Source: Myxococcota bacterium
Lineage (GTDB): Bacteria > Myxococcota_A > UBA9160 > UBA4427
Length of the DNA stretch: 64,000 nucleotides
Assembly (NCBI GenBank): GCA_030748735.1
Contig: JASMLK010000025.1
Location: 1-64,000, forward strand
Direction of reading: 5' to 3'
This document shows, piece by piece, positions 1 to 64,000 of this stretch. Under the pieces are notes generated by a model. The model saw only the letters and a list, made by a program, of their open reading frames with translations, had not been told where the DNA came from and did no database searches. Positions within the stretch are counted from its first letter, which is position 1; every line of letters starts with the position of its first letter. The translations under genes were made by a program, and so were the position numbers.

Positions 1-111
1 TCGTTCAAGGCGCGCGACCGAGGCGTAGCCGTCGCTACGGCGATGGGAGCGCAACGCAGAACGAAGGCCGCAGACGCGACCGAATGCAGGGGGACTTTCC
101 GGCCGGGCCTC

Positions 112-145
112 TAGCCCGGATTATTCATGAAGCCCTACTGCGAAG
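112..145. repeat. Copy of the dispersed element end ctagcccggattattcatgaagccctactgcgaag
   Basis: 35 bp (111-145) identical to 20529-20563, where it forms one arm of a palindromic element. Upstream sequence 1-111 may be part of the same or another element cut by the window edge. Confidence 0.7.
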
Positions 146-165
146 TCCGCCCTTCGATGCGCGGG

Positions 166-1086
166 TCACGCGCCGGGGATCGCGTATCCGTCACCGAAGG
201 TGCGTCCTGCGAAGTACGATCCCAGTGCCGCGTCGAGCTTCTCGACCGTCCACTTCCCCTCGTTGTGGAACTGGTTCTCGGGTGTGGTGATGTCCGGGCG
301 GCCAACGACGGTGATGTTCTCACCGCAGCAGGTAAACACCTGGCCCGAGACGTGCTCCGCCGCAGGCGAACCGAGGTAAGCCACGAAAGGTGCAATGTTC
401 GCCGGGTCGAAGGTGTCGAAGCCCTCTTCGGGCTTGGCGAACATCTCCGACAAGAACCCGCCGGTGTCCGTCATGCGCGTCCGCGCGCGCGGACAGATCA
501 CGTTGGCCGTCACGCCGTACTTCTGCACCGCGAACCCCGTCGACAGCGTAAGCGCGGTGATCCCCGCCTTGCCCGCCGCGTAGTTGGGTTGGCCAACCGA
601 GCAATAGAGAAAGGCCTCGGACGCAGTCCCGATGATCCGGCCGTAGACCTGCCCGCCTTCTGCCTTCGCCTTTTCGCGCCAGTACATCGACGCGAACTTG
701 AGCGAGCAGAAGCTCCCCTTCACATGCACCCGCAGCACCGAGTCAAAGTCGTCCTCGGTCATGTTGAAGATCATCTTGTCGCGGCAGAAGCCCGCGTTGT
801 TGACCAGGATGTTCAGGTCGCCGTAGGTGTCGATCGCAGTCTGGACCATCGCCTGCGAATCGTTCCAATCTGCGACGTCGCCGAAGTGCGGGACTGCCTC
901 GCCACCGAGGGCCTTGATCTCGTCCACCACGGCGTCGGCCGCGCTCGTATCGCGCCCGGACCCGTCGCCCGAAACACCGAGATCGTTGACCACCACACGC
1001 GCACCCTGGCGCGCAAGTTCGAGCGCTTCTTCGCGACCGAGTCCCCGAGCCGCGCCCGTAACGATCGCCACCTTGCCGTCCAACAT
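166..1086 (-). CDS. SDR family NAD(P)-dependent oxidoreductase (3-oxoacyl/hydroxyacyl dehydrogenase-like)
   Basis: N-terminal GKVAIVTGAARGLGRE Rossmann motif, NNAG, YxxxK-like (YAAGKAG). Confidence 0.9.
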   Translation of the reverse strand: MLDGKVAIVTGAARGLGREEALELARQGARVVVNDLGVSGDGSGRDTSAADAVVDEIKALGGEAVPHFGDVADWNDSQAMVQTAIDTYGDLNILVNNAGFCRDKMIFNMTEDDFDSVLRVHVKGSFCSLKFASMYWREKAKAEGGQVYGRIIGTASEAFLYCSVGQPNYAAGKAGITALTLSTGFAVQKYGVTANVICPRARTRMTDTGGFLSEMFAKPEEGFDTFDPANIAPFVAYLGSPAAEHVSGQVFTCCGENITVVGRPDITTPENQFHNEGKWTVEKLDAALGSYFAGRTFGDGYAIPGA

Positions 1087-1149
1087 TGCTTCTCCCTCTC
1101 GCGACGAGACGCCTCCGCATGAACGGAGAGGCCTCTCTTGCTGGTGTCC

Positions 1150-2544
<1,395 letters not shown>

Positions 2545-2756
2545 CTAACCCGGAATCAGCTCCCCGGAGACACCCGGAATCAAAGGCGAGCGCGCGAAAT
2601 CCGGCCTACGCGCACGCTGTGAACGCGACCAAAGTGCAGCTGGCGCGCGCGTTGGGCAGCCGTGCCAGACGACGAACTGACCGGTACTGCGCGCGGCCCG
2701 ACCGATCCGCAGCGCGGGCGCGGCGAAACTCCGCCGGGAGTTTGGAGCCTGGAAGG

Positions 2757-2832
2757 TGGTAGGCCCTCCTGGATTCGAACCAGGGACCATCCAGTTATGA
2801 GCCGGGTGCTCTAACCACTGAGCTAAGGGCCC
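2757..2832 (-). tRNA. tRNA-Ile2 (CAU anticodon, presumably lysidine-modified)
   Basis: Cloverleaf: gggccct...ggttcgaatcc...agggcct-a-cca; anticodon CAT at 2797-2799; GGnCCCTTAGCTCAGTGGTTAGAGCA and CTCATAA loop resemble E. coli tRNA-Ile2; CCA encoded. Confidence 0.88.
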
Positions 2833-2967
2833 GAACCGCCGGCAGCGTACCACGGACGCGGACCCTGCGGCGCGAATGCACACACCGGAGCGAGCGGGCT
2901 GCAGCTTTCGCCTCAGCACACGGCGACTTTGTTGTGACGCGCATGCGGAGCTGACATACTGCCCGCC

Positions 2968-4329
2968 ATGGCAAGCGAATCCGCAGCGCGCCCACACTGC
3001 GTCGCCATCATTGGCGGGGCAGTTTCAGGGGCCGAAGTCGCAGGGCGACTCGCCGAAAAAGGCGTGACAGTCGCCGTGTTCGAACAGAACCCGCGTCCCT
3101 TTGGGAAGATCGAAGACGGCCTGCCCCGCTGGCACCACAAGCTGCGCAACAAGGAATACGACACGATTCGCGGGAAGCTCGACCACCCGAACGTCTACTA
3201 CGTCCCCGATACCCGCGTCGGGCGTGACATCGACTTCAGTGCGCTCTGTAACGAGTGGGGTTTCAGCGCCGTCGTGCTCGCAAACGGTGCCTGGCGTGAC
3301 CGGCCCGTCGGCATCGAAGGCGCCGAGGCCTGCGTGGGCAAGGGCCTCATCTACCAGAACCCGTTCGTGCTCTGGTGGAATCACCTCGAAGAATCCAACT
3401 ACCAGGGCCCCGAATTCGAAGTCGTCGACGACACCATGGTGCTCGGCGGTGGTCTCGCATCGATCGACGTCGCGAAGATCGTCATGCTCGAAGGCGCGCG
3501 CGCCAAGCTCGCCGAGCGCGGCATCGACGTCGAGGTGATCGACCTCGAGGTGAAGGGCATCCCGAAGATCCTCGAAAGCCATGGTCTCGAGTTCGAAGAC
3601 CTCGGTCTCCAGGGTTGCACGATCTACTACCGCCGACGCATCGAGGACATGCCGGTCGTCACGATCCCCGAAGACGCCACGCCCGAGCGCGAAGCCAAGG
3701 TGCGCCGGAGTCGAGCGACGCTGCTCGACAAGGCGATGCGCAAGTTCGGCTTCGAGGTCGAAGAACTCTGCGTTGCAGACGACGTGATCGTCGAAGACGG
3801 AAAGCTCGTCGGCATGGTGTTCCGCCGGACGAAGCTCGAGGGCAACCGGGTCGTCACCACCGACGAAACCTTCGAACGGCGCGGTGCCTGCGTGATCAGC
3901 TCGATCGGTTCGATCCCCGAACCCATCGAAGGCATCGACATGAAGGGCGAGCTGTACGACTTCGAGGACTGGGACACCGGGCGCCTGAGCGCCTACCCCA
4001 ACGTCTTTTCCGTCGGCAACGTCGTGACGGGCAAGGGCAACATCATCGCCTCACGCAAGCACGCGGCCGAAGTATCGACCGCCGCCATCGAGGCCTTCCT
4101 CGGCGTTGCGGACGACGTCGAAGCCGGGCGTGCGGCGCTTTCCGACCCCACCGTCACCGCAGCCGGCGATCTCGCAGAAGGCGTGACCGAACATCTCGCC
4201 CACACCCCGCACCCGAGCGCCGAAGCCTACGACGCCACAGTGGCCCGCATCGCGGAGCGACAGAAGGCCGTCGACTACACGGGTGACCTCGCGAGCTGGT
4301 TGAAGCTGGTAGAGCCGAAGCCGCGTTAG
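2968..4329 (+). CDS. FAD-dependent NAD(P) oxidoreductase (glutamate synthase small subunit/ferredoxin reductase-like)
   Basis: GGAVSGAEVA dinucleotide motif, DGLPRWHHKLRNKEYD, SIGSIPEPIEGI, SVGNVVTGKGNI. Confidence 0.8.
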   Translation: MASESAARPHCVAIIGGAVSGAEVAGRLAEKGVTVAVFEQNPRPFGKIEDGLPRWHHKLRNKEYDTIRGKLDHPNVYYVPDTRVGRDIDFSALCNEWGFSAVVLANGAWRDRPVGIEGAEACVGKGLIYQNPFVLWWNHLEESNYQGPEFEVVDDTMVLGGGLASIDVAKIVMLEGARAKLAERGIDVEVIDLEVKGIPKILESHGLEFEDLGLQGCTIYYRRRIEDMPVVTIPEDATPEREAKVRRSRATLLDKAMRKFGFEVEELCVADDVIVEDGKLVGMVFRRTKLEGNRVVTTDETFERRGACVISSIGSIPEPIEGIDMKGELYDFEDWDTGRLSAYPNVFSVGNVVTGKGNIIASRKHAAEVSTAAIEAFLGVADDVEAGRAALSDPTVTAAGDLAEGVTEHLAHTPHPSAEAYDATVARIAERQKAVDYTGDLASWLKLVEPKPR

Positions 4330-4721
4330 CGCGGTCGGACTTCGGTTCCCGCGCCCGCGGTGATGAATACACCCGTCGCGGGGACCGCGATGTCAGCCGT
4401 GTGCCAGACGCCGGGCTGGTTGACCGCGTACTCGCCCGACTGCAGGATGATGCGACGCTCCTTGCCGTCGATCTCCTGGATGAGCGTCATCTCACCCGCG
4501 ACACACAGCACGACTTCGGCGCCCTCGGGATGCACTTCCCAGGTGTCCCAGGACGCGGTGAACCTGTGCATCGCCACGAGGCGACCTTCCTTGCCGTCGC
4601 TTTCGGTTCGCGCCGCATAGGCTTCGTACCAAGCCATGTCGCCAGTGAATTGCGGCTGGATCTCCGCGGTCGCGCCGAGGCCGAGGTGAAGCGGTTCTTC
4701 CATCAGACGATGTACAGGCAT
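4326..4721 (-). CDS. Cupin domain-containing protein
   Basis: WEVHPEGAEVVLCVAGEMTLIQEIDGKERRIILQSGEYAVNQPGVWHTADI cupin pattern. Confidence 0.8.
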   Translation of the reverse strand: MPVHRLMEEPLHLGLGATAEIQPQFTGDMAWYEAYAARTESDGKEGRLVAMHRFTASWDTWEVHPEGAEVVLCVAGEMTLIQEIDGKERRIILQSGEYAVNQPGVWHTADIAVPATGVFITAGAGTEVRPR

Positions 4722-4793
4722 AGGCGCACGAGTCTAACCCACGGGCGAACCCGGCAGGCAAGACCCGGCGAGTGCTTTGCGCGCTCTTACGGG

Positions 4794-5918
4794 CTAGGGC
4801 AGCGGCGGCGGTTCTGCGGGGAAGTGGGCTGCGAGTTCCGGCACACGTGCAGCTTCGGTCCAGTTCGCCATGCCCGCGGACCACACGAGCATGTCGCGGC
4901 CGAGGCTACCGCTGCGAATCGCGTCCACGAGCTGGGCGTCGCTGAACGGGCCGGTGCTCTGGCCGTTCTGTGCGAGGTGCCACGCGTGGGCGGGCGGCGG
5001 CGGAGGCGGCGGTGTGGCTGCGATGGGCGACGAAGAAGTCGGGCCGGAAGGACCGCCCGTCATGGCGTTGCCCATCATCGGGCCCGCCATCGCCATCCCC
5101 ATCCCCACACCGAGACCCGCACCCGCAATTCCACCGGCGGGGTTCTTTGCGGCGTCGGGAATCGAATGCGCGACCTGGAAGGCCTGGTAGTTGGCGAGGT
5201 CACCCACCATGCCCATGCTGGCGCGCGCATCGAGGGCCTTTTCGACTTCGGCCGGCACGGAGACGTTCACGATATTGAGCTTGGGCAGTTCGAGTCCGTA
5301 CTCGTCGTCGATGCGCTCGTGTACTGCAGCGCGGAGCGTTTCGGAAAGCTCGGTGTAGCGACTCGCCAGATCGATCACCGACACGCCGGCTTCGGCCACC
5401 ACGTCGGCGAAGGCCATGTTGATGATCGAACGCAGCCATTCGCTGATCTCGTCGGCTTCGAAGACCGAGTCGGTCCCCACCAGCTCGCTCAGCAGGATCT
5501 TCGGGTCGATGGCGCGCAGCGAATACGTCCCGAAGGCGCGCACGCGCACGGGGCCGAAGTCGGGGTCGCGCACGATCACGGGGTTCGGGGTGCCCCACTT
5601 CAGATCGGTGATCCGCGTCGTATTGACGAAGTACACCTCGGCCTTGAAGGGGCTGTCGAAGCCATGCTTCCAACCGAGGAGCGTCGAGAGCACGGGGATG
5701 TTCTTGGTTTCGAGGCTGTAGCGGCCGGGCGTGAATACGTCGGCGAGTTTGCCGTGGCTTACCAGAACGGCGGTCTGCCCCGGGCGCACGATCAGTTGCG
5801 CGCCGTTCTTGATCTGGTTGTGGAAGCGCGGGAAGCGCCAGACCAGCGTGTGCTGGCTGTCGTCGATCCATTCGACGATGTCGATCAGTTCTGCGCGTAG
5901 CTTGTCCATGATGCCCAT
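4794..5918 (-). CDS. SPFH-domain protein (YdjI/virion-core-like) with C-terminal GYF_2 domain
   Basis: Band-7-like sequence QTAVLVSHGKLADVFTPGRYSLETKNIP; C-term WHLAQNGQSTGPFSDAQLVDAIRSGSLGRDMLVWSAGMANWTEA is GYF_2-like. Confidence 0.82.
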   Translation of the reverse strand: MGIMDKLRAELIDIVEWIDDSQHTLVWRFPRFHNQIKNGAQLIVRPGQTAVLVSHGKLADVFTPGRYSLETKNIPVLSTLLGWKHGFDSPFKAEVYFVNTTRITDLKWGTPNPVIVRDPDFGPVRVRAFGTYSLRAIDPKILLSELVGTDSVFEADEISEWLRSIINMAFADVVAEAGVSVIDLASRYTELSETLRAAVHERIDDEYGLELPKLNIVNVSVPAEVEKALDARASMGMVGDLANYQAFQVAHSIPDAAKNPAGGIAGAGLGVGMGMAMAGPMMGNAMTGGPSGPTSSSPIAATPPPPPPPAHAWHLAQNGQSTGPFSDAQLVDAIRSGSLGRDMLVWSAGMANWTEAARVPELAAHFPAEPPPLP

Positions 5919-5930
5919 ACTTCGCTTCTC

Positions 5931-6785
5931 CTAGCTCAAGAGGTCGAACAGCAGACCCACGAGTCCGCCGCCTTCGTTTTCGCGGCGATCGCGGCCGCCC
6001 AGTTGTGCGTCGATGGCGGCCATCGTCACCTTGTGCCGACGTTCTTCCGCCTCGAGTCCCTTCATGAAGGCGTCGGCCGACGGCCGTCCGCCACTCAACA
6101 CGAAACCCGCGAGCGCTTCGAGTTCGTCGGCGTCGAGCCAGGTGCCGTGCTCGGGACACTGGTCGATGATGACGCCCGATGTCTTGCGAAAGTTGCGCCG
6201 CGCCATCATGCCGTCACACACCGGGCACTTGCGGTACTGCACCCGCTGCTCGAGGGGGTTCGCGCCCTTCTTGCGCGGCCGCGGTGGCGCGATGGGTTCG
6301 TCACGCGAGCGCTCGCGCGCATCCATCGCGCGGGCGATCAAGAAGTCGAGATTGTCGTCGGGCACCCACAGACCATTGCATCGAGGACACTCGTTGATCG
6401 CGACACCGATCAGCTGCCTCGCCGCCATCAGGCATCCGCAGCACGGACAGGGAAACTCTTCGCCCTTCGCGTCCACACTCTCGGGCGCGAACGTAACGCC
6501 GCATGCCGTACAGAAACGCGCGTCGTCGGTGTTGCGCGAGAAGCATTCGGGGCACACCAGGCTGAGCTTTCGTTCGTCTCGAACGACCTGCGAACCGCAG
6601 TAGTCACACTCGGAAGCACAGGCGTCGACCTGGGCGCTGCACGAAGCGCAGCGATAGATGCGCGCCTCCATGGCCTCGAGCTCACGGTTTTCGATCTCGG
6701 CACCACAGCGACAACGAACCTTGGGGTCCGCGACGTGGGTCACGTCGTACTGCGTGTGGCATTCGTGGCACGCGATGAGTCGCAC
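5931..6785 (-). CDS. Multi zinc-ribbon (zf-TFIIB-like) protein
   Basis: Repeated CxxC pairs: CHECH, CASC, CDYCG, CPEC, CTACG, CPCCGCLM, CPRCNGLWV, CPVCDGMMARRNF. GTG start chosen at VRLIACHECH. Confidence 0.78.
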   Translation of the reverse strand: MRLIACHECHTQYDVTHVADPKVRCRCGAEIENRELEAMEARIYRCASCSAQVDACASECDYCGSQVVRDERKLSLVCPECFSRNTDDARFCTACGVTFAPESVDAKGEEFPCPCCGCLMAARQLIGVAINECPRCNGLWVPDDNLDFLIARAMDARERSRDEPIAPPRPRKKGANPLEQRVQYRKCPVCDGMMARRNFRKTSGVIIDQCPEHGTWLDADELEALAGFVLSGGRPSADAFMKGLEAEERRHKVTMAAIDAQLGGRDRRENEGGGLVGLLFDLLS

Positions 6786-6961
6786 GGGAATCTCCCGAAG
6801 TCCTTGCGCGCAGAGCGAGATCGAGGCCTCCGCGCAGCTTCCCACTCCCTCATTCGGAACTCCTTCTCATAGTCTTGACCGCAGCGCGGGGCCGGGGACC
6901 ACAGCGGCAAGTCGTGTGCAACCATCTGGTAGACCTTCAGCAGCCGAGAGGTGGTCCGACA

Positions 6962-7786
6962 ATGGAAGTCGACTCGCTCGATCAGGACTTCGCAGTGGTG
7001 ACCGGTGGTGCGCGCGGCATCGGGCTCGCGATCGCGAAACGCTTGCACCGTGCGGGTGCGAAGGTCGCTTTGCTCGACCGTCCGGGGAGCGAGGTCTCGA
7101 AGGCTGCTGCCCCGCTCGGTGGTGTCGCGATCGAAGTCGATGTTCGCGACCCCGACGCAGTAGACCAGGCCATCACGAGCGCGAACCAACGCCTCGGTGG
7201 ACTCACGATCCTCATCAACAATGCAGGCACGGGAATGCTGCAGCCCATGCACGAGTACACCAACCAGCAATGGGACGATCTGATCGCGGTGAACTTGAGT
7301 GGCACCTTCTATGCCATGCGGGCCGCGGTACCCATCATGCTCGAAGCCGGGCGAGGCGTGATCGTCAACAACGCGTCGGTTAGCGCGACGGATCCCACCC
7401 GCGGCGAGCTGCCCTATTCCGCCGCCAAGGCCGGGGTCCTCGCGCTCACGCGAGGCGCTGCGCAGGAGTACGGCCCGACGATTCGCATCAACGCGGTATC
7501 ACCCGGAGTCATTCGTTCGCCGATGACCGAGATGCTCTACAAGAACCCCGCGATCCTCGAACCCGTCGAGCGGTCGGTACCCCTCGAGCGCACGGGCGAA
7601 GCCGAAGAAGTGGCGGACGTCGTCCACTTTCTCTGCTCCGAGGCGTCGCGCTACATCACGGGCCAGAACATCGTGATCGACGGCGGGATGAACATCCCGC
7701 AGGCGGGAATCGACTCGGTGCTGAAGATGTCCCTCGACATGATGTCGAGGGCACGGCGCCCCGAAGACGAGAGCTCGGACGGCTAG
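6962..7786 (+). CDS. SDR family oxidoreductase
   Basis: VVTGGARGIGLAIAKRL, NNAG, YSAAKAG, C-term GQNIVIDGGMN. Confidence 0.9.
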   Translation: MEVDSLDQDFAVVTGGARGIGLAIAKRLHRAGAKVALLDRPGSEVSKAAAPLGGVAIEVDVRDPDAVDQAITSANQRLGGLTILINNAGTGMLQPMHEYTNQQWDDLIAVNLSGTFYAMRAAVPIMLEAGRGVIVNNASVSATDPTRGELPYSAAKAGVLALTRGAAQEYGPTIRINAVSPGVIRSPMTEMLYKNPAILEPVERSVPLERTGEAEEVADVVHFLCSEASRYITGQNIVIDGGMNIPQAGIDSVLKMSLDMMSRARRPEDESSDG

Positions 7787-7792
7787 ACGTCG

Positions 7793-8116
7793 ATGTCTGC
7801 TCCGGGCGGCGACGAAGCAGCCAGGGTCCGCGCTCACGGCTACGTGGAAGGCCGCGTGCAAGGCGTATGGTTCCGCGAATCGACGCGTAGACGCGCGAGC
7901 GAACTCGGGCTTTCGGGTTGGGTACGCAACCTTTCGGACGGGCGCGTCGAAGCCACGTTCGAGGGCGCGCGAAGCGATGTCGAACAGGCCGTCGCCTTCG
8001 TCCGCGAAGGACCTCCCCACGCGCGGGTAGACGCTGTCAATGGGTTCGAGATCGAGCGGCTCGGCCGCGACGAAGCCGACAGCGACGAGGCCAACGCGGC
8101 GTTTCTCATTCGCTGA
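7793..8116 (+). CDS. Acylphosphatase
   Basis: GYVEGRVQGVWFRESTRRRASELGLSGWVRNLSDGRVEATFEG is diagnostic. Confidence 0.92.
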   Translation: MSAPGGDEAARVRAHGYVEGRVQGVWFRESTRRRASELGLSGWVRNLSDGRVEATFEGARSDVEQAVAFVREGPPHARVDAVNGFEIERLGRDEADSDEANAAFLIR

Positions 8117-8210
8117 AACCCTCGCGCAGTTCGTTTCTCTCGCGCTCTCTTTCGCCATTCACCACCAGAACGACGCGCTGTTCACGCAGCAGCGCGACGT
8201 ACTCGCCCGC

Positions 8211-10259
8211 ATGGACGCACTCGATCGCGTCACCCACTACTTCGACGTCACGCGCTTCTGGTCCGCGGACCTCACCCACAGCGCCGAACGCGTGAGCAAG
8301 CAGCTCGCGCACCCCGCCTTCGAAGAACTCGCGAACACGGGCTCGATCTCGCTCGCCAAGACTTCGTGGCAGGCTCTCGAAAACGAACTCGACCTGCTCG
8401 CCGAACACGACCCCGACGATGCGCGTTTCATTCGCGAAGCCGCAACGAAAATGAAGGAGCAGCTCGAACTCGCACGGGCGGCCTTCGACGCCGGAGACCT
8501 CAGTGGGGCGAGTGTTGCCAACGCGACCGCGCGCAGTGCGATCGCAGCGACCCATATGCGCCTGCGCGAAGCCACCGTGCGCTACGCCGAACGCGCCGCG
8601 CGCCTGGGAAGCGAGATCCAGGAGAACATCGCCGCGAATCGGCAGGGGACAGCCGTCGGAGGGGGCCTGTGCGCTCTCCTCGTCTTGCTGCTCTCGCGCG
8701 TTCGAATGGTCGCGGCTCCAGTGAACGAGCAGACCTCGAATGTCGCAACGACCGCCGCTCGAGAGCCCGCAGTCATCGAGCCGGCACCCGCGCCGCAGAC
8801 TCGTGCGCAGCTTCCGCGCACCGAACCCGCCGCCGCGCAAACACAGCCGCCTCGAACCAGGGTGGAACCCGACACCCCAGCCGCACGACCGACCCCGACA
8901 GCGAAGATGCCCAGCATCACAGCCACGGACACCAAGGTGACGGAGCGCGTGCGAAGCGCCGAACGTTCCTGCGAGGTACTCGCGACGCACGTCGAACAGC
9001 TCGCATCCGCAGTGGCCCAACCCGTACCGCGTGCGGCAGAAGAGGCCGACCCGACGAGCCAGGCCTCACCGGTGCAACTCACCCAACGCCTCGACGACGT
9101 GACCCGCGATGCCGATGCCGTGACCCAGGCGGTCAGCGAGGTGGAGGACGCCGTCGAAGCCATTCATGCGTCCGTGGACACGGTTTCGCAGCATTCGGAC
9201 AATGCGAGCAGTGTCGCAACACGCGCGAACGAAATTGCCGAGCGCACGGACGACACGATCACGAGCCTGGGACAATCGGCCCGCGAGATCGGTACGGTGG
9301 TGCAGCTCATCAGCGACATCGCAAAGCGCACCAATCTCCTGGCCCTCAACGCAACCATCCAGGCCGCCTCGGCGGGCGAAGCCGGGCGCGGCTTCGCGGT
9401 CGTGGCGGACGAAGTGAAGGAACTCGCTCGCCAGACCGCCGACGCGACCAAGAACATCTCGGCCAACGTGAAGGCCATGCAGAAGACCACGCAGAGTGCC
9501 GTCGACGCGATCGGAGAGATCACCTCGATCATCGAAGAGGTCTCGGGGATCGCGACAGCGATTCGCGGGGACGTGAGCACGCAACGCGGTTCGACCGCGG
9601 GCGTGCGCGAGACCCTGAACACTGCAATCGGTGCCGCGCGTGAAATCCAACGAGGCATGGTCGATGCGCGGTCCATCGCCGATCAAGCGGCGGGGTCGAC
9701 GGAAGACGCGAACAGCAAAGAAGCTGCCGCCTATCGATCCGCGACCGACGCAGCACGCTCCGACCTCGAGGCGAGCCTCGACACCCTCACGCGCGAACTC
9801 GCCGGGGTGCGCAGCGCACTCGACGAAGCCACTGCTCAGGGCAACGCGGCGGCGTCCTGGCCGGATTATTCGATCTTCGCGGGTACGGCTTCGGGCTGCG
9901 CCACTTTCTGCCGCGCCAGGCCGATCGTCCCACAGCCTTCGCGCTCCATCGCACCGTGCACCACGAGGGAACGTCCAAGCACCGACTCCGCGCTGCGGTC
10001 GAGGATGTGGCCGCGGTGCGAGAACGCGAGATCGACCCAACCGTCTTCTCCCGCGCGAAACGAAGCCAGACGCTCGGCGTCGCCGAAGGCGGCCCCGGCG
10101 CTCTTCGCACGAAGCGCGCTGCAGTCCCCGTACTCGTGGATCTGGAGGCGATACATCGCACCGGGTACGAGCCCGCCGAGTTCTGCGCGCACCGTCAATG
10201 CATCGCCCGCGGGCCGAAACTCCACGCGGCCCGTGAGCGCACTGCCCTTCGAATCGTGA
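8211..10259 (+). CDS. Methyl-accepting chemotaxis-like protein; ORF reads through into an antisense overlap
   Basis: RTNLLALNATIQAASAGEAGRGFAVVADEVKELARQTADATKNI signalling-tip motif; TM segment GGGLCALLVLLLS. ORF opens at 8040; ATG 8211 used. Residues after about 9860 look like antisense of the opposite gene. Confidence 0.7.
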   Translation: MDALDRVTHYFDVTRFWSADLTHSAERVSKQLAHPAFEELANTGSISLAKTSWQALENELDLLAEHDPDDARFIREAATKMKEQLELARAAFDAGDLSGASVANATARSAIAATHMRLREATVRYAERAARLGSEIQENIAANRQGTAVGGGLCALLVLLLSRVRMVAAPVNEQTSNVATTAAREPAVIEPAPAPQTRAQLPRTEPAAAQTQPPRTRVEPDTPAARPTPTAKMPSITATDTKVTERVRSAERSCEVLATHVEQLASAVAQPVPRAAEEADPTSQASPVQLTQRLDDVTRDADAVTQAVSEVEDAVEAIHASVDTVSQHSDNASSVATRANEIAERTDDTITSLGQSAREIGTVVQLISDIAKRTNLLALNATIQAASAGEAGRGFAVVADEVKELARQTADATKNISANVKAMQKTTQSAVDAIGEITSIIEEVSGIATAIRGDVSTQRGSTAGVRETLNTAIGAAREIQRGMVDARSIADQAAGSTEDANSKEAAAYRSATDAARSDLEASLDTLTRELAGVRSALDEATAQGNAAASWPDYSIFAGTASGCATFCRARPIVPQPSRSIAPCTTRERPSTDSALRSRMWPRCENARSTQPSSPARNEARRSASPKAAPALFARSALQSPYSWIWRRYIAPGTSPPSSARTVNASPAGRNSTRPVSALPFES

Positions 10260-10543
10260 AGGACCGCGACGGCTTCGATGGTCTCGAACCGTTCGGCGTC
10301 TTCTTCTCTTTCTTCAGCGGGGGTGGGGAGGTCGTCATTCACGAGATCGGCCGGCGGCGCCGGTTCCGGCTTCGTGGCATCGAGTGATACGTCGAACGCC
10401 GCCTCGAACGCCTGTTCGGCGCTCAGCACCTCTTCCTCGACCTGCGGCGGGGGACCGTCTTCCGCAACCGCGTGGGCGGCAACACCAACCACACACAGGC
10501 CGACAGCGACAGCCAACCTCGACCCGATTCGGTTCGACGACAT
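9866..10543 (-). CDS. Secreted superoxide dismutase (Cu/Zn)-like domain protein
   Basis: Signal peptide MSSNRIGSRLAVAVGLCVVGVAAHAVAED; C-term GLVPGAMYRLQIHEYGDCS...GRSLVVHGAMEREGCGTIGLA resembles the sodC fold. Confidence 0.65.
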   Translation of the reverse strand: MSSNRIGSRLAVAVGLCVVGVAAHAVAEDGPPPQVEEEVLSAEQAFEAAFDVSLDATKPEPAPPADLVNDDLPTPAEEREEDAERFETIEAVAVLHDSKGSALTGRVEFRPAGDALTVRAELGGLVPGAMYRLQIHEYGDCSALRAKSAGAAFGDAERLASFRAGEDGWVDLAFSHRGHILDRSAESVLGRSLVVHGAMEREGCGTIGLARQKVAQPEAVPAKIE

Positions 10544-10811
10544 TGCGTTCCCTCCTGTCATTCCCCACCAGCAACGCGCGGGAAACAGCGCCTGGTTGCA
10601 CGTGCGAGAGACCGACCTGCACGTGCGACCCGTTGCGCCCTCATCGTCAGTTTTTCCGTGGCACTGAAACCCGTCGCCGCACATCGCTTGCACATCAACG
10701 CCGCGGCTCTCCTCATGCGACGTCGCGGGCCATCCGATGCGTCGAGAACGCGTGTCGGCTCTTTCGCGGCCGTTGCGCCGAACAACGAGGACGAAGGACA
10801 GGAGAACCCCC

Positions 10812-11273
10812 TTGGCCGTCGCCGTGACATCTCCCGCTGCTACGTCGCGCATCGAGATCCTGACGCAGCTGTTTTCCGATCAAGGCATGAGCGAGAAGAT
10901 GGCCCAGGCACTGTCGTGCCAGCTCGTCCTCCACCACCCCATCACGCGCAAGCTCGGCCCCCGGACCCTGGCGCGCGAAATCGAAGCGCGCGGCCTTTCC
11001 CAGAAAGCGGCGCGCGAGATGTCGGTCCTGCTTCTCGCGGTCGAATTGATGGACCGCGGCATTCGCTATCAGCGCATTCTCAAACACCTGGGTCAACTCG
11101 AAGTGCCTGAACAGGAAGCGCTCGCCGGCGCGCTCGAAGCCAGCCGCATCCATCGCGAGAGCGGCAGCGTCGAAGACGACGCGAACCACTGGATGGGCTA
11201 CGCGGTTGGCGGCGTCACGCTGATCAGCGCGGTGATGATCAGCCTCGCGATCCTGCTCGAACTGACGAAATAG
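10812..11273 (+). CDS. Hypothetical protein with C-terminal TM helix
   Basis: ORF 10737..11273; TTG start with AGGAGA upstream; C-term YAVGGVTLISAVMISLAILLEL. Confidence 0.5.
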   Translation: MAVAVTSPAATSRIEILTQLFSDQGMSEKMAQALSCQLVLHHPITRKLGPRTLAREIEARGLSQKAAREMSVLLLAVELMDRGIRYQRILKHLGQLEVPEQEALAGALEASRIHRESGSVEDDANHWMGYAVGGVTLISAVMISLAILLELTK

Positions 11274-11295
11274 GCCGCCCCGACACTCGCGTGGG

Positions 11296-11571
11296 CTAGA
11301 TCTTGTCTCGCAGGTGCGCCCGGATCGCCTTTCGATAGGCCTCGGCTTCCGACATGTCGACGTTGTGACGTCGCGCTTCGTCGAGGCGCCGCTTCAGCTC
11401 ACTCATGTCACCACCACACACGCGCAGCAGATAGTCGTGGTCCTCGGGCTTGGCGCGTTGCTTTCGAGCGAGATCGAGCCCCATGCGCCCCATCAGGCGC
11501 TTACCGGCCGGCGTGGTGGAGAAGATCCACAGCGTGAAGCCCAGCACGATGACAACGGTGAGCGTCTGCAT
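11296..11571 (-). CDS. Small membrane-anchored hypothetical protein
   Basis: N-terminal TM (LTVVIVLGFTLWIF) and charged C-terminus. Confidence 0.5.
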   Translation of the reverse strand: MQTLTVVIVLGFTLWIFSTTPAGKRLMGRMGLDLARKQRAKPEDHDYLLRVCGGDMSELKRRLDEARRHNVDMSEAEAYRKAIRAHLRDKI

Positions 11572-11616
11572 CGTCGGTCCTTGTGGGCGCGCGCTGATCC
11601 GAACGGCGGTGCGCGG

Positions 11617-11787
11617 TCAGTCGAGGTTGTTGCGCACGAAGGTACGGCCGAAGTACCAGCCCGTCGCGCACCCCAGGTTGGCGATCAAGAAGCCGGGAAG
11701 GATCCCGAAGGGGCGTCCAACGGACCAACCCGCCCAGGCGGTGAGTCCCGTGGAAAGAGTCACTACGAGGAATCGCGTGATCGGCAT
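11617..11787 (-). CDS. Small membrane hypothetical protein
   Basis: MPITRFLVVTLSTGLTAWAGWSVGRPFGILPGFLIANLGCATGWYFGRTFVRNNLD. Confidence 0.5.
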   Translation of the reverse strand: MPITRFLVVTLSTGLTAWAGWSVGRPFGILPGFLIANLGCATGWYFGRTFVRNNLD

Positions 11788-11912
11788 GCTGAAGCTCCCG
11801 CAGCGGCCTACGAGATCGCGCCGCACGGGAAACATCGACGCGGCATGCCCTCGCCTTGACCACCGTCGAATCTCGCAACCCACCGGCCCCGAGGCCGGGC
11901 TGCACGGCCCGT

Positions 11913-12314
11913 TCAGTGGGTGTCGGCGCCGAAGAGGATCTGCTCGTAGGCGTCGGCCATCTTCGCGAGATACGCGATCGCGCCCTCGACTTCACCGGGA
12001 TCGGATTCTTCCAGCCACAGCGTGTCGGTCATGCACAGCTCGTCGCCATCGAGCGCGAGCCCGCCGTGCGCGAGCGAAATGTTCGCCCGCAACGCCTGCT
12101 CGAGGTGTTCCTGCCGCAATTCTCCGGCACCCCCGATCACGCTGATCAGCCGCACCAACCTGCGCCCATCGTTCTCGAAAAGCTCGAACGACACCAGCTG
12201 ATGCCGCCCATCGGGATGAACCACATTCACCCCACTCGGCAGCAGTTCCCAGCCCCGCTCCGAACAAACCGCCCGCAAGTTTTCCGCAAACGACCCTTCA
12301 GAACTCACAACCAT
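11913..12314 (-). CDS. Hypothetical protein (YbjN/secretion-chaperone-like fold suspected)
   Basis: Coherent acidic ORF, Gly/hydrophobic pattern; family not certain. Confidence 0.5.
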   Translation of the reverse strand: MVVSSEGSFAENLRAVCSERGWELLPSGVNVVHPDGRHQLVSFELFENDGRRLVRLISVIGGAGELRQEHLEQALRANISLAHGGLALDGDELCMTDTLWLEESDPGEVEGAIAYLAKMADAYEQILFGADTH

Positions 12315-12343
12315 TCCTCACACTGTTTCTCGAATTCAGCCAC

Positions 12344-12760
12344 TCACGCCAGCCGAACCAACGCTGTACCGATCACTGGCGTCTCCCCCGCTTCGTTCAG
12401 CATGGTGAGATCCATTTCGACCGTTCGCGCGCCATCATCCATGTCGGTAACGACGCCGCGCACCCGCACCTCGGTGTCTGCAATCAAAGGTGCGCGGAAA
12501 ACCGTATCGAGTTTCTCGACCTCACAGCCCGGCGCCCATTCGTGGATCTTCGCCGCGAAGATCCCCTGGCTCATGATTCCCGGCACGACCGCACCCGGCA
12601 TCCCCTGCTTGCGCGCCGCTTGGTGGTCGTTGAAGCGGCTGAACGTCATGCCCGAGGCCTCGGTGAAGACATGCACGGTCGCCAGGCGAACGTCGGCGAA
12701 GGACTCGGGGATTTCATCGCCGAAGTCGACGTCTTCGAAGCGTCGCGCTTCTTCGCTCAT
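12344..12760 (-). CDS. MaoC family dehydratase (C-terminal hotdog type)
   Basis: VHVFTEASGMTFSRFNDHQAARKQGMPGAVVPGIMSQGIF. Confidence 0.78.
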   Translation of the reverse strand: MSEEARRFEDVDFGDEIPESFADVRLATVHVFTEASGMTFSRFNDHQAARKQGMPGAVVPGIMSQGIFAAKIHEWAPGCEVEKLDTVFRAPLIADTEVRVRGVVTDMDDGARTVEMDLTMLNEAGETPVIGTALVRLA

Positions 12761-12763
12761 CGT

Positions 12764-13207
12764 CTACATCTCCCCCAGGCGCATCACGAGACGCCAGTCG
12801 ACCACCGCCACCTTGGCGTCGTCCTGGTTGGTGAACTCCATGCGGTGCACGACGAACATCATGGGACCGGAGCGACCCGTCTTTTCGTAGATGTCATGGA
12901 TGTGGCTGCGCCCCGTGATCGTGTCCCCGGGGCGAATCGGTGCGAGGTTCTCGACGCACTTGCCCGCGTCGAAACTGCGCAGGATGTCGGCGGGGAAATT
13001 TTCCGGCAGGTTGCGCCGGCCGTGGAAGTTGGACGCGTAGTTGGGCACCGCGCGAAAGTCGGGGTGGCCCGGGTCGAGGAAGCGCGCCTCGGTCTCACCA
13101 CAACCTCGCGCGTAGTTGGCGAGGGTTTCGGCCTTGATGTCGAACGTGGTTTCGTCGAACGCAAAACCCACATGCTCCTTCTTGACCGCTTCGATGTCGA
13201 TCTGCAT
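12764..13207 (-). CDS. MaoC N-terminal-type dehydratase domain protein
   Basis: VGFAFDETTFDIKAETLANYARGCGETEARFLD...RPGDTITGRSHIHDIYEKTGRSGPMMFVVHRMEFTNQ. Confidence 0.8.
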   Translation of the reverse strand: MQIDIEAVKKEHVGFAFDETTFDIKAETLANYARGCGETEARFLDPGHPDFRAVPNYASNFHGRRNLPENFPADILRSFDAGKCVENLAPIRPGDTITGRSHIHDIYEKTGRSGPMMFVVHRMEFTNQDDAKVAVVDWRLVMRLGEM

Positions 13208-13293
13208 GACGATCCTTCGGCTGTCGGGGTTCTTGCGAGGGGCTCGGGGCGAGCCTCCCGGATGGGCGGCTCGGCGCCCGAACTGCGCGGTGT

Positions 13294-13926
13294 TCAGTCT
13301 AGATCAACGGAAAGCGCGCGGTAGCGATCACCCTGGAGGGCTGTGACCAGCTGTTCGATCGAGGCGATGTCGTCGTCGAATTCCGTCACGCAGCGGCCGA
13401 TGTGGGAGACGATGTGCGCATCACTTCCCCCGACGCCGCGGTAGCCGTATTGCGCGGCGAGGTGCACGGCGTCGTCGTTCTCGGTGCCACGCCCTCCGCC
13501 GTTCAACGTTTCGACCACCTCGACCCCTTCGGCCGGACCGAACTCGTCGAAGTGCGAAAACATGCCCACGATGGCGCGGCTGGGATGACACGGCACCGCG
13601 AACGCGCCACAGCGCTTCGCTTCTGCGAGCACGGTGCGAAGTGGGATGCGCACGTCGGCGAAGTCGAAGGCGTTCACGAGGTCGTCGTTCACGCCAAACA
13701 CCAGCACGTGGCCGTATTCGGTTTCGACTTCACTCGCCTTCAGGATCAGCAGCCCATATTCGTCTTCGAGGGCACGGTAGTCCGATTCGCCGTCCCACTG
13801 CCGGTGTTCGGAGAGTACGAAACCGTCGAGGTCGAGGCCGCGCTTCGCGATCCACTTGCAGTAGTTGTCCACCTTGGCGCGTCCGTCGTCGGACTTGATC
13901 GAATGATTGTGGAGGTCGAGCTTCAT
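13294..13926 (-). CDS. PHP domain-containing protein
   Basis: MKLDLHNHSIKSDDG, H-rich metal motifs (FAVPCHPSR, GSDAHIVSHIG). Confidence 0.85.
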   Translation of the reverse strand: MKLDLHNHSIKSDDGRAKVDNYCKWIAKRGLDLDGFVLSEHRQWDGESDYRALEDEYGLLILKASEVETEYGHVLVFGVNDDLVNAFDFADVRIPLRTVLAEAKRCGAFAVPCHPSRAIVGMFSHFDEFGPAEGVEVVETLNGGGRGTENDDAVHLAAQYGYRGVGGSDAHIVSHIGRCVTEFDDDIASIEQLVTALQGDRYRALSVDLD

Positions 13927-14348
13927 GCAGGTCGAAACCTCGGCACCGCGGCGGCGCCCTCGCCCGCTTCTCCTTCGACGTCACAGAACTCGACGACCAC
14001 CCGCATGCCGATTTCGACTTCGGCCGGCTCACAGCCCACGATGTTCGTCATGAGCTGCGGGCCCTCGTCGAGCGCCACGTAGGCGAGTACGTAGGGACAG
14101 GCTTCGCGAAACGCGGGAAGGCCGTTCTGGTTGGTGACCGTGAAGGTATGTACGGTCCCGCGACCGCTTGCAGCGAAGTGTTCGATCGCGTCCGAAAGAC
14201 ACGACACACACAGCGCCCGCGGACGATGCTGGACTGCGCCGCAGTCGCGGCAACGCTGCAGCACGAGTTCGTGACGACCACAACCTTCCCAATAGGCGCG
14301 AGTTTCCCAGTCGTAGGGCTGTGCGGTGTATTCGATTTCCTTGGGCAT
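13923..14348 (-). CDS. DUF35 Zn-ribbon/OB-fold protein (thiolase partner)
   Basis: CRDCGAVQHRPRALCVSC zinc ribbon followed by OB-like GTVHTFTVTNQ. Confidence 0.88.
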   Translation of the reverse strand: MPKEIEYTAQPYDWETRAYWEGCGRHELVLQRCRDCGAVQHRPRALCVSCLSDAIEHFAASGRGTVHTFTVTNQNGLPAFREACPYVLAYVALDEGPQLMTNIVGCEPAEVEIGMRVVVEFCDVEGEAGEGAAAVPRFRPA

Positions 14349-14406
14349 GGTTTCGCCTCGCTCGAGTCGTGCCAGTCTGGACGCAGGTAGATGAAGTAAG
14401 GAAGGT

Positions 14407-15573
14407 TCAGCCCGCTTCGTTCGCAAGCAGCAACGTCGCGCCGCTATGGGAGACGCCCAAGATGCCACCCGTGCCATGCACACAGGCGATTTTGGCGTCT
14501 TCGACCTGGCGCCCGTCGCATTCGCCTCGCAGCTGACGCACCGCCTCGATCACGAGGAAGATGCCGCGCATACCGGGGTGATTGGAAGAGAGCCCGCCGC
14601 CGTCGGGGTTCACCGGCAGGGCGCCGCCCAGGCGGATCCGACCGTCTTCGACGAAGCTGCCGCCTTCCCCGGGTTTGCAGAAGCCCAGGCATTCGAGGGT
14701 CACGAGCACGGTGATGGTGAACGAGTCGTAGATCGTGCAGAAGTCGACGTCTTCACGCGCGAGGCCCGCCATGCGGAAGGCCTTTTCGCCCGATTGCTTC
14801 GCGGCCACGGTAAGCAGGTCGGGCGTGCCTACTTCCTGGTGGCACACCGCTTCGCCACAGCCCTGCACGATGACGGGCTTCTTCGCGAGGTCCTTGGCGC
14901 GCGCGACACTCGTCACCACCACGGCCCCGCCGCCGTCGCTGATGATGCAGCAGTCGAGCAGGTGCAAGGGACTCGAGATCACGCGGCTCGCGAGCACGTC
15001 TTCGACTTCGATCGGGTCGCGCATCTTCGCCTGCGGGTTGAGCGAAGCGTGGAATCGCGTGGCCGCGGCGATCTGTGCGAGCTGCTCGCTCTTCGTTCCG
15101 TAGGTGTTCATGTGCCGCTGGGCCACCATCGCGTAGCTGCCCACGGTCGTCATTCCGTAAGGACCGACGAAAGCACCGTGGGGGTCGCGACCGCCGCTCC
15201 CCATCCCGGTCCCGATCGCCATGGCGTTCGAGGCGGCGGTACTTCCGTAGAGCACGAGTGCCACTTCACACATGCCAGCGTGAATGGCCGCCGCGGCGTG
15301 ACTCACGTGGGCGACGAACGACGAACCACCGATGTTCGTGCCGTCGAGGTAGTCGGGCTTGAGGTTGAGGTATTCGGCGAGATTGACCACGCCCATGATC
15401 CCCATCCCGATCCCGGCCGCGAACAGCCCGTCGACATCGGAAAGAGCAAGCCCCGCGTCGTCGAGCGCGCCGCGTGCGCATTCGGCCATGATCTGGTTCT
15501 CGGTCTTGTTCGGCGCCCAGCGGGCGGGATGTTCGTATACCCCCGCGATCGCGACCTTGCCCGACACGCTCAC
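14407..15573 (-). CDS. Thiolase-like (SCP2/Ltp2-type) protein
   Basis: Thiolase-fold blocks with C-term CVHGTGGILGVSHSGATLLL; nucleophile block is NIGGSSFVAH, with no Cys. Confidence 0.85.
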   Translation of the reverse strand: MSVSGKVAIAGVYEHPARWAPNKTENQIMAECARGALDDAGLALSDVDGLFAAGIGMGIMGVVNLAEYLNLKPDYLDGTNIGGSSFVAHVSHAAAAIHAGMCEVALVLYGSTAASNAMAIGTGMGSGGRDPHGAFVGPYGMTTVGSYAMVAQRHMNTYGTKSEQLAQIAAATRFHASLNPQAKMRDPIEVEDVLASRVISSPLHLLDCCIISDGGGAVVVTSVARAKDLAKKPVIVQGCGEAVCHQEVGTPDLLTVAAKQSGEKAFRMAGLAREDVDFCTIYDSFTITVLVTLECLGFCKPGEGGSFVEDGRIRLGGALPVNPDGGGLSSNHPGMRGIFLVIEAVRQLRGECDGRQVEDAKIACVHGTGGILGVSHSGATLLLANEAG

Positions 15574-16379
15574 GACAGCTCTCCCAGAAACGCGCCAACG
15601 CCTCGTGCAAGCGCACCGGGATGTTCGAGAGGCAGCATGTGGGCCGCGTCCTCGAGCACCTCGAAGTGTGTATTCGAAAGCTCCGCCGCTGTGCGATCGA
15701 TTTCGGCGCGAACATCAGGGTGCTCGCTGTCGCCAACGACGAGCAGAACCGGGACCACGACCTCAGCGAGCGCCGCATCGGCGTCCCAGTCACGCATCGC
15801 GATCAGGTTGGAGTAGATGACCCGGGGATCGGTCTTCATCGTGTCCATGAACCCCGCGCGCAGAATCGCCCCGGGCGTATTCTTGCCGAACGCCTTCTGG
15901 TTGAACTCGCGGCGGGCTCGTCCGAGCGAGACGAATCGCGACTTCTCGATCAAGTCGTCTCCACCCACGTAACGCGCACCGCTTGCCACGAGCACCACGG
16001 CCTTCACGGCTTCGCGATGACTGCACGCAAGTTGCAACGCGACATTGCCCCCCATGCCGTGGCCGACCACGATCGCCGGTCGATCCGCTTGCACCCCCTT
16101 CAACACGGCCGCCGCGAAATCCGCCATCGCTTCGACCGACGAAAGCCCCACCTGCGAGCCCGAGCGGTCGTGACCGGGGAGGTCGAAGGCGAGGGGACTG
16201 TGGTCGCCCGAGAGCTCGTTCGCGAAGGAGTCGAAGTTGCGCGCGTTTCCACCGCGGTGGTGGAGACACAGCACGATCTCGCCGCGGTCAAGCGGCGGGG
16301 GACGCTCGGGCAGGGTGGTCGCGCCCGCGTGACGCAGAAACGTCGCGACTCCCTGGATATCGACGTATTTGGAGGGCAT
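15570..16379 (-). CDS. Alpha/beta hydrolase
   Basis: LCLHHRGGNARNFDSFANEL, DLPGHDRSG, VVGHGMGGNVALQLA; nucleophile elbow GHGMGG (not GxSxG). Confidence 0.82.
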   Translation of the reverse strand: MPSKYVDIQGVATFLRHAGATTLPERPPPLDRGEIVLCLHHRGGNARNFDSFANELSGDHSPLAFDLPGHDRSGSQVGLSSVEAMADFAAAVLKGVQADRPAIVVGHGMGGNVALQLACSHREAVKAVVLVASGARYVGGDDLIEKSRFVSLGRARREFNQKAFGKNTPGAILRAGFMDTMKTDPRVIYSNLIAMRDWDADAALAEVVVPVLLVVGDSEHPDVRAEIDRTAAELSNTHFEVLEDAAHMLPLEHPGALARGVGAFLGELS

Positions 16380-16467
16380 CTGGCCAAGGTAGGTGGCCGC
16401 GCTTCGCGATGTCAAACCGCCTCACGGCTGCGAGGCGAACGCGAGCGGAGCGGACTAGCCTGCCCGC

Positions 16468-17409
16468 ATGCCCAGTGACCCCCGACCGGTGCTCGTGACC
16501 GGTGCCAACGGACAGATCGCCCTGCAGTTGTTCGAGCGTTTGGCGCAGCGCGGCGTGCCGGGGCGTGCGTTGGTGCGCAGTGAGCGCGCGGCCAAACGTG
16601 TCGCCGAACTTCCCGACGCGATCCGGCCGCAGATCGAAGTCCTCGACGAAGCCCTCGCCTACTCGGATGCCCCGGGCATCACGCGCGCCGCAGCGGGCTG
16701 CCGCGCGATCGTCCACCTCGTGGGAATCCTCAAGGAGGGGTCGAATTCGAGCTACCGCACCGCACATGAAGAAAGCTGTGCTGCGGTCGCCGAAGCCGCC
16801 GACGCAAACGAACTCGATCGCGTCGTCTACTTGAGCATCTTCGGTTCCCATCCCACTTCGTCGAATGCATGTCTCGCGAGCAAGGGACGTGCAGAAGAAA
16901 TCTTGATGCGCGCGAAGACGCCCGCGACGGTCTTGCGCGTGCCCATGGTGGTTGGCCCCGACGATCCCGCCTCTCGCGCCCTGCGCGCCCAGGCGACGAA
17001 GGATTCGGTCACCCTCGTCGGCGGTGGTGAGTCGATCCATCAACCCATCGACGTGCGTGACCTGCTCGAGGCCATCCTCGCTGCGCTCTACGACCCCGGC
17101 AGCGAATCACGCGGCTTCGATCTCGGCGGGCCCGAAGCCCTCCCCTATCGCGACCTCGTCACGCGGGCCGCGGCGCTGTACGGCAAGGCACCGCGCGTTC
17201 GCAAGATTCCGGTTGGCTTGATGAAACTGGTGGCCGCGGTCATGGAGAAGATCTCGAAAGACCCACCCATCACACGAGCGATGCTCGGTGTCCTCGAACA
17301 CGACGACCACATCGACAACCGCACAGCCATCGAGCACCTCGCGATCGGCTTGACGCCGCTCGACGATACCCTGGGCTTCTACCTTGGACCGAAGGCCGAT
17401 TCCCCATGA
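16468..17409 (+). CDS. NAD(P)H-binding (NmrA/atypical SDR) protein
   Basis: VLVTGANGQIALQLFERL, VVYLSIFGSHPTSSNACLASKGRAEEIL. Confidence 0.82.
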   Translation: MPSDPRPVLVTGANGQIALQLFERLAQRGVPGRALVRSERAAKRVAELPDAIRPQIEVLDEALAYSDAPGITRAAAGCRAIVHLVGILKEGSNSSYRTAHEESCAAVAEAADANELDRVVYLSIFGSHPTSSNACLASKGRAEEILMRAKTPATVLRVPMVVGPDDPASRALRAQATKDSVTLVGGGESIHQPIDVRDLLEAILAALYDPGSESRGFDLGGPEALPYRDLVTRAAALYGKAPRVRKIPVGLMKLVAAVMEKISKDPPITRAMLGVLEHDDHIDNRTAIEHLAIGLTPLDDTLGFYLGPKADSP

Positions 17410-18416
17410 GCACATCCGAACCGCCCTCCGACCCGTCGAGCGAAGTGCAGAGCGAACTGCCCGCCAACCCGCGGCCGCCGCTCCCCCTTTGGCAACGCGC
17501 GACCCCCTGGCTGATCACCATCGCTTGTTTCGCCTATCTCTACAGCAAGCTCGCGGGTGCAGCAGGACGCGAAGACGAAACCGTCGTGAGTTATCTCACG
17601 CAAGTGTTCGCCAGCGTGCCGTGGGGGCGATGGCTCCTGCTCATGGTGCCGTACTCGTTCTTCTTCTTCCTGATCGACTCGCTCGTGCTCTGGCGTGTCG
17701 TCAACTGGTACAACACGAAGGTCGCGTACCTCGACATCCTGCCGATCCGCGGCAGCTCCTACATTCTTTCGATCGTGAACGAGCAGGTGGGTAAGGGCGC
17801 AATGGCGCTCTACCTCTACCGCCGCGACCGCGTCCCGGGTTTCGAAGTCGGCTCGAGCATGTTGTTCATCATGTTCTGCGAGTTCTACTACCTGCTGTCG
17901 TGGGCGTGCGTGGGCTACGCGCTGCGAGGGGACGCGCTACCGAGTGAATTCGGCTTGATCCCCGCCATCGCAGCCGGTGCGCTCATCTTCTTCGTGATCT
18001 TTCGCCTGTTCTTCACCGGGAAGCTCTTTTCCGGTTCGAACCTGCGCGACAAGCCGATCTTCCACGCCTTTCGACAAGCCGAGACGTGGCACTTCCCGAT
18101 GATCATCCTGCTGCGCTCACCCGCACTGCTTACGGCGGTCTGGGTCTACTCGATGGCGCTCGGCTTCTTTGGCGTCGAAGTCACGAACCTAGAAATGCTC
18201 GGCTACCTGCCCGTGATCTTCTTCGGGGCCGCAACACCCGGCCCCATGCGCACGGTGGCGATCACCCTCTGGGTCGTGCTCTTCCCCGGCTACGAAGGGG
18301 AGATGACGGCCTTCGGGTTCGTGCAGCACAACTTCTTCATCTTCTTCAACGCGGCGATCGGCTTGATCTTCCTGAACCGCGCGAACCGCGAACTCTTCGG
18401 TGGCGCGAAGGACTAG
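17406..18416 (+). CDS. Polytopic integral membrane protein, unknown function
   Basis: Multiple TM helices; overlaps stop/start with the upstream gene. Confidence 0.65.
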   Translation: MSTSEPPSDPSSEVQSELPANPRPPLPLWQRATPWLITIACFAYLYSKLAGAAGREDETVVSYLTQVFASVPWGRWLLLMVPYSFFFFLIDSLVLWRVVNWYNTKVAYLDILPIRGSSYILSIVNEQVGKGAMALYLYRRDRVPGFEVGSSMLFIMFCEFYYLLSWACVGYALRGDALPSEFGLIPAIAAGALIFFVIFRLFFTGKLFSGSNLRDKPIFHAFRQAETWHFPMIILLRSPALLTAVWVYSMALGFFGVEVTNLEMLGYLPVIFFGAATPGPMRTVAITLWVVLFPGYEGEMTAFGFVQHNFFIFFNAAIGLIFLNRANRELFGGAKD

Positions 18417-18442
18417 CCCGGCCCGCACGAAGGAAACCCATC

Positions 18443-18958
18443 ATGCCCATGTCGCCCTATATGGCGAGCATTCGCGAGAAGATCGGCACCCAGCTACTCG
18501 AGATTCCGGCCGTGAGTGTCCTCACCTATGACGACCAGGATCGCGTCCTGCTCGTTCACCATGCCGAGTACGACGAATGGACCACCCCGGGCGGTGCCGT
18601 CGAACCGGGAGAGGTGCCTTCCGAAGCGGCCGTTCGCGAGATGTACGAAGAGACGGGGTTGCACGTCCGGCTCGACGATGTGCTCGGTGTCTACGGGGGA
18701 CCCGAATACACCACCGCGTACTCCAACGGCGATCGCGTTTCGTTCATGATCGTGCTCTTCCTGGGAACACGCCTGAGCGGTGAACCGCGGCCCGACAACG
18801 TCGAGACCCTCGACGTCGGTTGGTTCGCGCGGTCGGAGATCGCGGACCTCGAAGCACGACCCTGGGTTCGCGAAGTGCTCGAAAACGCCTGGCGCGACCG
18901 CTCACGCCCGTACTTCACACCGCCAGCCTGGACACCTTCGGAAGACCACTCCGGCTAG
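18443..18958 (+). CDS. NUDIX hydrolase
   Basis: Nudix box GGAVEPGEVPSEAAVREMYEETGL. Confidence 0.9.
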   Translation: MPMSPYMASIREKIGTQLLEIPAVSVLTYDDQDRVLLVHHAEYDEWTTPGGAVEPGEVPSEAAVREMYEETGLHVRLDDVLGVYGGPEYTTAYSNGDRVSFMIVLFLGTRLSGEPRPDNVETLDVGWFARSEIADLEARPWVREVLENAWRDRSRPYFTPPAWTPSEDHSG

Positions 18959-18973
18959 CGATCGTCGGAGCCT

Positions 18974-19480
18974 TCAGCGGAGTTTCAAGTAGAGCCGCAT
19001 CGTCTCGAAGTCGAGTACGCCACCGAGGCTCTTCAAGAACTCGGTTCCAAGTGCGCCGTCGGGTCCGTCCTTGCCGGGAGGCGTGTTGTATATGGCGCCG
19101 ACGTCGCCGGCCAGGATCGTGGTCTTCGGCATCGACTTCCCCTGGAATTCGAGACCCAGGATCTCGGCCGATTTGATCTGGACCGTCTTGCGGCGCGTCG
19201 GGATCTTGTGCCCCGTCTTCGTCAACTCGATCCCCATCTTCTTGAGGCGCCGTGCATCGAAGAGTGCGCCCTCGTTGCTGAAGTCGATCAAGTAGTTCAT
19301 CACCTCACCGTGGATCTTGCCCTCCACATAGAGCCGACGGTCCGGACCTCGCGTGACAGGAACCGATACGTAGCCTGCTTGCTCGAGTGTCGCGGCCAGG
19401 TCGACCTCCCCCGCGTTGCCCGACACCGGCAACGAGAGCAGCAAGACGAAGACGAACGAAGTGACGCGAAGACGGTGCAT
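18974..19480 (-). CDS. Secreted retropepsin-like aspartyl protease family protein (degenerate motif)
   Basis: Signal peptide; NYLIDFSNEGALFD ... GALGTEFLKSLGGVLDFETMRLYLK pattern. Confidence 0.6.
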   Translation of the reverse strand: MHRLRVTSFVFVLLLSLPVSGNAGEVDLAATLEQAGYVSVPVTRGPDRRLYVEGKIHGEVMNYLIDFSNEGALFDARRLKKMGIELTKTGHKIPTRRKTVQIKSAEILGLEFQGKSMPKTTILAGDVGAIYNTPPGKDGPDGALGTEFLKSLGGVLDFETMRLYLKLR

Positions 19481-19568
19481 GGCCTTCTCCTTTCGGAAGT
19501 GCGTGGGTCCACCCGGCCAACGACGCGCGGGAACGACGCGGCGCGGGAGCGAACCCATCTCCCATTTC

Positions 19569-20321
19569 CTATCGGCCCGACTGCACCTCGATCAGCAACT
19601 CTTTTCGAAAGCGCTTCGCCTCGGCGTCGTCGGGTTCGAGGGTGAGATAGTGATCGACCTGCCGCAGCGCGGCGCTGCGGCGCCCCTGTACGAAGTAGGC
19701 CTGCGCGAGTGCGGCTTCGACGTCAGGGCGCGAGTCGGGTTCGACCAATGAACGAATGCGCTCGAGGTGCTGCTCGGCCCGCGCAGCGTATTGAGGGGGC
19801 GACGCGAGAAACAGGCGGGCCAGGCTGAAGTGGCACCCGACGTGGTCGCGCGCCAGTGCGAGGCAACGATTCAGGGTGTTGTACGCCGAGCCCGCCGCGT
19901 CGGGGACGTCGAGATTATGACCCTGGCGATAGAGTTCGCCTACCCGCGCAAACAACTCGGGGTGCTGGAGGTCGACGTTCAACAACACGACCGCACGCTC
20001 GACGGCCGCGCGCCAGCGTGTCGCCACCTGCATGCGCTCACGGCGCGACTCGAAGCGTCCGGGATAGCCCGCCAGCCAGGTTTCGAGAAATTCGATCTCT
20101 TCGTCGATCGCCTGAAGCTCGAGGGCAAGCTCGCGATCGCCCGGGTCGACGCCCGAAACGAGGGCATTCGCAGGAGTCCCTCGCCCTGCGCAGCCCGAAA
20201 GCGTTGCAAACGCGACGAGCACAACGACCATCCACGCGACCACACGACCTGCCACGGTTGCCTGTCTCCGATTGCCTCGTGAGCGCCGCCAGCGCGCGAA
20301 CCCTTGCGCGCCTGCGATCAC
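19569..20321 (-). CDS. TPR-like lipoprotein
   Basis: Lipobox LSGCAG; TPR-like helices (YFVQGRRSAALRQVDHYLTLEPDDAEA). Confidence 0.65.
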   Translation of the reverse strand: MIAGAQGFARWRRSRGNRRQATVAGRVVAWMVVVLVAFATLSGCAGRGTPANALVSGVDPGDRELALELQAIDEEIEFLETWLAGYPGRFESRRERMQVATRWRAAVERAVVLLNVDLQHPELFARVGELYRQGHNLDVPDAAGSAYNTLNRCLALARDHVGCHFSLARLFLASPPQYAARAEQHLERIRSLVEPDSRPDVEAALAQAYFVQGRRSAALRQVDHYLTLEPDDAEAKRFRKELLIEVQSGR

Positions 20322-20339
20322 TCTCGGCGGAACCTGGTC

Positions 20340-20526
20340 TCCTGTCCCAGAAATTCCGTGTCGAATTTCCGGGCAGTGGGCATCAGCACCCTATGCACCG
20401 AGACGGCGGGGGCGAGTGCTGACAAGGCGGAGGATTGAGCCTTGGCCCCATAGCCAAGACGATCGACGATAACGCGGGCAGCGCTCGTCCGACGTCGTCG
20501 AATGCAACGGAATTTCTGGAACAGGA
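20340..20526. mobile_element. MITE-like element (187 bp) with 20-bp terminal inverted repeats
   Basis: tcctgtcccagaaattccgt (20340-20359) vs acggaatttctggaacagga (20507-20526): 19/20 inverted match; no ORF inside. Confidence 0.6.
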
Positions 20527-20528
20527 CA

Positions 20529-20624
20529 CTAGCCCGGATTATTCATGAAGCCCTACTGCGAAGCCCGAAAGCACAGCCATTTCACGGCCTTCTCCCTACG
20601 GGCTTCATGAATCATCCGGGCTAG
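20529..20624. mobile_element. MITE-like palindromic element flanked by CTAG
   Basis: ctagcccggattattcatgaagccc (20529-) vs gggcttcatgaatcatccgggctag (20600-20624): 24/25 inverted match. Left arm also at 111-145. Confidence 0.65.
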
Positions 20625-20651
20625 CAAGATACCAACGAGAGGAATACAGCC

Positions 20652-21053
20652 ATGAAGTTCGAAGAACTCACCGCGCGCGATCTGATGAGCACGAAGATCG
20701 AAACCTGCGACTCGGAATCGAGCGTCATGGAAGCGCTCAAGCACATGAACGCGTCGAGGATCCACTGCCTGCTCATCGACGCGCCAGAATCAGGACGCAG
20801 CCCCGGCGTCATCTCGATCAAGGACATCGTCCAGTTGCTCGGAGATGCTGGCCCGGACCTGCTCGATGAACTGGTCGTGAGCGAAGTGATGACTTCGCCC
20901 GTCGTGAGCCTGCCCGACTATCTCCTCATCCCCGACTGCGTGAACCTGATGCGCATGACGGGCGTGCGCAGCGCACCCGTCATGAAGGACCGCGAGATGG
21001 TGGGCGTGCTCAGCTATTCCGACGTGGTGAGCTGGATCGCCCGGAACGCCTGA
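20652..21053 (+). CDS. CBS domain-pair protein
   Basis: LTARDLMSTKIETCDSESSVMEALKHMNASRIHCLLI ... VSEVMTSPVVSL ... VGVLSYSDVVSWI. Confidence 0.85.
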   Translation: MKFEELTARDLMSTKIETCDSESSVMEALKHMNASRIHCLLIDAPESGRSPGVISIKDIVQLLGDAGPDLLDELVVSEVMTSPVVSLPDYLLIPDCVNLMRMTGVRSAPVMKDREMVGVLSYSDVVSWIARNA

Positions 21054-21092
21054 TTCGGCGCCCCGGGCGAACGCACCATCTCTCCCCCCGCG

Positions 21093-23153
21093 TTAGTGCT
21101 CGCCGGGTGCCACTTGCGACTCCTCGATGATCTTGCTCGCGAGCTTCGCCGGCACCTCTGAATAGTGCGAGTACTCGAGATGGAACTCGCCCTTGCCACC
21201 CGTCATGGAACTCAGCGCCGTCGCGTAGTCGAGCATCTCGGACATCGGCACCTTGGCGATGATCACGCAGCTATGACTGCGTGATTCCGTGGTCTGCACG
21301 AGCCCGCGGCGCCCGGCGATGTCGCCCATGACGTCGCCCACGTGGTCCTCGGGCGCCGTGATCTCGGCCGTCATGAACGGCTCGAGCAGCGTGGGGCCTG
21401 CCGCCTGGACGGCCGCCTTCAGCGCGAACGAACCGGCGAGGTGGAAGGCCATTTCGTTCGAATCCACCGCGTGGTACTTGCCGTCGACGCACTTGACCGT
21501 GATGTCGACGACTGGATACCCGGCCAGGGGGCCCCGTTGGCAGGCTTCACGCACGCCCTTTTCGACGGCCGGGATCAGGCCCTTCGGGATGGCGCCACCC
21601 ACCACACGATCTTCGAACGCGAACCCTTCTCCGCGCGGCAGGGGTTCGACGTCGACGTACGCAACACCAAACATGCCCGCACCACCCGTCTGCTTCTTCA
21701 GCTTGCCTTCGACATGCTCGGCGCGCTTCGAGATGGTTTCTCGGTACGGCACCTTCGGTGTCTTCAGGTGGATATCCAATCCAAACAGGCGATTCAGCTT
21801 CTTTGCCGTCGTTCGGATATGGAGCTCGCCCATGCCGGTGAGCAGGAACTCTCCGGTAGCGTCGTCGCGGCCGACATGGAGCGACGGATCCTCTTCCTCG
21901 AGTTTCGCCAGTGCGGCGAAGATCTTCTCGTCTTCCTTGCCGCTGCCGGCTTCGATGGCGTAGGAGATCACCCCTCCTGGGATCTCGAGTTCGTGGAGAT
22001 GCACACCGCCCTTTTCGTCGGTGAGCGCATGACCGGTATGGACGTCCTTGAGCTTCGCAACCGCGACGATGTCACCAGGCCCGGCTTCGGAAACCTCGAT
22101 GTGCTTTTCGCCCTGCAGCAGAAAGAGCTTGCCGACGCGGAGCTTTTCACCGTTGGTCGCGTCCATGATGTGGGAGTCGGCGCTGACCTTGCCGGACACG
22201 ACGCGCATGACCGAAAGTGTGCCGGTATAGCGATCGATGATCGTCTTGAAGACGATCGCCGAGAACGGCGCCTCCTCAGCCGGCGCGATCGGGTTCGGTT
22301 CGTCGTCTGCGCCCAGCCATTCACCGCGCTCGATCGGAGAGGGCATGAACTCTTCGAGTTCTTCGAGGAGCAAGGTGACGCCGTGCTCGGTGAGTGCCGA
22401 GCCACAGACCACGGGGACGATCATGCGACTGCGAAGTGCCGCGCGAAGCCCGCGCTGAAGATCTTCTGCCCCGAGGTTTCCTTCTTCGAGGTACGCCTCC
22501 AGCAGATCATCGGTCGCTTCCGCAACCGCTTCTACCAGCGTGTCGCGACGCAAGTTGGCTTCGTCCTTGAGCTCGTCCGGGATGGGGCCGTGCACACCGA
22601 GACGCACGGCTTCCATGTGGACCAGATCAACGACACCTTCGAGGCCGTCTCCCTTGCCGATGTTGAACGAAATAGGGACAGGCCTGATCTCGAGTTCGGT
22701 GAGCATCTCGACGGTGCGGTCGAAGTCGGCGTCTTCGCGATCCAATTCGTTCACGAAGGCGATGATGGGCATGTCCGCCTGCTGCGCGGTGCGCAACATT
22801 TTTTCGGTGCCCGCTTTGGGCCCCTCGACACCGGAGACGAGCAGGACGGCCGCGTCGAGGGCCTGTAGGGCGATCTTGCCGTCGCCCTGGAAGTTCGGAT
22901 CGCCGGGAGTGTCGACGAGGGTGAAGTGGTAGTCGGAGTGGTCGAACGCAAAGACGTGGGAAGTGACCGAAGCCGTGTGCCCGTTTCTTTCTTCAGGGAG
23001 GTAGTTGAGGGCCGAGGAGTCGTCGTCCACGCGGCCGGCGGTTTCCGTCACGCCCGCGACGTGGATGAGTGATTCACCCAGGGTCGTCTTCCCATCACCC
23101 GAATGGCCGATCAGCGCGAAGTTTCGGGTTTTGCCGGTTTGCACATTTTGCAT
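21093..23153 (-). CDS. Elongation factor G-like GTPase (EF-G2 type)
   Basis: GHSGDGKTTL, DTPGDPNF, full EF-G domain order; 686 aa. Confidence 0.9.
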   Translation of the reverse strand: MQNVQTGKTRNFALIGHSGDGKTTLGESLIHVAGVTETAGRVDDDSSALNYLPEERNGHTASVTSHVFAFDHSDYHFTLVDTPGDPNFQGDGKIALQALDAAVLLVSGVEGPKAGTEKMLRTAQQADMPIIAFVNELDREDADFDRTVEMLTELEIRPVPISFNIGKGDGLEGVVDLVHMEAVRLGVHGPIPDELKDEANLRRDTLVEAVAEATDDLLEAYLEEGNLGAEDLQRGLRAALRSRMIVPVVCGSALTEHGVTLLLEELEEFMPSPIERGEWLGADDEPNPIAPAEEAPFSAIVFKTIIDRYTGTLSVMRVVSGKVSADSHIMDATNGEKLRVGKLFLLQGEKHIEVSEAGPGDIVAVAKLKDVHTGHALTDEKGGVHLHELEIPGGVISYAIEAGSGKEDEKIFAALAKLEEEDPSLHVGRDDATGEFLLTGMGELHIRTTAKKLNRLFGLDIHLKTPKVPYRETISKRAEHVEGKLKKQTGGAGMFGVAYVDVEPLPRGEGFAFEDRVVGGAIPKGLIPAVEKGVREACQRGPLAGYPVVDITVKCVDGKYHAVDSNEMAFHLAGSFALKAAVQAAGPTLLEPFMTAEITAPEDHVGDVMGDIAGRRGLVQTTESRSHSCVIIAKVPMSEMLDYATALSSMTGGKGEFHLEYSHYSEVPAKLASKIIEESQVAPGEH

Positions 23154-23575
23154 GAGCTGGGTCTCCCTTCCTGTTGGGCTACTTCATGCCGAGTCGGCGG
23201 GCGCACTGTCTCGACATCGAGCCGAAGCGTTTATTGCGTTTACTCTCTTCCCTCTTCTTTTCTCGTGGGCCCGTGGGCTCGTGGGGAACGGCGGTGCGCG
23301 ACCGTCCGGTCCCGACACGTGGTTGCTCGATCGATCGCACGATCGATCGATGCTGTCAGACATCATGCACCGTTTAGGCGGCGGGATAAACCACGAATCG
23401 TCGCGAATCGAAGCGATTCGGACGGCCGCTCGAGCGCACTTCGGAAGCGGCCCGAAATACGCAACACGGCGTCAAACTCCGGCAACAAGCGACAGTTTGC
23501 CTCGACCGCACCGTTGGTCGGATGGTGTCCGCGGGCTGCGAGCCCGACCCGGGGCAGCGGCACTACCCGAAAGCT

Positions 23576-24856
23576 CTAGCCGCTCGGGAGCTCACCGCGT
23601 TCCGCGAGACGTTCGAGTGCGGAACTCACTGCGGGGTCGAATTGCCGCCCCGCGTATTCGCGGATCTCCTGCACTGCCTGCTCGGAGGTCATCGCCATGC
23701 GGAGCTTGGTGGGGCGCATGAGCGAGTCGTAGCAGTCGGCCACCGCGATGATGCGCGCTTCGAAGGGGATGTCTTCCCGTTCGATGGCCTCGGGATAACC
23801 CGAACCATCCCACCATTCGTGATGGGAGAGCACGATGGGCGCGATGTCCTCCCACAGCCGAATGCGAGACAGGACGCGATGTCCGACCTGGGGATGTCGC
23901 TGGAAGTGCCTGGGCGAGCGCTGGTGTCGCGCTTCGACCTTGAGCATCCCGATGTCGTGGAGCAATGCGGCGAAATGCAGCGTCTGCATGCGCTCTTCGG
24001 GCAGGTCGAGTTCGCGGGCCAACAAGTTCGAAACCGCCGCAACCGCCCGTGCGTGCCCCTTGCGGTCATCGACGTGGACGTCCATGGTGCTCACGAGCAA
24101 TTCGGTGATGTGGGCGAAGAAGTTGCGCTGTGCGTCCTGCAGGTCGACGTTGTGCAGGGCCACGCCAGTGAACGACGAAAGGGTCATCAATGCGTCGCGT
24201 TCTTCGAGGCTGAAGTCGCCTTCGTGATCGCACGGGTTCAACACGATGATCGCGCCCGTGCCACCGCCCTTGCTGATCATCGGAAACGCGATCCCGGCGC
24301 CGAGGCCTTCGACCGTGTCGGCTCGCAGTGCCGTCGCGGCGCCGTTTCCGATGGCAGCTTCGACGAGTTCACGAATCAGCGACTCGTGCTGTGAAAAACA
24401 GGCCTGCGAACCCTCACCCGACGACTCGACGAGAACCAGGGGCTTGTCGTCCGAGGGGCGCATCATGAGGTAGGCAAACTCGGCACTGGTGAGGCGAAGT
24501 GAGCTCGCCACCGAAAGCTCCGCCACCGCGTGGGTGTGGCTCGAGGTCGAAAGCTCACGCGAAACCGCCAGGATGTTCTCGAGCCGAAGGTTGTCGGTCT
24601 TCATGCGCTCGACGGCGTTCAACGAGATCCGACGCAGGGCGAAGTAGGACGCGAGGCTCAACAGCGAAACGCCGCCGATCACACCCAACATGGCCTGCGT
24701 CATCGCAAGGTCGTTCTTCAACGTCGGAAAGACGTGGAAGTGGAGAACCAGGGCGAGCACGAGCAGCGGAACGATCCCGCCCAGGAAGTAGGCGACGAAG
24801 ATCGAGCGACCGAGCGGCTGCGTAAAGATCGAACGCGAGCGTCGGCGCCTACCCAT
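23576..24856 (-). CDS. Membrane GAF + HD-GYP domain phosphohydrolase
   Basis: Two TM helices, GAF-like middle, HDIGML ... HHEWWDGSGYPEAI HD-GYP signature. Confidence 0.85.
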   Translation of the reverse strand: MGRRRRSRSIFTQPLGRSIFVAYFLGGIVPLLVLALVLHFHVFPTLKNDLAMTQAMLGVIGGVSLLSLASYFALRRISLNAVERMKTDNLRLENILAVSRELSTSSHTHAVAELSVASSLRLTSAEFAYLMMRPSDDKPLVLVESSGEGSQACFSQHESLIRELVEAAIGNGAATALRADTVEGLGAGIAFPMISKGGGTGAIIVLNPCDHEGDFSLEERDALMTLSSFTGVALHNVDLQDAQRNFFAHITELLVSTMDVHVDDRKGHARAVAAVSNLLARELDLPEERMQTLHFAALLHDIGMLKVEARHQRSPRHFQRHPQVGHRVLSRIRLWEDIAPIVLSHHEWWDGSGYPEAIEREDIPFEARIIAVADCYDSLMRPTKLRMAMTSEQAVQEIREYAGRQFDPAVSSALERLAERGELPSG

Positions 24857-25107
24857 GCCTCCTCCTGGTTTCGATTCGAAACGACGGCTTCTCTTCGTCC
24901 GGGCGGGGGTTTCTCTGGAGAGTCGCCTGTGGATTGCCGTCGAGGCCCGGCTCCCTTCGCAGCCGAGCGATGGACCATGGGAAAACCCACCCGCAGCCTT
25001 GCAGCGGTCTCGCAAGACTCGAAAGACGTGTGAATCGCCGAGGGGCCGGAGCCGAGACCGGCGATGCGACTGCGGGACGGAGGCATGGATCTGCGGAAGC
25101 ACTACTG

Positions 25108-25689
25108 ATGGCCGCCGCGCTCGTGCGCTTCGGTATTCCGATCTTCGGTGCGCTTCCCCTGCTCGGGTTGACGATCGCGTTCTTCCTCGACGAACTCGGG
25201 GCAGACCCGGTCGAAAAGGTGACCCACGAAACCGGCGAATGGGCCCTGCGCTTGTTGCTGCTCACCCTGCTCGTGACACCCCTGCGACGCTTCGCGGGTT
25301 GGAGCTGGCTCGCGCCCCACAGACGAACGCTCGGGCTCTACAGCTTTCTCTACGCGGCCCTTCACTTCGCCACCTATCTCGTCTTCGACCTGGGCTTCGA
25401 TTTCACCTTTCTCGGGGAAGACATCGCCGAACGCCCGTACATCACGGTCGGGTTCGCGAGCTTCGTGATCCTGTTCGCACTCGCGGCGACATCCAGCAAG
25501 GGGGCGATCAAGCAGCTGAAGAAACGCTGGACCGCACTCCATCGTCTGGTGTACGTCGCCGCGATCGGCGGAGTCGTACACTTTCTGTGGCTCGTCAAAG
25601 CCGACCTGCGCGAGCCCTTGGTCTACGGCGCCGTGCTGGCCGCGATTCTCGCCGCACGCGCACCGTGGAACCGAATCATTCGCCGGTGA
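25108..25689 (+). CDS. msrQ: Heme-binding membrane subunit MsrQ/YedZ-like
   Basis: ETGEWALRLLLLTLLVTPLRR...HRRTLGLYSFLYAALHFATYLVFD...WTALHRLVYVAAIGGVVHFLWLVKAD. Confidence 0.85.
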   Translation: MAAALVRFGIPIFGALPLLGLTIAFFLDELGADPVEKVTHETGEWALRLLLLTLLVTPLRRFAGWSWLAPHRRTLGLYSFLYAALHFATYLVFDLGFDFTFLGEDIAERPYITVGFASFVILFALAATSSKGAIKQLKKRWTALHRLVYVAAIGGVVHFLWLVKADLREPLVYGAVLAAILAARAPWNRIIRR

Positions 25690-26491
25690 AGTTGGGCTTG
25701 CGCTTTTCCTTGAAGGCACGCGGTCCCTCGCGTGCGTCCTTCGAGGTCATGACCGCGACCGAGACCTCGTTCTCGACCTGGTAGGCGTCCGCGAGCGGGA
25801 GCCCACTCGAACGATGCACGCCTTCCTTGATCTTCTGCACCGCGAGCGGACCGTTCTCCGCCAGCTTGCCGGCAAGCTCGTGGGCCTTGTCGAGAAGTTG
25901 GTCGCGCGGGACCACGTAGTTGAGCAGACCCATCTCGAGGGCCTGCTCCGCAGTCCAGTGATCACCGACCAGGAGCATCTCCATCGCTTTCGCGTAGGGG
26001 ACCTGGCGCGGAAGCCGTGTGATCGAGCCGCCGCCCGGCAGCAGGCCCACCTTCGCTTCGGGGGTGCCGAACACGGCGTTGTCGCTCGCCACGCGCAGGT
26101 CGCAGGCGTTCATCATTTCGGTGCCACCACCGAGCGCGTTGCCGTTCACGGCCGCGATGATCGGCTTGTAGCATTCGAAGCCACGCAAGATCGCGTCGGT
26201 GAAGAGCGTGCCTTCCGAAAGCAGCTTGTGGTCCCAGTCGTCCTGCGGCTTTCGCGCACCAGTCATCAGCGGCATCGTGATCTTGAGATCGCCACCAGCG
26301 CAGAAGTCTTCTTCGCCCTGGCCGGTGAGGATCGCGACGCGCAGATCCTTGCGATCGCGGAACTCGTACCAGGCGTGCGCCATCTTCACGAGCATTTGCG
26401 GCGAAAGCGCGTTGCGCGCCTCGGGGCGGTTCATCGTAAGCGTCAGGATGCCGTCGTGCTCATCGACGATCAGATGGTTGTCATCACTCAT
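25676..26491 (-). CDS. Enoyl-CoA hydratase/isomerase family protein
   Basis: ILTLTMNRPEARNALSPQM; AVNGNALGGGTEM; start at MSDDNHLIVDE. Confidence 0.9.
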   Translation of the reverse strand: MSDDNHLIVDEHDGILTLTMNRPEARNALSPQMLVKMAHAWYEFRDRKDLRVAILTGQGEEDFCAGGDLKITMPLMTGARKPQDDWDHKLLSEGTLFTDAILRGFECYKPIIAAVNGNALGGGTEMMNACDLRVASDNAVFGTPEAKVGLLPGGGSITRLPRQVPYAKAMEMLLVGDHWTAEQALEMGLLNYVVPRDQLLDKAHELAGKLAENGPLAVQKIKEGVHRSSGLPLADAYQVENEVSVAVMTSKDAREGPRAFKEKRKPNFTGE

Positions 26492-26526
26492 GAACGAAAC
26501 TCTCCAGCTGAGCCCCTCGCGCGCGC

Positions 26527-26940
26527 TCAGACGTCGGGGGTGAAGTACAGGCGACCAAAGGTTTCGGTTTCGCGTTCGATTTCGACGCGCACGGGCAGGT
26601 CGAGTTCGAGGACATCGTTCGACGCGCCGCGAAAGCCGCCCACGAGCCGCGGCCCTTCTTCCATTTCGACCACGACCGTGGCCCAGGGACCGTCGGCCGC
26701 CCAACCGGGATCGACGAGACGATGGGAGATGGTCCACGAGAAGACCTTCCCCTTGCCGCTGATCGCCGACCATTCGACCTGCTCGGAACCACAAGCCGCG
26801 CACAGATAACGCGGCGGATGATGCACGACACCGCACGCCTCACAGCGCCTCATGCACACGGCACCGTCGGCGATGTGTTGATAGAAGTCGGCGTTCAAGC
26901 CGTCCGGGTCGGGGATCATCTTCGGGGGTGCTTCACTCAT
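26527..26940 (-). CDS. DUF35 Zn-ribbon/OB-fold protein (thiolase partner)
   Basis: CEACGVVHHPPRYLCAACGS zinc ribbon, then GKGKVFSWTIS. Confidence 0.87.
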   Translation of the reverse strand: MSEAPPKMIPDPDGLNADFYQHIADGAVCMRRCEACGVVHHPPRYLCAACGSEQVEWSAISGKGKVFSWTISHRLVDPGWAADGPWATVVVEMEEGPRLVGGFRGASNDVLELDLPVRVEIERETETFGRLYFTPDV

Positions 26941-26976
26941 GGCTCTTCATCTTTCGTCTTGTTCGCGGCCGCTTGC

Positions 26977-28179
26977 TCACGCGTCGCGCCCGAGGATCGC
27001 GATGCTGCCGTCGCCGAAGTCTCCCCAGCCCGTCACGAGGCCCAGCTCCGCACCTTCGACCTGCGCGGCACCCGCGTCGTGTCGCAGCTGACGCACGGCC
27101 TCGACGACGTGATTCATGCCCCACATATGACCCTGGGAAAGCAGCCCGCCGTGGGTGTTGATCGGCTGCGGGCCACCGAGGCGAATGTCGTTGTCCCGCA
27201 CGAAGTCCCCCGCTTCGCCGCGACCGCACAGGCCGAGCGCTTCGAGCTGCAACAACACGACATAGGTGAAGCAGTCGTAGATCTGCAGGAAGTCCATCTC
27301 CTGCGGCGTGACGCCCGCCATCTCATAGGCGCGCGGTGCAGCGCTCGAGAGGCCCACCTTGAATGGGTCGGGGCGGTTCGTGATGTCGTCGGCGGGATAA
27401 GGGTGACCTTCGGCACCCGCGAGATACAGCACGGTCGGGTGTCGCATGTCGCGGGCCCGCTCGCTCGAAGTCACCACCACCGCCGCCGCACAGTCGGTTT
27501 CGACACAGCAGTCGAACTTGCGTAGCGGCTCGGCGATGAAGGGCGAAGCGAAGTAGTCCTCGAGGGTGAGTTCCTTGCCTCGCATCAACGCTTTTTCGTT
27601 CAACTGCGCGTGGGCGCGACAGACGAGCGCGACTTCGGCCGCGTCCTCGTCGCGAATGCCGTAGAGCTTCTTGTAGCGCGTCAGCGTAAACGAATAGAAC
27701 TGGGCGGCCGTACGCGCGCCGTAGGGGAGGTAGTAGTCGATCGTCGTGTTTCCGACCGAGCCGGGGTCGAGACCGAGCCGGGGCGGCTTGACGCCCGGAC
27801 GTGGGCGAAACGCCGAAAAGCCATTCCACCCGACGACGACGAGCACGTTCTTCGCCAGGCCCGAGTGCACGGCCATGGCCGCACTCTGCAAAGACGCGAT
27901 TGGACTCGCACCGCCGAGATGCACCGTGACCGCATAGCGGAGGTCTTCGATGCCGAGGTTCGACGCCAGCTCTTCCGCCGACGTATAACCCGGCGGCGGA
28001 ATGATCGCGTCGATGTCCGAATGCTCGAGGCCTGCGTCCTGAATCGCCGCGGAGGCGGCGCGCAACATCAAGCGAACCGGGGTCTCGTCCGCACCGCGCA
28101 CGTAGTCGGTTTCACCAACGCCGACGATTGCAGCGCTGCGGCTCAACGAACCGCCGGGACTCTGGGCTTCGGGGGGCAA
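26977..28179 (-). CDS. Thiolase-like (SCP2/Ltp2-type) protein
   Basis: Thiolase-fold blocks; [30 protein letters not shown] at the nucleophile position (no Cys). Confidence 0.85.
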
Positions 28180-28209
28180 CGCTGCTTCCTCCTGCGCAGG
28201 GCGTCGCTG

Positions 28210-28869
28210 CTAACCCGCTTCCCCGAGGCGTGCTTCGAGGCGCGGCTGCTTGACCCAGCGGATCACGTCCTTGGCGAGCAACCGGATCGCTTCGCCCAGG
28301 ATCGCGCATTCGCCACGACGAAACGGGATCAAGCTCGCCTGCGCGACTCGCGTTCCCTCCATGGTCCCGACGATGCGCCCGTCCTGCTTGAGCACGCCGT
28401 CGATCGTGATCGAGTGGGCGGGAAAGAAGCCTGCGCCGGTCTGGATCGCGTCGGTGATGCGCAGTTCGAGGCTCCGCCCGGTGTCGGCCTGCTCTTCGAA
28501 GTTGCCCACCCGCGCGAGAGTCACTTCCTTCTTGGCAGCGCGACGAACCAACGCCTTCGAGAGCTTCGAGCCGAGGCCACATTCCTCGCGGATCGAATCG
28601 CGGATCTCGGCCTTGTCCGCGAAGGGGATGAGGGTCGCGATCGAAACCTCGTTCTCCGCCCAGGCGGTGCCGGCGAGCGAGCACGCAACGAGGGCCGCCA
28701 CACCGACGCTCCGAAGCCCCCTCGCGAGCCGACCGCTCGTCACCAGCGCCTTCGGCACATTTCGCGCCGTTCGCCGAAGGATCGTCTCTTGGACATCGTC
28801 CTGGAAATCACGCAGCCGCATCATCGATTGCGACGCAAGATAGGGAAACTCCACCGCCGCGACAGCCAA
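28210..28869 (-). CDS. Hypothetical secreted protein
   Basis: VGVAALVACSLAGTAWAENE signal-like segment; coherent coding composition. Confidence 0.5.
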   Translation of the reverse strand: MAVAAVEFPYLASQSMMRLRDFQDDVQETILRRTARNVPKALVTSGRLARGLRSVGVAALVACSLAGTAWAENEVSIATLIPFADKAEIRDSIREECGLGSKLSKALVRRAAKKEVTLARVGNFEEQADTGRSLELRITDAIQTGAGFFPAHSITIDGVLKQDGRIVGTMEGTRVAQASLIPFRRGECAILGEAIRLLAKDVIRWVKQPRLEARLGEAG

Positions 28870-29041
28870 AGCTGGCGACTTCGGGGGATTTACGCGGCTC
28901 GCTTCACCGCAGGGCGAGGCCCGCCGATAGATCGTGGAAGCGTTTCGACGGGCCGCGGAGCAACCCGAGGTTGAAGCGGCCCGCGGTTCAGGCCAAGCTT
29001 GCTCGCCCGCTCGGATCGCCTGTGTGATTCCGAGGCACCCA

Positions 29042-30250
29042 ATGGAGACGACGCGCGTGGACGATCACGACATGGCACATCGAGACGCCGAGGACATCGA
29101 AGTCCTCGAACTCGATGGACGCGAGTTCGTCCTGGTGGGCACGGCTCACATTTCGCAGCACTCGGTCGACCTCGTGCGAACGGTGATCGAGGCCGAAAAG
29201 CCCGACGCCGTCTGCGTCGAACTCGACGCCCAACGCTACGAAGCGCTGTCTCAGCGGAAGAAGTTCGAAGCCCTCGATCTGCGCGAGGTGATCCGCAACC
29301 AACAACTCGCCGCGCTGCTGATGAACATCCTGCTCGCCTCGTATCAGAAGCGCCTCGGCGGCAAGCTCGGAGTGACCCCGGGCAGCGAACTCCTCGAAGC
29401 CACCAAGGCCGCCGCCGAACACGAGATCCCGATCTCGCTGTGCGACCGCGAAATCCGCATCACCCTGCGCCGCGCCTGGGGGGCGCTATCGCTGTGGAAG
29501 AAGTCGATGCTGATCTCCAACTTCGTCGCGAGCGCGTTCGAAGACCCCGAGATCGACGAAGAGGAACTCGAGCGCATCAAGCAGAAGGACGTGCTCTCCG
29601 AGTTGATGAACGAACTCGGCGAAGCGATGCCCGCCTTGAAGGAAGCGCTGATCGACGAACGCGACCGCTTCCTCGCCCAGAAGATCCGCGAGACCCCGGG
29701 CCAGAAGCTCGTGGCCGTCGTTGGTGCGGGTCACATGCAGGGCATGAAGGAAGCGATCCGCCGGGGCGTGAACGCCGACCTCGACGCGATTTCCGAGATC
29801 CCGAAGGTCTCGCCCGTCTGGAAGTGGGTGGGGTGGGCGATCCCGGCGCTGATCCTGGGCTCGCTCTTCTATATCGGGCTCACCCAGGGTGTCGAAGCCG
29901 CGAGCGAAGGCGCGCTCTTCTGGCTGCTCATCAACGCCGTTCCCTGCGCGATCGGCGGCGCGATCGCCCTCGCGCACCCGCTCACGATCCTCGCGGCATT
30001 CGTTTCCGCGCCCTTCACCTCACTCACGCCCGTGATCGGTGCTGGCTATGTGACGGCGTTCGTCCAGACCTGGGTGCAGCCGCCGCGCGTTCGCGAGTTC
30101 CAGAGCGTGGGCGACGACATCGCGACCGCGAAGGGCTGGTGGACGAGCCGGTTGCTGCGCGTCTTCCTGGTCTTCCTGCTCACGACCTTCGGCAGCCTGA
30201 TCGGCACCTGGGTCGGCGGCAGTGTGATCGTGACGCAGATCTTCAAGTAA
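29042..30250 (+). CDS. TraB/PrgY-like family membrane protein
   Basis: [52 protein letters not shown]-terminal TM helices. Confidence 0.87.
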
Positions 30251-30309
30251 GCGTTCCCGGCAGACGCTCGGGTCTAGAGACGATAGACTCAGCGCGCTTG
30301 GGGGGGACG

Positions 30310-31116
30310 ATGAAGAACTACCTGGAACTACAGCGCGCGATCCTCGAAACCGGTGCGCCCAAGGCCGACCGCACGGGCACCGGTACCGTGAGCCTGTTTG
30401 GCGCGCAGCTCCGCTTCGACCTCGCCGCGGGCTTCCCGCTGCTCACGACGAAGCGCGTGCACCTCAAGTCGATCATCCACGAGCTGCTGTGGTTCATTTC
30501 GGGCGATACCAACGTGCGGTATCTCCAGGAGAATGACGTCACGATCTGGGACGAATGGGCAGACGAGAACGGCGAACTCGGCCCCGTCTACGGATCGCAG
30601 TGGCGCAGCTGGCCGGCCGCCGGTGAAAACGGCGAAGTTCGACACATCGACCAGCTCTCCGCTTTGATCGAACAGATCCGCGAGAACCCCCACTCGCGCC
30701 GCCTGCTCATCAACGCGTGGAACGTGGGCGAGATCGAGCGGATGAAACTCCCACCGTGCCACCTGCTCTTCCAGTTCGGCGTCGCGGAACAGAAGCTCTC
30801 GTGCAGCATGTACATGCGCAGCTGCGATGTCTTCCTCGGGCTGCCGTTCAACATCGCGAGCTATGCGCTGCTCACGATGATGGTCGCCCAGACGACCGGG
30901 CTCGGACTCGGCGACCTCGTGATCTCGCTGGGCGATGCGCACATCTATACGAATCACATCGAACAGACGCGCCTGCAGCTCTCGCGCGAACCACGTGCCC
31001 TGCCCACGATGACACTGGACCCTTCGGTGAAGTCGCTCTTCGATTTTCGCTACGAGCACTTCCACCTGAGCGACTACGACCCGCATCCCGGCATCAAGGC
31101 GCCGATCGCTGTCTAG
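30310..31116 (+). CDS. thyA: Thymidylate synthase
   Basis: [50 protein letters not shown] active-site Cys. Confidence 0.96.
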
Positions 31117-31137
31117 CCCGGGCACTGGAGGTCGGTG

Positions 31138-31632
31138 ATGAAGCTCTCGATCCTCGCAGCCGTTTCCGCAAACGGCGTGATCGGGAAGGGGGGCGAGCTG
31201 CCCTGGCGCCTGCCCAACGAGCTCGCGTACGTAAAGCGCACCACCATGGGGCACACGCTGCTGATGGGGCGCAAGACGTACGAATCGATCGGGCGACCGC
31301 TACCCGGACGCACTTCGATCGTGGTCACGCGACAGGCCGACTACGCACCGCACCCCGAGGTCGTCGTCGTGAACGACTTCGCGAGCGGGCTCGCGGCTGC
31401 ACGTGAGCGTGGTGAGAGTGAAGTCTTCGTCTTCGGGGGCGAATCGCTCTACGCCGAAGCGCTACCCGAGGCCGATCGGCTCTATCTCACGCGCGTCCAC
31501 GCCGAAATCGAAGGCGATGCGTTCTTCCCCGCCTTCGACGAAAACGCGTGGAAGCTCCTCGAAGAAGAGCGCCACGAGGCGGACGAGCGTCACGCGTACG
31601 CGTTTTCGTTCCAGGTCTACGAGCGCGCGTAG
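31138..31632 (+). CDS. folA: Dihydrofolate reductase
   Basis: AAVSANGVIGKGGELPWRLPNELAYVKRTTMGHTLLMGRKTYESIGRPLPGR. Confidence 0.95.
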   Translation: MKLSILAAVSANGVIGKGGELPWRLPNELAYVKRTTMGHTLLMGRKTYESIGRPLPGRTSIVVTRQADYAPHPEVVVVNDFASGLAAARERGESEVFVFGGESLYAEALPEADRLYLTRVHAEIEGDAFFPAFDENAWKLLEEERHEADERHAYAFSFQVYERA

Positions 31633-31639
31633 CGCCCGC

Positions 31640-32186
31640 GCCTCGTCGATTTCGAGGGCCTCGAGGAGTTCGACGAGGGTTGCGAGGGCACCGATGTCGA
31701 CTTCGGGATCACCGATCAACGGCATCACGCGACTGACCGAATCGGGCAGCACCGGAAGTTGCAGTTCTCCCGCTCGCAGATCGCGCAAGAACGCTTCGAG
31801 CAGCTGCGCGGGTGCCGCGCCGTGCGCCACCGCGTTCGATCGCGATACGGGCCGCATAGGCGAGGCCATCTACGTGGAAAACGGCCGGTGAGCGAAACTC
31901 GATCTGGTCCTCGAGCTCGAGGCTCTCTCCCATCCCCTTGAACAGGGCTTCGATCGATTCGTGGCGTTTTTCGAGTTCGTGCTTGTGGCGTTCCTCGGTT
32001 CGAAGCACTCGCCCGCCTGTTTGAGCAATTCGTCGCGGTTCGCCTCGAGCTGGTCGGAAGAGATCGCCGCGAAGGCTTCTTTCAGCGATTCGCGATCTGC
32101 GGTGAGCTGCTCGAGCTGTGCGTCGACTGCGTCGCGCTCGGCTTCGGCGCGCGCGAGCGCCGCGGGGGACCCGACGAAAGTTGCTG
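31640..32186 (-). pseudogene. Decayed remnants: RmuC-like fragment joined to an HDOD-like fragment
   Basis: Three minus-strand frames: AERDAVDAQLEQLTADRESLKEAFAAISSDQLEANRDELLKQA / LRTEERHKHELEKRHESIEALFKGMGESL / LLEAFLRDLRAGELQLPVLPDSVSRVMPLIGDPEVDIGALATLVE. Confidence 0.6.
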
Positions 32187-32273
32187 CCAGCCTGTATTTC
32201 TCACCAGGCCTCGTAGCGAGGCGGTACGGATTCGTGCCGCCGCAGTAGAGGGCTGGTGAGAAATACAGGCTGG
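32187..32273. mobile_element. 87-bp near-perfect palindrome, MITE-like
   Basis: ccagcctgtatttctcaccag (32187-32207) / ctggtgagaaatacaggctgg (32253-32273): 21-bp perfect arms plus inner hairpin ggcggtac..gtgccgcc. Confidence 0.65.
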
Positions 32274-32345
32274 ACCTTTCCCGACGAGGGGCACTGGTCC
32301 ACTCTTGAGCCGCAACGCACCAAACCATGCGAATCGAGGTCATCC

Positions 32346-33128
32346 ATGTCGCTCCCCCCGTCGCTCGACCCCACGCCCGCCGACGACACCGCATCCACCA
32401 CTGACACCCGGGCCGCCGCTAACACCCGGGCCGCCGCCAACACCCGGGCCGCCGGCGCAGATCGCGCCCCGGGCCTACGCAAGGTCGATCCGCACGCGAG
32501 CAACGAGAGCGCTGACGACGCCGAAACGGCGTCGTTCGCCCGGACGGCGGCCGCCGAAGGAGGCCTCGTCAACGAAGCGCAGGAACAGGCGCTGACGGAA
32601 AGCGCCGACTCCGACGCCGAAGTGGTCGAGCCCGTCGCAGCGGCTGCGACCGAAGCCCCCGACAGCGCGAGCCCGCCGGAAGCCGATTCACTCCCCGTGC
32701 CGGTCGGCCCCCTGCGCAACGAACTCACCCAGCCGAAGGACGACGGAGCGAAGCCCTCTCTCTGGAAGCGCTTTCGCATGCGCGCACGAGGAGAAGGCAG
32801 CAAGGCCAGCAGCAACACGCCCAAGCTCGCGCGTGACCCCCAGGTGGGCATTCGCCTCGACAGCATCGAGCGCAAGGTCGACGAGTTCGACGCGACCCTG
32901 CGCGAAAAACTCGGCGCCGTGCAGACCCGACTCGACGAGGTCTGGGAAAGCGAAGAACAGCTAAGCCACCTGGCCGACATCCAGGACAAGCTCGACCGCC
33001 TCTCCGCGAGCCACAGCGAACTCACCCAGGGCATCGCAAGCCTGCGCCGCAGCACCTATGGGCTGGCGATCCTGATCGTCCTCACGGCACTCGCCTCGGG
33101 TCTGATCTACAGCGGCCTGGTCTTCTGA
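32346..33128 (+). CDS. Hypothetical protein, acidic/low-complexity N-terminus and C-terminal TM helix
   Basis: MSLPPSLDPTPADD...; coiled region; C-term YGLAILIVLTALASGLIYSGLVF. Confidence 0.6.
   Translation: MSLPPSLDPTPADDTASTTDTRAAANTRAAANTRAAGADRAPGLRKVDPHASNESADDAETASFARTAAAEGGLVNEAQEQALTESADSDAEVVEPVAAAATEAPDSASPPEADSLPVPVGPLRNELTQPKDDGAKPSLWKRFRMRARGEGSKASSNTPKLARDPQVGIRLDSIERKVDEFDATLREKLGAVQTRLDEVWESEEQLSHLADIQDKLDRLSASHSELTQGIASLRRSTYGLAILIVLTALASGLIYSGLVF
32403..32456 (+). repeat. 18-bp tandem repeat, 3 copies (in-frame)
   Basis: [ga/aa]cacccgggccgccg[ct/cc/gc] x3, encoding (D/N)TRAA(A/G). Confidence 0.9.
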
Positions 33129-33253
33129 TCCGAGCCGCACGCCCCCAAAACCCCGCCGGGCCCGAGCGTGAAATCCGGCAGCGGAACCCGCTTTCGCGAG
33201 ATAGTGAAGGGGGCCTCTGGCGCTTTCGCTGGTACTTGCCGGCATGTTGCCAG

Positions 33254-33300
33254 TTGACATTTCGCCCAAGCCCAATAACACTGCATCCGCATATACGGAT
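33254..33300 (+). promoter_or_regulatory. Promoter with overlapping operator-like palindrome upstream of ahcY
   Basis: TTGACA (33254-33259), weak -10 TAACAC (33276-33281), palindrome ATCCGCATATACGGAT (33285-33300). Confidence 0.55.
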
Positions 33301-33447
33301 ATATGCCGAGTGCGGAGCCGTTTGACCGAAGCGTCTCAACGTCGTTTTCCGCTCGCCATTCCACGCGGATCAACCCGCGCGAACCCATCCAAGAAACAGG
33401 AAACAAGAATCGAGACGCGCCCACGCGAGCGCACTCAGGAGATCAGC

Positions 33448-34905
<1,458 letters not shown>

Positions 34906-34955
34906 CGGACGCGCTCCGCGAGGAGCGCCACGAACAAACGGGCGTCACCACCCGA

Positions 34956-34992
34956 ACGGGCCGACGCGAGGCATTGCCTCTCGTCGGCCCGT
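34956..34992 (+). terminator. Strong hairpin downstream of ahcY
   Basis: acgggccgacg-cgaggc-att-gcctc-t-cgtcggcccgt; no long U-tract, so intrinsic termination is uncertain. Confidence 0.5.
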
Positions 34993-35002
34993 CACGTTTC
35001 GG
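34982..35002 (+). repeat. 21-bp direct repeat copy A
   Basis: cgtcggcccgtcacgtttcgg, identical to 37006-37026; both followed by a G run. Confidence 0.85.
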
Positions 35003-35184
35003 TGGGGGGGCATTCGCGAGCATCCTCCGTTCTCGATCGGCGCCATCGCGACGAGCAGCATCGACGTCAACGGGCTCGCTCTCACGTAACCCACTCAACC
35101 TGATGCGAGTCTGGAGACCGGAGTGTGAGTGACGCGGCGCGTCTGGGCGAGTCTGGTCGCTTCGAACTCAACCACCAGCTTCGC

Positions 35185-35352
35185 CAACTGGATTCACATC
35201 CAGTTGATGCTGTGTCACGCGACGTTGCATTCGAAGAATCTCGAAAAAGTCACCCGCAACGCTTGACAGGTTTACGCGGGCGAATCTCGAGCGTTGGCCG
35301 ACGCGATTCAAACCCGCGGCACAAGGCGCGGAACACGCGTGTGCCGTGGGTT
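35185..35352 (+). other. Structured upstream region of the HNH gene (candidate structured RNA)
   Basis: Hairpins caactggat-tcac-atccagttg (35185-35206), caacgct..agcgttg (35257-35296), aacccgcggcaca..tgtgccgtgggtt (35311-35352). Confidence 0.4.
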
Positions 35353-35483
35353 CGACGTCATTGTGAGTTGAAACGCAGTCGCGATGAGAAGTCGCGGCAA
35401 TCGCGGTTTGCCGGAGCCGAAAACCCCACCGCTACAATGCCTTCGCGCGACACCCCACGGTCCCGGTTGGGGTAGCAAAGTCG

Positions 35484-36545
35484 ATGTCTTCTCTCGAAGG
35501 CCTTTCCAACGATCAGCTGCTGACCGAAACCCGCAAGCTCGTGCAGCGCGAGCGCGGGTTCGAAGTCGAACTCGTGAGGCATCTGGGCGAAGTGGAGTCA
35601 CGGCGGCTGTATCTCGGCCGGGCGTGTTCTTCGATGTTCGACTACTGCGTCAAGGTCCTGGGCTTTTCGGAGTGCGTGGCGTACAAGCGGATTGCAGTTG
35701 CGCGAGCTGGGCGGCGATTTTCCGGCTTGCTGGATGCGTTGCACAAGGGAGAGATTCATCTCACCGGTGCGAGTTTGATCGCTCCACATCTGGCAGATGG
35801 TGAGCTGGGAGATTGGTTGGCAATGTCACGCGGTGCGACCGCGCGCGAGATCAAGCAGCGGATCGCAGAGCGAAAGCCCCAGGAGCCAGGCTCGAACTTC
35901 GTTCGCAAGCTTGCGGTGAAGCCGCCGGCGGCACAGGTAGCCTGGAGCTGCGTTTATGGTTCGGAAGAAACGAGAGAGCGGAGCCTGCCCGCGCAAGCGA
36001 AAACGAACCTGCCGGCCGAGAACAGCTCGGCACCCACGACCGCCCGCGCTCCTCACCCCGAACCCCTCGGCGAATCTCGCTACTCCGTGCGCTTCGTTGC
36101 CGACGCGGACGTGCACGCCCAGCTGGAAGAGCTCCGCGACCTGCTCCGCCATACGATCCCCGACGGAGATGTCGGGAAGATCCTCGCGAAGGCGATCGGT
36201 GAGTTGCTCGAACGGGTGAAGAAGCAGAAGGTCGGGACCTGCACCAGGCCGCGCACGCCCCGCGCTTCATCGGCGGAATCGCCTTCCCGCCACATCCCTG
36301 CCGAGATGCGTCGCAGCGTCTGGGAACGCGACGGAGGACGCTGCGCCTATGTATCGCTGGACGGGACCCGATGCGGTGAGACGGGCCGAATCGAGTTCCA
36401 CCACCAGGTCCCGTGGGCCCGCTGTCGCGAACACGAAGTCGACAACATCGCTCTGCGCTGTCGCGCTCACAATCACTACGAAGCCGAGTTGGCGTTCGGT
36501 ACCGAGAAGATGAGCCGGTGGCGGACCGGCACAGGTGATGGGTGA
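35484..36545 (+). CDS. HNH endonuclease
   Basis: IPAEMRRSVWERDGGRCAYVSLDGTRCGETGRIEFHHQVPWARCREHEVDNIALRCRAHNHYEA. Confidence 0.88.
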   Translation: MSSLEGLSNDQLLTETRKLVQRERGFEVELVRHLGEVESRRLYLGRACSSMFDYCVKVLGFSECVAYKRIAVARAGRRFSGLLDALHKGEIHLTGASLIAPHLADGELGDWLAMSRGATAREIKQRIAERKPQEPGSNFVRKLAVKPPAAQVAWSCVYGSEETRERSLPAQAKTNLPAENSSAPTTARAPHPEPLGESRYSVRFVADADVHAQLEELRDLLRHTIPDGDVGKILAKAIGELLERVKKQKVGTCTRPRTPRASSAESPSRHIPAEMRRSVWERDGGRCAYVSLDGTRCGETGRIEFHHQVPWARCREHEVDNIALRCRAHNHYEAELAFGTEKMSRWRTGTGDG

Positions 36546-36555
36546 GCCGTCCCTT

Positions 36556-36577
36556 CAGGTGGATTCGCATCCAGTTG
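36556..36577 (+). repeat. Hairpin related to 35185-35206, just after the HNH stop codon
   Basis: caggtggattcgcatccagttg; shares ggatTC.CATCCAGTTG with the upstream copy. Confidence 0.6.
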
Positions 36578-37005
36578 CGGACGCCGCTTCCTGCGCACAC
36601 GCGCCATCAACCTGGAGCCGCGACCCCTGGTGACGTGTGATGAGCAGGCATGTCGCGATGACGCCGGCAACCCGAGGCTTCAGTGCTGTCGCCGGGTAGG
36701 CCACGGGGCCCCCTTGCCGCCCCCAGCCATCCGACGTCGTGACTACGTCATCGAAGCCTGACTTCCCCAGCGTGTCGACATCCAGAGAGCTGAATACGGC
36801 GGTCAGGGTCCTCATTCCATTCCTTTGGTCCCACAGCCTCCCACCACCACCGCCTGGCGGCAGGACTGAAAGGGAGGGACCGACCCAAGGTCTTGAAGAG
36901 GTCTGGGTATGTAGCCGACAGCGATCTCCCCGTCGTCGGAGGGTGCATCACCTGGAGCGAAGTCGTCGATGCTTGGCGTGACCACCTGGGGGTGAAGCTC
37001 ACGCG

Positions 37006-37026
37006 CGTCGGCCCGTCACGTTTCGG
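37006..37026 (+). repeat. 21-bp direct repeat copy B
   Basis: cgtcggcccgtcacgtttcgg; overlaps the 3' end of gluQ. Confidence 0.85.
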
Positions 37027-37987
37027 GGGGTGTCTCCGGCGAAGCGAGTGTGAGTTCGCGACCGTCCCATTCGACGAGTCGATCTTGCTGCGACACGCGC
37101 GACCAATCGAAGTCGCCGAGTAGCGCACGAGGTGTCATGGGTCGGGGTTCTTCGACGAGCCCCGCCGCACAAGCGAGTAGGCCACACAGGGCCGCGGCGT
37201 CATAGCGAGAGACGAGTTCATCGAGCGCCACTGCGCCGTGGAACTTCGCGAGCTTTCGGTCGCGTCGTTCGAGGAGCAACAGGTGGTGGCGATAGGTCGG
37301 CGTCTCGAAGCCGAGCTGCTGCTGCAAGCGCACCTGCGTCGCGGTGCCCGCCGCAAGATCTCGCCCCCGCACAACGCGGGTGACGCCTGCCTGCGCATCG
37401 TCGACCACGCTCGCGAGGTGGTACGCCACGGCGCCGTCGCGCCGGCGCACGACAGGGTCACCGAAGACGGCAAGCGGATCCTGCTCGATCTCGGCACCAC
37501 CGAGGTCGCGGAGCACCACCGTGCCAGCGGGGAGCCGGACTCGAAGTGGCTGCGTCGAAGCACGCCAGCCACCCTGGTCCCGCGACGGAAGCTCTCGCTC
37601 GCGGCAATGGCCGTCGTAGCGGAACCCGCCGTCGGGAGTCCGCACCCCGAGCTCGCGCAGCCGCGACCGCGAGCAAGCGCACGGATACAGGGCCCCCGCT
37701 TCCGCCAGCCGATCGAGGGCCTGCTCGTGCGCGGCCGAAGCTTCCGACTGGAGAGAACGTTCGTCCCAATCGAGCCCCAGCCACGAGAGCGCGTCGCCAA
37801 TCGCCTTTGCGTACGTGGGTTTACAACGACCGGGGTCGAGGTCCTCGAGCCGCACGACGAAGCGGGCTCCGCTCGAGCGGGCGTCCAGCCAGCACAGCAG
37901 CGCGGCGAGCAGCGTGCCGGGGTGCGGCCCTCCAGTCGTCGACGGAGCAAAGCGACCGACACCCGCGTGGGCGGGCTCTTCACTCAT
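37016..37987 (-). CDS. gluQ: Glutamyl-Q tRNA(Asp) synthetase
   Basis: [53 protein letters not shown] Zn motif; short length typical of GluQ-RS. Confidence 0.9.
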
Positions 37988-38189
37988 GAGCTGTCAACCG
38001 TGACGGCCAAATGCTCCATTAATTGCACCTTTTTGTATCTTTTTTCCCGCACCCGCAACACCACAGGGATCCTTCTGTTCGCCGTGTCGGATCTCACGCT
38101 GGGAGTGGCCTGAGTTGCGTTTCGGGCTGGTTCATGCATGCTCATCTGAAGCGAGGGCGCACGAGATCCTCGAAGGAGGCTTGGTAACT

Positions 38190-38381
38190 ATGTCGGATTC
38201 CAACGAAGTGCTGGTCGTGGCCTCGAAGGTGAAGGCCTACATCAAAGACAAAGGCGACATGAAGACCTCGGCGAGCGTGCTTTCCGCTCTGTCGGACCGC
38301 ATCCGTAGCATGTGCGAGGAAGCGATCGAAAACGCTCGCAGCGACGGTCGAAAGACCATTCTCGATCGCGATATCGGCTAG
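38190..38381 (+). CDS. Single histone-fold protein (bacterial histone-like, 63 aa)
   Basis: SKVKAYIKDKGDMKTSASVLSALSDRIRSMCEEAIENARSDGRKTILDRDIG; histone RKTI..xDI C-terminal signature; RBS gaaggagg. Confidence 0.82.
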   Translation: MSDSNEVLVVASKVKAYIKDKGDMKTSASVLSALSDRIRSMCEEAIENARSDGRKTILDRDIG

Positions 38382-38499
38382 TCGCCGGAGCACAACGCTC
38401 CAAATCGCGGGCAACCTGGTCGTGTTGGCCACAGCGTCCGCGGCAGCTCGGCTGCCCAGGGGAACGAAACTGCCGTGACCCTGGACGGCCGGAGCAGCC

Positions 38500-39405
38500 T
38501 CATTGCCCAACACAGTCGCGCAGAGCGGCTTCGAGGGTTGGGTATTCGAACGCGTAACCGTATTCGAGCGCGCGCTCGCACGCGACGTGCTGCCCGGGCG
38601 AGACGTAGCGTGCGAATTCGCCCAGTGGGAACCACACGGCGAAGAGCGGCACGGGGAGAAACGCGGGGCGTCGCAGCACTCGCCCCAGCGTCGCTGCGAA
38701 CTCGCCCATCCGCGCTACACCCGGGGCCACCACGTTGAGGGGCCCTTCGATGTCTTCTCGGTCGAGGGCCAACAAGGCGAGCGCAACCGCGTCGCGCTGG
38801 TGAACCCACGGGAACCAGCGGGCCTTCGGACCGATCGGGCCGCCGAGCCCCAGTCGAAAGGGCAGCAACATGTTGGCGAGCGCGCCGTCGTGTCGGCTGA
38901 GGACCACGGCAAAGCGCAGGCACGCCACGCGAACCCCACTGGCTGCGGCTTCCCGCGCGGCCGCTTCCCAGTCACAGCAGAGCGTGGCCAGGAAGTCCTG
39001 GCCGGGCGCGCTTTCTTCCGTGAGGACTTCTTCGTCGCGGGTGCCGTAGTAGCCGGTCGCCGACGCGCTGATCAGGGCGCAGGGCCGCGGCTCGGCGGAC
39101 GCGATCGCGCGAACCAGGACCTTTGCGCTTTCGATTCGGCTGCTGACGAGGCGGCGTTTGCGCGCGGCGTTCCAGCGGCCCCCGCCGATCGATTCTCCCG
39201 CGAGGTGGACGACAGCGTCACAACCCGCAACCGCACCCTGCCAGTCGCCGTCGCTCGTAACGTCCCCGGCGACCCACGTTTCGCCCGGGCGCGAGCTTTC
39301 GCGCGCGGCACGACTGAGCGCCACGACCTCGTCCCCTCGCTCGAGCAGTGCATCACAGAGCGCGGCACCGACCAGGCCCGACGCTCCAGTGACGAAGACG
39401 CGCAA
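38500..39405 (-). CDS. TIGR01777 family (YfcH-like) NAD-dependent epimerase
   Basis: RVFVTGASGLVGAALCDALLERGDEV; AVVHLAGESIGGGRWNAARKRRLVSSRIES; SASATGYYG; TTG start. Confidence 0.9.
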   Translation of the reverse strand: MRVFVTGASGLVGAALCDALLERGDEVVALSRAARESSRPGETWVAGDVTSDGDWQGAVAGCDAVVHLAGESIGGGRWNAARKRRLVSSRIESAKVLVRAIASAEPRPCALISASATGYYGTRDEEVLTEESAPGQDFLATLCCDWEAAAREAAASGVRVACLRFAVVLSRHDGALANMLLPFRLGLGGPIGPKARWFPWVHQRDAVALALLALDREDIEGPLNVVAPGVARMGEFAATLGRVLRRPAFLPVPLFAVWFPLGEFARYVSPGQHVACERALEYGYAFEYPTLEAALRDCVGQ

Positions 39406-39407
39406 GC

Positions 39408-40157
39408 TCAGTCTCCCTTTTCGTTCGGGAGGCGGACGTCGACCTCGTCGGTCTGCGCGGCGGGATCGAACGCAAGAGCGAGCAGATGCTCGGCCACGAA
39501 GGCCACGCTGTTGAACGTGTCGTCGCGCTTCATTTCGACGAAGCGCTCGAGGCTCGGGAAGTCGTCTTCGGAGGACGCGCGAATGAGAGCCTGCATTTCC
39601 GTGTCGACCACACCCGGCGCCACCGCGTGCGCACGCAAGCCCGCTTCGGCTTCTTCGAGGGCGATGCACTGGGTGAGCAGCGCGACCCCGGCCTTGCCCG
39701 CGCAGTACGCCGACCAGCCCGCGTAGCCGTTCCATGCGGCGCCCGACGAGATGTTGATCAGCACGCCACCCCCTTCGCGGGCGCGCACGAGATCAACGTA
39801 GCAGCGACTCCCGATGAAGACGCCGGTGAGGTTGATGTCGATGTGCTCGCGAAACGCTTCGATGCTAACGCGGCGAAGCGGCGCGATCGGGTCGAGGATG
39901 CCCGCGTTGTTGATCCACAGGTCGATCGCGCCGAAGCGCGCTTCGACGTCGGCCGCGAAGGCGCGCATCGCCGCCTCGTCGCGAACGTCGACCGAGCGCG
40001 CCAATACGGCGTCGCCCTCTTCGAGGGCCGGCGCGCTACGCGAGCAGAGGCCGAGGTTCATGCCGCGTGCGGCGAAGATCTCGGCGATCCCCGCGCCGAT
40101 CCCGCGGCTCGCGCCGGTAATGACGGCCGTCTTCCCTTTTACATCCACGAGGGACAC
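39408..40157 (-). CDS. SDR family oxidoreductase
   Basis: KTAVITGASRGIGAGIAEIFAARG; NNAG; YCAGKAG. Confidence 0.9.
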   Translation of the reverse strand: MSLVDVKGKTAVITGASRGIGAGIAEIFAARGMNLGLCSRSAPALEEGDAVLARSVDVRDEAAMRAFAADVEARFGAIDLWINNAGILDPIAPLRRVSIEAFREHIDINLTGVFIGSRCYVDLVRAREGGGVLINISSGAAWNGYAGWSAYCAGKAGVALLTQCIALEEAEAGLRAHAVAPGVVDTEMQALIRASSEDDFPSLERFVEMKRDDTFNSVAFVAEHLLALAFDPAAQTDEVDVRLPNEKGD

Positions 40158-40201
40158 GACATCTACTCCTCACTGGTTGGGCGCGTTCGGGTTGGGGCTG
40201 C

Positions 40202-41440
40202 TCAGGCGCCAGGTGTTGCGGCCAGCTGTGCGACGTCGGCACCGCTCGGCTGCTGGAAGATCCGCACGCCGAATTCGGGCGCGATGGCGAGAAAATGATC
40301 GAAGAGGTCCGACTGGATGCCTTCGTGGTTCGCCCACACGATGTCGTTCGTAAAGCAGTAGATCTCGAGCGGAAGCCCTTCCGGGCCCGGCGCGAGCTGG
40401 CGAACGATCAGCGTGCGACCCTGATGGATCTTGGGGTGGTTCTTCAAGTACTCGAACATGTACGCGCGAAGCGTGCCCGCGTTGGTGAGCCTGCGGATGT
40501 CCGCGTTGATCTCCTGGTTGCGGCCATCTTCGGCGTTGTGAGCCGAAAGCTCACCGCGCTTGTCGGCCATGTAGTCGCGCAGTAGGGCGAACTGCGAGAA
40601 GCGCTCGATCTCGTCTTCTTCGAGAAAGCGAACACTCGTGACGTCGACGGAGAGCGAGCGCTTGATGCGACGCGAATTCGAATCCGACATCCCGCGCCAG
40701 TTCTTGAACGAACTCGTGATGAAGGCGTGGGTGGGGACGGTGGTGATCGTCTTGTCCCAGTTCTGCACCTTGACCGTGTGGAGCGTCACGTCGATCACGT
40801 CACCGTCGGCCCCGTAGGAGGGCATCTCGATCCAATCGCCGACGTCGAGCAAGCGGTTGTTCATGATCTGGATGCTGGCGACCAGTGACAGCAGGGTGTC
40901 GCGGAAGACGATCAGCAGTACGGCGGAGACGGCGCCGAGACCACTCAGGAAGATCCACGGCGAGCGATCCATCAAGATCGAAAGCGAAACGATCGCGCAC
41001 ACCAGGTAGACGATCAGCCGGACGAACCCGAGGTAGCCCTTGATGGGCCGCCGACCAACGTCGGGGAGCTGGCTGTAGATGTCGGCGACGGCGTTCAGGA
41101 AGGCGCTCACCGCCATCGCGGTGATCAGCGTGGCCGACGCGAGCGCAACGCGTTGGATCACAACTTCTACCCTGGGCTGAAGCGCGAAGATTTCGCCCCC
41201 GAAGTAGATGAAGAGCACCGGGATGAGATTCGCGACGCGATTGAAGAAGTGCGCATTGAGCAGCGCATCGTCCCAGTGGGTTTCGCTTCGCCCGACGGCC
41301 GCGCGCGCGATGCGGAGCATCCAGCGGCTCGCGATCGAGTCGGCAAGCCAGCCGAGCAAGGCCAGCAGCGAGAGCCCGATGGCCTGGAAGATGATGGGGT
41401 GCTGCTGAGAGAATTCGCTGATGGTCTGTTGCAGGTCCAC
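40202..41440 (-). CDS. Mechanosensitive ion channel MscS family protein
   Basis: N-terminal TM helices; FRDTLLSLVASIQIMNNRLLDVGDWIEMPSYGADGDVIDVTLHTVKVQNWDKTITTVPTH. Confidence 0.9.
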   Translation of the reverse strand: MDLQQTISEFSQQHPIIFQAIGLSLLALLGWLADSIASRWMLRIARAAVGRSETHWDDALLNAHFFNRVANLIPVLFIYFGGEIFALQPRVEVVIQRVALASATLITAMAVSAFLNAVADIYSQLPDVGRRPIKGYLGFVRLIVYLVCAIVSLSILMDRSPWIFLSGLGAVSAVLLIVFRDTLLSLVASIQIMNNRLLDVGDWIEMPSYGADGDVIDVTLHTVKVQNWDKTITTVPTHAFITSSFKNWRGMSDSNSRRIKRSLSVDVTSVRFLEEDEIERFSQFALLRDYMADKRGELSAHNAEDGRNQEINADIRRLTNAGTLRAYMFEYLKNHPKIHQGRTLIVRQLAPGPEGLPLEIYCFTNDIVWANHEGIQSDLFDHFLAIAPEFGVRIFQQPSGADVAQLAATPGA

Positions 41441-41650
41441 GGCGATCGGTTGCCTCGGCTGGTGGGTTCAGGATCCGTTGGGGGCGCTACTGACACCCTG
41501 TTGTCACGATTGTTCGCGATGCCGCGACGAGGAGCGGGTCGGCGCTGTTGGCTCCGAAACCGCCTCCCTATACTGCCGGATCCCCAGCAGAACAGAGAGC
41601 GGAACAGAGAATAGAACCGAGAAAGCGCAGGATCGACAGCGGAAAACAGC

Positions 41651-44584
41651 ATGGAACTCGACCACATATTCATCAAGGGTGCTCGCGAGCACAACCTCAA
41701 GACGATCGACGTCAAGATCCCGAAGAAGAAGTTGACCGTCATGACGGGCGTGTCCGGCTCGGGCAAGTCGTCCCTGGCGTTCGACACCCTCTACGCCGAA
41801 GGCCAGCGGCGCTACGTCGAATCGCTTTCTGCCTACGCGCGGCAATTCCTCGGGCAGATGGAAAAGCCGCGCTACGACACGATCCGCGGTCTATCACCAA
41901 CGATTTCGATCGAGCAGAAGACCACGGGCTCCAACCCGCGCTCGACCGTGGGCACGATCACCGAAATCTCCGACTACCTCCGCGTGCTCTATGCGCGGGT
42001 CGGCGTTCAGCACTGCCACCTCTGTGGACACAAGGTGCAGGGGCAGACCGCTCAGCAGATCGCCAAGGAACTGCTCGCGCAGGCGCCCGGCGAGCGCCTG
42101 ATCCTGCTCGCGAACCTGCTCACCAACCGCAAGGGCGAACACCGGGAGCTCCTCGCCGACGTGCGCCGCGCAGGGTTCCTCCGGCTGCGCATCGACGGCG
42201 ACATGGTGATGAGCGAAGACGTCGAAGCCCTCGACAAGCGCAAGAAGCACGACGTCGACGTCGTGATCGATCGCCTCGTACTCGAAAGCAAGAACCGCGC
42301 ACGCATCAACGAATCGGTCGAGAAGGCGCTCGAAGTCGGCAACGGCATCTTGATGGCCATCGCGGGGAAGGGCAGCGACAACGAGCGCACGTTCTCCGAA
42401 AGCGCCGCGTGCTCCGACTGTGTCGTGAGCTTTCCCGAACTCACCCCGCAGGTTTTTTCGTTCAACAGCCCCCAGGGCATGTGCCAGGACTGCAACGGGC
42501 TCGGCGTTCGCGTCGAGATCGACCGCGACCTCGTGATCCCCGACCCGGACCTCAGCATCGACGAAGGTGCGGTGAAACCCTGGGGCGAAAAGGTCAGCGA
42601 GAAGACCGGCTGGAGCAACGGCTTCCGCGCCCAGGTGATCAAGCAACTCGGCGTCGACCCCCACAAGCCCTGGAAGTCGCTACCCAAGCGCCACAAGGAA
42701 GCGCTTCTGTTCGGCACGGGCGAACGCACCTACAAGCTCTCGTGGCAGGGCAAGACGGGGCAGGGGAGTTTCGATTCGAAATGGGAAGGCGCGCTTCCGC
42801 GGCTCATGCGTCGCTTCAAAGAAGCACGCAGCGAACGTGCGAAACGCTGGTACAGCCAGTGGCTCGCCAACACGCGGTGTTCGACGTGCAGTGGTGCGCG
42901 TCTTCGCCCCGAAGCCGCGGCCGTCCGCATCAGTTCGAAGACCATCGTCGAGCTTTCGGGTCTGACCGTCGAAGAGGCGCGCAACTTCTTTGCGAACCTG
43001 AAACTGCGCGGTGCCAGCAAGGAAATCGCGAGCGAAGTACTGAAGGAAATCCGTTCGCGACTCGAGTTCCTGGCGAGTGTCGGGCTCGGCTACCTCTCCC
43101 TCGATCGGGCCGGCCCATCGCTTTCGGGTGGGGAAAGCCAGCGCATTCGCCTTGCGAGTCAGGTCGGGTCGGAACTGACGGGCGTCATCTACATCCTCGA
43201 CGAACCGTCGATCGGGCTGCACCAACGCGACAACCGGCGCTTGCTCGACACCCTCGTGCGCATGCGCGACATCGGCAACACGGTCGTCGTCGTCGAACAC
43301 GACGAAGAAACGATTCGCGAAGCCGACCACGTGATCGACTTCGGGCCGGGCGCGGGCGTTGCGGGTGGACACATCGTGCACTCCGGCACGCCGAAGAGTC
43401 TCGAGCGCTGCAGGAAGTCGATGACGGGCGCATACCTTTCGGGGCGCAAGGAGATTTCGATCCCCGAAGAACGGCGTACGGCGACCGGCAGCATCAAGAT
43501 CGTGGGCGCGCGGGCAAACAACCTGCGCGGCGTCGACGCCGAGATCCCGCTCGGTGTCTTGACCGCGGTGACGGGGGTTTCGGGCGCGGGCAAGTCGACG
43601 CTCGTGAACGACATCCTCTACCCCGCGTTGTCTCGCCAGTTCCACGGTTCGACGCGGCGCGTGGGCAAGCACAAGACGATCGCCGGCATCGGGCAGCTCG
43701 ACAAGGTGATCGACATCGACCAGCGTCCGATCGGGCGAACGCCGCGCAGCAACCCCGCCACCTACATCAAGGTCTTCGACGAAATCCGCCGCTTCTTCGC
43801 GCAACTCCCCGACGCGCGGCTGCACGGCTACAAGCCCGGGCGCTTTTCCTTCAACGTGAAGGGCGGGCGCTGCGAGGCTTGCGAAGGCGACGGTGTTCGA
43901 AAGATCGAAATGCACTTCCTCGCCGACGTCTTCGTGCGCTGCGAAGAATGTGAAGGCAAGCGCTTCAACGAGGCGACCCTGGCCGTCAAGTACAAGGGCC
44001 TGAACATCGCCGACGTGCTCGAGCTGACGGTCTTCGAAGCCATCGAGGTCTTCGCCGTCCACAAGAAGATCCACGGTCCGCTCGAACTCTTGTCGCGGGT
44101 CGGCCTCGACTATCTCCATCTCGGGCAGCCGTCGCCGACCCTTTCGGGCGGTGAAGCCCAGCGCATCAAGCTTGCGCGCGAGCTTTCGAAGCGGGCTTCG
44201 GGTCGCACGCTCTACATCCTCGACGAACCCACGACCGGGCTTCACTTCGAAGACGTGCGCAAGCTGCTCATCGTCCTCGACGAACTGGTCGACGCGGGCA
44301 ACACGGTGGTCGTGATCGAACACAACCTCGACGTGATCAAACGCGCCGACTGGATCCTCGACATGGGACCCGAAGGCGGCCCGGAAGGCGGCAAACTGAT
44401 CGCACAGGGGACGCCCGAGCAGGTGCGCAAGATCCGGGGGTCCTATACCGGTCGTTACCTGGCCCCGCTCCTGGGCGCCGGGAATCGGGCGAAAAAGGCG
44501 GCGAAAAAGGCCGCCAGGAAGGCGCCTCGAACCGCCAGGAAGCGCCCTGGGGCCGCCAGGAAAGCCAAGCCCACGAGAAAGTGA
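41651..44584 (+). CDS. uvrA: Excinuclease ABC subunit A, with Lys/Arg/Ala-rich C-terminal tail
   Basis: GVSGSGKSSLAFDTLYAEGQRRYVESLSAYARQFLGQMEKP; LSGGESQRIRLA; C-term RAKKAAKKAARKAPRTARKRPGAARKAKPTRK. Confidence 0.97.
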   Translation: MELDHIFIKGAREHNLKTIDVKIPKKKLTVMTGVSGSGKSSLAFDTLYAEGQRRYVESLSAYARQFLGQMEKPRYDTIRGLSPTISIEQKTTGSNPRSTVGTITEISDYLRVLYARVGVQHCHLCGHKVQGQTAQQIAKELLAQAPGERLILLANLLTNRKGEHRELLADVRRAGFLRLRIDGDMVMSEDVEALDKRKKHDVDVVIDRLVLESKNRARINESVEKALEVGNGILMAIAGKGSDNERTFSESAACSDCVVSFPELTPQVFSFNSPQGMCQDCNGLGVRVEIDRDLVIPDPDLSIDEGAVKPWGEKVSEKTGWSNGFRAQVIKQLGVDPHKPWKSLPKRHKEALLFGTGERTYKLSWQGKTGQGSFDSKWEGALPRLMRRFKEARSERAKRWYSQWLANTRCSTCSGARLRPEAAAVRISSKTIVELSGLTVEEARNFFANLKLRGASKEIASEVLKEIRSRLEFLASVGLGYLSLDRAGPSLSGGESQRIRLASQVGSELTGVIYILDEPSIGLHQRDNRRLLDTLVRMRDIGNTVVVVEHDEETIREADHVIDFGPGAGVAGGHIVHSGTPKSLERCRKSMTGAYLSGRKEISIPEERRTATGSIKIVGARANNLRGVDAEIPLGVLTAVTGVSGAGKSTLVNDILYPALSRQFHGSTRRVGKHKTIAGIGQLDKVIDIDQRPIGRTPRSNPATYIKVFDEIRRFFAQLPDARLHGYKPGRFSFNVKGGRCEACEGDGVRKIEMHFLADVFVRCEECEGKRFNEATLAVKYKGLNIADVLELTVFEAIEVFAVHKKIHGPLELLSRVGLDYLHLGQPSPTLSGGEAQRIKLARELSKRASGRTLYILDEPTTGLHFEDVRKLLIVLDELVDAGNTVVVIEHNLDVIKRADWILDMGPEGGPEGGKLIAQGTPEQVRKIRGSYTGRYLAPLLGAGNRAKKAAKKAARKAPRTARKRPGAARKAKPTRK

Positions 44585-44687
44585 ACCGCTAAGGTCTGGG
44601 CCCCGTCATAGGGACCACCGTTCGAATCGACCTTCGATCTCGACGCGAGCCACTCGAATCGTGACGAACCCAGAAAAGGACCCATCG

Positions 44688-45377
44688 ATGAATTCCGCAT
44701 TTCGCGCGTGGCGCACCGCCATGGCCCTCGCACTCTGCGCGACCCTGGCCGGTAGCCACCTCGCTTTCGCTGAAGAGAAGGAAGACGACACCTTCTACGT
44801 ACTCGGCGTCGCGGTATCGCAGGGCCTTCGCGCGTTCAGCTTGAGCGAAGAAGAACTGAAGGTCGTGCTCGAAGGCGTAGAAGACGGCGCGCTGGGCAAA
44901 GCCGACCACATCGATCCGCGCAGCAAGTTCGCGCAGATCCAGGAACTGCAGCGCGAACGCCAGGCTGCAGTCGCGGCCGAAGAGAAGAAGCGATCGACCG
45001 ACTTCCTCGCGGCAGCCGCCAAGGAAAAGGGCGCCAAGAAGTACGACTCGGGCCTCGTGATGTCGACCATCTCCGAAGGCAGCGGCGCGTCGCCGCAAGC
45101 CACCGACACCGTGAAGGTGCACTACCACGGCACGCTGCGTACCGGTCAGGTGTTCGACAGCTCGGTCGAACGCAACCAGCCCGCCACCTTCCCCTTGAAC
45201 GGTGTGATCCCGTGCTGGACCGAAGGCGTGGCGATGATGAAGGTGGGTGGCAAGAGCAAGCTCATCTGCCCCTCCGACATCGCGTACGGCGACAGCGGCA
45301 GGCCTCCGGCGATTCCGGGCGGCGCGGCGCTGGTGTTCGAAGTCGAACTGCTCGAGGTCGTGCAGTCACCGCAGTAG
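44688..45377 (+). CDS. Secreted FKBP-type peptidyl-prolyl isomerase
   Basis: Signal peptide; DTVKVHYHGTLRTGQVFDSSVERNQPATFPLNGVIPCWTEGVAMMKVGGKSKLICPSDIAYGDSG. Confidence 0.92.
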   Translation: MNSAFRAWRTAMALALCATLAGSHLAFAEEKEDDTFYVLGVAVSQGLRAFSLSEEELKVVLEGVEDGALGKADHIDPRSKFAQIQELQRERQAAVAAEEKKRSTDFLAAAAKEKGAKKYDSGLVMSTISEGSGASPQATDTVKVHYHGTLRTGQVFDSSVERNQPATFPLNGVIPCWTEGVAMMKVGGKSKLICPSDIAYGDSGRPPAIPGGAALVFEVELLEVVQSPQ

Positions 45378-45904
45378 CCCGGACGCCCCTCATTCGAGGG
45401 CTGAGCGCGGATCGACCTGGCCCTGTTCGAACAGGCTCCAGTCGAGCACGTCGTCCGGGTTGCTCGACTGCGGTAGCTGACCGCTCGGCAGACCACTCAG
45501 TTCGCGTGCCGCCTGGTTTTCGAGCGAGAGTGGGTACGCGACCCGGTTCATCGGCTTGGGTGTGCGCTCCCCCACGCACAACACACCCGAGAAAACACGC
45601 AACTTCCCTCGGAACGGACACAGGGCTCTATCGGGAAAACCCGGTCCGACTGAAGGCTGGGTGAGAATTCTGGCACGGGCGGACCGCGCAGCATGGGGCG
45701 GTAACGCGGCGTCTGCGGCCAACTGCTTCGGCGACATCGACATCAGGGCTGGACGAACTCGGTCCTCAGCCGATAGTCTGCTGGTGCGCTGCCGGGGGTA
45801 TTCCGCCCATTCGATCTACAGCGAAACCCATTCGTAGGACCCGAACCACCCCAGCGATGGATCTCACTGAACCATCTCCAAGAACAACGGAAGGAAACCA
45901 AGCC

Positions 45905-46522
45905 TTGACAGAGACGATTCAGGTCGGGAGCGCCGTCCCCGACTTCACACTGACGACCTACGAGCCGAGTTCCGGCGACTTCGACGAAGTCAGCCTCGCG
46001 GACCTGAAGTCGAACGGGAAGTGGACGATCCTCTTCTTCTACCCCGCCGACTTCACCTTCGTCTGAGCGACCGAATTCGCGGCCCTGGCAGGGCTGCAAG
46101 ACCGGTTCGACAAGCTGGGTGCGCGCCTCATCACCGTGAGCTGCGACACCCATTTTACCCACCTCGCCTGGCACACCGTCGAGAAAGAACTCGCGGACGT
46201 CAAGTTCACGATGGCATCCGACAAGACGGGTGAGCTGGCCAGGACCCTGGGCATCTACATCGAAGACGCCGGCCTCGCCTTGCGCGGCACCTATGTGATC
46301 AGCCCCGAAGGCACCCTCCTCTTTTCGGAGGTGAACTTCCTCAACGTCGGCCGCAACGTCGACGAGTTGATGCGCAAGTTCAAGGCTGCCCTCTATGTGT
46401 CCAAGAAGGACGAGGGCATCCCGCCGAGTTGGAACGAGGAAGGCGACCTCACGCTGAAACCCTCCGCCAAGATGGTGGGCAAGGTGCACGAGGCCCTCGG
46501 CAACGACGGGAACCCCGCTTAG
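45905..46522 (+). CDS. Peroxiredoxin (AhpC/Prx family), predicted selenoprotein: in-frame TGA at 46064-46066 = Sec at the peroxidatic position
   Basis: FFYPADFTFV-[TGA]-ATEFAALAGLQDRF aligns to the universal FYPxDFTFVCPTE; both halves in the same frame; TTG start with GGAAGG upstream. The ORF track shows it as 45857..46066 and 46136..46522. Confidence 0.85.
46067..46106 (+). promoter_or_regulatory. Putative bacterial SECIS element
   Basis: GCGGCCC-TGGCA-GGGCTGC (46079-46097) 7-bp stem, apical loop starting 19 nt after the TGA, G in loop position 2; outer ACCG/CGGT stem. Confidence 0.7.
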
Positions 46523-46649
46523 TTCGGGCCCCGTTCGCTACACTCGATCGAAACAGCGGCTCCGAGCGCATGCTCGGGGCCGCTCTTCGTTTGTGGCGCT
46601 TGCATGTGGATCAGGTTGGCGTGCCGTCAGGGGTCGCGACGTGCACGCG

Positions 46650-47063
46650 CTAACCGATGTGAACCACGACCTTCCGCGAGCCCCGCGCGTGGCGGTGTTC
46701 CCAGAGGAAGATGCCCTGCCAGGTACCGAGCAGCAGACGCCCGGCTCTTACAGGCACCGAAAGCGAAGTCGCGGTGAGCGCGGCCTTGATGTGGGCCGGC
46801 ATGTCGTCGGGGCCTTCGGAGGTGTGGCGGTAGAGCGGATCGCCTTCCGGCACGAGGCGTGCGAGCCAGCGCTCGAGATCGTCCTGCGCCGAAGGGTCTG
46901 CGTTTTCCTGGATCACGAGACTCGCAGACGTGTGGGGAATGAAGATGGTGCAGAGGCCTTCTTCGCCGTCGGCTTCAGTGACGAGCGCAGCCACCCGGGA
47001 CGTGATCTCCACCATGCCCTGCCCGCGCACTGGCACGGTGAACTCACTCACGCGACCGCTCAC
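46650..47063 (-). CDS. YjbQ family (secondary thiamine-phosphate synthase-like) protein
   Basis: GLCTIFIPHTSASLVIQENADPSAQDDLERWL; GTWQGIFLWEHR. Confidence 0.9.
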   Translation of the reverse strand: MSGRVSEFTVPVRGQGMVEITSRVAALVTEADGEEGLCTIFIPHTSASLVIQENADPSAQDDLERWLARLVPEGDPLYRHTSEGPDDMPAHIKAALTATSLSVPVRAGRLLLGTWQGIFLWEHRHARGSRKVVVHIG

Positions 47064-47824
47064 GACTCGATGGCCTCGCGGCAGCGCTCTTCGAACGCCT
47101 GGTTGGCGTCGCGCAGGGCGGCTTCGGGGTCGATGTCGAGTTCGCGTGCGGCATCGACGAGGCGAAGCAGTAGCGAGCCGATCAATTCCCCAGAGCGTTC
47201 GCGCGCGTCAGGACCTTCGCGTGTTGCGTCGAGCGCCTTGCGCAGGGCGGCTTCGAGCGCGGTGTCTTCGAGCGAAGTCTCACGCGCCGAAGCGGCCAGG
47301 CCTTCGATGCGCTTTGCGCGCTTCTTGAGTTTCACCGCACGAGACAACGCGGGTAGGGCCATGGGCACACCCTCGAATGGATCGTCCTTGGCTTCACCGC
47401 GCGCCTGTGCCTTGCCGGCACGCTCCTTCGCTTTGCTCTCTTCCCAGAACCGCGCGAAGTCTTCGAGGGCTTCGAACTGCGTGACTTCGCCACCCTGCTC
47501 GGGGTCACCGAACACATGGGGATGACGGCGAACCAGCTTTGCGCCGATGCCCGCAGCGACGGCTTCGAAGTCGAAGTGCCCCGCCTCCCTCGCCATCTGG
47601 GCGTGGAACACGACCTGCAGCAACAGGTCGCCGAGTTCGTCACAGAGTTCGACCATGTCCCCTGTTCGGATCGCGTGATCGACCTCGTAGGCTTCTTCGA
47701 GGGTGTAGGGGGCGATGGTCTCGAAGGTCTGCTCGACGTCCCACGGGCAGCCTCCGTCCGGGTCACGCAGGCGCGCCATGATGTCGAGCAGGTTTTCGAT
47801 CGCCGTCGATTGAGCGTCACTCAT
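47060..47824 (-). CDS. mazG: Nucleoside triphosphate pyrophosphohydrolase MazG
   Basis: LRDPDGGCPWDVEQTFETIAPYTLEEAYEV; ELCDELGDLLLQVVFHAQMA; HPHVFGD. Confidence 0.93.
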   Translation of the reverse strand: MSDAQSTAIENLLDIMARLRDPDGGCPWDVEQTFETIAPYTLEEAYEVDHAIRTGDMVELCDELGDLLLQVVFHAQMAREAGHFDFEAVAAGIGAKLVRRHPHVFGDPEQGGEVTQFEALEDFARFWEESKAKERAGKAQARGEAKDDPFEGVPMALPALSRAVKLKKRAKRIEGLAASARETSLEDTALEAALRKALDATREGPDARERSGELIGSLLLRLVDAARELDIDPEAALRDANQAFEERCREAIES

Positions 47825-48013
47825 GAAGTCGAGTATGAGGAGCGGGCAGGCACGCCGCAACGTAGGGGCAGCAAAGGCACAGCATGCGTGCTGTCCACGC
47901 GCAGCGTCGTCCCGCGGGAGTAGAAGCTTCTATTGATGACTCACTTCGAAACGCTTCGGCGTCGATACAGATAGACGGACCATCTCTGGGGAGGGGATCG
48001 CCACGGAGGGCGC

Positions 48014-48262
48014 ATGGACGTCCCCGAGATCATTCCCGTCCCCCTCGCGCCGGACACCCAGAAGAGCCTCACCCCCAGCGCGGTCAAGCGCTCCCATCCG
48101 CCGTTTCATGACCCTCGTAAAGAGGGTGAGGGTCAGGCCGACGCGCGAAAGAAACGCCAGCGCGCTGGCGGGGATGTGAACGAGGCTGCAGCCGCGGACA
48201 ACGTCGTCGAAGACGACGCTTCGAGCGAGACGCGCGGACAGCGCATCGACTTGCGCGCTTGA
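48014..48262 (+). CDS. Small hypothetical protein
   Basis: 82-aa ORF with ggaggg upstream of ATG; no family recognised. Confidence 0.35.
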   Translation: MDVPEIIPVPLAPDTQKSLTPSAVKRSHPPFHDPRKEGEGQADARKKRQRAGGDVNEAAAADNVVEDDASSETRGQRIDLRA

Positions 48263-48485
48263 TGCCAGGCCCGCGCGGCCCCGCACCGCCCGAGCCCCAC
48301 TATTACGATTGTTTCGCAGTCGGCGCGGAGGGGGTTGCCGGGTGGGAGCATTGGTGAAGTCGTTCCATGACCAGCGGCCCCACCAGGCCGCAACGCCGCC
48401 GCAACCGAGCACGGAAGCCCGCAACACCGCAGCGTGTTTTCGTGCGCACCGAGACCGCGGCATGCTCATTGCAAAACCTCCCATC

Positions 48486-48788
48486 ATGTCCATCGCGAAA
48501 CAACTCCTCGACGAAATCGAAGCCTTTGCCCACCGCAACCCGGGTCACGACGAATCCGTAGGCGCACTGGTGAGAGCCGTTCACCGGATCGACACGGAGT
48601 TCGAAGGAGAAGTCCGCACGCAGCTTCTCGAACAAGCGCGCGAAACCTTCCAGCGTCAGGTGCGCACCCTCGAGAACGCCGAGAAGACCCTCGACGCCCT
48701 CGAAAAGCTGCGCGAGAACCAGAAAGATCTCGTCGAAGCGCTGAAGCGCCTCACCGTGCGACGTCCCGAGGGCGCGACGCTCCACTGA
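48486..48788 (+). CDS. Hypothetical coiled-coil protein
   Basis: MSIAKQLLDEIEAFAHRNPGHDESVGALVRAVHRIDTEFEGEVRTQLLEQARETF...; coherent helix heptads. Confidence 0.6.
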   Translation: MSIAKQLLDEIEAFAHRNPGHDESVGALVRAVHRIDTEFEGEVRTQLLEQARETFQRQVRTLENAEKTLDALEKLRENQKDLVEALKRLTVRRPEGATLH

Positions 48789-48813
48789 TCGCGCTGTCCA
48801 TGGACGTGCCCGG

Positions 48814-50064
48814 CTACGGACGTGAAAGCAGGTCCCGCGCGATCGCCGAGATCTGGATCTCGTCGGTTCCCGCGTAGATCTGCAACACCTTCGCGTCGCG
48901 AGCGAGCTGCTCCACCAGGTATTCGCTCATGTAGCCGTTGCCGCCGTAGATCTGCACGGCTTCCATCGCGACTTCGACGGCAGCCCGCGCACTGTAGAGC
49001 TTCATCGCTGAAGCTTCGGCGAAGGTGATGCCGCGTCCGAGCTCCGCCCCTTCGATCGTGCGGAAGACCATGTTCTCCACGTTGATGCGCGCGACCTCCA
49101 TGCGCGCGAGCTTTTCCTGAATGAGCTGGAACTCGCCGATCGGCTTGCCGAACTGCACTCGTTCCTTCGCGTACTTGAGCGAGAGCTCGAGGCACCGTTC
49201 GATCATACCGAGCGCCATGGCCGCGACCCCCGAGCGCTCCATCGAGAAGGTGTCCTTCGCTCCCGACTTCGACCGCTCGACCGGCTTGCCGCCGAGCAGG
49301 TGATCCTTCGACACCACCACGTCCGAAAGAAAGAGCTCACCGGTGGGCGAAGAGTGAAGACCCATCTTTCGCATCGGTTGGGTCTGGGTGAGCCCCTCCA
49401 TACCCTTCTCGAGTATGAAGTTCATGATCTTGCGGTCCTTCGGGTCGACACCGGGTTCGTCGAGCTTGCAGATGAACACGATCGTGTCCGCGTAGGGACC
49501 GTTGGTGATGAACGTCTTGTTGCCGTTCAACGTGTAGGTGCCGTCGCCGTTGTCGACCGCCGTCGACTTCATGCTCCCGAAGGCGTCCGAACCCGAACCC
49601 GGCTCGGTGATCGCCCACGCACCAACCTTGTCGAAAGTCATGAGGTCGAGGGCCCAGCGCTCCTTCTGCTCCGTCGTGCCCTTGGACATGATGGCCGCCG
49701 AAGTGAGCCCCAGGCTCACGCCCATGGCGGTCACCATGCCGGGGCAGTAGCGGCAGATCTCGATGATCGGGATCAGCGACATCGCGGTCGCGTCACCGCG
49801 GCCGTCGGAGCCCTGGCTCTCTTCCTTCTTTGCACCCCTGTCTTTCTTCCCGCTCGCGGAACCTGCCTTTTCTGCGGCGATCTGCTTCGCAAAGCGAGCA
49901 CGCGCCATCTCGTCCATGCCAAAAGTCTGGATGAGCTTGCGCAGGATGTCGTAGGGCGGCATGTCCCCGTGTTCGAGGGCTTCGAGATTGGGGACGATCT
50001 CTTCGTCGACGAACCGTTTGACGGTGTCGCGAATCATCAGGTGTTGCTCGCTCCATTCGATCAT
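48814..50064 (-). CDS. Acyl-CoA dehydrogenase
   Basis: AWAITEPGSGSDAFGSMKSTA; GNKTFITNGPYAD; MERSGVAAMALGMIERCLELSLKYAKERVQFGKPIGEFQ; YGGNGYMSEY. Confidence 0.95.
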   Translation of the reverse strand: MIEWSEQHLMIRDTVKRFVDEEIVPNLEALEHGDMPPYDILRKLIQTFGMDEMARARFAKQIAAEKAGSASGKKDRGAKKEESQGSDGRGDATAMSLIPIIEICRYCPGMVTAMGVSLGLTSAAIMSKGTTEQKERWALDLMTFDKVGAWAITEPGSGSDAFGSMKSTAVDNGDGTYTLNGNKTFITNGPYADTIVFICKLDEPGVDPKDRKIMNFILEKGMEGLTQTQPMRKMGLHSSPTGELFLSDVVVSKDHLLGGKPVERSKSGAKDTFSMERSGVAAMALGMIERCLELSLKYAKERVQFGKPIGEFQLIQEKLARMEVARINVENMVFRTIEGAELGRGITFAEASAMKLYSARAAVEVAMEAVQIYGGNGYMSEYLVEQLARDAKVLQIYAGTDEIQISAIARDLLSRP

Positions 50065-50156
50065 TGCACACGCTTCTCCATACACGGCGTTGATGCCGGG
50101 TGGAGCAAGCTAGCGCCGATCGCGGCGGAAGGAACGAGCCGCGCGAGAACCGCGAT

Positions 50157-51218
50157 TCAGCTATCGAGCAGGGGCTCGAAGCGCGCCTTTTCGGTGGCCT
50201 TCATGTAGGCGTCGTGGGCGGTGATGGTGCCGTCCTTCGCGTGGGCGAAGAGCACGTCGTCCATCGCCTGCATGCCGTCGGCCTTGCCCGCCTGCATGAT
50301 CGAGTAAAGCATCTGGGTATTGCCCTCGCGGATCACGTTGGGGAGCCCTGGCGTCTTGAGCAGGATCTCGTTACACGCGATGCGGCCATTGCCGTCGGCC
50401 GCTGGCAGCAGCAACTGTGACACGATGCCGCTCAGTGACTCCGAAAGACTCATCCGCACCATGTTCTGCTCTTCAGCAGGGAAGGCGTCGATGATGCGGT
50501 CGATCGTCTTGCTCGCGTTGTTGGTGTGAAGCGTGCCGAAGACCAGCATCCCCATCTCGGCCGCGGTGATGGCGAGGGATATGGTTTCTTGTTCGCGCAT
50601 TTCGCCGACGAGGATGACGTCGGCATCCTGACGAATGGCCGAGCGAAGCGCCGGACCGAACCCCTGGGTGTGCAGCCCGACTTCGCGGTGCGAAAAGATG
50701 CACTCGCGGTTCTGATGCACGAACTCGACCGGGTCTTCGATCGTCACGATGTGCTTGGCCTGGTTCTTGTTGATCTTGTCGATGATCGAAGCCAGTGTGG
50801 TCGACTTACCCGAACCCGTCGGGCCGGTCACCAGCACGAGGCCGCTTTCGAGTTCGGCGAGGTCCTCGATCGCCTTGGTGACCTTCAGCTTTTCGATCGG
50901 GATGATCTCTTCGGGAATGATGCGGAAGACCGCGCCCGGGCCGTTCTGCTGCACGAAGTAGTTCGCGCGATAACGCGCCACCCCTTCGAGGCCATAGGCG
51001 AAGTCGACGTCATGGGTGTCGACGTATTCCTGCCAATGCCGCGAGCTCGCGAGTTCTTGCAGCAAGCCTCGCAACTGCTCGTCGCCCATCACCCCATGCC
51101 CTTCGATCACGCGGATCTTCCCCTTCGCGCGCACGCGGGGTTCGAGTCCGGCGGCGAGATGGAGGTCCGAACCATCGTTGTCTTTCAAGTAGGTGAGCAG
51201 TTCGTCGAGCTGCGCCAT
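50157..51218 (-). CDS. Type IV pilus retraction ATPase PilT/PilU-like
   Basis: VLVTGPTGSGKSTTLASIIDKIN; VILVGEMREQETISLAITAAEMGMLVFGTLHTNNASKTIDRIIDAFP. Confidence 0.93.
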   Translation of the reverse strand: MAQLDELLTYLKDNDGSDLHLAAGLEPRVRAKGKIRVIEGHGVMGDEQLRGLLQELASSRHWQEYVDTHDVDFAYGLEGVARYRANYFVQQNGPGAVFRIIPEEIIPIEKLKVTKAIEDLAELESGLVLVTGPTGSGKSTTLASIIDKINKNQAKHIVTIEDPVEFVHQNRECIFSHREVGLHTQGFGPALRSAIRQDADVILVGEMREQETISLAITAAEMGMLVFGTLHTNNASKTIDRIIDAFPAEEQNMVRMSLSESLSGIVSQLLLPAADGNGRIACNEILLKTPGLPNVIREGNTQMLYSIMQAGKADGMQAMDDVLFAHAKDGTITAHDAYMKATEKARFEPLLDS

Positions 51219-51271
51219 GGAGATTCCTTCTGGGGAGCTAGCGATCGCGGGTCGCGGAACGCGCGATCAGA

Positions 51272-52933
<1,662 letters not shown>

Positions 52934-53077
52934 CGCGCCTGGATATCGGCCAGCCGGAAGAGCGCATTTAGGCGCAGCTGGGAGGGGGCGAGTCGGCTGG
53001 CTCGCGATTGTTGCCGGTGAAATACAATCGCCCGGGCCCCGCAGAGGAGGGTGAGCGGCCTGCTATGGTGCGCCGCC

Positions 53078-53392
53078 ATGTCCAAGCAACCGAAACCGCT
53101 GCGCGGCTTTCAGCGCCGCCACCTCCGCAAGCTCGCCCACGGCAGAAAACCCGTCGTGTTCGTTGGCGACGGGGGCATAAGCGACGGCGTCGTGGCCGCC
53201 CTCGACGCAGCCCTGGCCGACCACGAGCTCGTCAAGGTGAAGCTGCGCGGCGCGGAGGCCAAGAAGGAAATGGCCGACCAGCTGGCGAAGCGCTCCGATG
53301 CGGAACTCTGCGGCCTGGTAGGCCACATGGTGATCCTCTACCGGCCCGACCCCGAGAACCCCGGGATCGAACTCCCGACCCGCGAAGCCTGA
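53078..53392 (+). CDS. yhbY: YhbY/CRS1-YhbY RNA-binding protein
   Basis: LRGFQRRHLRKLAHGRKPVVFVGDGGISDGVVAALDAALADHELVKVKL. Confidence 0.88.
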   Translation: MSKQPKPLRGFQRRHLRKLAHGRKPVVFVGDGGISDGVVAALDAALADHELVKVKLRGAEAKKEMADQLAKRSDAELCGLVGHMVILYRPDPENPGIELPTREA

Positions 53393-53423
53393 TCGATAGA
53401 TCGAGGCCTCAGCACCGCCTCGA

Positions 53424-54056
53424 TCAGGCGATTCGCGTGCACACCGGGCACACCACCGGCCCGGTTTCGCCGTTCGGGCGCACGCCGAGGAAGGCGTTCA
53501 CACCCGGCTCGAGGGTGTTGCCGCAGCGGGCGCAGGGGGCTTGCTGGTTCAGCACGAACGGCTGCCAGCCCAGCACGTCCTCGGCGGCCTTGGGTCCGGC
53601 CGGTTCGGCCCGGTCGGCCTCGGCTGCTTCGTCGGAGCGAAATTCTTCTTCGATATCAGTGACATCCGAGGTGTCACCGCGACGGCCCGCCGCCCGCCGA
53701 CGCGCCCCGCGTCGGGCGCTGCGAGTCGCTCGCTGCTGTTTGCGAACTCGTTCGCGTATCCCATCGGCCTCTTCGACTACGTCTTCGACGAAGTCCCCGA
53801 CGTCATCGGACACGTTTTCGACGACCGTGAAGACCTCCTCGAGGACATTGCGGACCAGGTTCGAAACGGGCACCCGCAGCTCGTCGGCCAGCTCCCGGAT
53901 GTCCTCCGAGAGCTGCTCGGAAATCCGGGTGTGAAGGACCCGCTCCTTGCGCCGGCCTCGCCGGTGCCGGCGCGAACGGCGGTCGCCGCAGCGGTGATCG
54001 GAGCCGCACTCCGACTGGCTGGTCGATTGATTGGAAGAACGATCTCGTTCGCTCAT
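53424..54056 (-). CDS. Hypothetical protein: basic N-term, helical middle, C-terminal zinc ribbon
   Basis: VLHTRISEQLSEDIRELADELRVPVSNLVRNVLEEVF (RHH-like); CARCGNTLEPG...CPVC. Confidence 0.6.
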   Translation of the reverse strand: MSERDRSSNQSTSQSECGSDHRCGDRRSRRHRRGRRKERVLHTRISEQLSEDIRELADELRVPVSNLVRNVLEEVFTVVENVSDDVGDFVEDVVEEADGIRERVRKQQRATRSARRGARRRAAGRRGDTSDVTDIEEEFRSDEAAEADRAEPAGPKAAEDVLGWQPFVLNQQAPCARCGNTLEPGVNAFLGVRPNGETGPVVCPVCTRIA

Positions 54057-54417
54057 GGCTCTACTCCTCATGGCCTCGGGCACGTTGGAGTTGACTGTGA
54101 GCCAACGTATCACAATGTGATACACCCGTCCCTGCAGGGGAAACGCTGCATCAAGGCACCACCCGATCCCCCGATCGATACCGCGCCAATGGCAACTCGA
54201 CACCGCTGCTCACTCGACGTACCCGTATGCGCCAACATGATCGGCGCGAAGGGCGTCGATCGAGACCAGGATTACGTTGTTGGGACCGGTTGGCGTCACG
54301 TCACCGCCGCACGCGAACAACACCGCAGCGAGCGCACTTTCCAGGGCGATCCTCTGGAGCTTCGTCCCCACACCGAGGAGTTTGTCACACGGCTTCGCGC
54401 GGGAAGAGGGGTCGGCC

Positions 54418-54441
54418 CCAGCTGGATACGAATCCAGCTGG
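54418..54441. repeat. Hairpin related to those flanking the HNH gene
   Basis: ccagctggat-acga-atccagctgg: 10-bp perfect arms. Confidence 0.6.
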
Positions 54442-54507
54442 CTTGGATTCAGGTCGAGACGACGCGGAAGAGCCTCGGTGGCAAGGTCAGCGGCTACACT
54501 CGGGGGG

Positions 54508-54693
54508 ATGGACCCTCTCTACGTACTACGCGTCTTGCTGACTTCGGTCGCAATAGGCGGCATCGTTTACGCGTGCCTGGGCACCGGGCTCGTCTCGCGC
54601 GAGCAGACCGACTGGTGGGGTGAGCTGCCAAAGCACAAGAAGATCGCGTTCGGTGCCGGCATCGCAGCCACGATTCTGCAGACCTTCGTCTGA
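54508..54693 (+). CDS. Small membrane protein
   Basis: MDPLYVLRVLLTSVAIGGIVYACLGTGLVSREQTDWWGELPKHKKIAFGAGIAATILQTFV. Confidence 0.55.
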   Translation: MDPLYVLRVLLTSVAIGGIVYACLGTGLVSREQTDWWGELPKHKKIAFGAGIAATILQTFV

Positions 54694-54723
54694 GCGCGGC
54701 GGTTTGGGTCCGCCCACGCGGTC

Positions 54724-55659
54724 TCACAGATACGAAAGCCAACCCTCGTAGCCGGGCAGCTTGCCCGAGACCAGGTCGAAGTACTTCGCCTGGAGCTTCT
54801 CGGCGACCGGGCCGCGGCGGCCGGCGCCGATGGCGCGGTGATCGAGGGAGCGGATCGGGGTCACCTCGGCCGCGGTACCCGTCAAGAAGATCTCATCGGC
54901 GATGTAGAGATCGTCACGCGTCACCGCACGTTCGACGACCTCATAGCCTTCGGTCTTCGCCAGTTCGATCAATGTCGCGCGCGTGATGCCGTCGAGCACC
55001 GAGTAGCGCTCGGGGGTGCTGATCACGCCGTCGCGCACGACGAAGACGTTCTCGCCCGTCGCTTCGCTCACCAGGCCCGTCGAGTCGAGCATGATGGCTT
55101 CGTCGAAGCCGTCGAGTAGCGCTTCGCGCTTGGCGAGGATCGAGTTTACGTAGTCGCCGCAGGTCTTGCCGTTGGTCATCTTCGAATTCACGAAGTGGCG
55201 CGAGAAGGTGGAGATCTTGGCCGAGATGCCGCGCTCCATGCCTTCTTCGCCGAGGTACTTGCCCCAGGGCCAGGAGATCACGGCGACGCGGATCGCATTG
55301 TTGCCCGGGTGAAGCCCCATCGCGCCGTCACCAATGAAGGCGATCGGGCGGACATAACCCTCGGCGAGCCCGTTGCGGCGCAGGCTTTCGGTCGCGGCTT
55401 CTTCGAGCACGGCCTGCTCGAAGGGAATGTCCATGAAGTTGATCTTGGCCGAGTCGTACAGACGCCGCATGTGTTCGGACAGCCGAAACACAGCCGACCG
55501 ATCGTCGTGGGTCCGGTAGCAACGGATCCCCTCGAAGACCCCGAGCCCATAGTGAAGCGTATGGGTCAGGATGTGGACGTTGGCTTCGTCCCAGGGAATG
55601 AACTCGCCATCGAGCCAGATCTCTTCGCCGCTGACTCCACCGTCGGCCTTGCTCGCCAT
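54724..55659 (-). CDS. ilvE: Branched-chain amino acid aminotransferase
   Basis: WLDGEFIPWDEANVHILTHTLHYGLGVFEGIRCY; TKMTNGKTCGDYVNSILAKREALLDGFDEAIMLDSTG. Confidence 0.94.
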   Translation of the reverse strand: MASKADGGVSGEEIWLDGEFIPWDEANVHILTHTLHYGLGVFEGIRCYRTHDDRSAVFRLSEHMRRLYDSAKINFMDIPFEQAVLEEAATESLRRNGLAEGYVRPIAFIGDGAMGLHPGNNAIRVAVISWPWGKYLGEEGMERGISAKISTFSRHFVNSKMTNGKTCGDYVNSILAKREALLDGFDEAIMLDSTGLVSEATGENVFVVRDGVISTPERYSVLDGITRATLIELAKTEGYEVVERAVTRDDLYIADEIFLTGTAAEVTPIRSLDHRAIGAGRRGPVAEKLQAKYFDLVSGKLPGYEGWLSYL

Positions 55660-55773
55660 GTCGCCTTGCTCTCCGTGTTACGTGTTGTGCGGCCACGCCG
55701 CCGCGCGAAAGACCGCAGAACGTAACAGATCGCAAAGCAGCGAAAACGGGCTCAGCAGCCCGTGGAGAACGGA

Positions 55774-56060
55774 TTAGCGCCGCAGCAGGCGCCCGACCAG
55801 GCCCCTGCTCTTCTCGCAGCGCAGGTTGATGAGGCGCAGTTCTCGCAAGGGCCGCGCCGCATTCCCTTCCTTCACCTGCAACTCGAACATCCCGGTCGCG
55901 ATCAGACCGAAGAGTGCGCGCCGCGTGACGGCGCTCGACATCGCACGACCGGAACCTGCGGGTCGTTGCCACTGCGACCGGAGCGCGCAGCCAGCACGAC
56001 GTCGAAGCCATCGCGCTTCGGCAGCGAGATGTCGAGGCAGGTGGCGTCGGTCACGCTTCG
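55774..56060 (-). pseudogene. Response-regulator remnant (receiver fragment plus frameshifted C-terminal part)
   Basis: Minus strand: VTDATCLDISLPKRDGFDVVLAARSGRSGNDPQVPVV then a different frame MSSAVTRRALFGLIATGMFELQVKEGNAARPLRELRLINLRCEKSRGLVGRLLRR*. Confidence 0.5.
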
Positions 56061-57103
56061 CTGTTCATCTGGCGTGCGATTGCGGGCCCGAAAGGTGCCT
56101 GGAGGATACCGGCTTCGGTCACGATGGCGCTTACGAGATGCGCGGGCGTGACGTCGAATGCGGGATGGCGAACCGGAACGCCGGCCGGAACGAGTGCGTG
56201 GTCAGCGAGGATTGCGACCTCGTCGCGCCCGCGTTCTTCGATCGGGATCGCGCTGCCGTCGGGTGTTTCGAGGTCGATCGTCGTGCGCGGAGCCGCGACG
56301 TAGAAGGGGATCTCGTGGGCACGCGCGAGAACCGCGAGCGCGTAGGTGCCGATCTTGTTCGCCACGTCTCCGTTGGCCGCGATGCGATCGGCTCCGACCA
56401 CCACGAGGTCGACCTGCCCCGTGCACATCAGGTGTCCGGCCATGTTGTCGGTGATCACCGTTATGGGCACGCGATCGCGTTGCAACTCCCACGCAGTCAG
56501 TCGCGCACCCTGCAGGAAGGGCCGCGTTTCGTCGGCCAGGACCTCGATGCCGCGCCCCGCGTCGTGGGCTGCGCGAATCACCCCGAGTGCAGTTCCGTAG
56601 CCCGCCGTTGCGAGTGCACCTGCATTGCAATGGGTGAGCACACACGCGCCCTCGGGAACGAGTTCGAGACCCGCGGCACCGATTGCACGGCAGTTGCGTA
56701 CGTCCTCATCGTGAATGTGCTGCGCCTCGTCGATCAGCGCTTCGCGAAGCGCCTCGACGTTTCTGCCCTCGTGGGCGTTCCAGATCTCGCTCATGCGTCC
56801 GAGCGCCCAGAAGAGATTCACCGCCGTCGGCCGGGTTCGCGCGAGACGTTCGCGTGCCGACTCGAGGTCGCAGATCAGGCTTTGCGCATCGCTTGCCGGC
56901 GAGACCACGGCGGCGCGCGCAATCCCCATCGCGGCCGCGCAACCGATCGCAGGGGCGCCTCGAATCGCGAGGTCCTCGATCGCAAACGCGATCTCTTCCA
57001 CATCGCGCAGTTCCAGGTAGTGCTCTTCCGCCGGGAGCCGCCGCTGGTCGAGCATCACCACGGCATCGTCCCGCCATGCAATGGTGAACCACTCCGAACT
57101 CAT
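56051..57103 (-). CDS. mtnA: S-methyl-5-thioribose-1-phosphate isomerase
   Basis: IRGAPAIGCAAAMGIA; LTHCNAGALATAGYGTALGVIRAAHDAGRGIEVLADETRPFLQGARLTAWEL; GADRIAANGDVANKIGTYALA. Confidence 0.95.
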   Translation of the reverse strand: MSSEWFTIAWRDDAVVMLDQRRLPAEEHYLELRDVEEIAFAIEDLAIRGAPAIGCAAAMGIARAAVVSPASDAQSLICDLESARERLARTRPTAVNLFWALGRMSEIWNAHEGRNVEALREALIDEAQHIHDEDVRNCRAIGAAGLELVPEGACVLTHCNAGALATAGYGTALGVIRAAHDAGRGIEVLADETRPFLQGARLTAWELQRDRVPITVITDNMAGHLMCTGQVDLVVVGADRIAANGDVANKIGTYALAVLARAHEIPFYVAAPRTTIDLETPDGSAIPIEERGRDEVAILADHALVPAGVPVRHPAFDVTPAHLVSAIVTEAGILQAPFGPAIARQMNSEA

Positions 57104-57128
57104 GCTGCCGCTCCGTCCCTTCCGCGCG

Positions 57129-58643
57129 CTACTGCGCCGCGAGTTCGCGTTCGAGGATCTGCTTCACGTCCGCGGGGTTCGCCTTGCCCTGGGTCGCCTT
57201 CATCACCTGACCCATCAGGAAGTTCAACACCTTGCCGTCTCCCTCGCGGTACTTGTCGACGGAATCGGGGTTGCTGGCGATCACTTCTCGTGCGACGCCT
57301 TCGATCAGCCCCGTGTCCTGAACCGATTCGAGGCCACGTTCGGCCATGATGGCTTCGGGGTCTCCCCCCGACTCGGCGAGCACGCCGTAGATTTCGCGCC
57401 CGCTCTTCGCGGTAAGACGCCCCGAATCCACCAACGCGACGAGCGCGGCGAAGCTTTCGGGGGTGAGCGCGAGGTCTTCGATGCTGCGGTCTCCTTCGCC
57501 GAGGCTCTGCAACACATCGCGCAGAATCCAATTGGCGACCGACTTCGGTTGCGCGTGGATCACCGTCGCGTCTTCGAAAAACTGCGCGAGCGCCCGGCTC
57601 TGGGTCAGCGTCGTCGCGTCCGATTCGCTGAGCGCGTACTCGGCGACGAAGCGATCGCGCTTGTCGTCTGGCAGTTCGGGCAACTGGGCCTGCACGGCTT
57701 CGATGTCCGCTTCGCTGATCATGAGTGGGACGAGATCGGGATCGTCGAAGTAGCGGTAGTCGTCCGCGTTTTCCTTGAGGCGCATGACGCTCGTATGTCC
57801 CGTGGCGGGATCGAACGCCATGGTGGCCTGCACGACTTCGTCGCCGTCGTCGAGCACTTCGGCCTGGCGCTCGACTTCGGCGTTGATCGCCGCTTCGACG
57901 AAGGCGAACGAATTGAGGTTCTTGATCTCGGTGCGCGTCCCCAACTCTGCACCCGGGCGACGCAGCGACACGTTGGCGTCGCAGCGGAACTGGCCTTTTT
58001 CCATGTCGGCGTCCGATACCCCGATGTAACGAAGGATGGCGCGCAACTTCTTGAGATAGGCGCTCGCCTCCGCGGCCGAGCGCAGATCGGGTTCGCTCAC
58101 GATTTCGAGCAGCGGCACACCGGCGCGATTGAGATCGACCAACGTGTCGGTGGTCGCGTGGGTGGCGTCGTGGATCGATTTGCCGGCGTCTTCTTCGAGG
58201 TGGGCTCGCGTAATGCCGATCCGCTTCTGCACGACCTCGGCGCCGCCGCCCTTCTTCTTTCCTTTCTTCTTGCCCTTTCCCGAAGCCACTTCGATCTCGA
58301 GCCAACCATCGCTCACGGTGGGTTCTTCGAATTGCGAGATCTGATAGCCCTTGGGAAGATCGGGGTAGAAGTAGTTCTTGCGCGAAAACACCGACCGCTC
58401 GTTGATCGTGCTGTGGGTCGCCAGACCGAGGCGGATCGCGAGTTCGATCACCGAGCGATTCAACACCGGCAACACACCGGGCAATGCAAGGTCGACCGGG
58501 TGGGTGTTGTGATTGGGCTCGTCGCCATACGCCACGGGGGCCGGGCTGAAGAGCTTCGACTGCGTGCGCAGATGGGTGTGGACTTCGAGGCCGATCACGA
58601 CCTCGTATCCCATGTAGAGCTGGTCTTCGCGTGCCTCGCTCAT
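57129..58643 (-). CDS. gatB: Asp-tRNA(Asn)/Glu-tRNA(Gln) amidotransferase subunit B
   Basis: YEVVIGLEVHTHLRTQSKLFSPAP; NEPHNHT-like PNHNTHPVDLALPGVLPVLN; DANVSLRRPG. Confidence 0.96.
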   Translation of the reverse strand: MSEAREDQLYMGYEVVIGLEVHTHLRTQSKLFSPAPVAYGDEPNHNTHPVDLALPGVLPVLNRSVIELAIRLGLATHSTINERSVFSRKNYFYPDLPKGYQISQFEEPTVSDGWLEIEVASGKGKKKGKKKGGGAEVVQKRIGITRAHLEEDAGKSIHDATHATTDTLVDLNRAGVPLLEIVSEPDLRSAAEASAYLKKLRAILRYIGVSDADMEKGQFRCDANVSLRRPGAELGTRTEIKNLNSFAFVEAAINAEVERQAEVLDDGDEVVQATMAFDPATGHTSVMRLKENADDYRYFDDPDLVPLMISEADIEAVQAQLPELPDDKRDRFVAEYALSESDATTLTQSRALAQFFEDATVIHAQPKSVANWILRDVLQSLGEGDRSIEDLALTPESFAALVALVDSGRLTAKSGREIYGVLAESGGDPEAIMAERGLESVQDTGLIEGVAREVIASNPDSVDKYREGDGKVLNFLMGQVMKATQGKANPADVKQILERELAAQ

Positions 58644-60106
58644 GCGAACTCCGGGGGGTGGACGAGATGATGGTCGGTGCGGCGCTGGTACGCGTCGGCG
58701 ACGCGCAGCAGGCGTCCTTCGTCGAGCACGCGGCCGAGCAACTGCAAGCCGACGGGAAGGCCTCCCGTGAGACCGCAAGGAACACTGATCCCGGGAATGC
58801 CCGCGAGGTTGGCTGAAACGGTGTAGATGTCCGACAGATACATGCTGACCGGATCGTCGATCTTCTCACCGAGCGCGAAGGCCGTTTCGGGGCTGGTGGG
58901 CGTCGCGATCACATCGCACTGCGAGAACGCCGCGTCGAAGTCGTCGCGCAACAGCGTGCGCACCTGCTGGGCCTTCTTGTAGTAGGCGTCGAAGTAGCCC
59001 GCGGAAAGCACGTAGGTGCCGAGCATGATGCGGCGCTTCACTTCGTCGCCGAAGCCTTCGGAGCGCGATCGTTCGTACATCTGCTGGTAGTCCGCGACCC
59101 CTTCCGCGCGGCGTCCGTAACGCGCGCCGTCGAAACGGGCGAGGTTGCTCGACGCTTCGGCGTTGGCGATCAGGTAGTAGGCCGGCACCCCGTAGCGCGT
59201 ACGCGGCAGACTCACCTCGACGACCTTCGCACCGGCCGCTTCGAGATCGGCAACACCGGCCCGCACCCGCTCGAGCACTTCCGGATCGCCACCCGAGACG
59301 TCGAAGTATTCCTTCGGTAACCCGATCGTGAGCCCCTCGACGTCGCCGTCGAGCCCCTCGCTGTACTGCGGCACCGGCTCGGGAATCGAAGTCGAATCGC
59401 GAGGGTCGTGTCCGGCGATGGTTTCGAGCAGCAGCGCGGCGTCGGCGGCCGAATGCGTGAAGGTCCCGATCTGGTCGAGGGACGACGCAAAGGCCACGAG
59501 ACCCCAACGCGATACGCGTCCATAGGTGGGCTTCAACCCGGTCACACCGCAGAAGCTCGCGGGCTGACGGATCGAGCCCCCGGTGTCGCTACCCAACGCG
59601 CCGCCGACGATGCCCGCCGACACCGAGGCCGCCGATCCACCCGATGATCCACCACAGGTTCGCTCGAGATCCCACGGGTTGTGCGCGACACCGTGGATCG
59701 TGTTCTCGGTCGACGAGCCCATCGCGAACTCGTCCATGTTCGCCGCACCGAGCACGACTGCACCCGCCGCCTGAAGTCGTTCGACCACGCAGGCGTCGAA
59801 CGGCGACGAATAACCTTCGAGGATGCGCGACGAACAAGTCGTCGGTTCACCGCGCATCACCATGTTGTCCTTCAAGACGATCGCAACCCCGTCGAGCGCG
59901 GAAAGCACCTTGCCCGAAGCGCGGCGGGCGTCGGCCTCGTCGGCGTCGCGCTGCGCGCGCTCACCCCGCGAATGCACGACGGCGTTGAGCCGCACGTGGG
60001 TTGCCGCGTGGCGTTCGAGGGCGGCGTCGACGAGTTCGCGCGACGAACAGCTGCCGCTCGCCAGCGCGTCCCGCTGCTCCACCAGCCCCGCAAATGCGTC
60101 GACCAT
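58640..60106 (-). CDS. gatA: Asp-tRNA(Asn)/Glu-tRNA(Gln) amidotransferase subunit A
   Basis: GGSSGGSAASVSAGIVGGALGSDTGGSIRQPASFCGVTGLKPTYGRVSRWGLVAFASSLDQIG amidase signature. Confidence 0.96.
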   Translation of the reverse strand: MVDAFAGLVEQRDALASGSCSSRELVDAALERHAATHVRLNAVVHSRGERAQRDADEADARRASGKVLSALDGVAIVLKDNMVMRGEPTTCSSRILEGYSSPFDACVVERLQAAGAVVLGAANMDEFAMGSSTENTIHGVAHNPWDLERTCGGSSGGSAASVSAGIVGGALGSDTGGSIRQPASFCGVTGLKPTYGRVSRWGLVAFASSLDQIGTFTHSAADAALLLETIAGHDPRDSTSIPEPVPQYSEGLDGDVEGLTIGLPKEYFDVSGGDPEVLERVRAGVADLEAAGAKVVEVSLPRTRYGVPAYYLIANAEASSNLARFDGARYGRRAEGVADYQQMYERSRSEGFGDEVKRRIMLGTYVLSAGYFDAYYKKAQQVRTLLRDDFDAAFSQCDVIATPTSPETAFALGEKIDDPVSMYLSDIYTVSANLAGIPGISVPCGLTGGLPVGLQLLGRVLDEGRLLRVADAYQRRTDHHLVHPPEFA

Positions 60107-60408
60107 CAGCCCTCTTCTCCTTCGAGGACCTTCGGGACCGAAAAGGCGGTGCCGACGTGTCGGGGTGCGTTGCTGACCGCGACTTCGGGGTCGAGAGCCG
60201 GCGCAGCTTCGTCCTCGCGCACCGGGGTTTCGAGCTCGATCGCATGTGCGGTGGGCGTAATGTCGCTCGTATCGAGCTCTTCGAGCGTGGCGACCCATTC
60301 GAGGATGCGATCCATGTCCCTGGCCATGCGATCGACTTCGTCCGGGTCGAGGGAAAGGCGCGCGAGCCCCGCGATATAGGTCACCTGGTCGGCACTGATC
60401 TTGGTCAT
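60106..60408 (-). CDS. gatC: Asp-tRNA(Asn)/Glu-tRNA(Gln) amidotransferase subunit C
   Basis: MTKISADQVTYIAGLARLSLDPDEVDRMARDMDRILEWVATLEELDTSDITPTAHAIEL; ATGA overlap with gatA. Confidence 0.93.
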   Translation of the reverse strand: MTKISADQVTYIAGLARLSLDPDEVDRMARDMDRILEWVATLEELDTSDITPTAHAIELETPVREDEAAPALDPEVAVSNAPRHVGTAFSVPKVLEGEEG

Positions 60409-60486
60409 AGCGGGCAGCAGGCTAGCAAGGCATCGGCCAATGCGGCATTGCGCCGGGTGTACCCGAGGGATAGCCTCGCTCGCCTG

Positions 60487-61980
60487 ATGACAAGCGAATC
60501 CGACGTTTTTACGTCGCTCTCCGAAGATATCCAGAAAGGCATCACGGACCTCGGCTGGTCGATCCCCATGCCCGTCCAGGCCAAGGCCATCCCGCTGATG
60601 CGCGAGGGCGGCGACCTGATCGTGAAGGCGCTCACCGGTAGTGGCAAGACCGGTGCTTTCGCGATCCCCGTGTGCGAAGCCATCGACACCGAATCCCGCG
60701 ACACGCAGGCGCTCATCATGCTGCCGACGCGCGAACTCGCGATCCAGGTTGCGAACGAGACCATGAAGATCGGGGAGCATCGCGGCGTACGCTGCCTGCC
60801 CGTCTACGGTGGTGTCGGATACGGCCCGCAGAACGAAGGGCTGGCCGCGGGGGCACACGTCATCGTGGGCACACCCGGCCGCATCCTCGACCACCTCGGC
60901 AACGGTCGCATCGACTTTTCGAAGCTCCGCGTCCTGGTGCTCGACGAAGCCGACGAAATGCTCTCGCTGGGCTTCTGGCCCGACATGCGCGAGATCGCTT
61001 CGCACCTGCCGGAAGACCGGAAGACCCACCTCTTTTCGGCGACGATGCCCGAAAAGGTGCGCTCGCTGTCGCGCTTCTTCCAGAACGACGCCGAGTTCGT
61101 GACCCTCGAAGACGATCAGGTCGCACCGCAGCAGATCGAGCACTGCTACTACGTCTGCACGGCGCAGAACAAGGAAGCGACACTTCTCCGCATCATCGAA
61201 TACGAAGATCCCGAGAGCGCGATCATCTTCTGCAACACCAAGGCCGACGTTCGCTACGTGACCAATTACCTCACCAAGCGCAACATCGACGCCGACCAGA
61301 TTTCGGGCGACCTCACCCAGCAAGCGCGCGAAGCCGCAATCAAGCGCATCAAGAAGGGCAAGCTGCGCTTTCTCGTTGCGACCGACGTTGCGGCGCGCGG
61401 GATCGACATCAGCGACCTGTCCCACGTCATCAGTTACAACGCCTCCGACTCGCCCGAGACCTACGTGCATCGCACCGGGCGGACCGGGCGCGCGGGCAAG
61501 AGCGGGGTCGCGATCTCGCTCGTGTCCGGGCTCGACATCGGCAACTTCAAGCACATGCAGAATGTGAACAAGATCAAGGTTGCCGAGCGAAAAATCCCGA
61601 GCGAAAAGGACGTGCGAAACCGCATCGCCGAGCGCCTGAAGGTGAAGGTCGAGCACGAGATGCGCGCACTGCCGAAGGAAGTCGTGGCCGACCGCATCGA
61701 TCGACTCATTCCCGTCGTCGAGACCCTGGCGGACAGCCAGGAGGGGCGGCGTGACCTCGCCGGTATCCTCGCCGCCTACCTGGCGGAACATCGCCCCGAA
61801 ACCACCGTGACCGACACCGACGCCGCGGCCAAGGACGACGCATTCGAAGGCACCGCGAGCAGCGACATCGTGGACGATCGCCCGCCGAAACGCAGAGGCG
61901 GTGGCGGGCGCGGGCGCTCCGGTGGTGGAGGCGGGCGCGGTGGCAGAGGTGGAGGCGGCCGCGGCAGGCGGTCGCGATAG
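60487..61980 (+). CDS. DEAD/DEAH-box RNA helicase with RGG-rich C-terminus
   Basis: ALTGSGKTGAFAIP; PTRELAIQ; VLDEADEMLSLGF; SATMP; HRTGRTGRAGKSG; C-term RRGGGGRGRSGGGGGRGGRGGGGRGRRSR. Confidence 0.95.
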   Translation: MTSESDVFTSLSEDIQKGITDLGWSIPMPVQAKAIPLMREGGDLIVKALTGSGKTGAFAIPVCEAIDTESRDTQALIMLPTRELAIQVANETMKIGEHRGVRCLPVYGGVGYGPQNEGLAAGAHVIVGTPGRILDHLGNGRIDFSKLRVLVLDEADEMLSLGFWPDMREIASHLPEDRKTHLFSATMPEKVRSLSRFFQNDAEFVTLEDDQVAPQQIEHCYYVCTAQNKEATLLRIIEYEDPESAIIFCNTKADVRYVTNYLTKRNIDADQISGDLTQQAREAAIKRIKKGKLRFLVATDVAARGIDISDLSHVISYNASDSPETYVHRTGRTGRAGKSGVAISLVSGLDIGNFKHMQNVNKIKVAERKIPSEKDVRNRIAERLKVKVEHEMRALPKEVVADRIDRLIPVVETLADSQEGRRDLAGILAAYLAEHRPETTVTDTDAAAKDDAFEGTASSDIVDDRPPKRRGGGGRGRSGGGGGRGGRGGGGRGRRSR

Positions 61981-61989
61981 ACGGTCGCG

Positions 61990-63270
61990 TTGAGTTCGAC
62001 GCCGTCCGCGACTGACGCCCCCGCAAGTGCTCCGCGGGAAGCGACCGTCGCTGCGACGCGCGCCCTCCCCAACTGGTTCTACGCCGCCCTCGCGTTCGGC
62101 GCCGTCGTTCGTTTGTTCCTGCTTTCCGCGACGCCCGGAACCCTCGATGTCGAAGTGTGGCAGCTGCACACCATGGCACTCGGGAAGAAGGGGCTGATCG
62201 ACTACTACCAGGGCGGCGCGCTCCAGTTCAATCATCCGCCCCCGGTCGCGATCGCGATGTCGGGAGTCGCCGGGTTCGCGAAGGCTACGGGCCTCTCGTT
62301 CGCGGCGTGCCTGCGCTTTCCGTTCGTGCTGTTCGATCTGGCAACCGTGGTGCTGCTGCTTCGTTGGTTGCAGGGATCACGCCACCGCGAGTGGGTCGCC
62401 GCCGCCTTCTGGTTGCATCCGCTGGCCGTCATCTATTCCGCCTATCACGGCAACACCGATTCGGCGGTCGCGACCTTTGCGGTCGCGGGGGCGATGTTCG
62501 CGTCGCGCGGCAACGGGGCACTCGCGGGCGCCATGCTGGGGCTCGGTGTCTGGATCAAGCTTCCCGTCGTACTGGCCGGTCCCGCACTTCTGCTGGCACT
62601 GCCCGACAAGCGGGAGACGCTGCGTTTCTGTGCCGTGGGCGGTGTCGTCGCGATCGCGGGGTTCGCCCCCGCGCTCATCATGGACGCACGGGCGGTCGTC
62701 GACGCGGTGATCCTCTATCCGGGTCTCGAAATCCGCACCGGGAGCGGCATCACGATCTGGGGACTCCTCAATCTACTTCCCGACATGGAGTCCCTTTCGA
62801 CGTCGATGCGTCTTTCGCTCATCGACCTGCGCGCTTTCGTCATGCAGTGGAACAGCGCGATCGCGATTGGCCCTGTTCTGCTACTTGCGTGGTTGCGCCG
62901 CGGTGACGTTCCCGCCAACGCCGCAACACTCGGCACGACCCTCGCCGCCGGCTTCGCGCTCTTCTACGGCTTCACCAACAGCTGGGCATTCCAGTACTTC
63001 GCCTGGTCGATCCCCTTCTGGCTGCTGGCGCCGCGCTGGTTTGCGCTCGGCGCATCGCTGTTCGCCAGCGCGTACATCTACGGCCTCTACGCGTGGCTCT
63101 GCGGCGACCCGTTCCTGCTCGGCAGCTGGGACTTCATCGGCAAACCCGATTGGCCCGGCGCATTGCTGGCGGCGCGCAACGCGGCCAATGCCTTCTTCGC
63201 GCTGAGTGGAATCGTCTTCCTCGTGTCGGCCATCCGGGGAAGCCGAGCTCAGCAGCAGAACGCGGGCTAG
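61990..63270 (+). CDS. Polytopic membrane glycosyltransferase-like protein (GT-C fold suspected)
   Basis: Multiple TM helices; DVEVWQLHTMALGKKGLIDYYQGGALQFNHPPPVAIAM; HPLAVIYSAYHGNTDS pattern. TTG start. Confidence 0.65.
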   Translation: MSSTPSATDAPASAPREATVAATRALPNWFYAALAFGAVVRLFLLSATPGTLDVEVWQLHTMALGKKGLIDYYQGGALQFNHPPPVAIAMSGVAGFAKATGLSFAACLRFPFVLFDLATVVLLLRWLQGSRHREWVAAAFWLHPLAVIYSAYHGNTDSAVATFAVAGAMFASRGNGALAGAMLGLGVWIKLPVVLAGPALLLALPDKRETLRFCAVGGVVAIAGFAPALIMDARAVVDAVILYPGLEIRTGSGITIWGLLNLLPDMESLSTSMRLSLIDLRAFVMQWNSAIAIGPVLLLAWLRRGDVPANAATLGTTLAAGFALFYGFTNSWAFQYFAWSIPFWLLAPRWFALGASLFASAYIYGLYAWLCGDPFLLGSWDFIGKPDWPGALLAARNAANAFFALSGIVFLVSAIRGSRAQQQNAG

Positions 63271-63989
63271 AGCGAGATTTCCACCGCCTTCTCGTCGCCG
63301 CCGGGTCCGCGCAGCGACCGGAGCGAGAGTTTGCGCGCCGCGGGTTCCAGCCAGACGCTGTGCTCGCCGAGTGCGTCGGCTACGGCGGTCGCTGCTTCGC
63401 CCGAAAGCGAAGCGTCTCGCGCGAGATGGCCGGCGAGTGCACCCGACAAGGGTTCGGGGGCGCCGTCGAACGCCACCGCCTCGTCGAAATCGCTGATGCG
63501 ACAACCCGTGCCCTCGACCTCGGCCCGCGCGAGGCGACCCTGGGCGTCGACGATCACGAGGCTCACGTTGCCCGCCCGCGGCCGCTTCGAACACCAGTCG
63601 ACGCAGCCCTCGACGTCTTCGAAGCGCTGCAGGCATTCCTGGACCAGCAGGACCGCATGGGGCGCGTGACGGGCGTTGACCGCACCCGCCAACACGCCAC
63701 TTCCGTACGACTCGCTCCGCGGCACCAAGGCCAGCGACACGCCGGCTTCGTTGATGCCCGCCACCGCGGTCGCGAGCCACGGCAGCGTGACCTCGATCGA
63801 AGCGAAACCAACTTCGGGCCGGCTGCGCCGCAGCCACCAATGGCTCTGTGAAAACGGTCCGCCGCACAAGGTGCGCAGCAAGATCGGAGCGGCACCGCCC
63901 GTGCGCGCCGAGGCGATGGCGACGGCGGGGGCGAACAAGATGTCGCTCGGATCGGGGGGCGTCGTGGCGCGAGAAAACAGGTCCATCAA
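63267..63989 (-). CDS. C45/NTN-hydrolase-like protein, start possibly beyond the window
   Basis: GFASIEVTLPWLATAVAGINEAGVSLALVPRSES...NARHAPHAVLLVQECLQRFEDVEGCVDW...GNVSLVIVDAQGRLARAEV. Confidence 0.55.
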   Translation of the reverse strand: MMDLFSRATTPPDPSDILFAPAVAIASARTGGAAPILLRTLCGGPFSQSHWWLRRSRPEVGFASIEVTLPWLATAVAGINEAGVSLALVPRSESYGSGVLAGAVNARHAPHAVLLVQECLQRFEDVEGCVDWCSKRPRAGNVSLVIVDAQGRLARAEVEGTGCRISDFDEAVAFDGAPEPLSGALAGHLARDASLSGEAATAVADALGEHSVWLEPAARKLSLRSLRGPGGDEKAVEISL

Positions 63990-64000
63990 CGATTCGAACG

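What the first reader, a model, noticed from the sequence alone, without database searches (positions are those of the whole stretch)
38190..38381. 63-aa single histone-fold protein: a candidate bacterial histone
MSDSNEVLVVASKVKAYIKDKGDMKTSASVLSALSDRIRSMCEEAIENARSDGRKTILDRDIG has the helix-strand-helix pattern and the GRKTI..xDI C-terminal signature of histone folds (compare GRKTIKAEDI in archaeal HMf proteins). It is the size of singlet bacterial histones such as those of Bdellovibrio (Bd0055) and Leptospira. It has a good RBS (gaaggagg) and sits alone between gluQ and a TIGR01777 gene. A singlet implies dimerisation.
Basis: partly seen in the sequence, partly recalled or inferred. Interest (0 to 1): 0.78.

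Follow-up and report, generated by a model that had tools for sequence, protein, structure and literature searches.

The report
HBb-type bacterial histone in Myxococcota
The window encodes a genuine 63-residue bacterial histone, a close relative of the crystallised DNA-bending histone HBb of Bdellovibrio; it belongs to a family already described, including from this phylum, so it is real but not a new kind of thing.

Summary
The 63-aa gene at 38190-38381 (+) is real and the histone reading is right. Its best sequence and structure matches are all to HBb/Bd0055 of Bdellovibrio (phmmer 1e-14, 31/57 identical; AlphaFold2 model pLDDT 86, Foldseek TM 0.84-0.87 to HBb). It keeps the RD clamp and 8 of the 10 main DNA-contact residues reported for HBb, and lacks residues that make face-to-face (Leptospira-type) tetramers. 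It fits the published 'bacterial dimer' subfamily of alpha3 histones, already reported from Myxococcota_A. It is under purifying selection (dN/dS about 0.05-0.12) and occurs in 21 of 21 family genomes that are at least 90% complete. Most likely it is a dimeric nucleoid protein that bends DNA without sequence preference; that function is inferred from HBb, not shown here. The genome also encodes a ZZ-finger histone plus IHF-alpha and IHF-beta, but no HU was found; this holds across most of its class, also where no histone was found. New member of a known kind. Side observation: three genomes of the phylum carry ZZ histones with two histone folds in one chain, a form I did not find in the papers read.

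The parts
38190..38381 (+). CDS of the singlet histone, 63 aa, with stop
   Evidence: phmmer E 1.1e-14 to HBb; Foldseek TM 0.84-0.87 to HBb; dN/dS 0.05-0.12
38172..38179 (+). Shine-Dalgarno-like GAAGGAGG, 10 nt before the ATG
   Evidence: read from the sequence; kept in the nearest relative L005
38220..38255 (+). alpha1 (residues 11-22) with K13, K15, K19, which match HBb DNA-contact residues K10, K12, K16
   Evidence: model; residue map; HBb contacts in PMC11317129
38262..38270 (+). loop L1, K25-T26-S27, matching HBb N22-T23-S24
38271..38342 (+). alpha2 (residues 28-51), expected dimer interface
   Evidence: model; interface by homology to HBb
38343..38375 (+). loop L2 and alpha3: D52, RD clamp R54-D61, K55-T56 and R60, matching HBb D49, R51-D58, K52-T53, R57
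37016..37987 (-). gluQ (GluQRS-like), divergent neighbour
   Evidence: PF00749; TIGR03838 243.9 bits, below its cut-off of 276.7; linked in several relatives
38500..39402 (-). TIGR01777 family oxidoreductase, convergent neighbour
   Evidence: TIGR01777 301.6 bits, over cut-off; linked in many relatives

Best explanation
A singlet alpha3 histone of the 'bacterial dimer' (HBb/Bd0055) subfamily. Two copies pair through alpha2. [quoted passage not shown] The dimer binds DNA without sequence preference and bends it, as a general nucleoid protein working beside IHF. Shown here: a real gene, purifying selection, a histone fold in the monomer model, conserved contact residues, absence of the face-to-face tetramer residues, near-fixed presence in its family. 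Inferred from HBb: dimerisation, DNA binding, bending, abundance, importance for growth.
For: Best sequence hits are HBb, 31/57 identical with 8 of 10 reported contact residues and the RD clamp kept. Model pLDDT 86, Foldseek best hits are HBb free and DNA-bound. dN/dS 0.05-0.12. Present in 27 of 30 family genomes and 21 of 21 at least 90% complete. Conserved gene order. Published subfamily listed for Myxococcota_A; HBb bends DNA and is indispensable in Bdellovibrio.
Against: No dimer or DNA complex was modelled, and there are no expression data. Two reported contact residues differ (T8 to A11, N22 to K25). Net charge by K/R minus D/E is 0, so DNA binding would rest on a local basic surface. 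The two HBb papers disagree on bending against end-on coating.
Confidence: 0.8

Rival explanations
1. Same histone dimer, but it coats straight DNA end-on as a sheath, the mode first proposed for Bd0055, rather than bending it.
For: Crystal structure reading in PMC10627809; the contact residues used there are largely kept.
Against: Later crystal, solution and simulation work on HBb supports bending (PMC11317129).
Confidence: 0.12
2. A face-to-face tetrameric histone that wraps DNA like Leptospira HLp.
For: HLp is the next sequence and fold match (E 9.8e-8, TM about 0.77); Myxococcota are also listed for face-to-face histones.
Against: HLp tetramer residues R49 and N53 align with N48 and D52 here (alignment); HBb is clearly closer.
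Confidence: 0.03
3. A histone-fold protein whose main job is pairing with another protein, for example the ZZ histone of the same genome, rather than general DNA packaging.
For: The genome also encodes a ZZ histone with a 52% identical fold; histone folds can heterodimerise (general knowledge); net charge 0.
Against: DNA-contact residues are conserved; one family genome (G008, 91% complete) has the singlet without a detected ZZ histone, and many genomes have a ZZ histone without a singlet.
Confidence: 0.04
4. A chance open frame or an unrelated small helical protein.
For: General histone models score below their cut-offs.
Against: E = 1e-14 to a solved histone, fold match, dN/dS far below 1, conserved through the family.
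Confidence: 0.005

Closest known systems
HBb / Bd0055 of Bdellovibrio bacteriovorus (PDB 8CMP, 8FVX, 9EZZ, 9F0E), type member of the 'bacterial dimer' alpha3 histones
   Same: Length, fold, RKT motif, RD clamp, 8 of 10 main DNA-contact residues; 54% identity over 57 residues
   Different: T8 to A11, N22 to K25; different host lineage, in which no HU was found
HLp of Leptospira perolatii (PDB 9QT0), face-to-face alpha3 histone
   Same: Short singlet alpha3 histone fold, shared SKVKAYIK stretch in alpha1
   Different: Tetramer residues R49 and N53 are N48 and D52 here
ZZ histones (for example D0LYE7 of Haliangium ochraceum)
   Same: Closely related histone fold; the same genome has one (52% identity)
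   Different: The window protein has no zinc finger
Archaeal nucleosomal histones HMfA/HMfB
   Same: Histone fold and RKT..D loop
   Different: Weak match only (E 0.23 for HMfB; TM about 0.6); shorter alpha2, alpha3 only one turn

Membership tests
Bacterial dimer alpha3 histones (HBb type) | Sequence similarity to HBb/Bd0055 above all other groups | tested here: met
   HBb best at 1.1e-14; next group (HLp) 9.8e-8
Bacterial dimer alpha3 histones (HBb type) | RKTxxxD motif | tested here: met
   R54-K55-T56...R60-D61
Bacterial dimer alpha3 histones (HBb type) | Conserved lysines on alpha1 (HBb K10, K12, K16; positions 11, 13, 17 in the published profile) | tested here: met
   K13, K15, K19
Bacterial dimer alpha3 histones (HBb type) | Lack of the face-to-face tetramer residues (R48 and N52 of the published profile) | tested here: met
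   N48 and D52 at the aligned positions
Bacterial dimer alpha3 histones (HBb type) | Short alpha2, one-turn alpha3, histone fold only, no tail | tested here: met
   H28-51, turn 59-61, 63 aa in all; HBb best in Foldseek
Bacterial dimer alpha3 histones (HBb type) | Forms a dimer and no larger assembly | not testable with these tools
   Only monomer prediction was available
Bacterial dimer alpha3 histones (HBb type) | Sequence-independent DNA binding and bending | not testable with these tools
   Needs EMSA, tethered-particle motion or circularisation assays
Face-to-face alpha3 histones (HLp type) | Tetramer residues R49, N53 and R55 (HLp numbering) | tested here: not met
   Aligned residues are N48, D52 and R54; only the last is kept
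ZZ histones | N-terminal ZZ-type zinc finger | tested here: not met
   The window protein is histone fold only; the finger is present in the other gene on contig 110
Archaeal nucleosomal histones | Match to general archaeal histone profiles above curated cut-offs | tested here: not met
   PF00808 17.9 of 21.4 bits; NF043032 26.2 of 50 bits

The most novel reading that the evidence does not exclude
In this Myxococcota lineage the histone singlet has taken over the general nucleoid role that HU plays elsewhere: HU is gone across the class, IHF-alpha and IHF-beta remain, and the singlet is fixed in the family. Against it, class members without any detected histone also have only IHF-alpha and IHF-beta, so at least there HU is missing without a histone.
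Probability: 0.15. Interest if true: 0.55.

Novelty: new member of a known kind. Interest (0 to 1): 0.3.

Why it matters
It adds a clear, stably kept case of an HBb-type histone outside Bdellovibrio, in a lineage where profile-based annotation could miss it. The combination of singlet histone, ZZ histone, IHF-alpha and IHF-beta with no HU makes it testable, by complementation, whether a bacterial histone can stand in for HU. The finding itself confirms published surveys rather than changing them.

Tried and rejected
Chance ORF: rejected. Face-to-face histone: rejected on residues. Histone presence as the cause of HU loss: not supported, because class members without a histone match (G040, G048, G051) also carry only IHF-alpha and IHF-beta. 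A 57-residue tree places the family singlets near the ZZ histone folds, but it is too short and weakly supported to say whether the singlet arose by loss of the ZZ finger. The promoter and terminator scan gave nothing for this gene. NCBIfam's HU models are E. coli-type with strict cut-offs, so 'no HU' rests mainly on there being only two DNABII genes, each scoring over an IHF subunit cut-off.

Full report
Observation. The ORF at 38190-38381 (+) is exactly as described: ATG to TAG, 63 aa, with GAAGGAGG ten bases upstream. It stands between gluQ and a TIGR01777 oxidoreductase, both on the other strand.

Identity. A phmmer search of all PDB chains gives HBb/Bd0055 of Bdellovibrio bacteriovorus first (8cmp E = 1.1e-14; 8fvx 1.4e-14), then the Leptospira histone HLp (9qt0, 9.8e-8), 9f2c (HTkC of Thermococcus, 6.4e-6) and archaeal histones weakly. 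General profiles see it only below their cut-offs: PF00808 17.9 bits against 21.4, NCBIfam archaeal histone 26.2 against 50. The AlphaFold2 monomer model built from 24 relatives has mean pLDDT 86 and pTM 0.64, with helices at 11-22 and 28-51 and a last turn at 59-61. Its five best Foldseek matches are all HBb, TM 0.84-0.87 (query-normalised) over 57-58 columns at rmsd 0.8-1.0, followed by HLp and HTkC.

Residues. Query position n equals HBb position n minus 3. The HBb residues with most DNA contacts are N22, R57, S9, T53, T8, S24, K10, K12, K52 and K16 (PMC11317129). Eight are identical here; T8 is A11 and N22 is K25. The RD clamp (R54-D61) and the supporting D52 are kept. The HLp tetramer residues R49 and N53 (PMC12701072) align with N48 and D52 (my mapping of the alignment). 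This is the pattern published for 'bacterial dimers', which lack the face-to-face tetramer residues (PMC11390915).

Selection and spread. Pairwise dN/dS against nine relatives is about 0.05-0.12 where dS is not saturated. In the 30 genomes held for the family, a singlet at least 72% identical is found in 27, and in all 21 that are at least 90% complete (my tally); the three without it are 76-89% complete. One genome of another family in the order (G038) has a 69% singlet. Named relatives from genome contigs are MAGs labelled Myxococcota, Deltaproteobacteria or TMED88, with more distant ones in Spirochaetales and Sedimentisphaerales. The order of genes around it (gluQ, histone, TIGR01777, SDR, MscS-like, UvrA) is partly kept through the family. 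This agrees with the published survey that lists Myxococcota_A among the phyla with bacterial dimers.

Other histones. The same genome has a second histone-fold gene on contig 110: a cysteine-rich finger that fits the published ZZ type at the N-terminus, a linker, and a C-terminal histone fold 52% identical to the singlet. Such ZZ histones are described. In the phylum sample, 95 of 284 genomes have some match to the singlet query; outside the family most lie in longer frames, and most of those I read carry the finger.

HU and IHF. The genome holds two DNABII genes, IHF-beta and IHF-alpha by NCBIfam. Of 40 class members at least 90% complete in the phylum sample, 34 have exactly two, 4 have one and 2 have four. 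In eight further genomes typed, the two main ones are again IHF-alpha and IHF-beta: G003, G004, G007 and G024 of the family, G046 of the order with a ZZ histone, and G040, G048 and G051, which gave no histone match. Other Myxococcota usually have three or more, the third being a divergent DNABII protein in the two examples typed. So the class seems to lack HU, but this is not tied to the histone. The counts come from draft genomes.

Mechanism. By homology the protein should dimerise and bind DNA without sequence preference. HBb was first reported to coat straight DNA end-on (PMC10627809) and later to bend DNA and to be indispensable (PMC11317129). I favour bending. None of this was tested here: only monomer modelling was possible.

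Verdict. The apparent class-wide lack of HU and the rare ZZ double histones are the parts least covered by the papers read.

Noticed in passing
L034/L053 (G044, contig 86), L055 (G151, contig 35), L056 (G159, contig 291): ZZ-type finger followed by TWO histone folds in one chain (282-, 284- and 254-aa open frames), in three families of the phylum; 3 of 283 genomes sampled showed a match to both folds in one frame. Not described in the papers read. Such a chain could form its own pseudodimer.
   Followed up: partly
Genome G000, contigs 15 and 129 (L004, L003), and its class: Only IHF-alpha and IHF-beta are found and no HU; most members of the class have exactly two DNABII genes while other Myxococcota usually have three or more.
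   Followed up: partly
G000 contig 110, 44212-44385 (L033): A ZZ-type finger histone in the same genome as the singlet, with a 52% identical histone fold.
   Followed up: partly
G001 contig 135, 36341 and 253333 (L016, L046): Two singlet histone genes (87% and 77% identical to the window's) in one genome of the same genus; contamination of that genome is given as 6%, so a mixed bin is possible. The second copy also lies near gluQ, SDR, MscS and UvrA homologues.
   Followed up: no
window 35484-36545 (+): 353-aa protein with a weak C-terminal HNH endonuclease match below the Pfam cut-off (E = 0.0062).
   Followed up: no

Follow-up and report, generated by a model that had tools for sequence, protein, structure and literature searches.

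A predicted selenocysteine-containing AhpC-type peroxiredoxin from a Myxococcota assembly, and the loss of the C-terminal resolving cysteine in its clade

The gene at positions 45905-46522 of the window (the whole 64,000-nucleotide stretch that was analysed, contig C25 of a 5.08 Mb assembly estimated to be 95% complete) very likely encodes a functional selenoprotein of the AhpC/Prx1-like family, with an in-frame UGA that would specify selenocysteine (Sec) 54 at the peroxidatic position (Table 1). It had originally been predicted from the DNA alone that a TGA replaces the catalytic Cys in an otherwise open frame, and frame reading, domain matching, and alignment to PDB chains all confirmed this. 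The TGA at 46064-46066 is the sole in-frame stop between TTG 45905 and the terminal TAG (context ...FFYPADFTFV-U-ATEF...), with no frameshift or second stop, and read-through gives a full-length AhpC/TSA protein that matches PF00578 (AhpC-TSA; E=1.2e-35, 122.6 bits). The nearest PDB chains by sequence are AhpC proteins, which align without gaps across the site and place the TGA codon at the AhpC peroxidatic Cys. The PxxxTxxU pattern of TxxU Sec peroxiredoxins is present as PADFTFVU within the AhpC-TSA domain. Of the motif first proposed, FYPxDFTFVCPTE, the placement of TGA at the peroxidatic Cys held, but the residues that follow read UATEF rather than UPTE. Mechanical open reading frame (ORF) lists do divide the gene into two ORFs, as had been anticipated for gene callers, so that a standard ORF list cuts this gene at its catalytic residue. 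The starts of close homologues' genes coincide with TTG 45905 in the alignment, which makes an in-frame ATG farther upstream, at 45857, the less probable of the two.

Table 1. Features of the predicted selenoprotein gene (window coordinates)
Feature	Position	Strand	Comment
Sec-containing AhpC-type peroxiredoxin CDS (predicted)	45905..46522	+	205 aa including Sec54; TTG start, TAG stop (46520-46522)
Probable Shine-Dalgarno GGAAGGA	45889..45895	+	9 nt upstream of TTG; inferred by reading the sequence
UGA codon, predicted selenocysteine 54, peroxidatic residue	46064..46066	+	Frame reading, PDB alignment, homologue codons
bSECIS hairpin GCGGCCCU-GGC-AGGGCUGC (predicted)	46079..46097	+	8 bp stem, -13.1 kcal/mol; 12 nt after UGA
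Apical triloop GGC of hairpin	46087..46089	+	20 nt after UGA
Cys80 codon (TGC)	46142..46144	+	Only Cys codon of the gene; candidate alternative thiol
Ile172 codon (ATC)	46418..46420	+	Alignment position of the AhpC-type resolving Cys

The region beyond the UGA has the character of coding sequence. Third-position GC content is 0.91 before the TGA and 0.87 after it, compared with 0.84 for uvrA and 0.67 for a noncoding control, the stretch following the FKBP gene. By direct counts within the clade that contains the window gene (window, L002-L006, and L103), pN/pS falls from 0.27 upstream of the Sec codon to 0.19 downstream of it, and stands at 0.11 over approximately the last 54 residues. Since purifying selection thus acts on codons beyond the UGA, that part is very probably translated and useful. 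Furthermore, among 80 homologous loci in other assemblies, encoding proteins 60-94% identical to the query, the codon at the Sec54 position is TGA in 75 and TGC or TGT in the other 5, Cys being the only alternative residue. These homologues come from Myxococcota, Planctomycetota, Nitrospirota, Acidobacteriota, Krumholzibacteriota, Rokubacteria, and others. The original reading of a selenoprotein, in which the TGA was not a product of random decay, is therefore borne out by TGA or Cys at the same codon in independent assemblies from several phyla and by selection downstream. Three other loci with apparent stops were set aside: the TAG of a homologue in G052 (L113) and the stops of L110 and L111 proved to be the end stops of those genes.

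On the tree, the five Cys versions (L031, L039, L049, L065, and L076) branch from within the Sec versions, with 3 changes counted and some long branches, and they do not keep the hairpin described below. This suggests Sec-to-Cys reversals, in a sample biased towards Sec forms; such reversals are reviewed as rare outside FdhA and SelD (PMC13188914). In many homologues (e.g., L010:2983-3591, L014:2971-3597, and L065:2971-3588), the N-terminal region also carries one or more Cys residues, for instance as DCC or CACLGC, which are absent from the window protein. The gene is patchily distributed, with a close copy in about 9 of 117 relatives although selA occurs in 96 of the 117 regardless, so that co-occurrence of the gene with selA is uninformative, and a copy 85% identical (L003) is filed as Spirochaeta. 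Together the patchy distribution and L003 point to frequent loss or transfer, or to mislabelled bins.

The machinery for Sec insertion, which the original prediction had proposed looking for, was found complete in the same assembly: selA (E=2.9e-132), selB (298 bits, in a frame of 681 aa), selD (322 bits), and a tRNA-Sec with anticodon tca (UCA; 73 bits). The selD frame itself contains one in-frame TGA (...VPAGG-U-ARK...), and SelD is thus predicted to be a selenoprotein as well. Elsewhere in the assembly, the redox position is occupied by an in-frame TGA, with a hairpin after it, in five further AhpC-TSA-family frames (L115, L116, L118, L119, and L126, with the motifs WUPPC, TPGUTAE, WUPYC twice, and WUPPC), which suggests that the organism may be rich in selenoproteins. 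In the window, TGA is the ordinary stop of three genes (uvrA, mazG, and a PilT-like gene); therefore, the code has not been generally reassigned and context must decide how each TGA is read. Of the nine genomes with a close homologue, one (G062, 85% complete) yielded no selA, possibly owing to assembly incompleteness.

Such context is offered by a hairpin downstream of the UGA, occupying nucleotides 16-34 when numbered from the U of UGA. The bacterial SECIS (bSECIS) model requires a 3-9 nt loop with G within its first two positions, a 4-16 bp stem, a UGA-to-loop distance of 16-37 nt, and a minimum free energy of at most -7.5 (PMC13188914). In the region where a search for a SECIS element had been proposed, the window hairpin lies within these published limits (GGC loop, 8 bp, 20 nt, -13.1 kcal/mol), and 75 of 76 TGA loci pass the test of loop, stem, and energy. 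Across 74 TGA sequences, 99.7% of pair cells are kept, compared with at most 63.5% for slid hairpin controls, and the loop is GGC or, rarely, GUC. Changes on both sides of a pair account for 13 cells, in 7 sequences at pair 18-32 (variants U-A, G-U, A-U, and C-G) and in 6 at pair 21-29 (U-A to C-G). In most of the window clade, GCUGCUCU..AGAGCAGC has become GCGGCCCU..AGGGCUGC with all eight pairs kept though the encoded EQ has changed to GL, and the hairpin of L004 carries A-U and G-U variants. When the same proteins are recoded with shuffled synonymous codons, the null for the 76 TGA genes is 5.33 of 8 pairs, whereas the real genes have a mean of 7.97 and are strongly stabilised (mean z -2.98). 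For the 5 Cys genes, a mean of 4.0 pairs compares with a null of 4.03, and there is no such stabilisation (z +0.74). The hairpin is thus retained with Sec and is lost from conservation without it. Rfam models gave no relevant match across 45500-46800.

These observations also bear on other ways of accounting for the TGA. The window sits in a fragmented assembly and Cys homologues exist, as would suit a pseudogene or an assembly error turning TGC or TGT into TGA at 46064-46066. We nevertheless consider this reading, already refuted for the family, to be of negligible probability, given that 75 other loci share the TGA at this codon, that the hairpin is kept only in TGA genes, and that purifying selection downstream is strong. 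Hardly more plausible is the production of two short proteins, one of 53 residues and another from a GTG restart at 46136, which is what the two ORFs of mechanical lists would represent: the catalytic residue would be in neither product, and the codons between TGA and GTG (ATEFAALAGLQDRF...) are conserved in relatives. Alternatively, UGA might be read through as an ordinary amino acid by a Trp or Cys suppressor. We found no point in favor of this, and it is very improbable in view of the complete Sec machinery, Cys as the invariable alternative among homologues, the tie between hairpin and TGA, and the normal termination of uvrA, mazG, and the PilT-like gene at TGA. A codon-usage scan of the window returned one weak TGA-bridged frame at 40886 on the forward strand, probably by chance; the same scan missed the Sec peroxiredoxin gene and so has too little power to exclude further genes of this sort.

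With UGA taken as Sec54, the protein can be placed relative to known peroxiredoxins. Its best NCBIfam score is to the AhpC model TIGR03137 (E=6.8e-55, 185.7 bits), below the curated equivalog cut-off of 272; a canonical Cys AhpC of a related genome scores 331.5 bits. Comparison with PrxU-type proteins, as originally proposed, upheld the Sec peroxiredoxin reading but not membership in the curated PrxU family, since the protein scores 165.9 bits on NF040737 against a cut-off of 270, which tested relatives also fail. Curated AhpC and PrxU models thus miss, by score, the tested members of the group with the UATEF site. A Sec peroxiredoxin (Prx, TxxU) is known from Eubacterium acidaminophilum (Sohling 2001, as cited in PMC13188914), and TxxU forms are found in many bacterial selenoproteomes (PMC1088965, PMC1794560, PMC13188914). 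The window protein shares with these Sec at the peroxidatic position, the AhpC/TSA domain, and an in-frame UGA with a downstream hairpin, but differs in having UATEF for UPTE, a PrxU score below cut-off, and a clade without the resolving Cys. From AhpC, to which it is nearest by NCBIfam score and PDB chains, it differs in its sub-cut-off score, in Sec for Cys, and in the missing C-terminal resolving Cys. Like 1-Cys peroxiredoxins of the Prx6 and AhpE types, it is without the usual resolving Cys and would be expected to use an external reductant; unlike them, it has Sec rather than Cys and groups by sequence with AhpC/PrxU. The active-site His of Prx6 (His39 of human PrxVI and PfPrx6), thought to make Prx6 refractory to common thiols (PMC12697902), is replaced by Tyr in the window protein (FFYPADFTFV), as in AhpC. 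As Sec peroxiredoxins are an established class, the core identification is ordinary, and the clade is a modest new variation.

That variation concerns position 172, the place of the resolving Cys in AhpC. The original prediction had remarked that the C-terminal region reads GIPPSWN without this residue, and the alignment traces the difference to a Cys-to-Ile substitution plus a one-residue deletion, both specific to one clade. Of 81 aligned proteins, 75 have Cys172, and the remaining six (window and L002-L006) have Ile at this position and also lack one residue directly upstream (KK-DEGIPPSWN versus KKADEGCPSKWK), so that GIPPSWN of the window aligns with GCPSKWK. With Ile172, the window protein falls outside the typical 2-Cys peroxiredoxins as defined by a C-terminal resolving Cys. 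The six sequences form one clade (support 100/99), and the loss is therefore counted as one change on the tree; L103, 89% identical, reads DEGIPPTWN and is likewise without Cys172. The Sec-AhpC homologues L007-L081 (from Nitrospirota, Planctomycetota, Acidobacteriota, and Krumholzibacteriota) resemble the window protein in their UATEF site and 60-73% identity, and their TGA members have the same hairpin, but the resolving Cys is still there (e.g., in EGCPSKW). The enzyme of the window clade, most of whose members here come from Myxococcota assemblies, may thus be described as a putative "1-Sec" AhpC-type peroxiredoxin. A literature search by title and abstract, with subscription papers outside its coverage, returned no Sec peroxiredoxin without a resolving Cys.

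In typical 2-Cys enzymes, the product of the attack on peroxide is resolved by the partner subunit through its C-terminal Cys. For the window enzyme, we propose that SelB would bind the hairpin and deliver Sec-tRNA-Sec, allowing UGA to be decoded as Sec54, which would then attack peroxide and be converted to a selenenic acid. With no Cys172 on the partner, the simplest reductant is an external thiol, which would resolve this intermediate directly in place of the neighbouring subunit, in a one-chalcogen ("1-Sec") cycle at an active site that retains the Tyr of FFYPADFTFV. On sequence grounds, direct reduction of oxidised Sec54 by an external thiol is probable, with glutaredoxin/glutathione or thioredoxin as the most likely source. 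Candidate reductants in the assembly are two strong glutaredoxin-domain matches; a thioredoxin reductase is also encoded, as is a homologue of GCS2-type glutamate-cysteine ligase, which would fit glutathione synthesis, although nothing in the assembly matches the GshA model of E. coli type. Flanking genes are not conserved beside the gene in relatives, and no partner can be inferred from the neighbourhood.

Alternatively, Cys80 could have become the new resolver, in the same chain or across an oligomer interface, making this an atypical Sec-Cys enzyme. In its favor, all six sequences without Cys172 have Cys80, as do the sisters L007 and L008, which retain Cys172, and the gain of Cys80 may therefore precede the loss of Cys172; the additional close relatives L103 and L109 (the latter partial, ending before residue 172) have it too. 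Cys80 is also found, however, in other members that retain Cys172, for a total of 15 of 81 sequences, and the tree requires 4 or more changes at this position. Since Cys172 was lost only once, no statistical association with Cys80 can be drawn. To our knowledge, position 80 is not a recognised resolving position in peroxiredoxins, and we regard a resolving role for Cys80 as unlikely.

In sum, it seems somewhat favored that an AhpC-type selenoenzyme clade of single origin exchanged dimer-based disulfide resolution for a one-selenium cycle, completed by glutaredoxin or thioredoxin or by a Sec54-Cys80 bond. The sisters L007 and L008, with the resolving Cys, and the window clade, without it, provide a natural before-and-after comparison for asking whether this Cys is dispensable with selenium. 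If the proposal is true, it would be the chemistry of selenium that allowed the usual resolving Cys to be lost.
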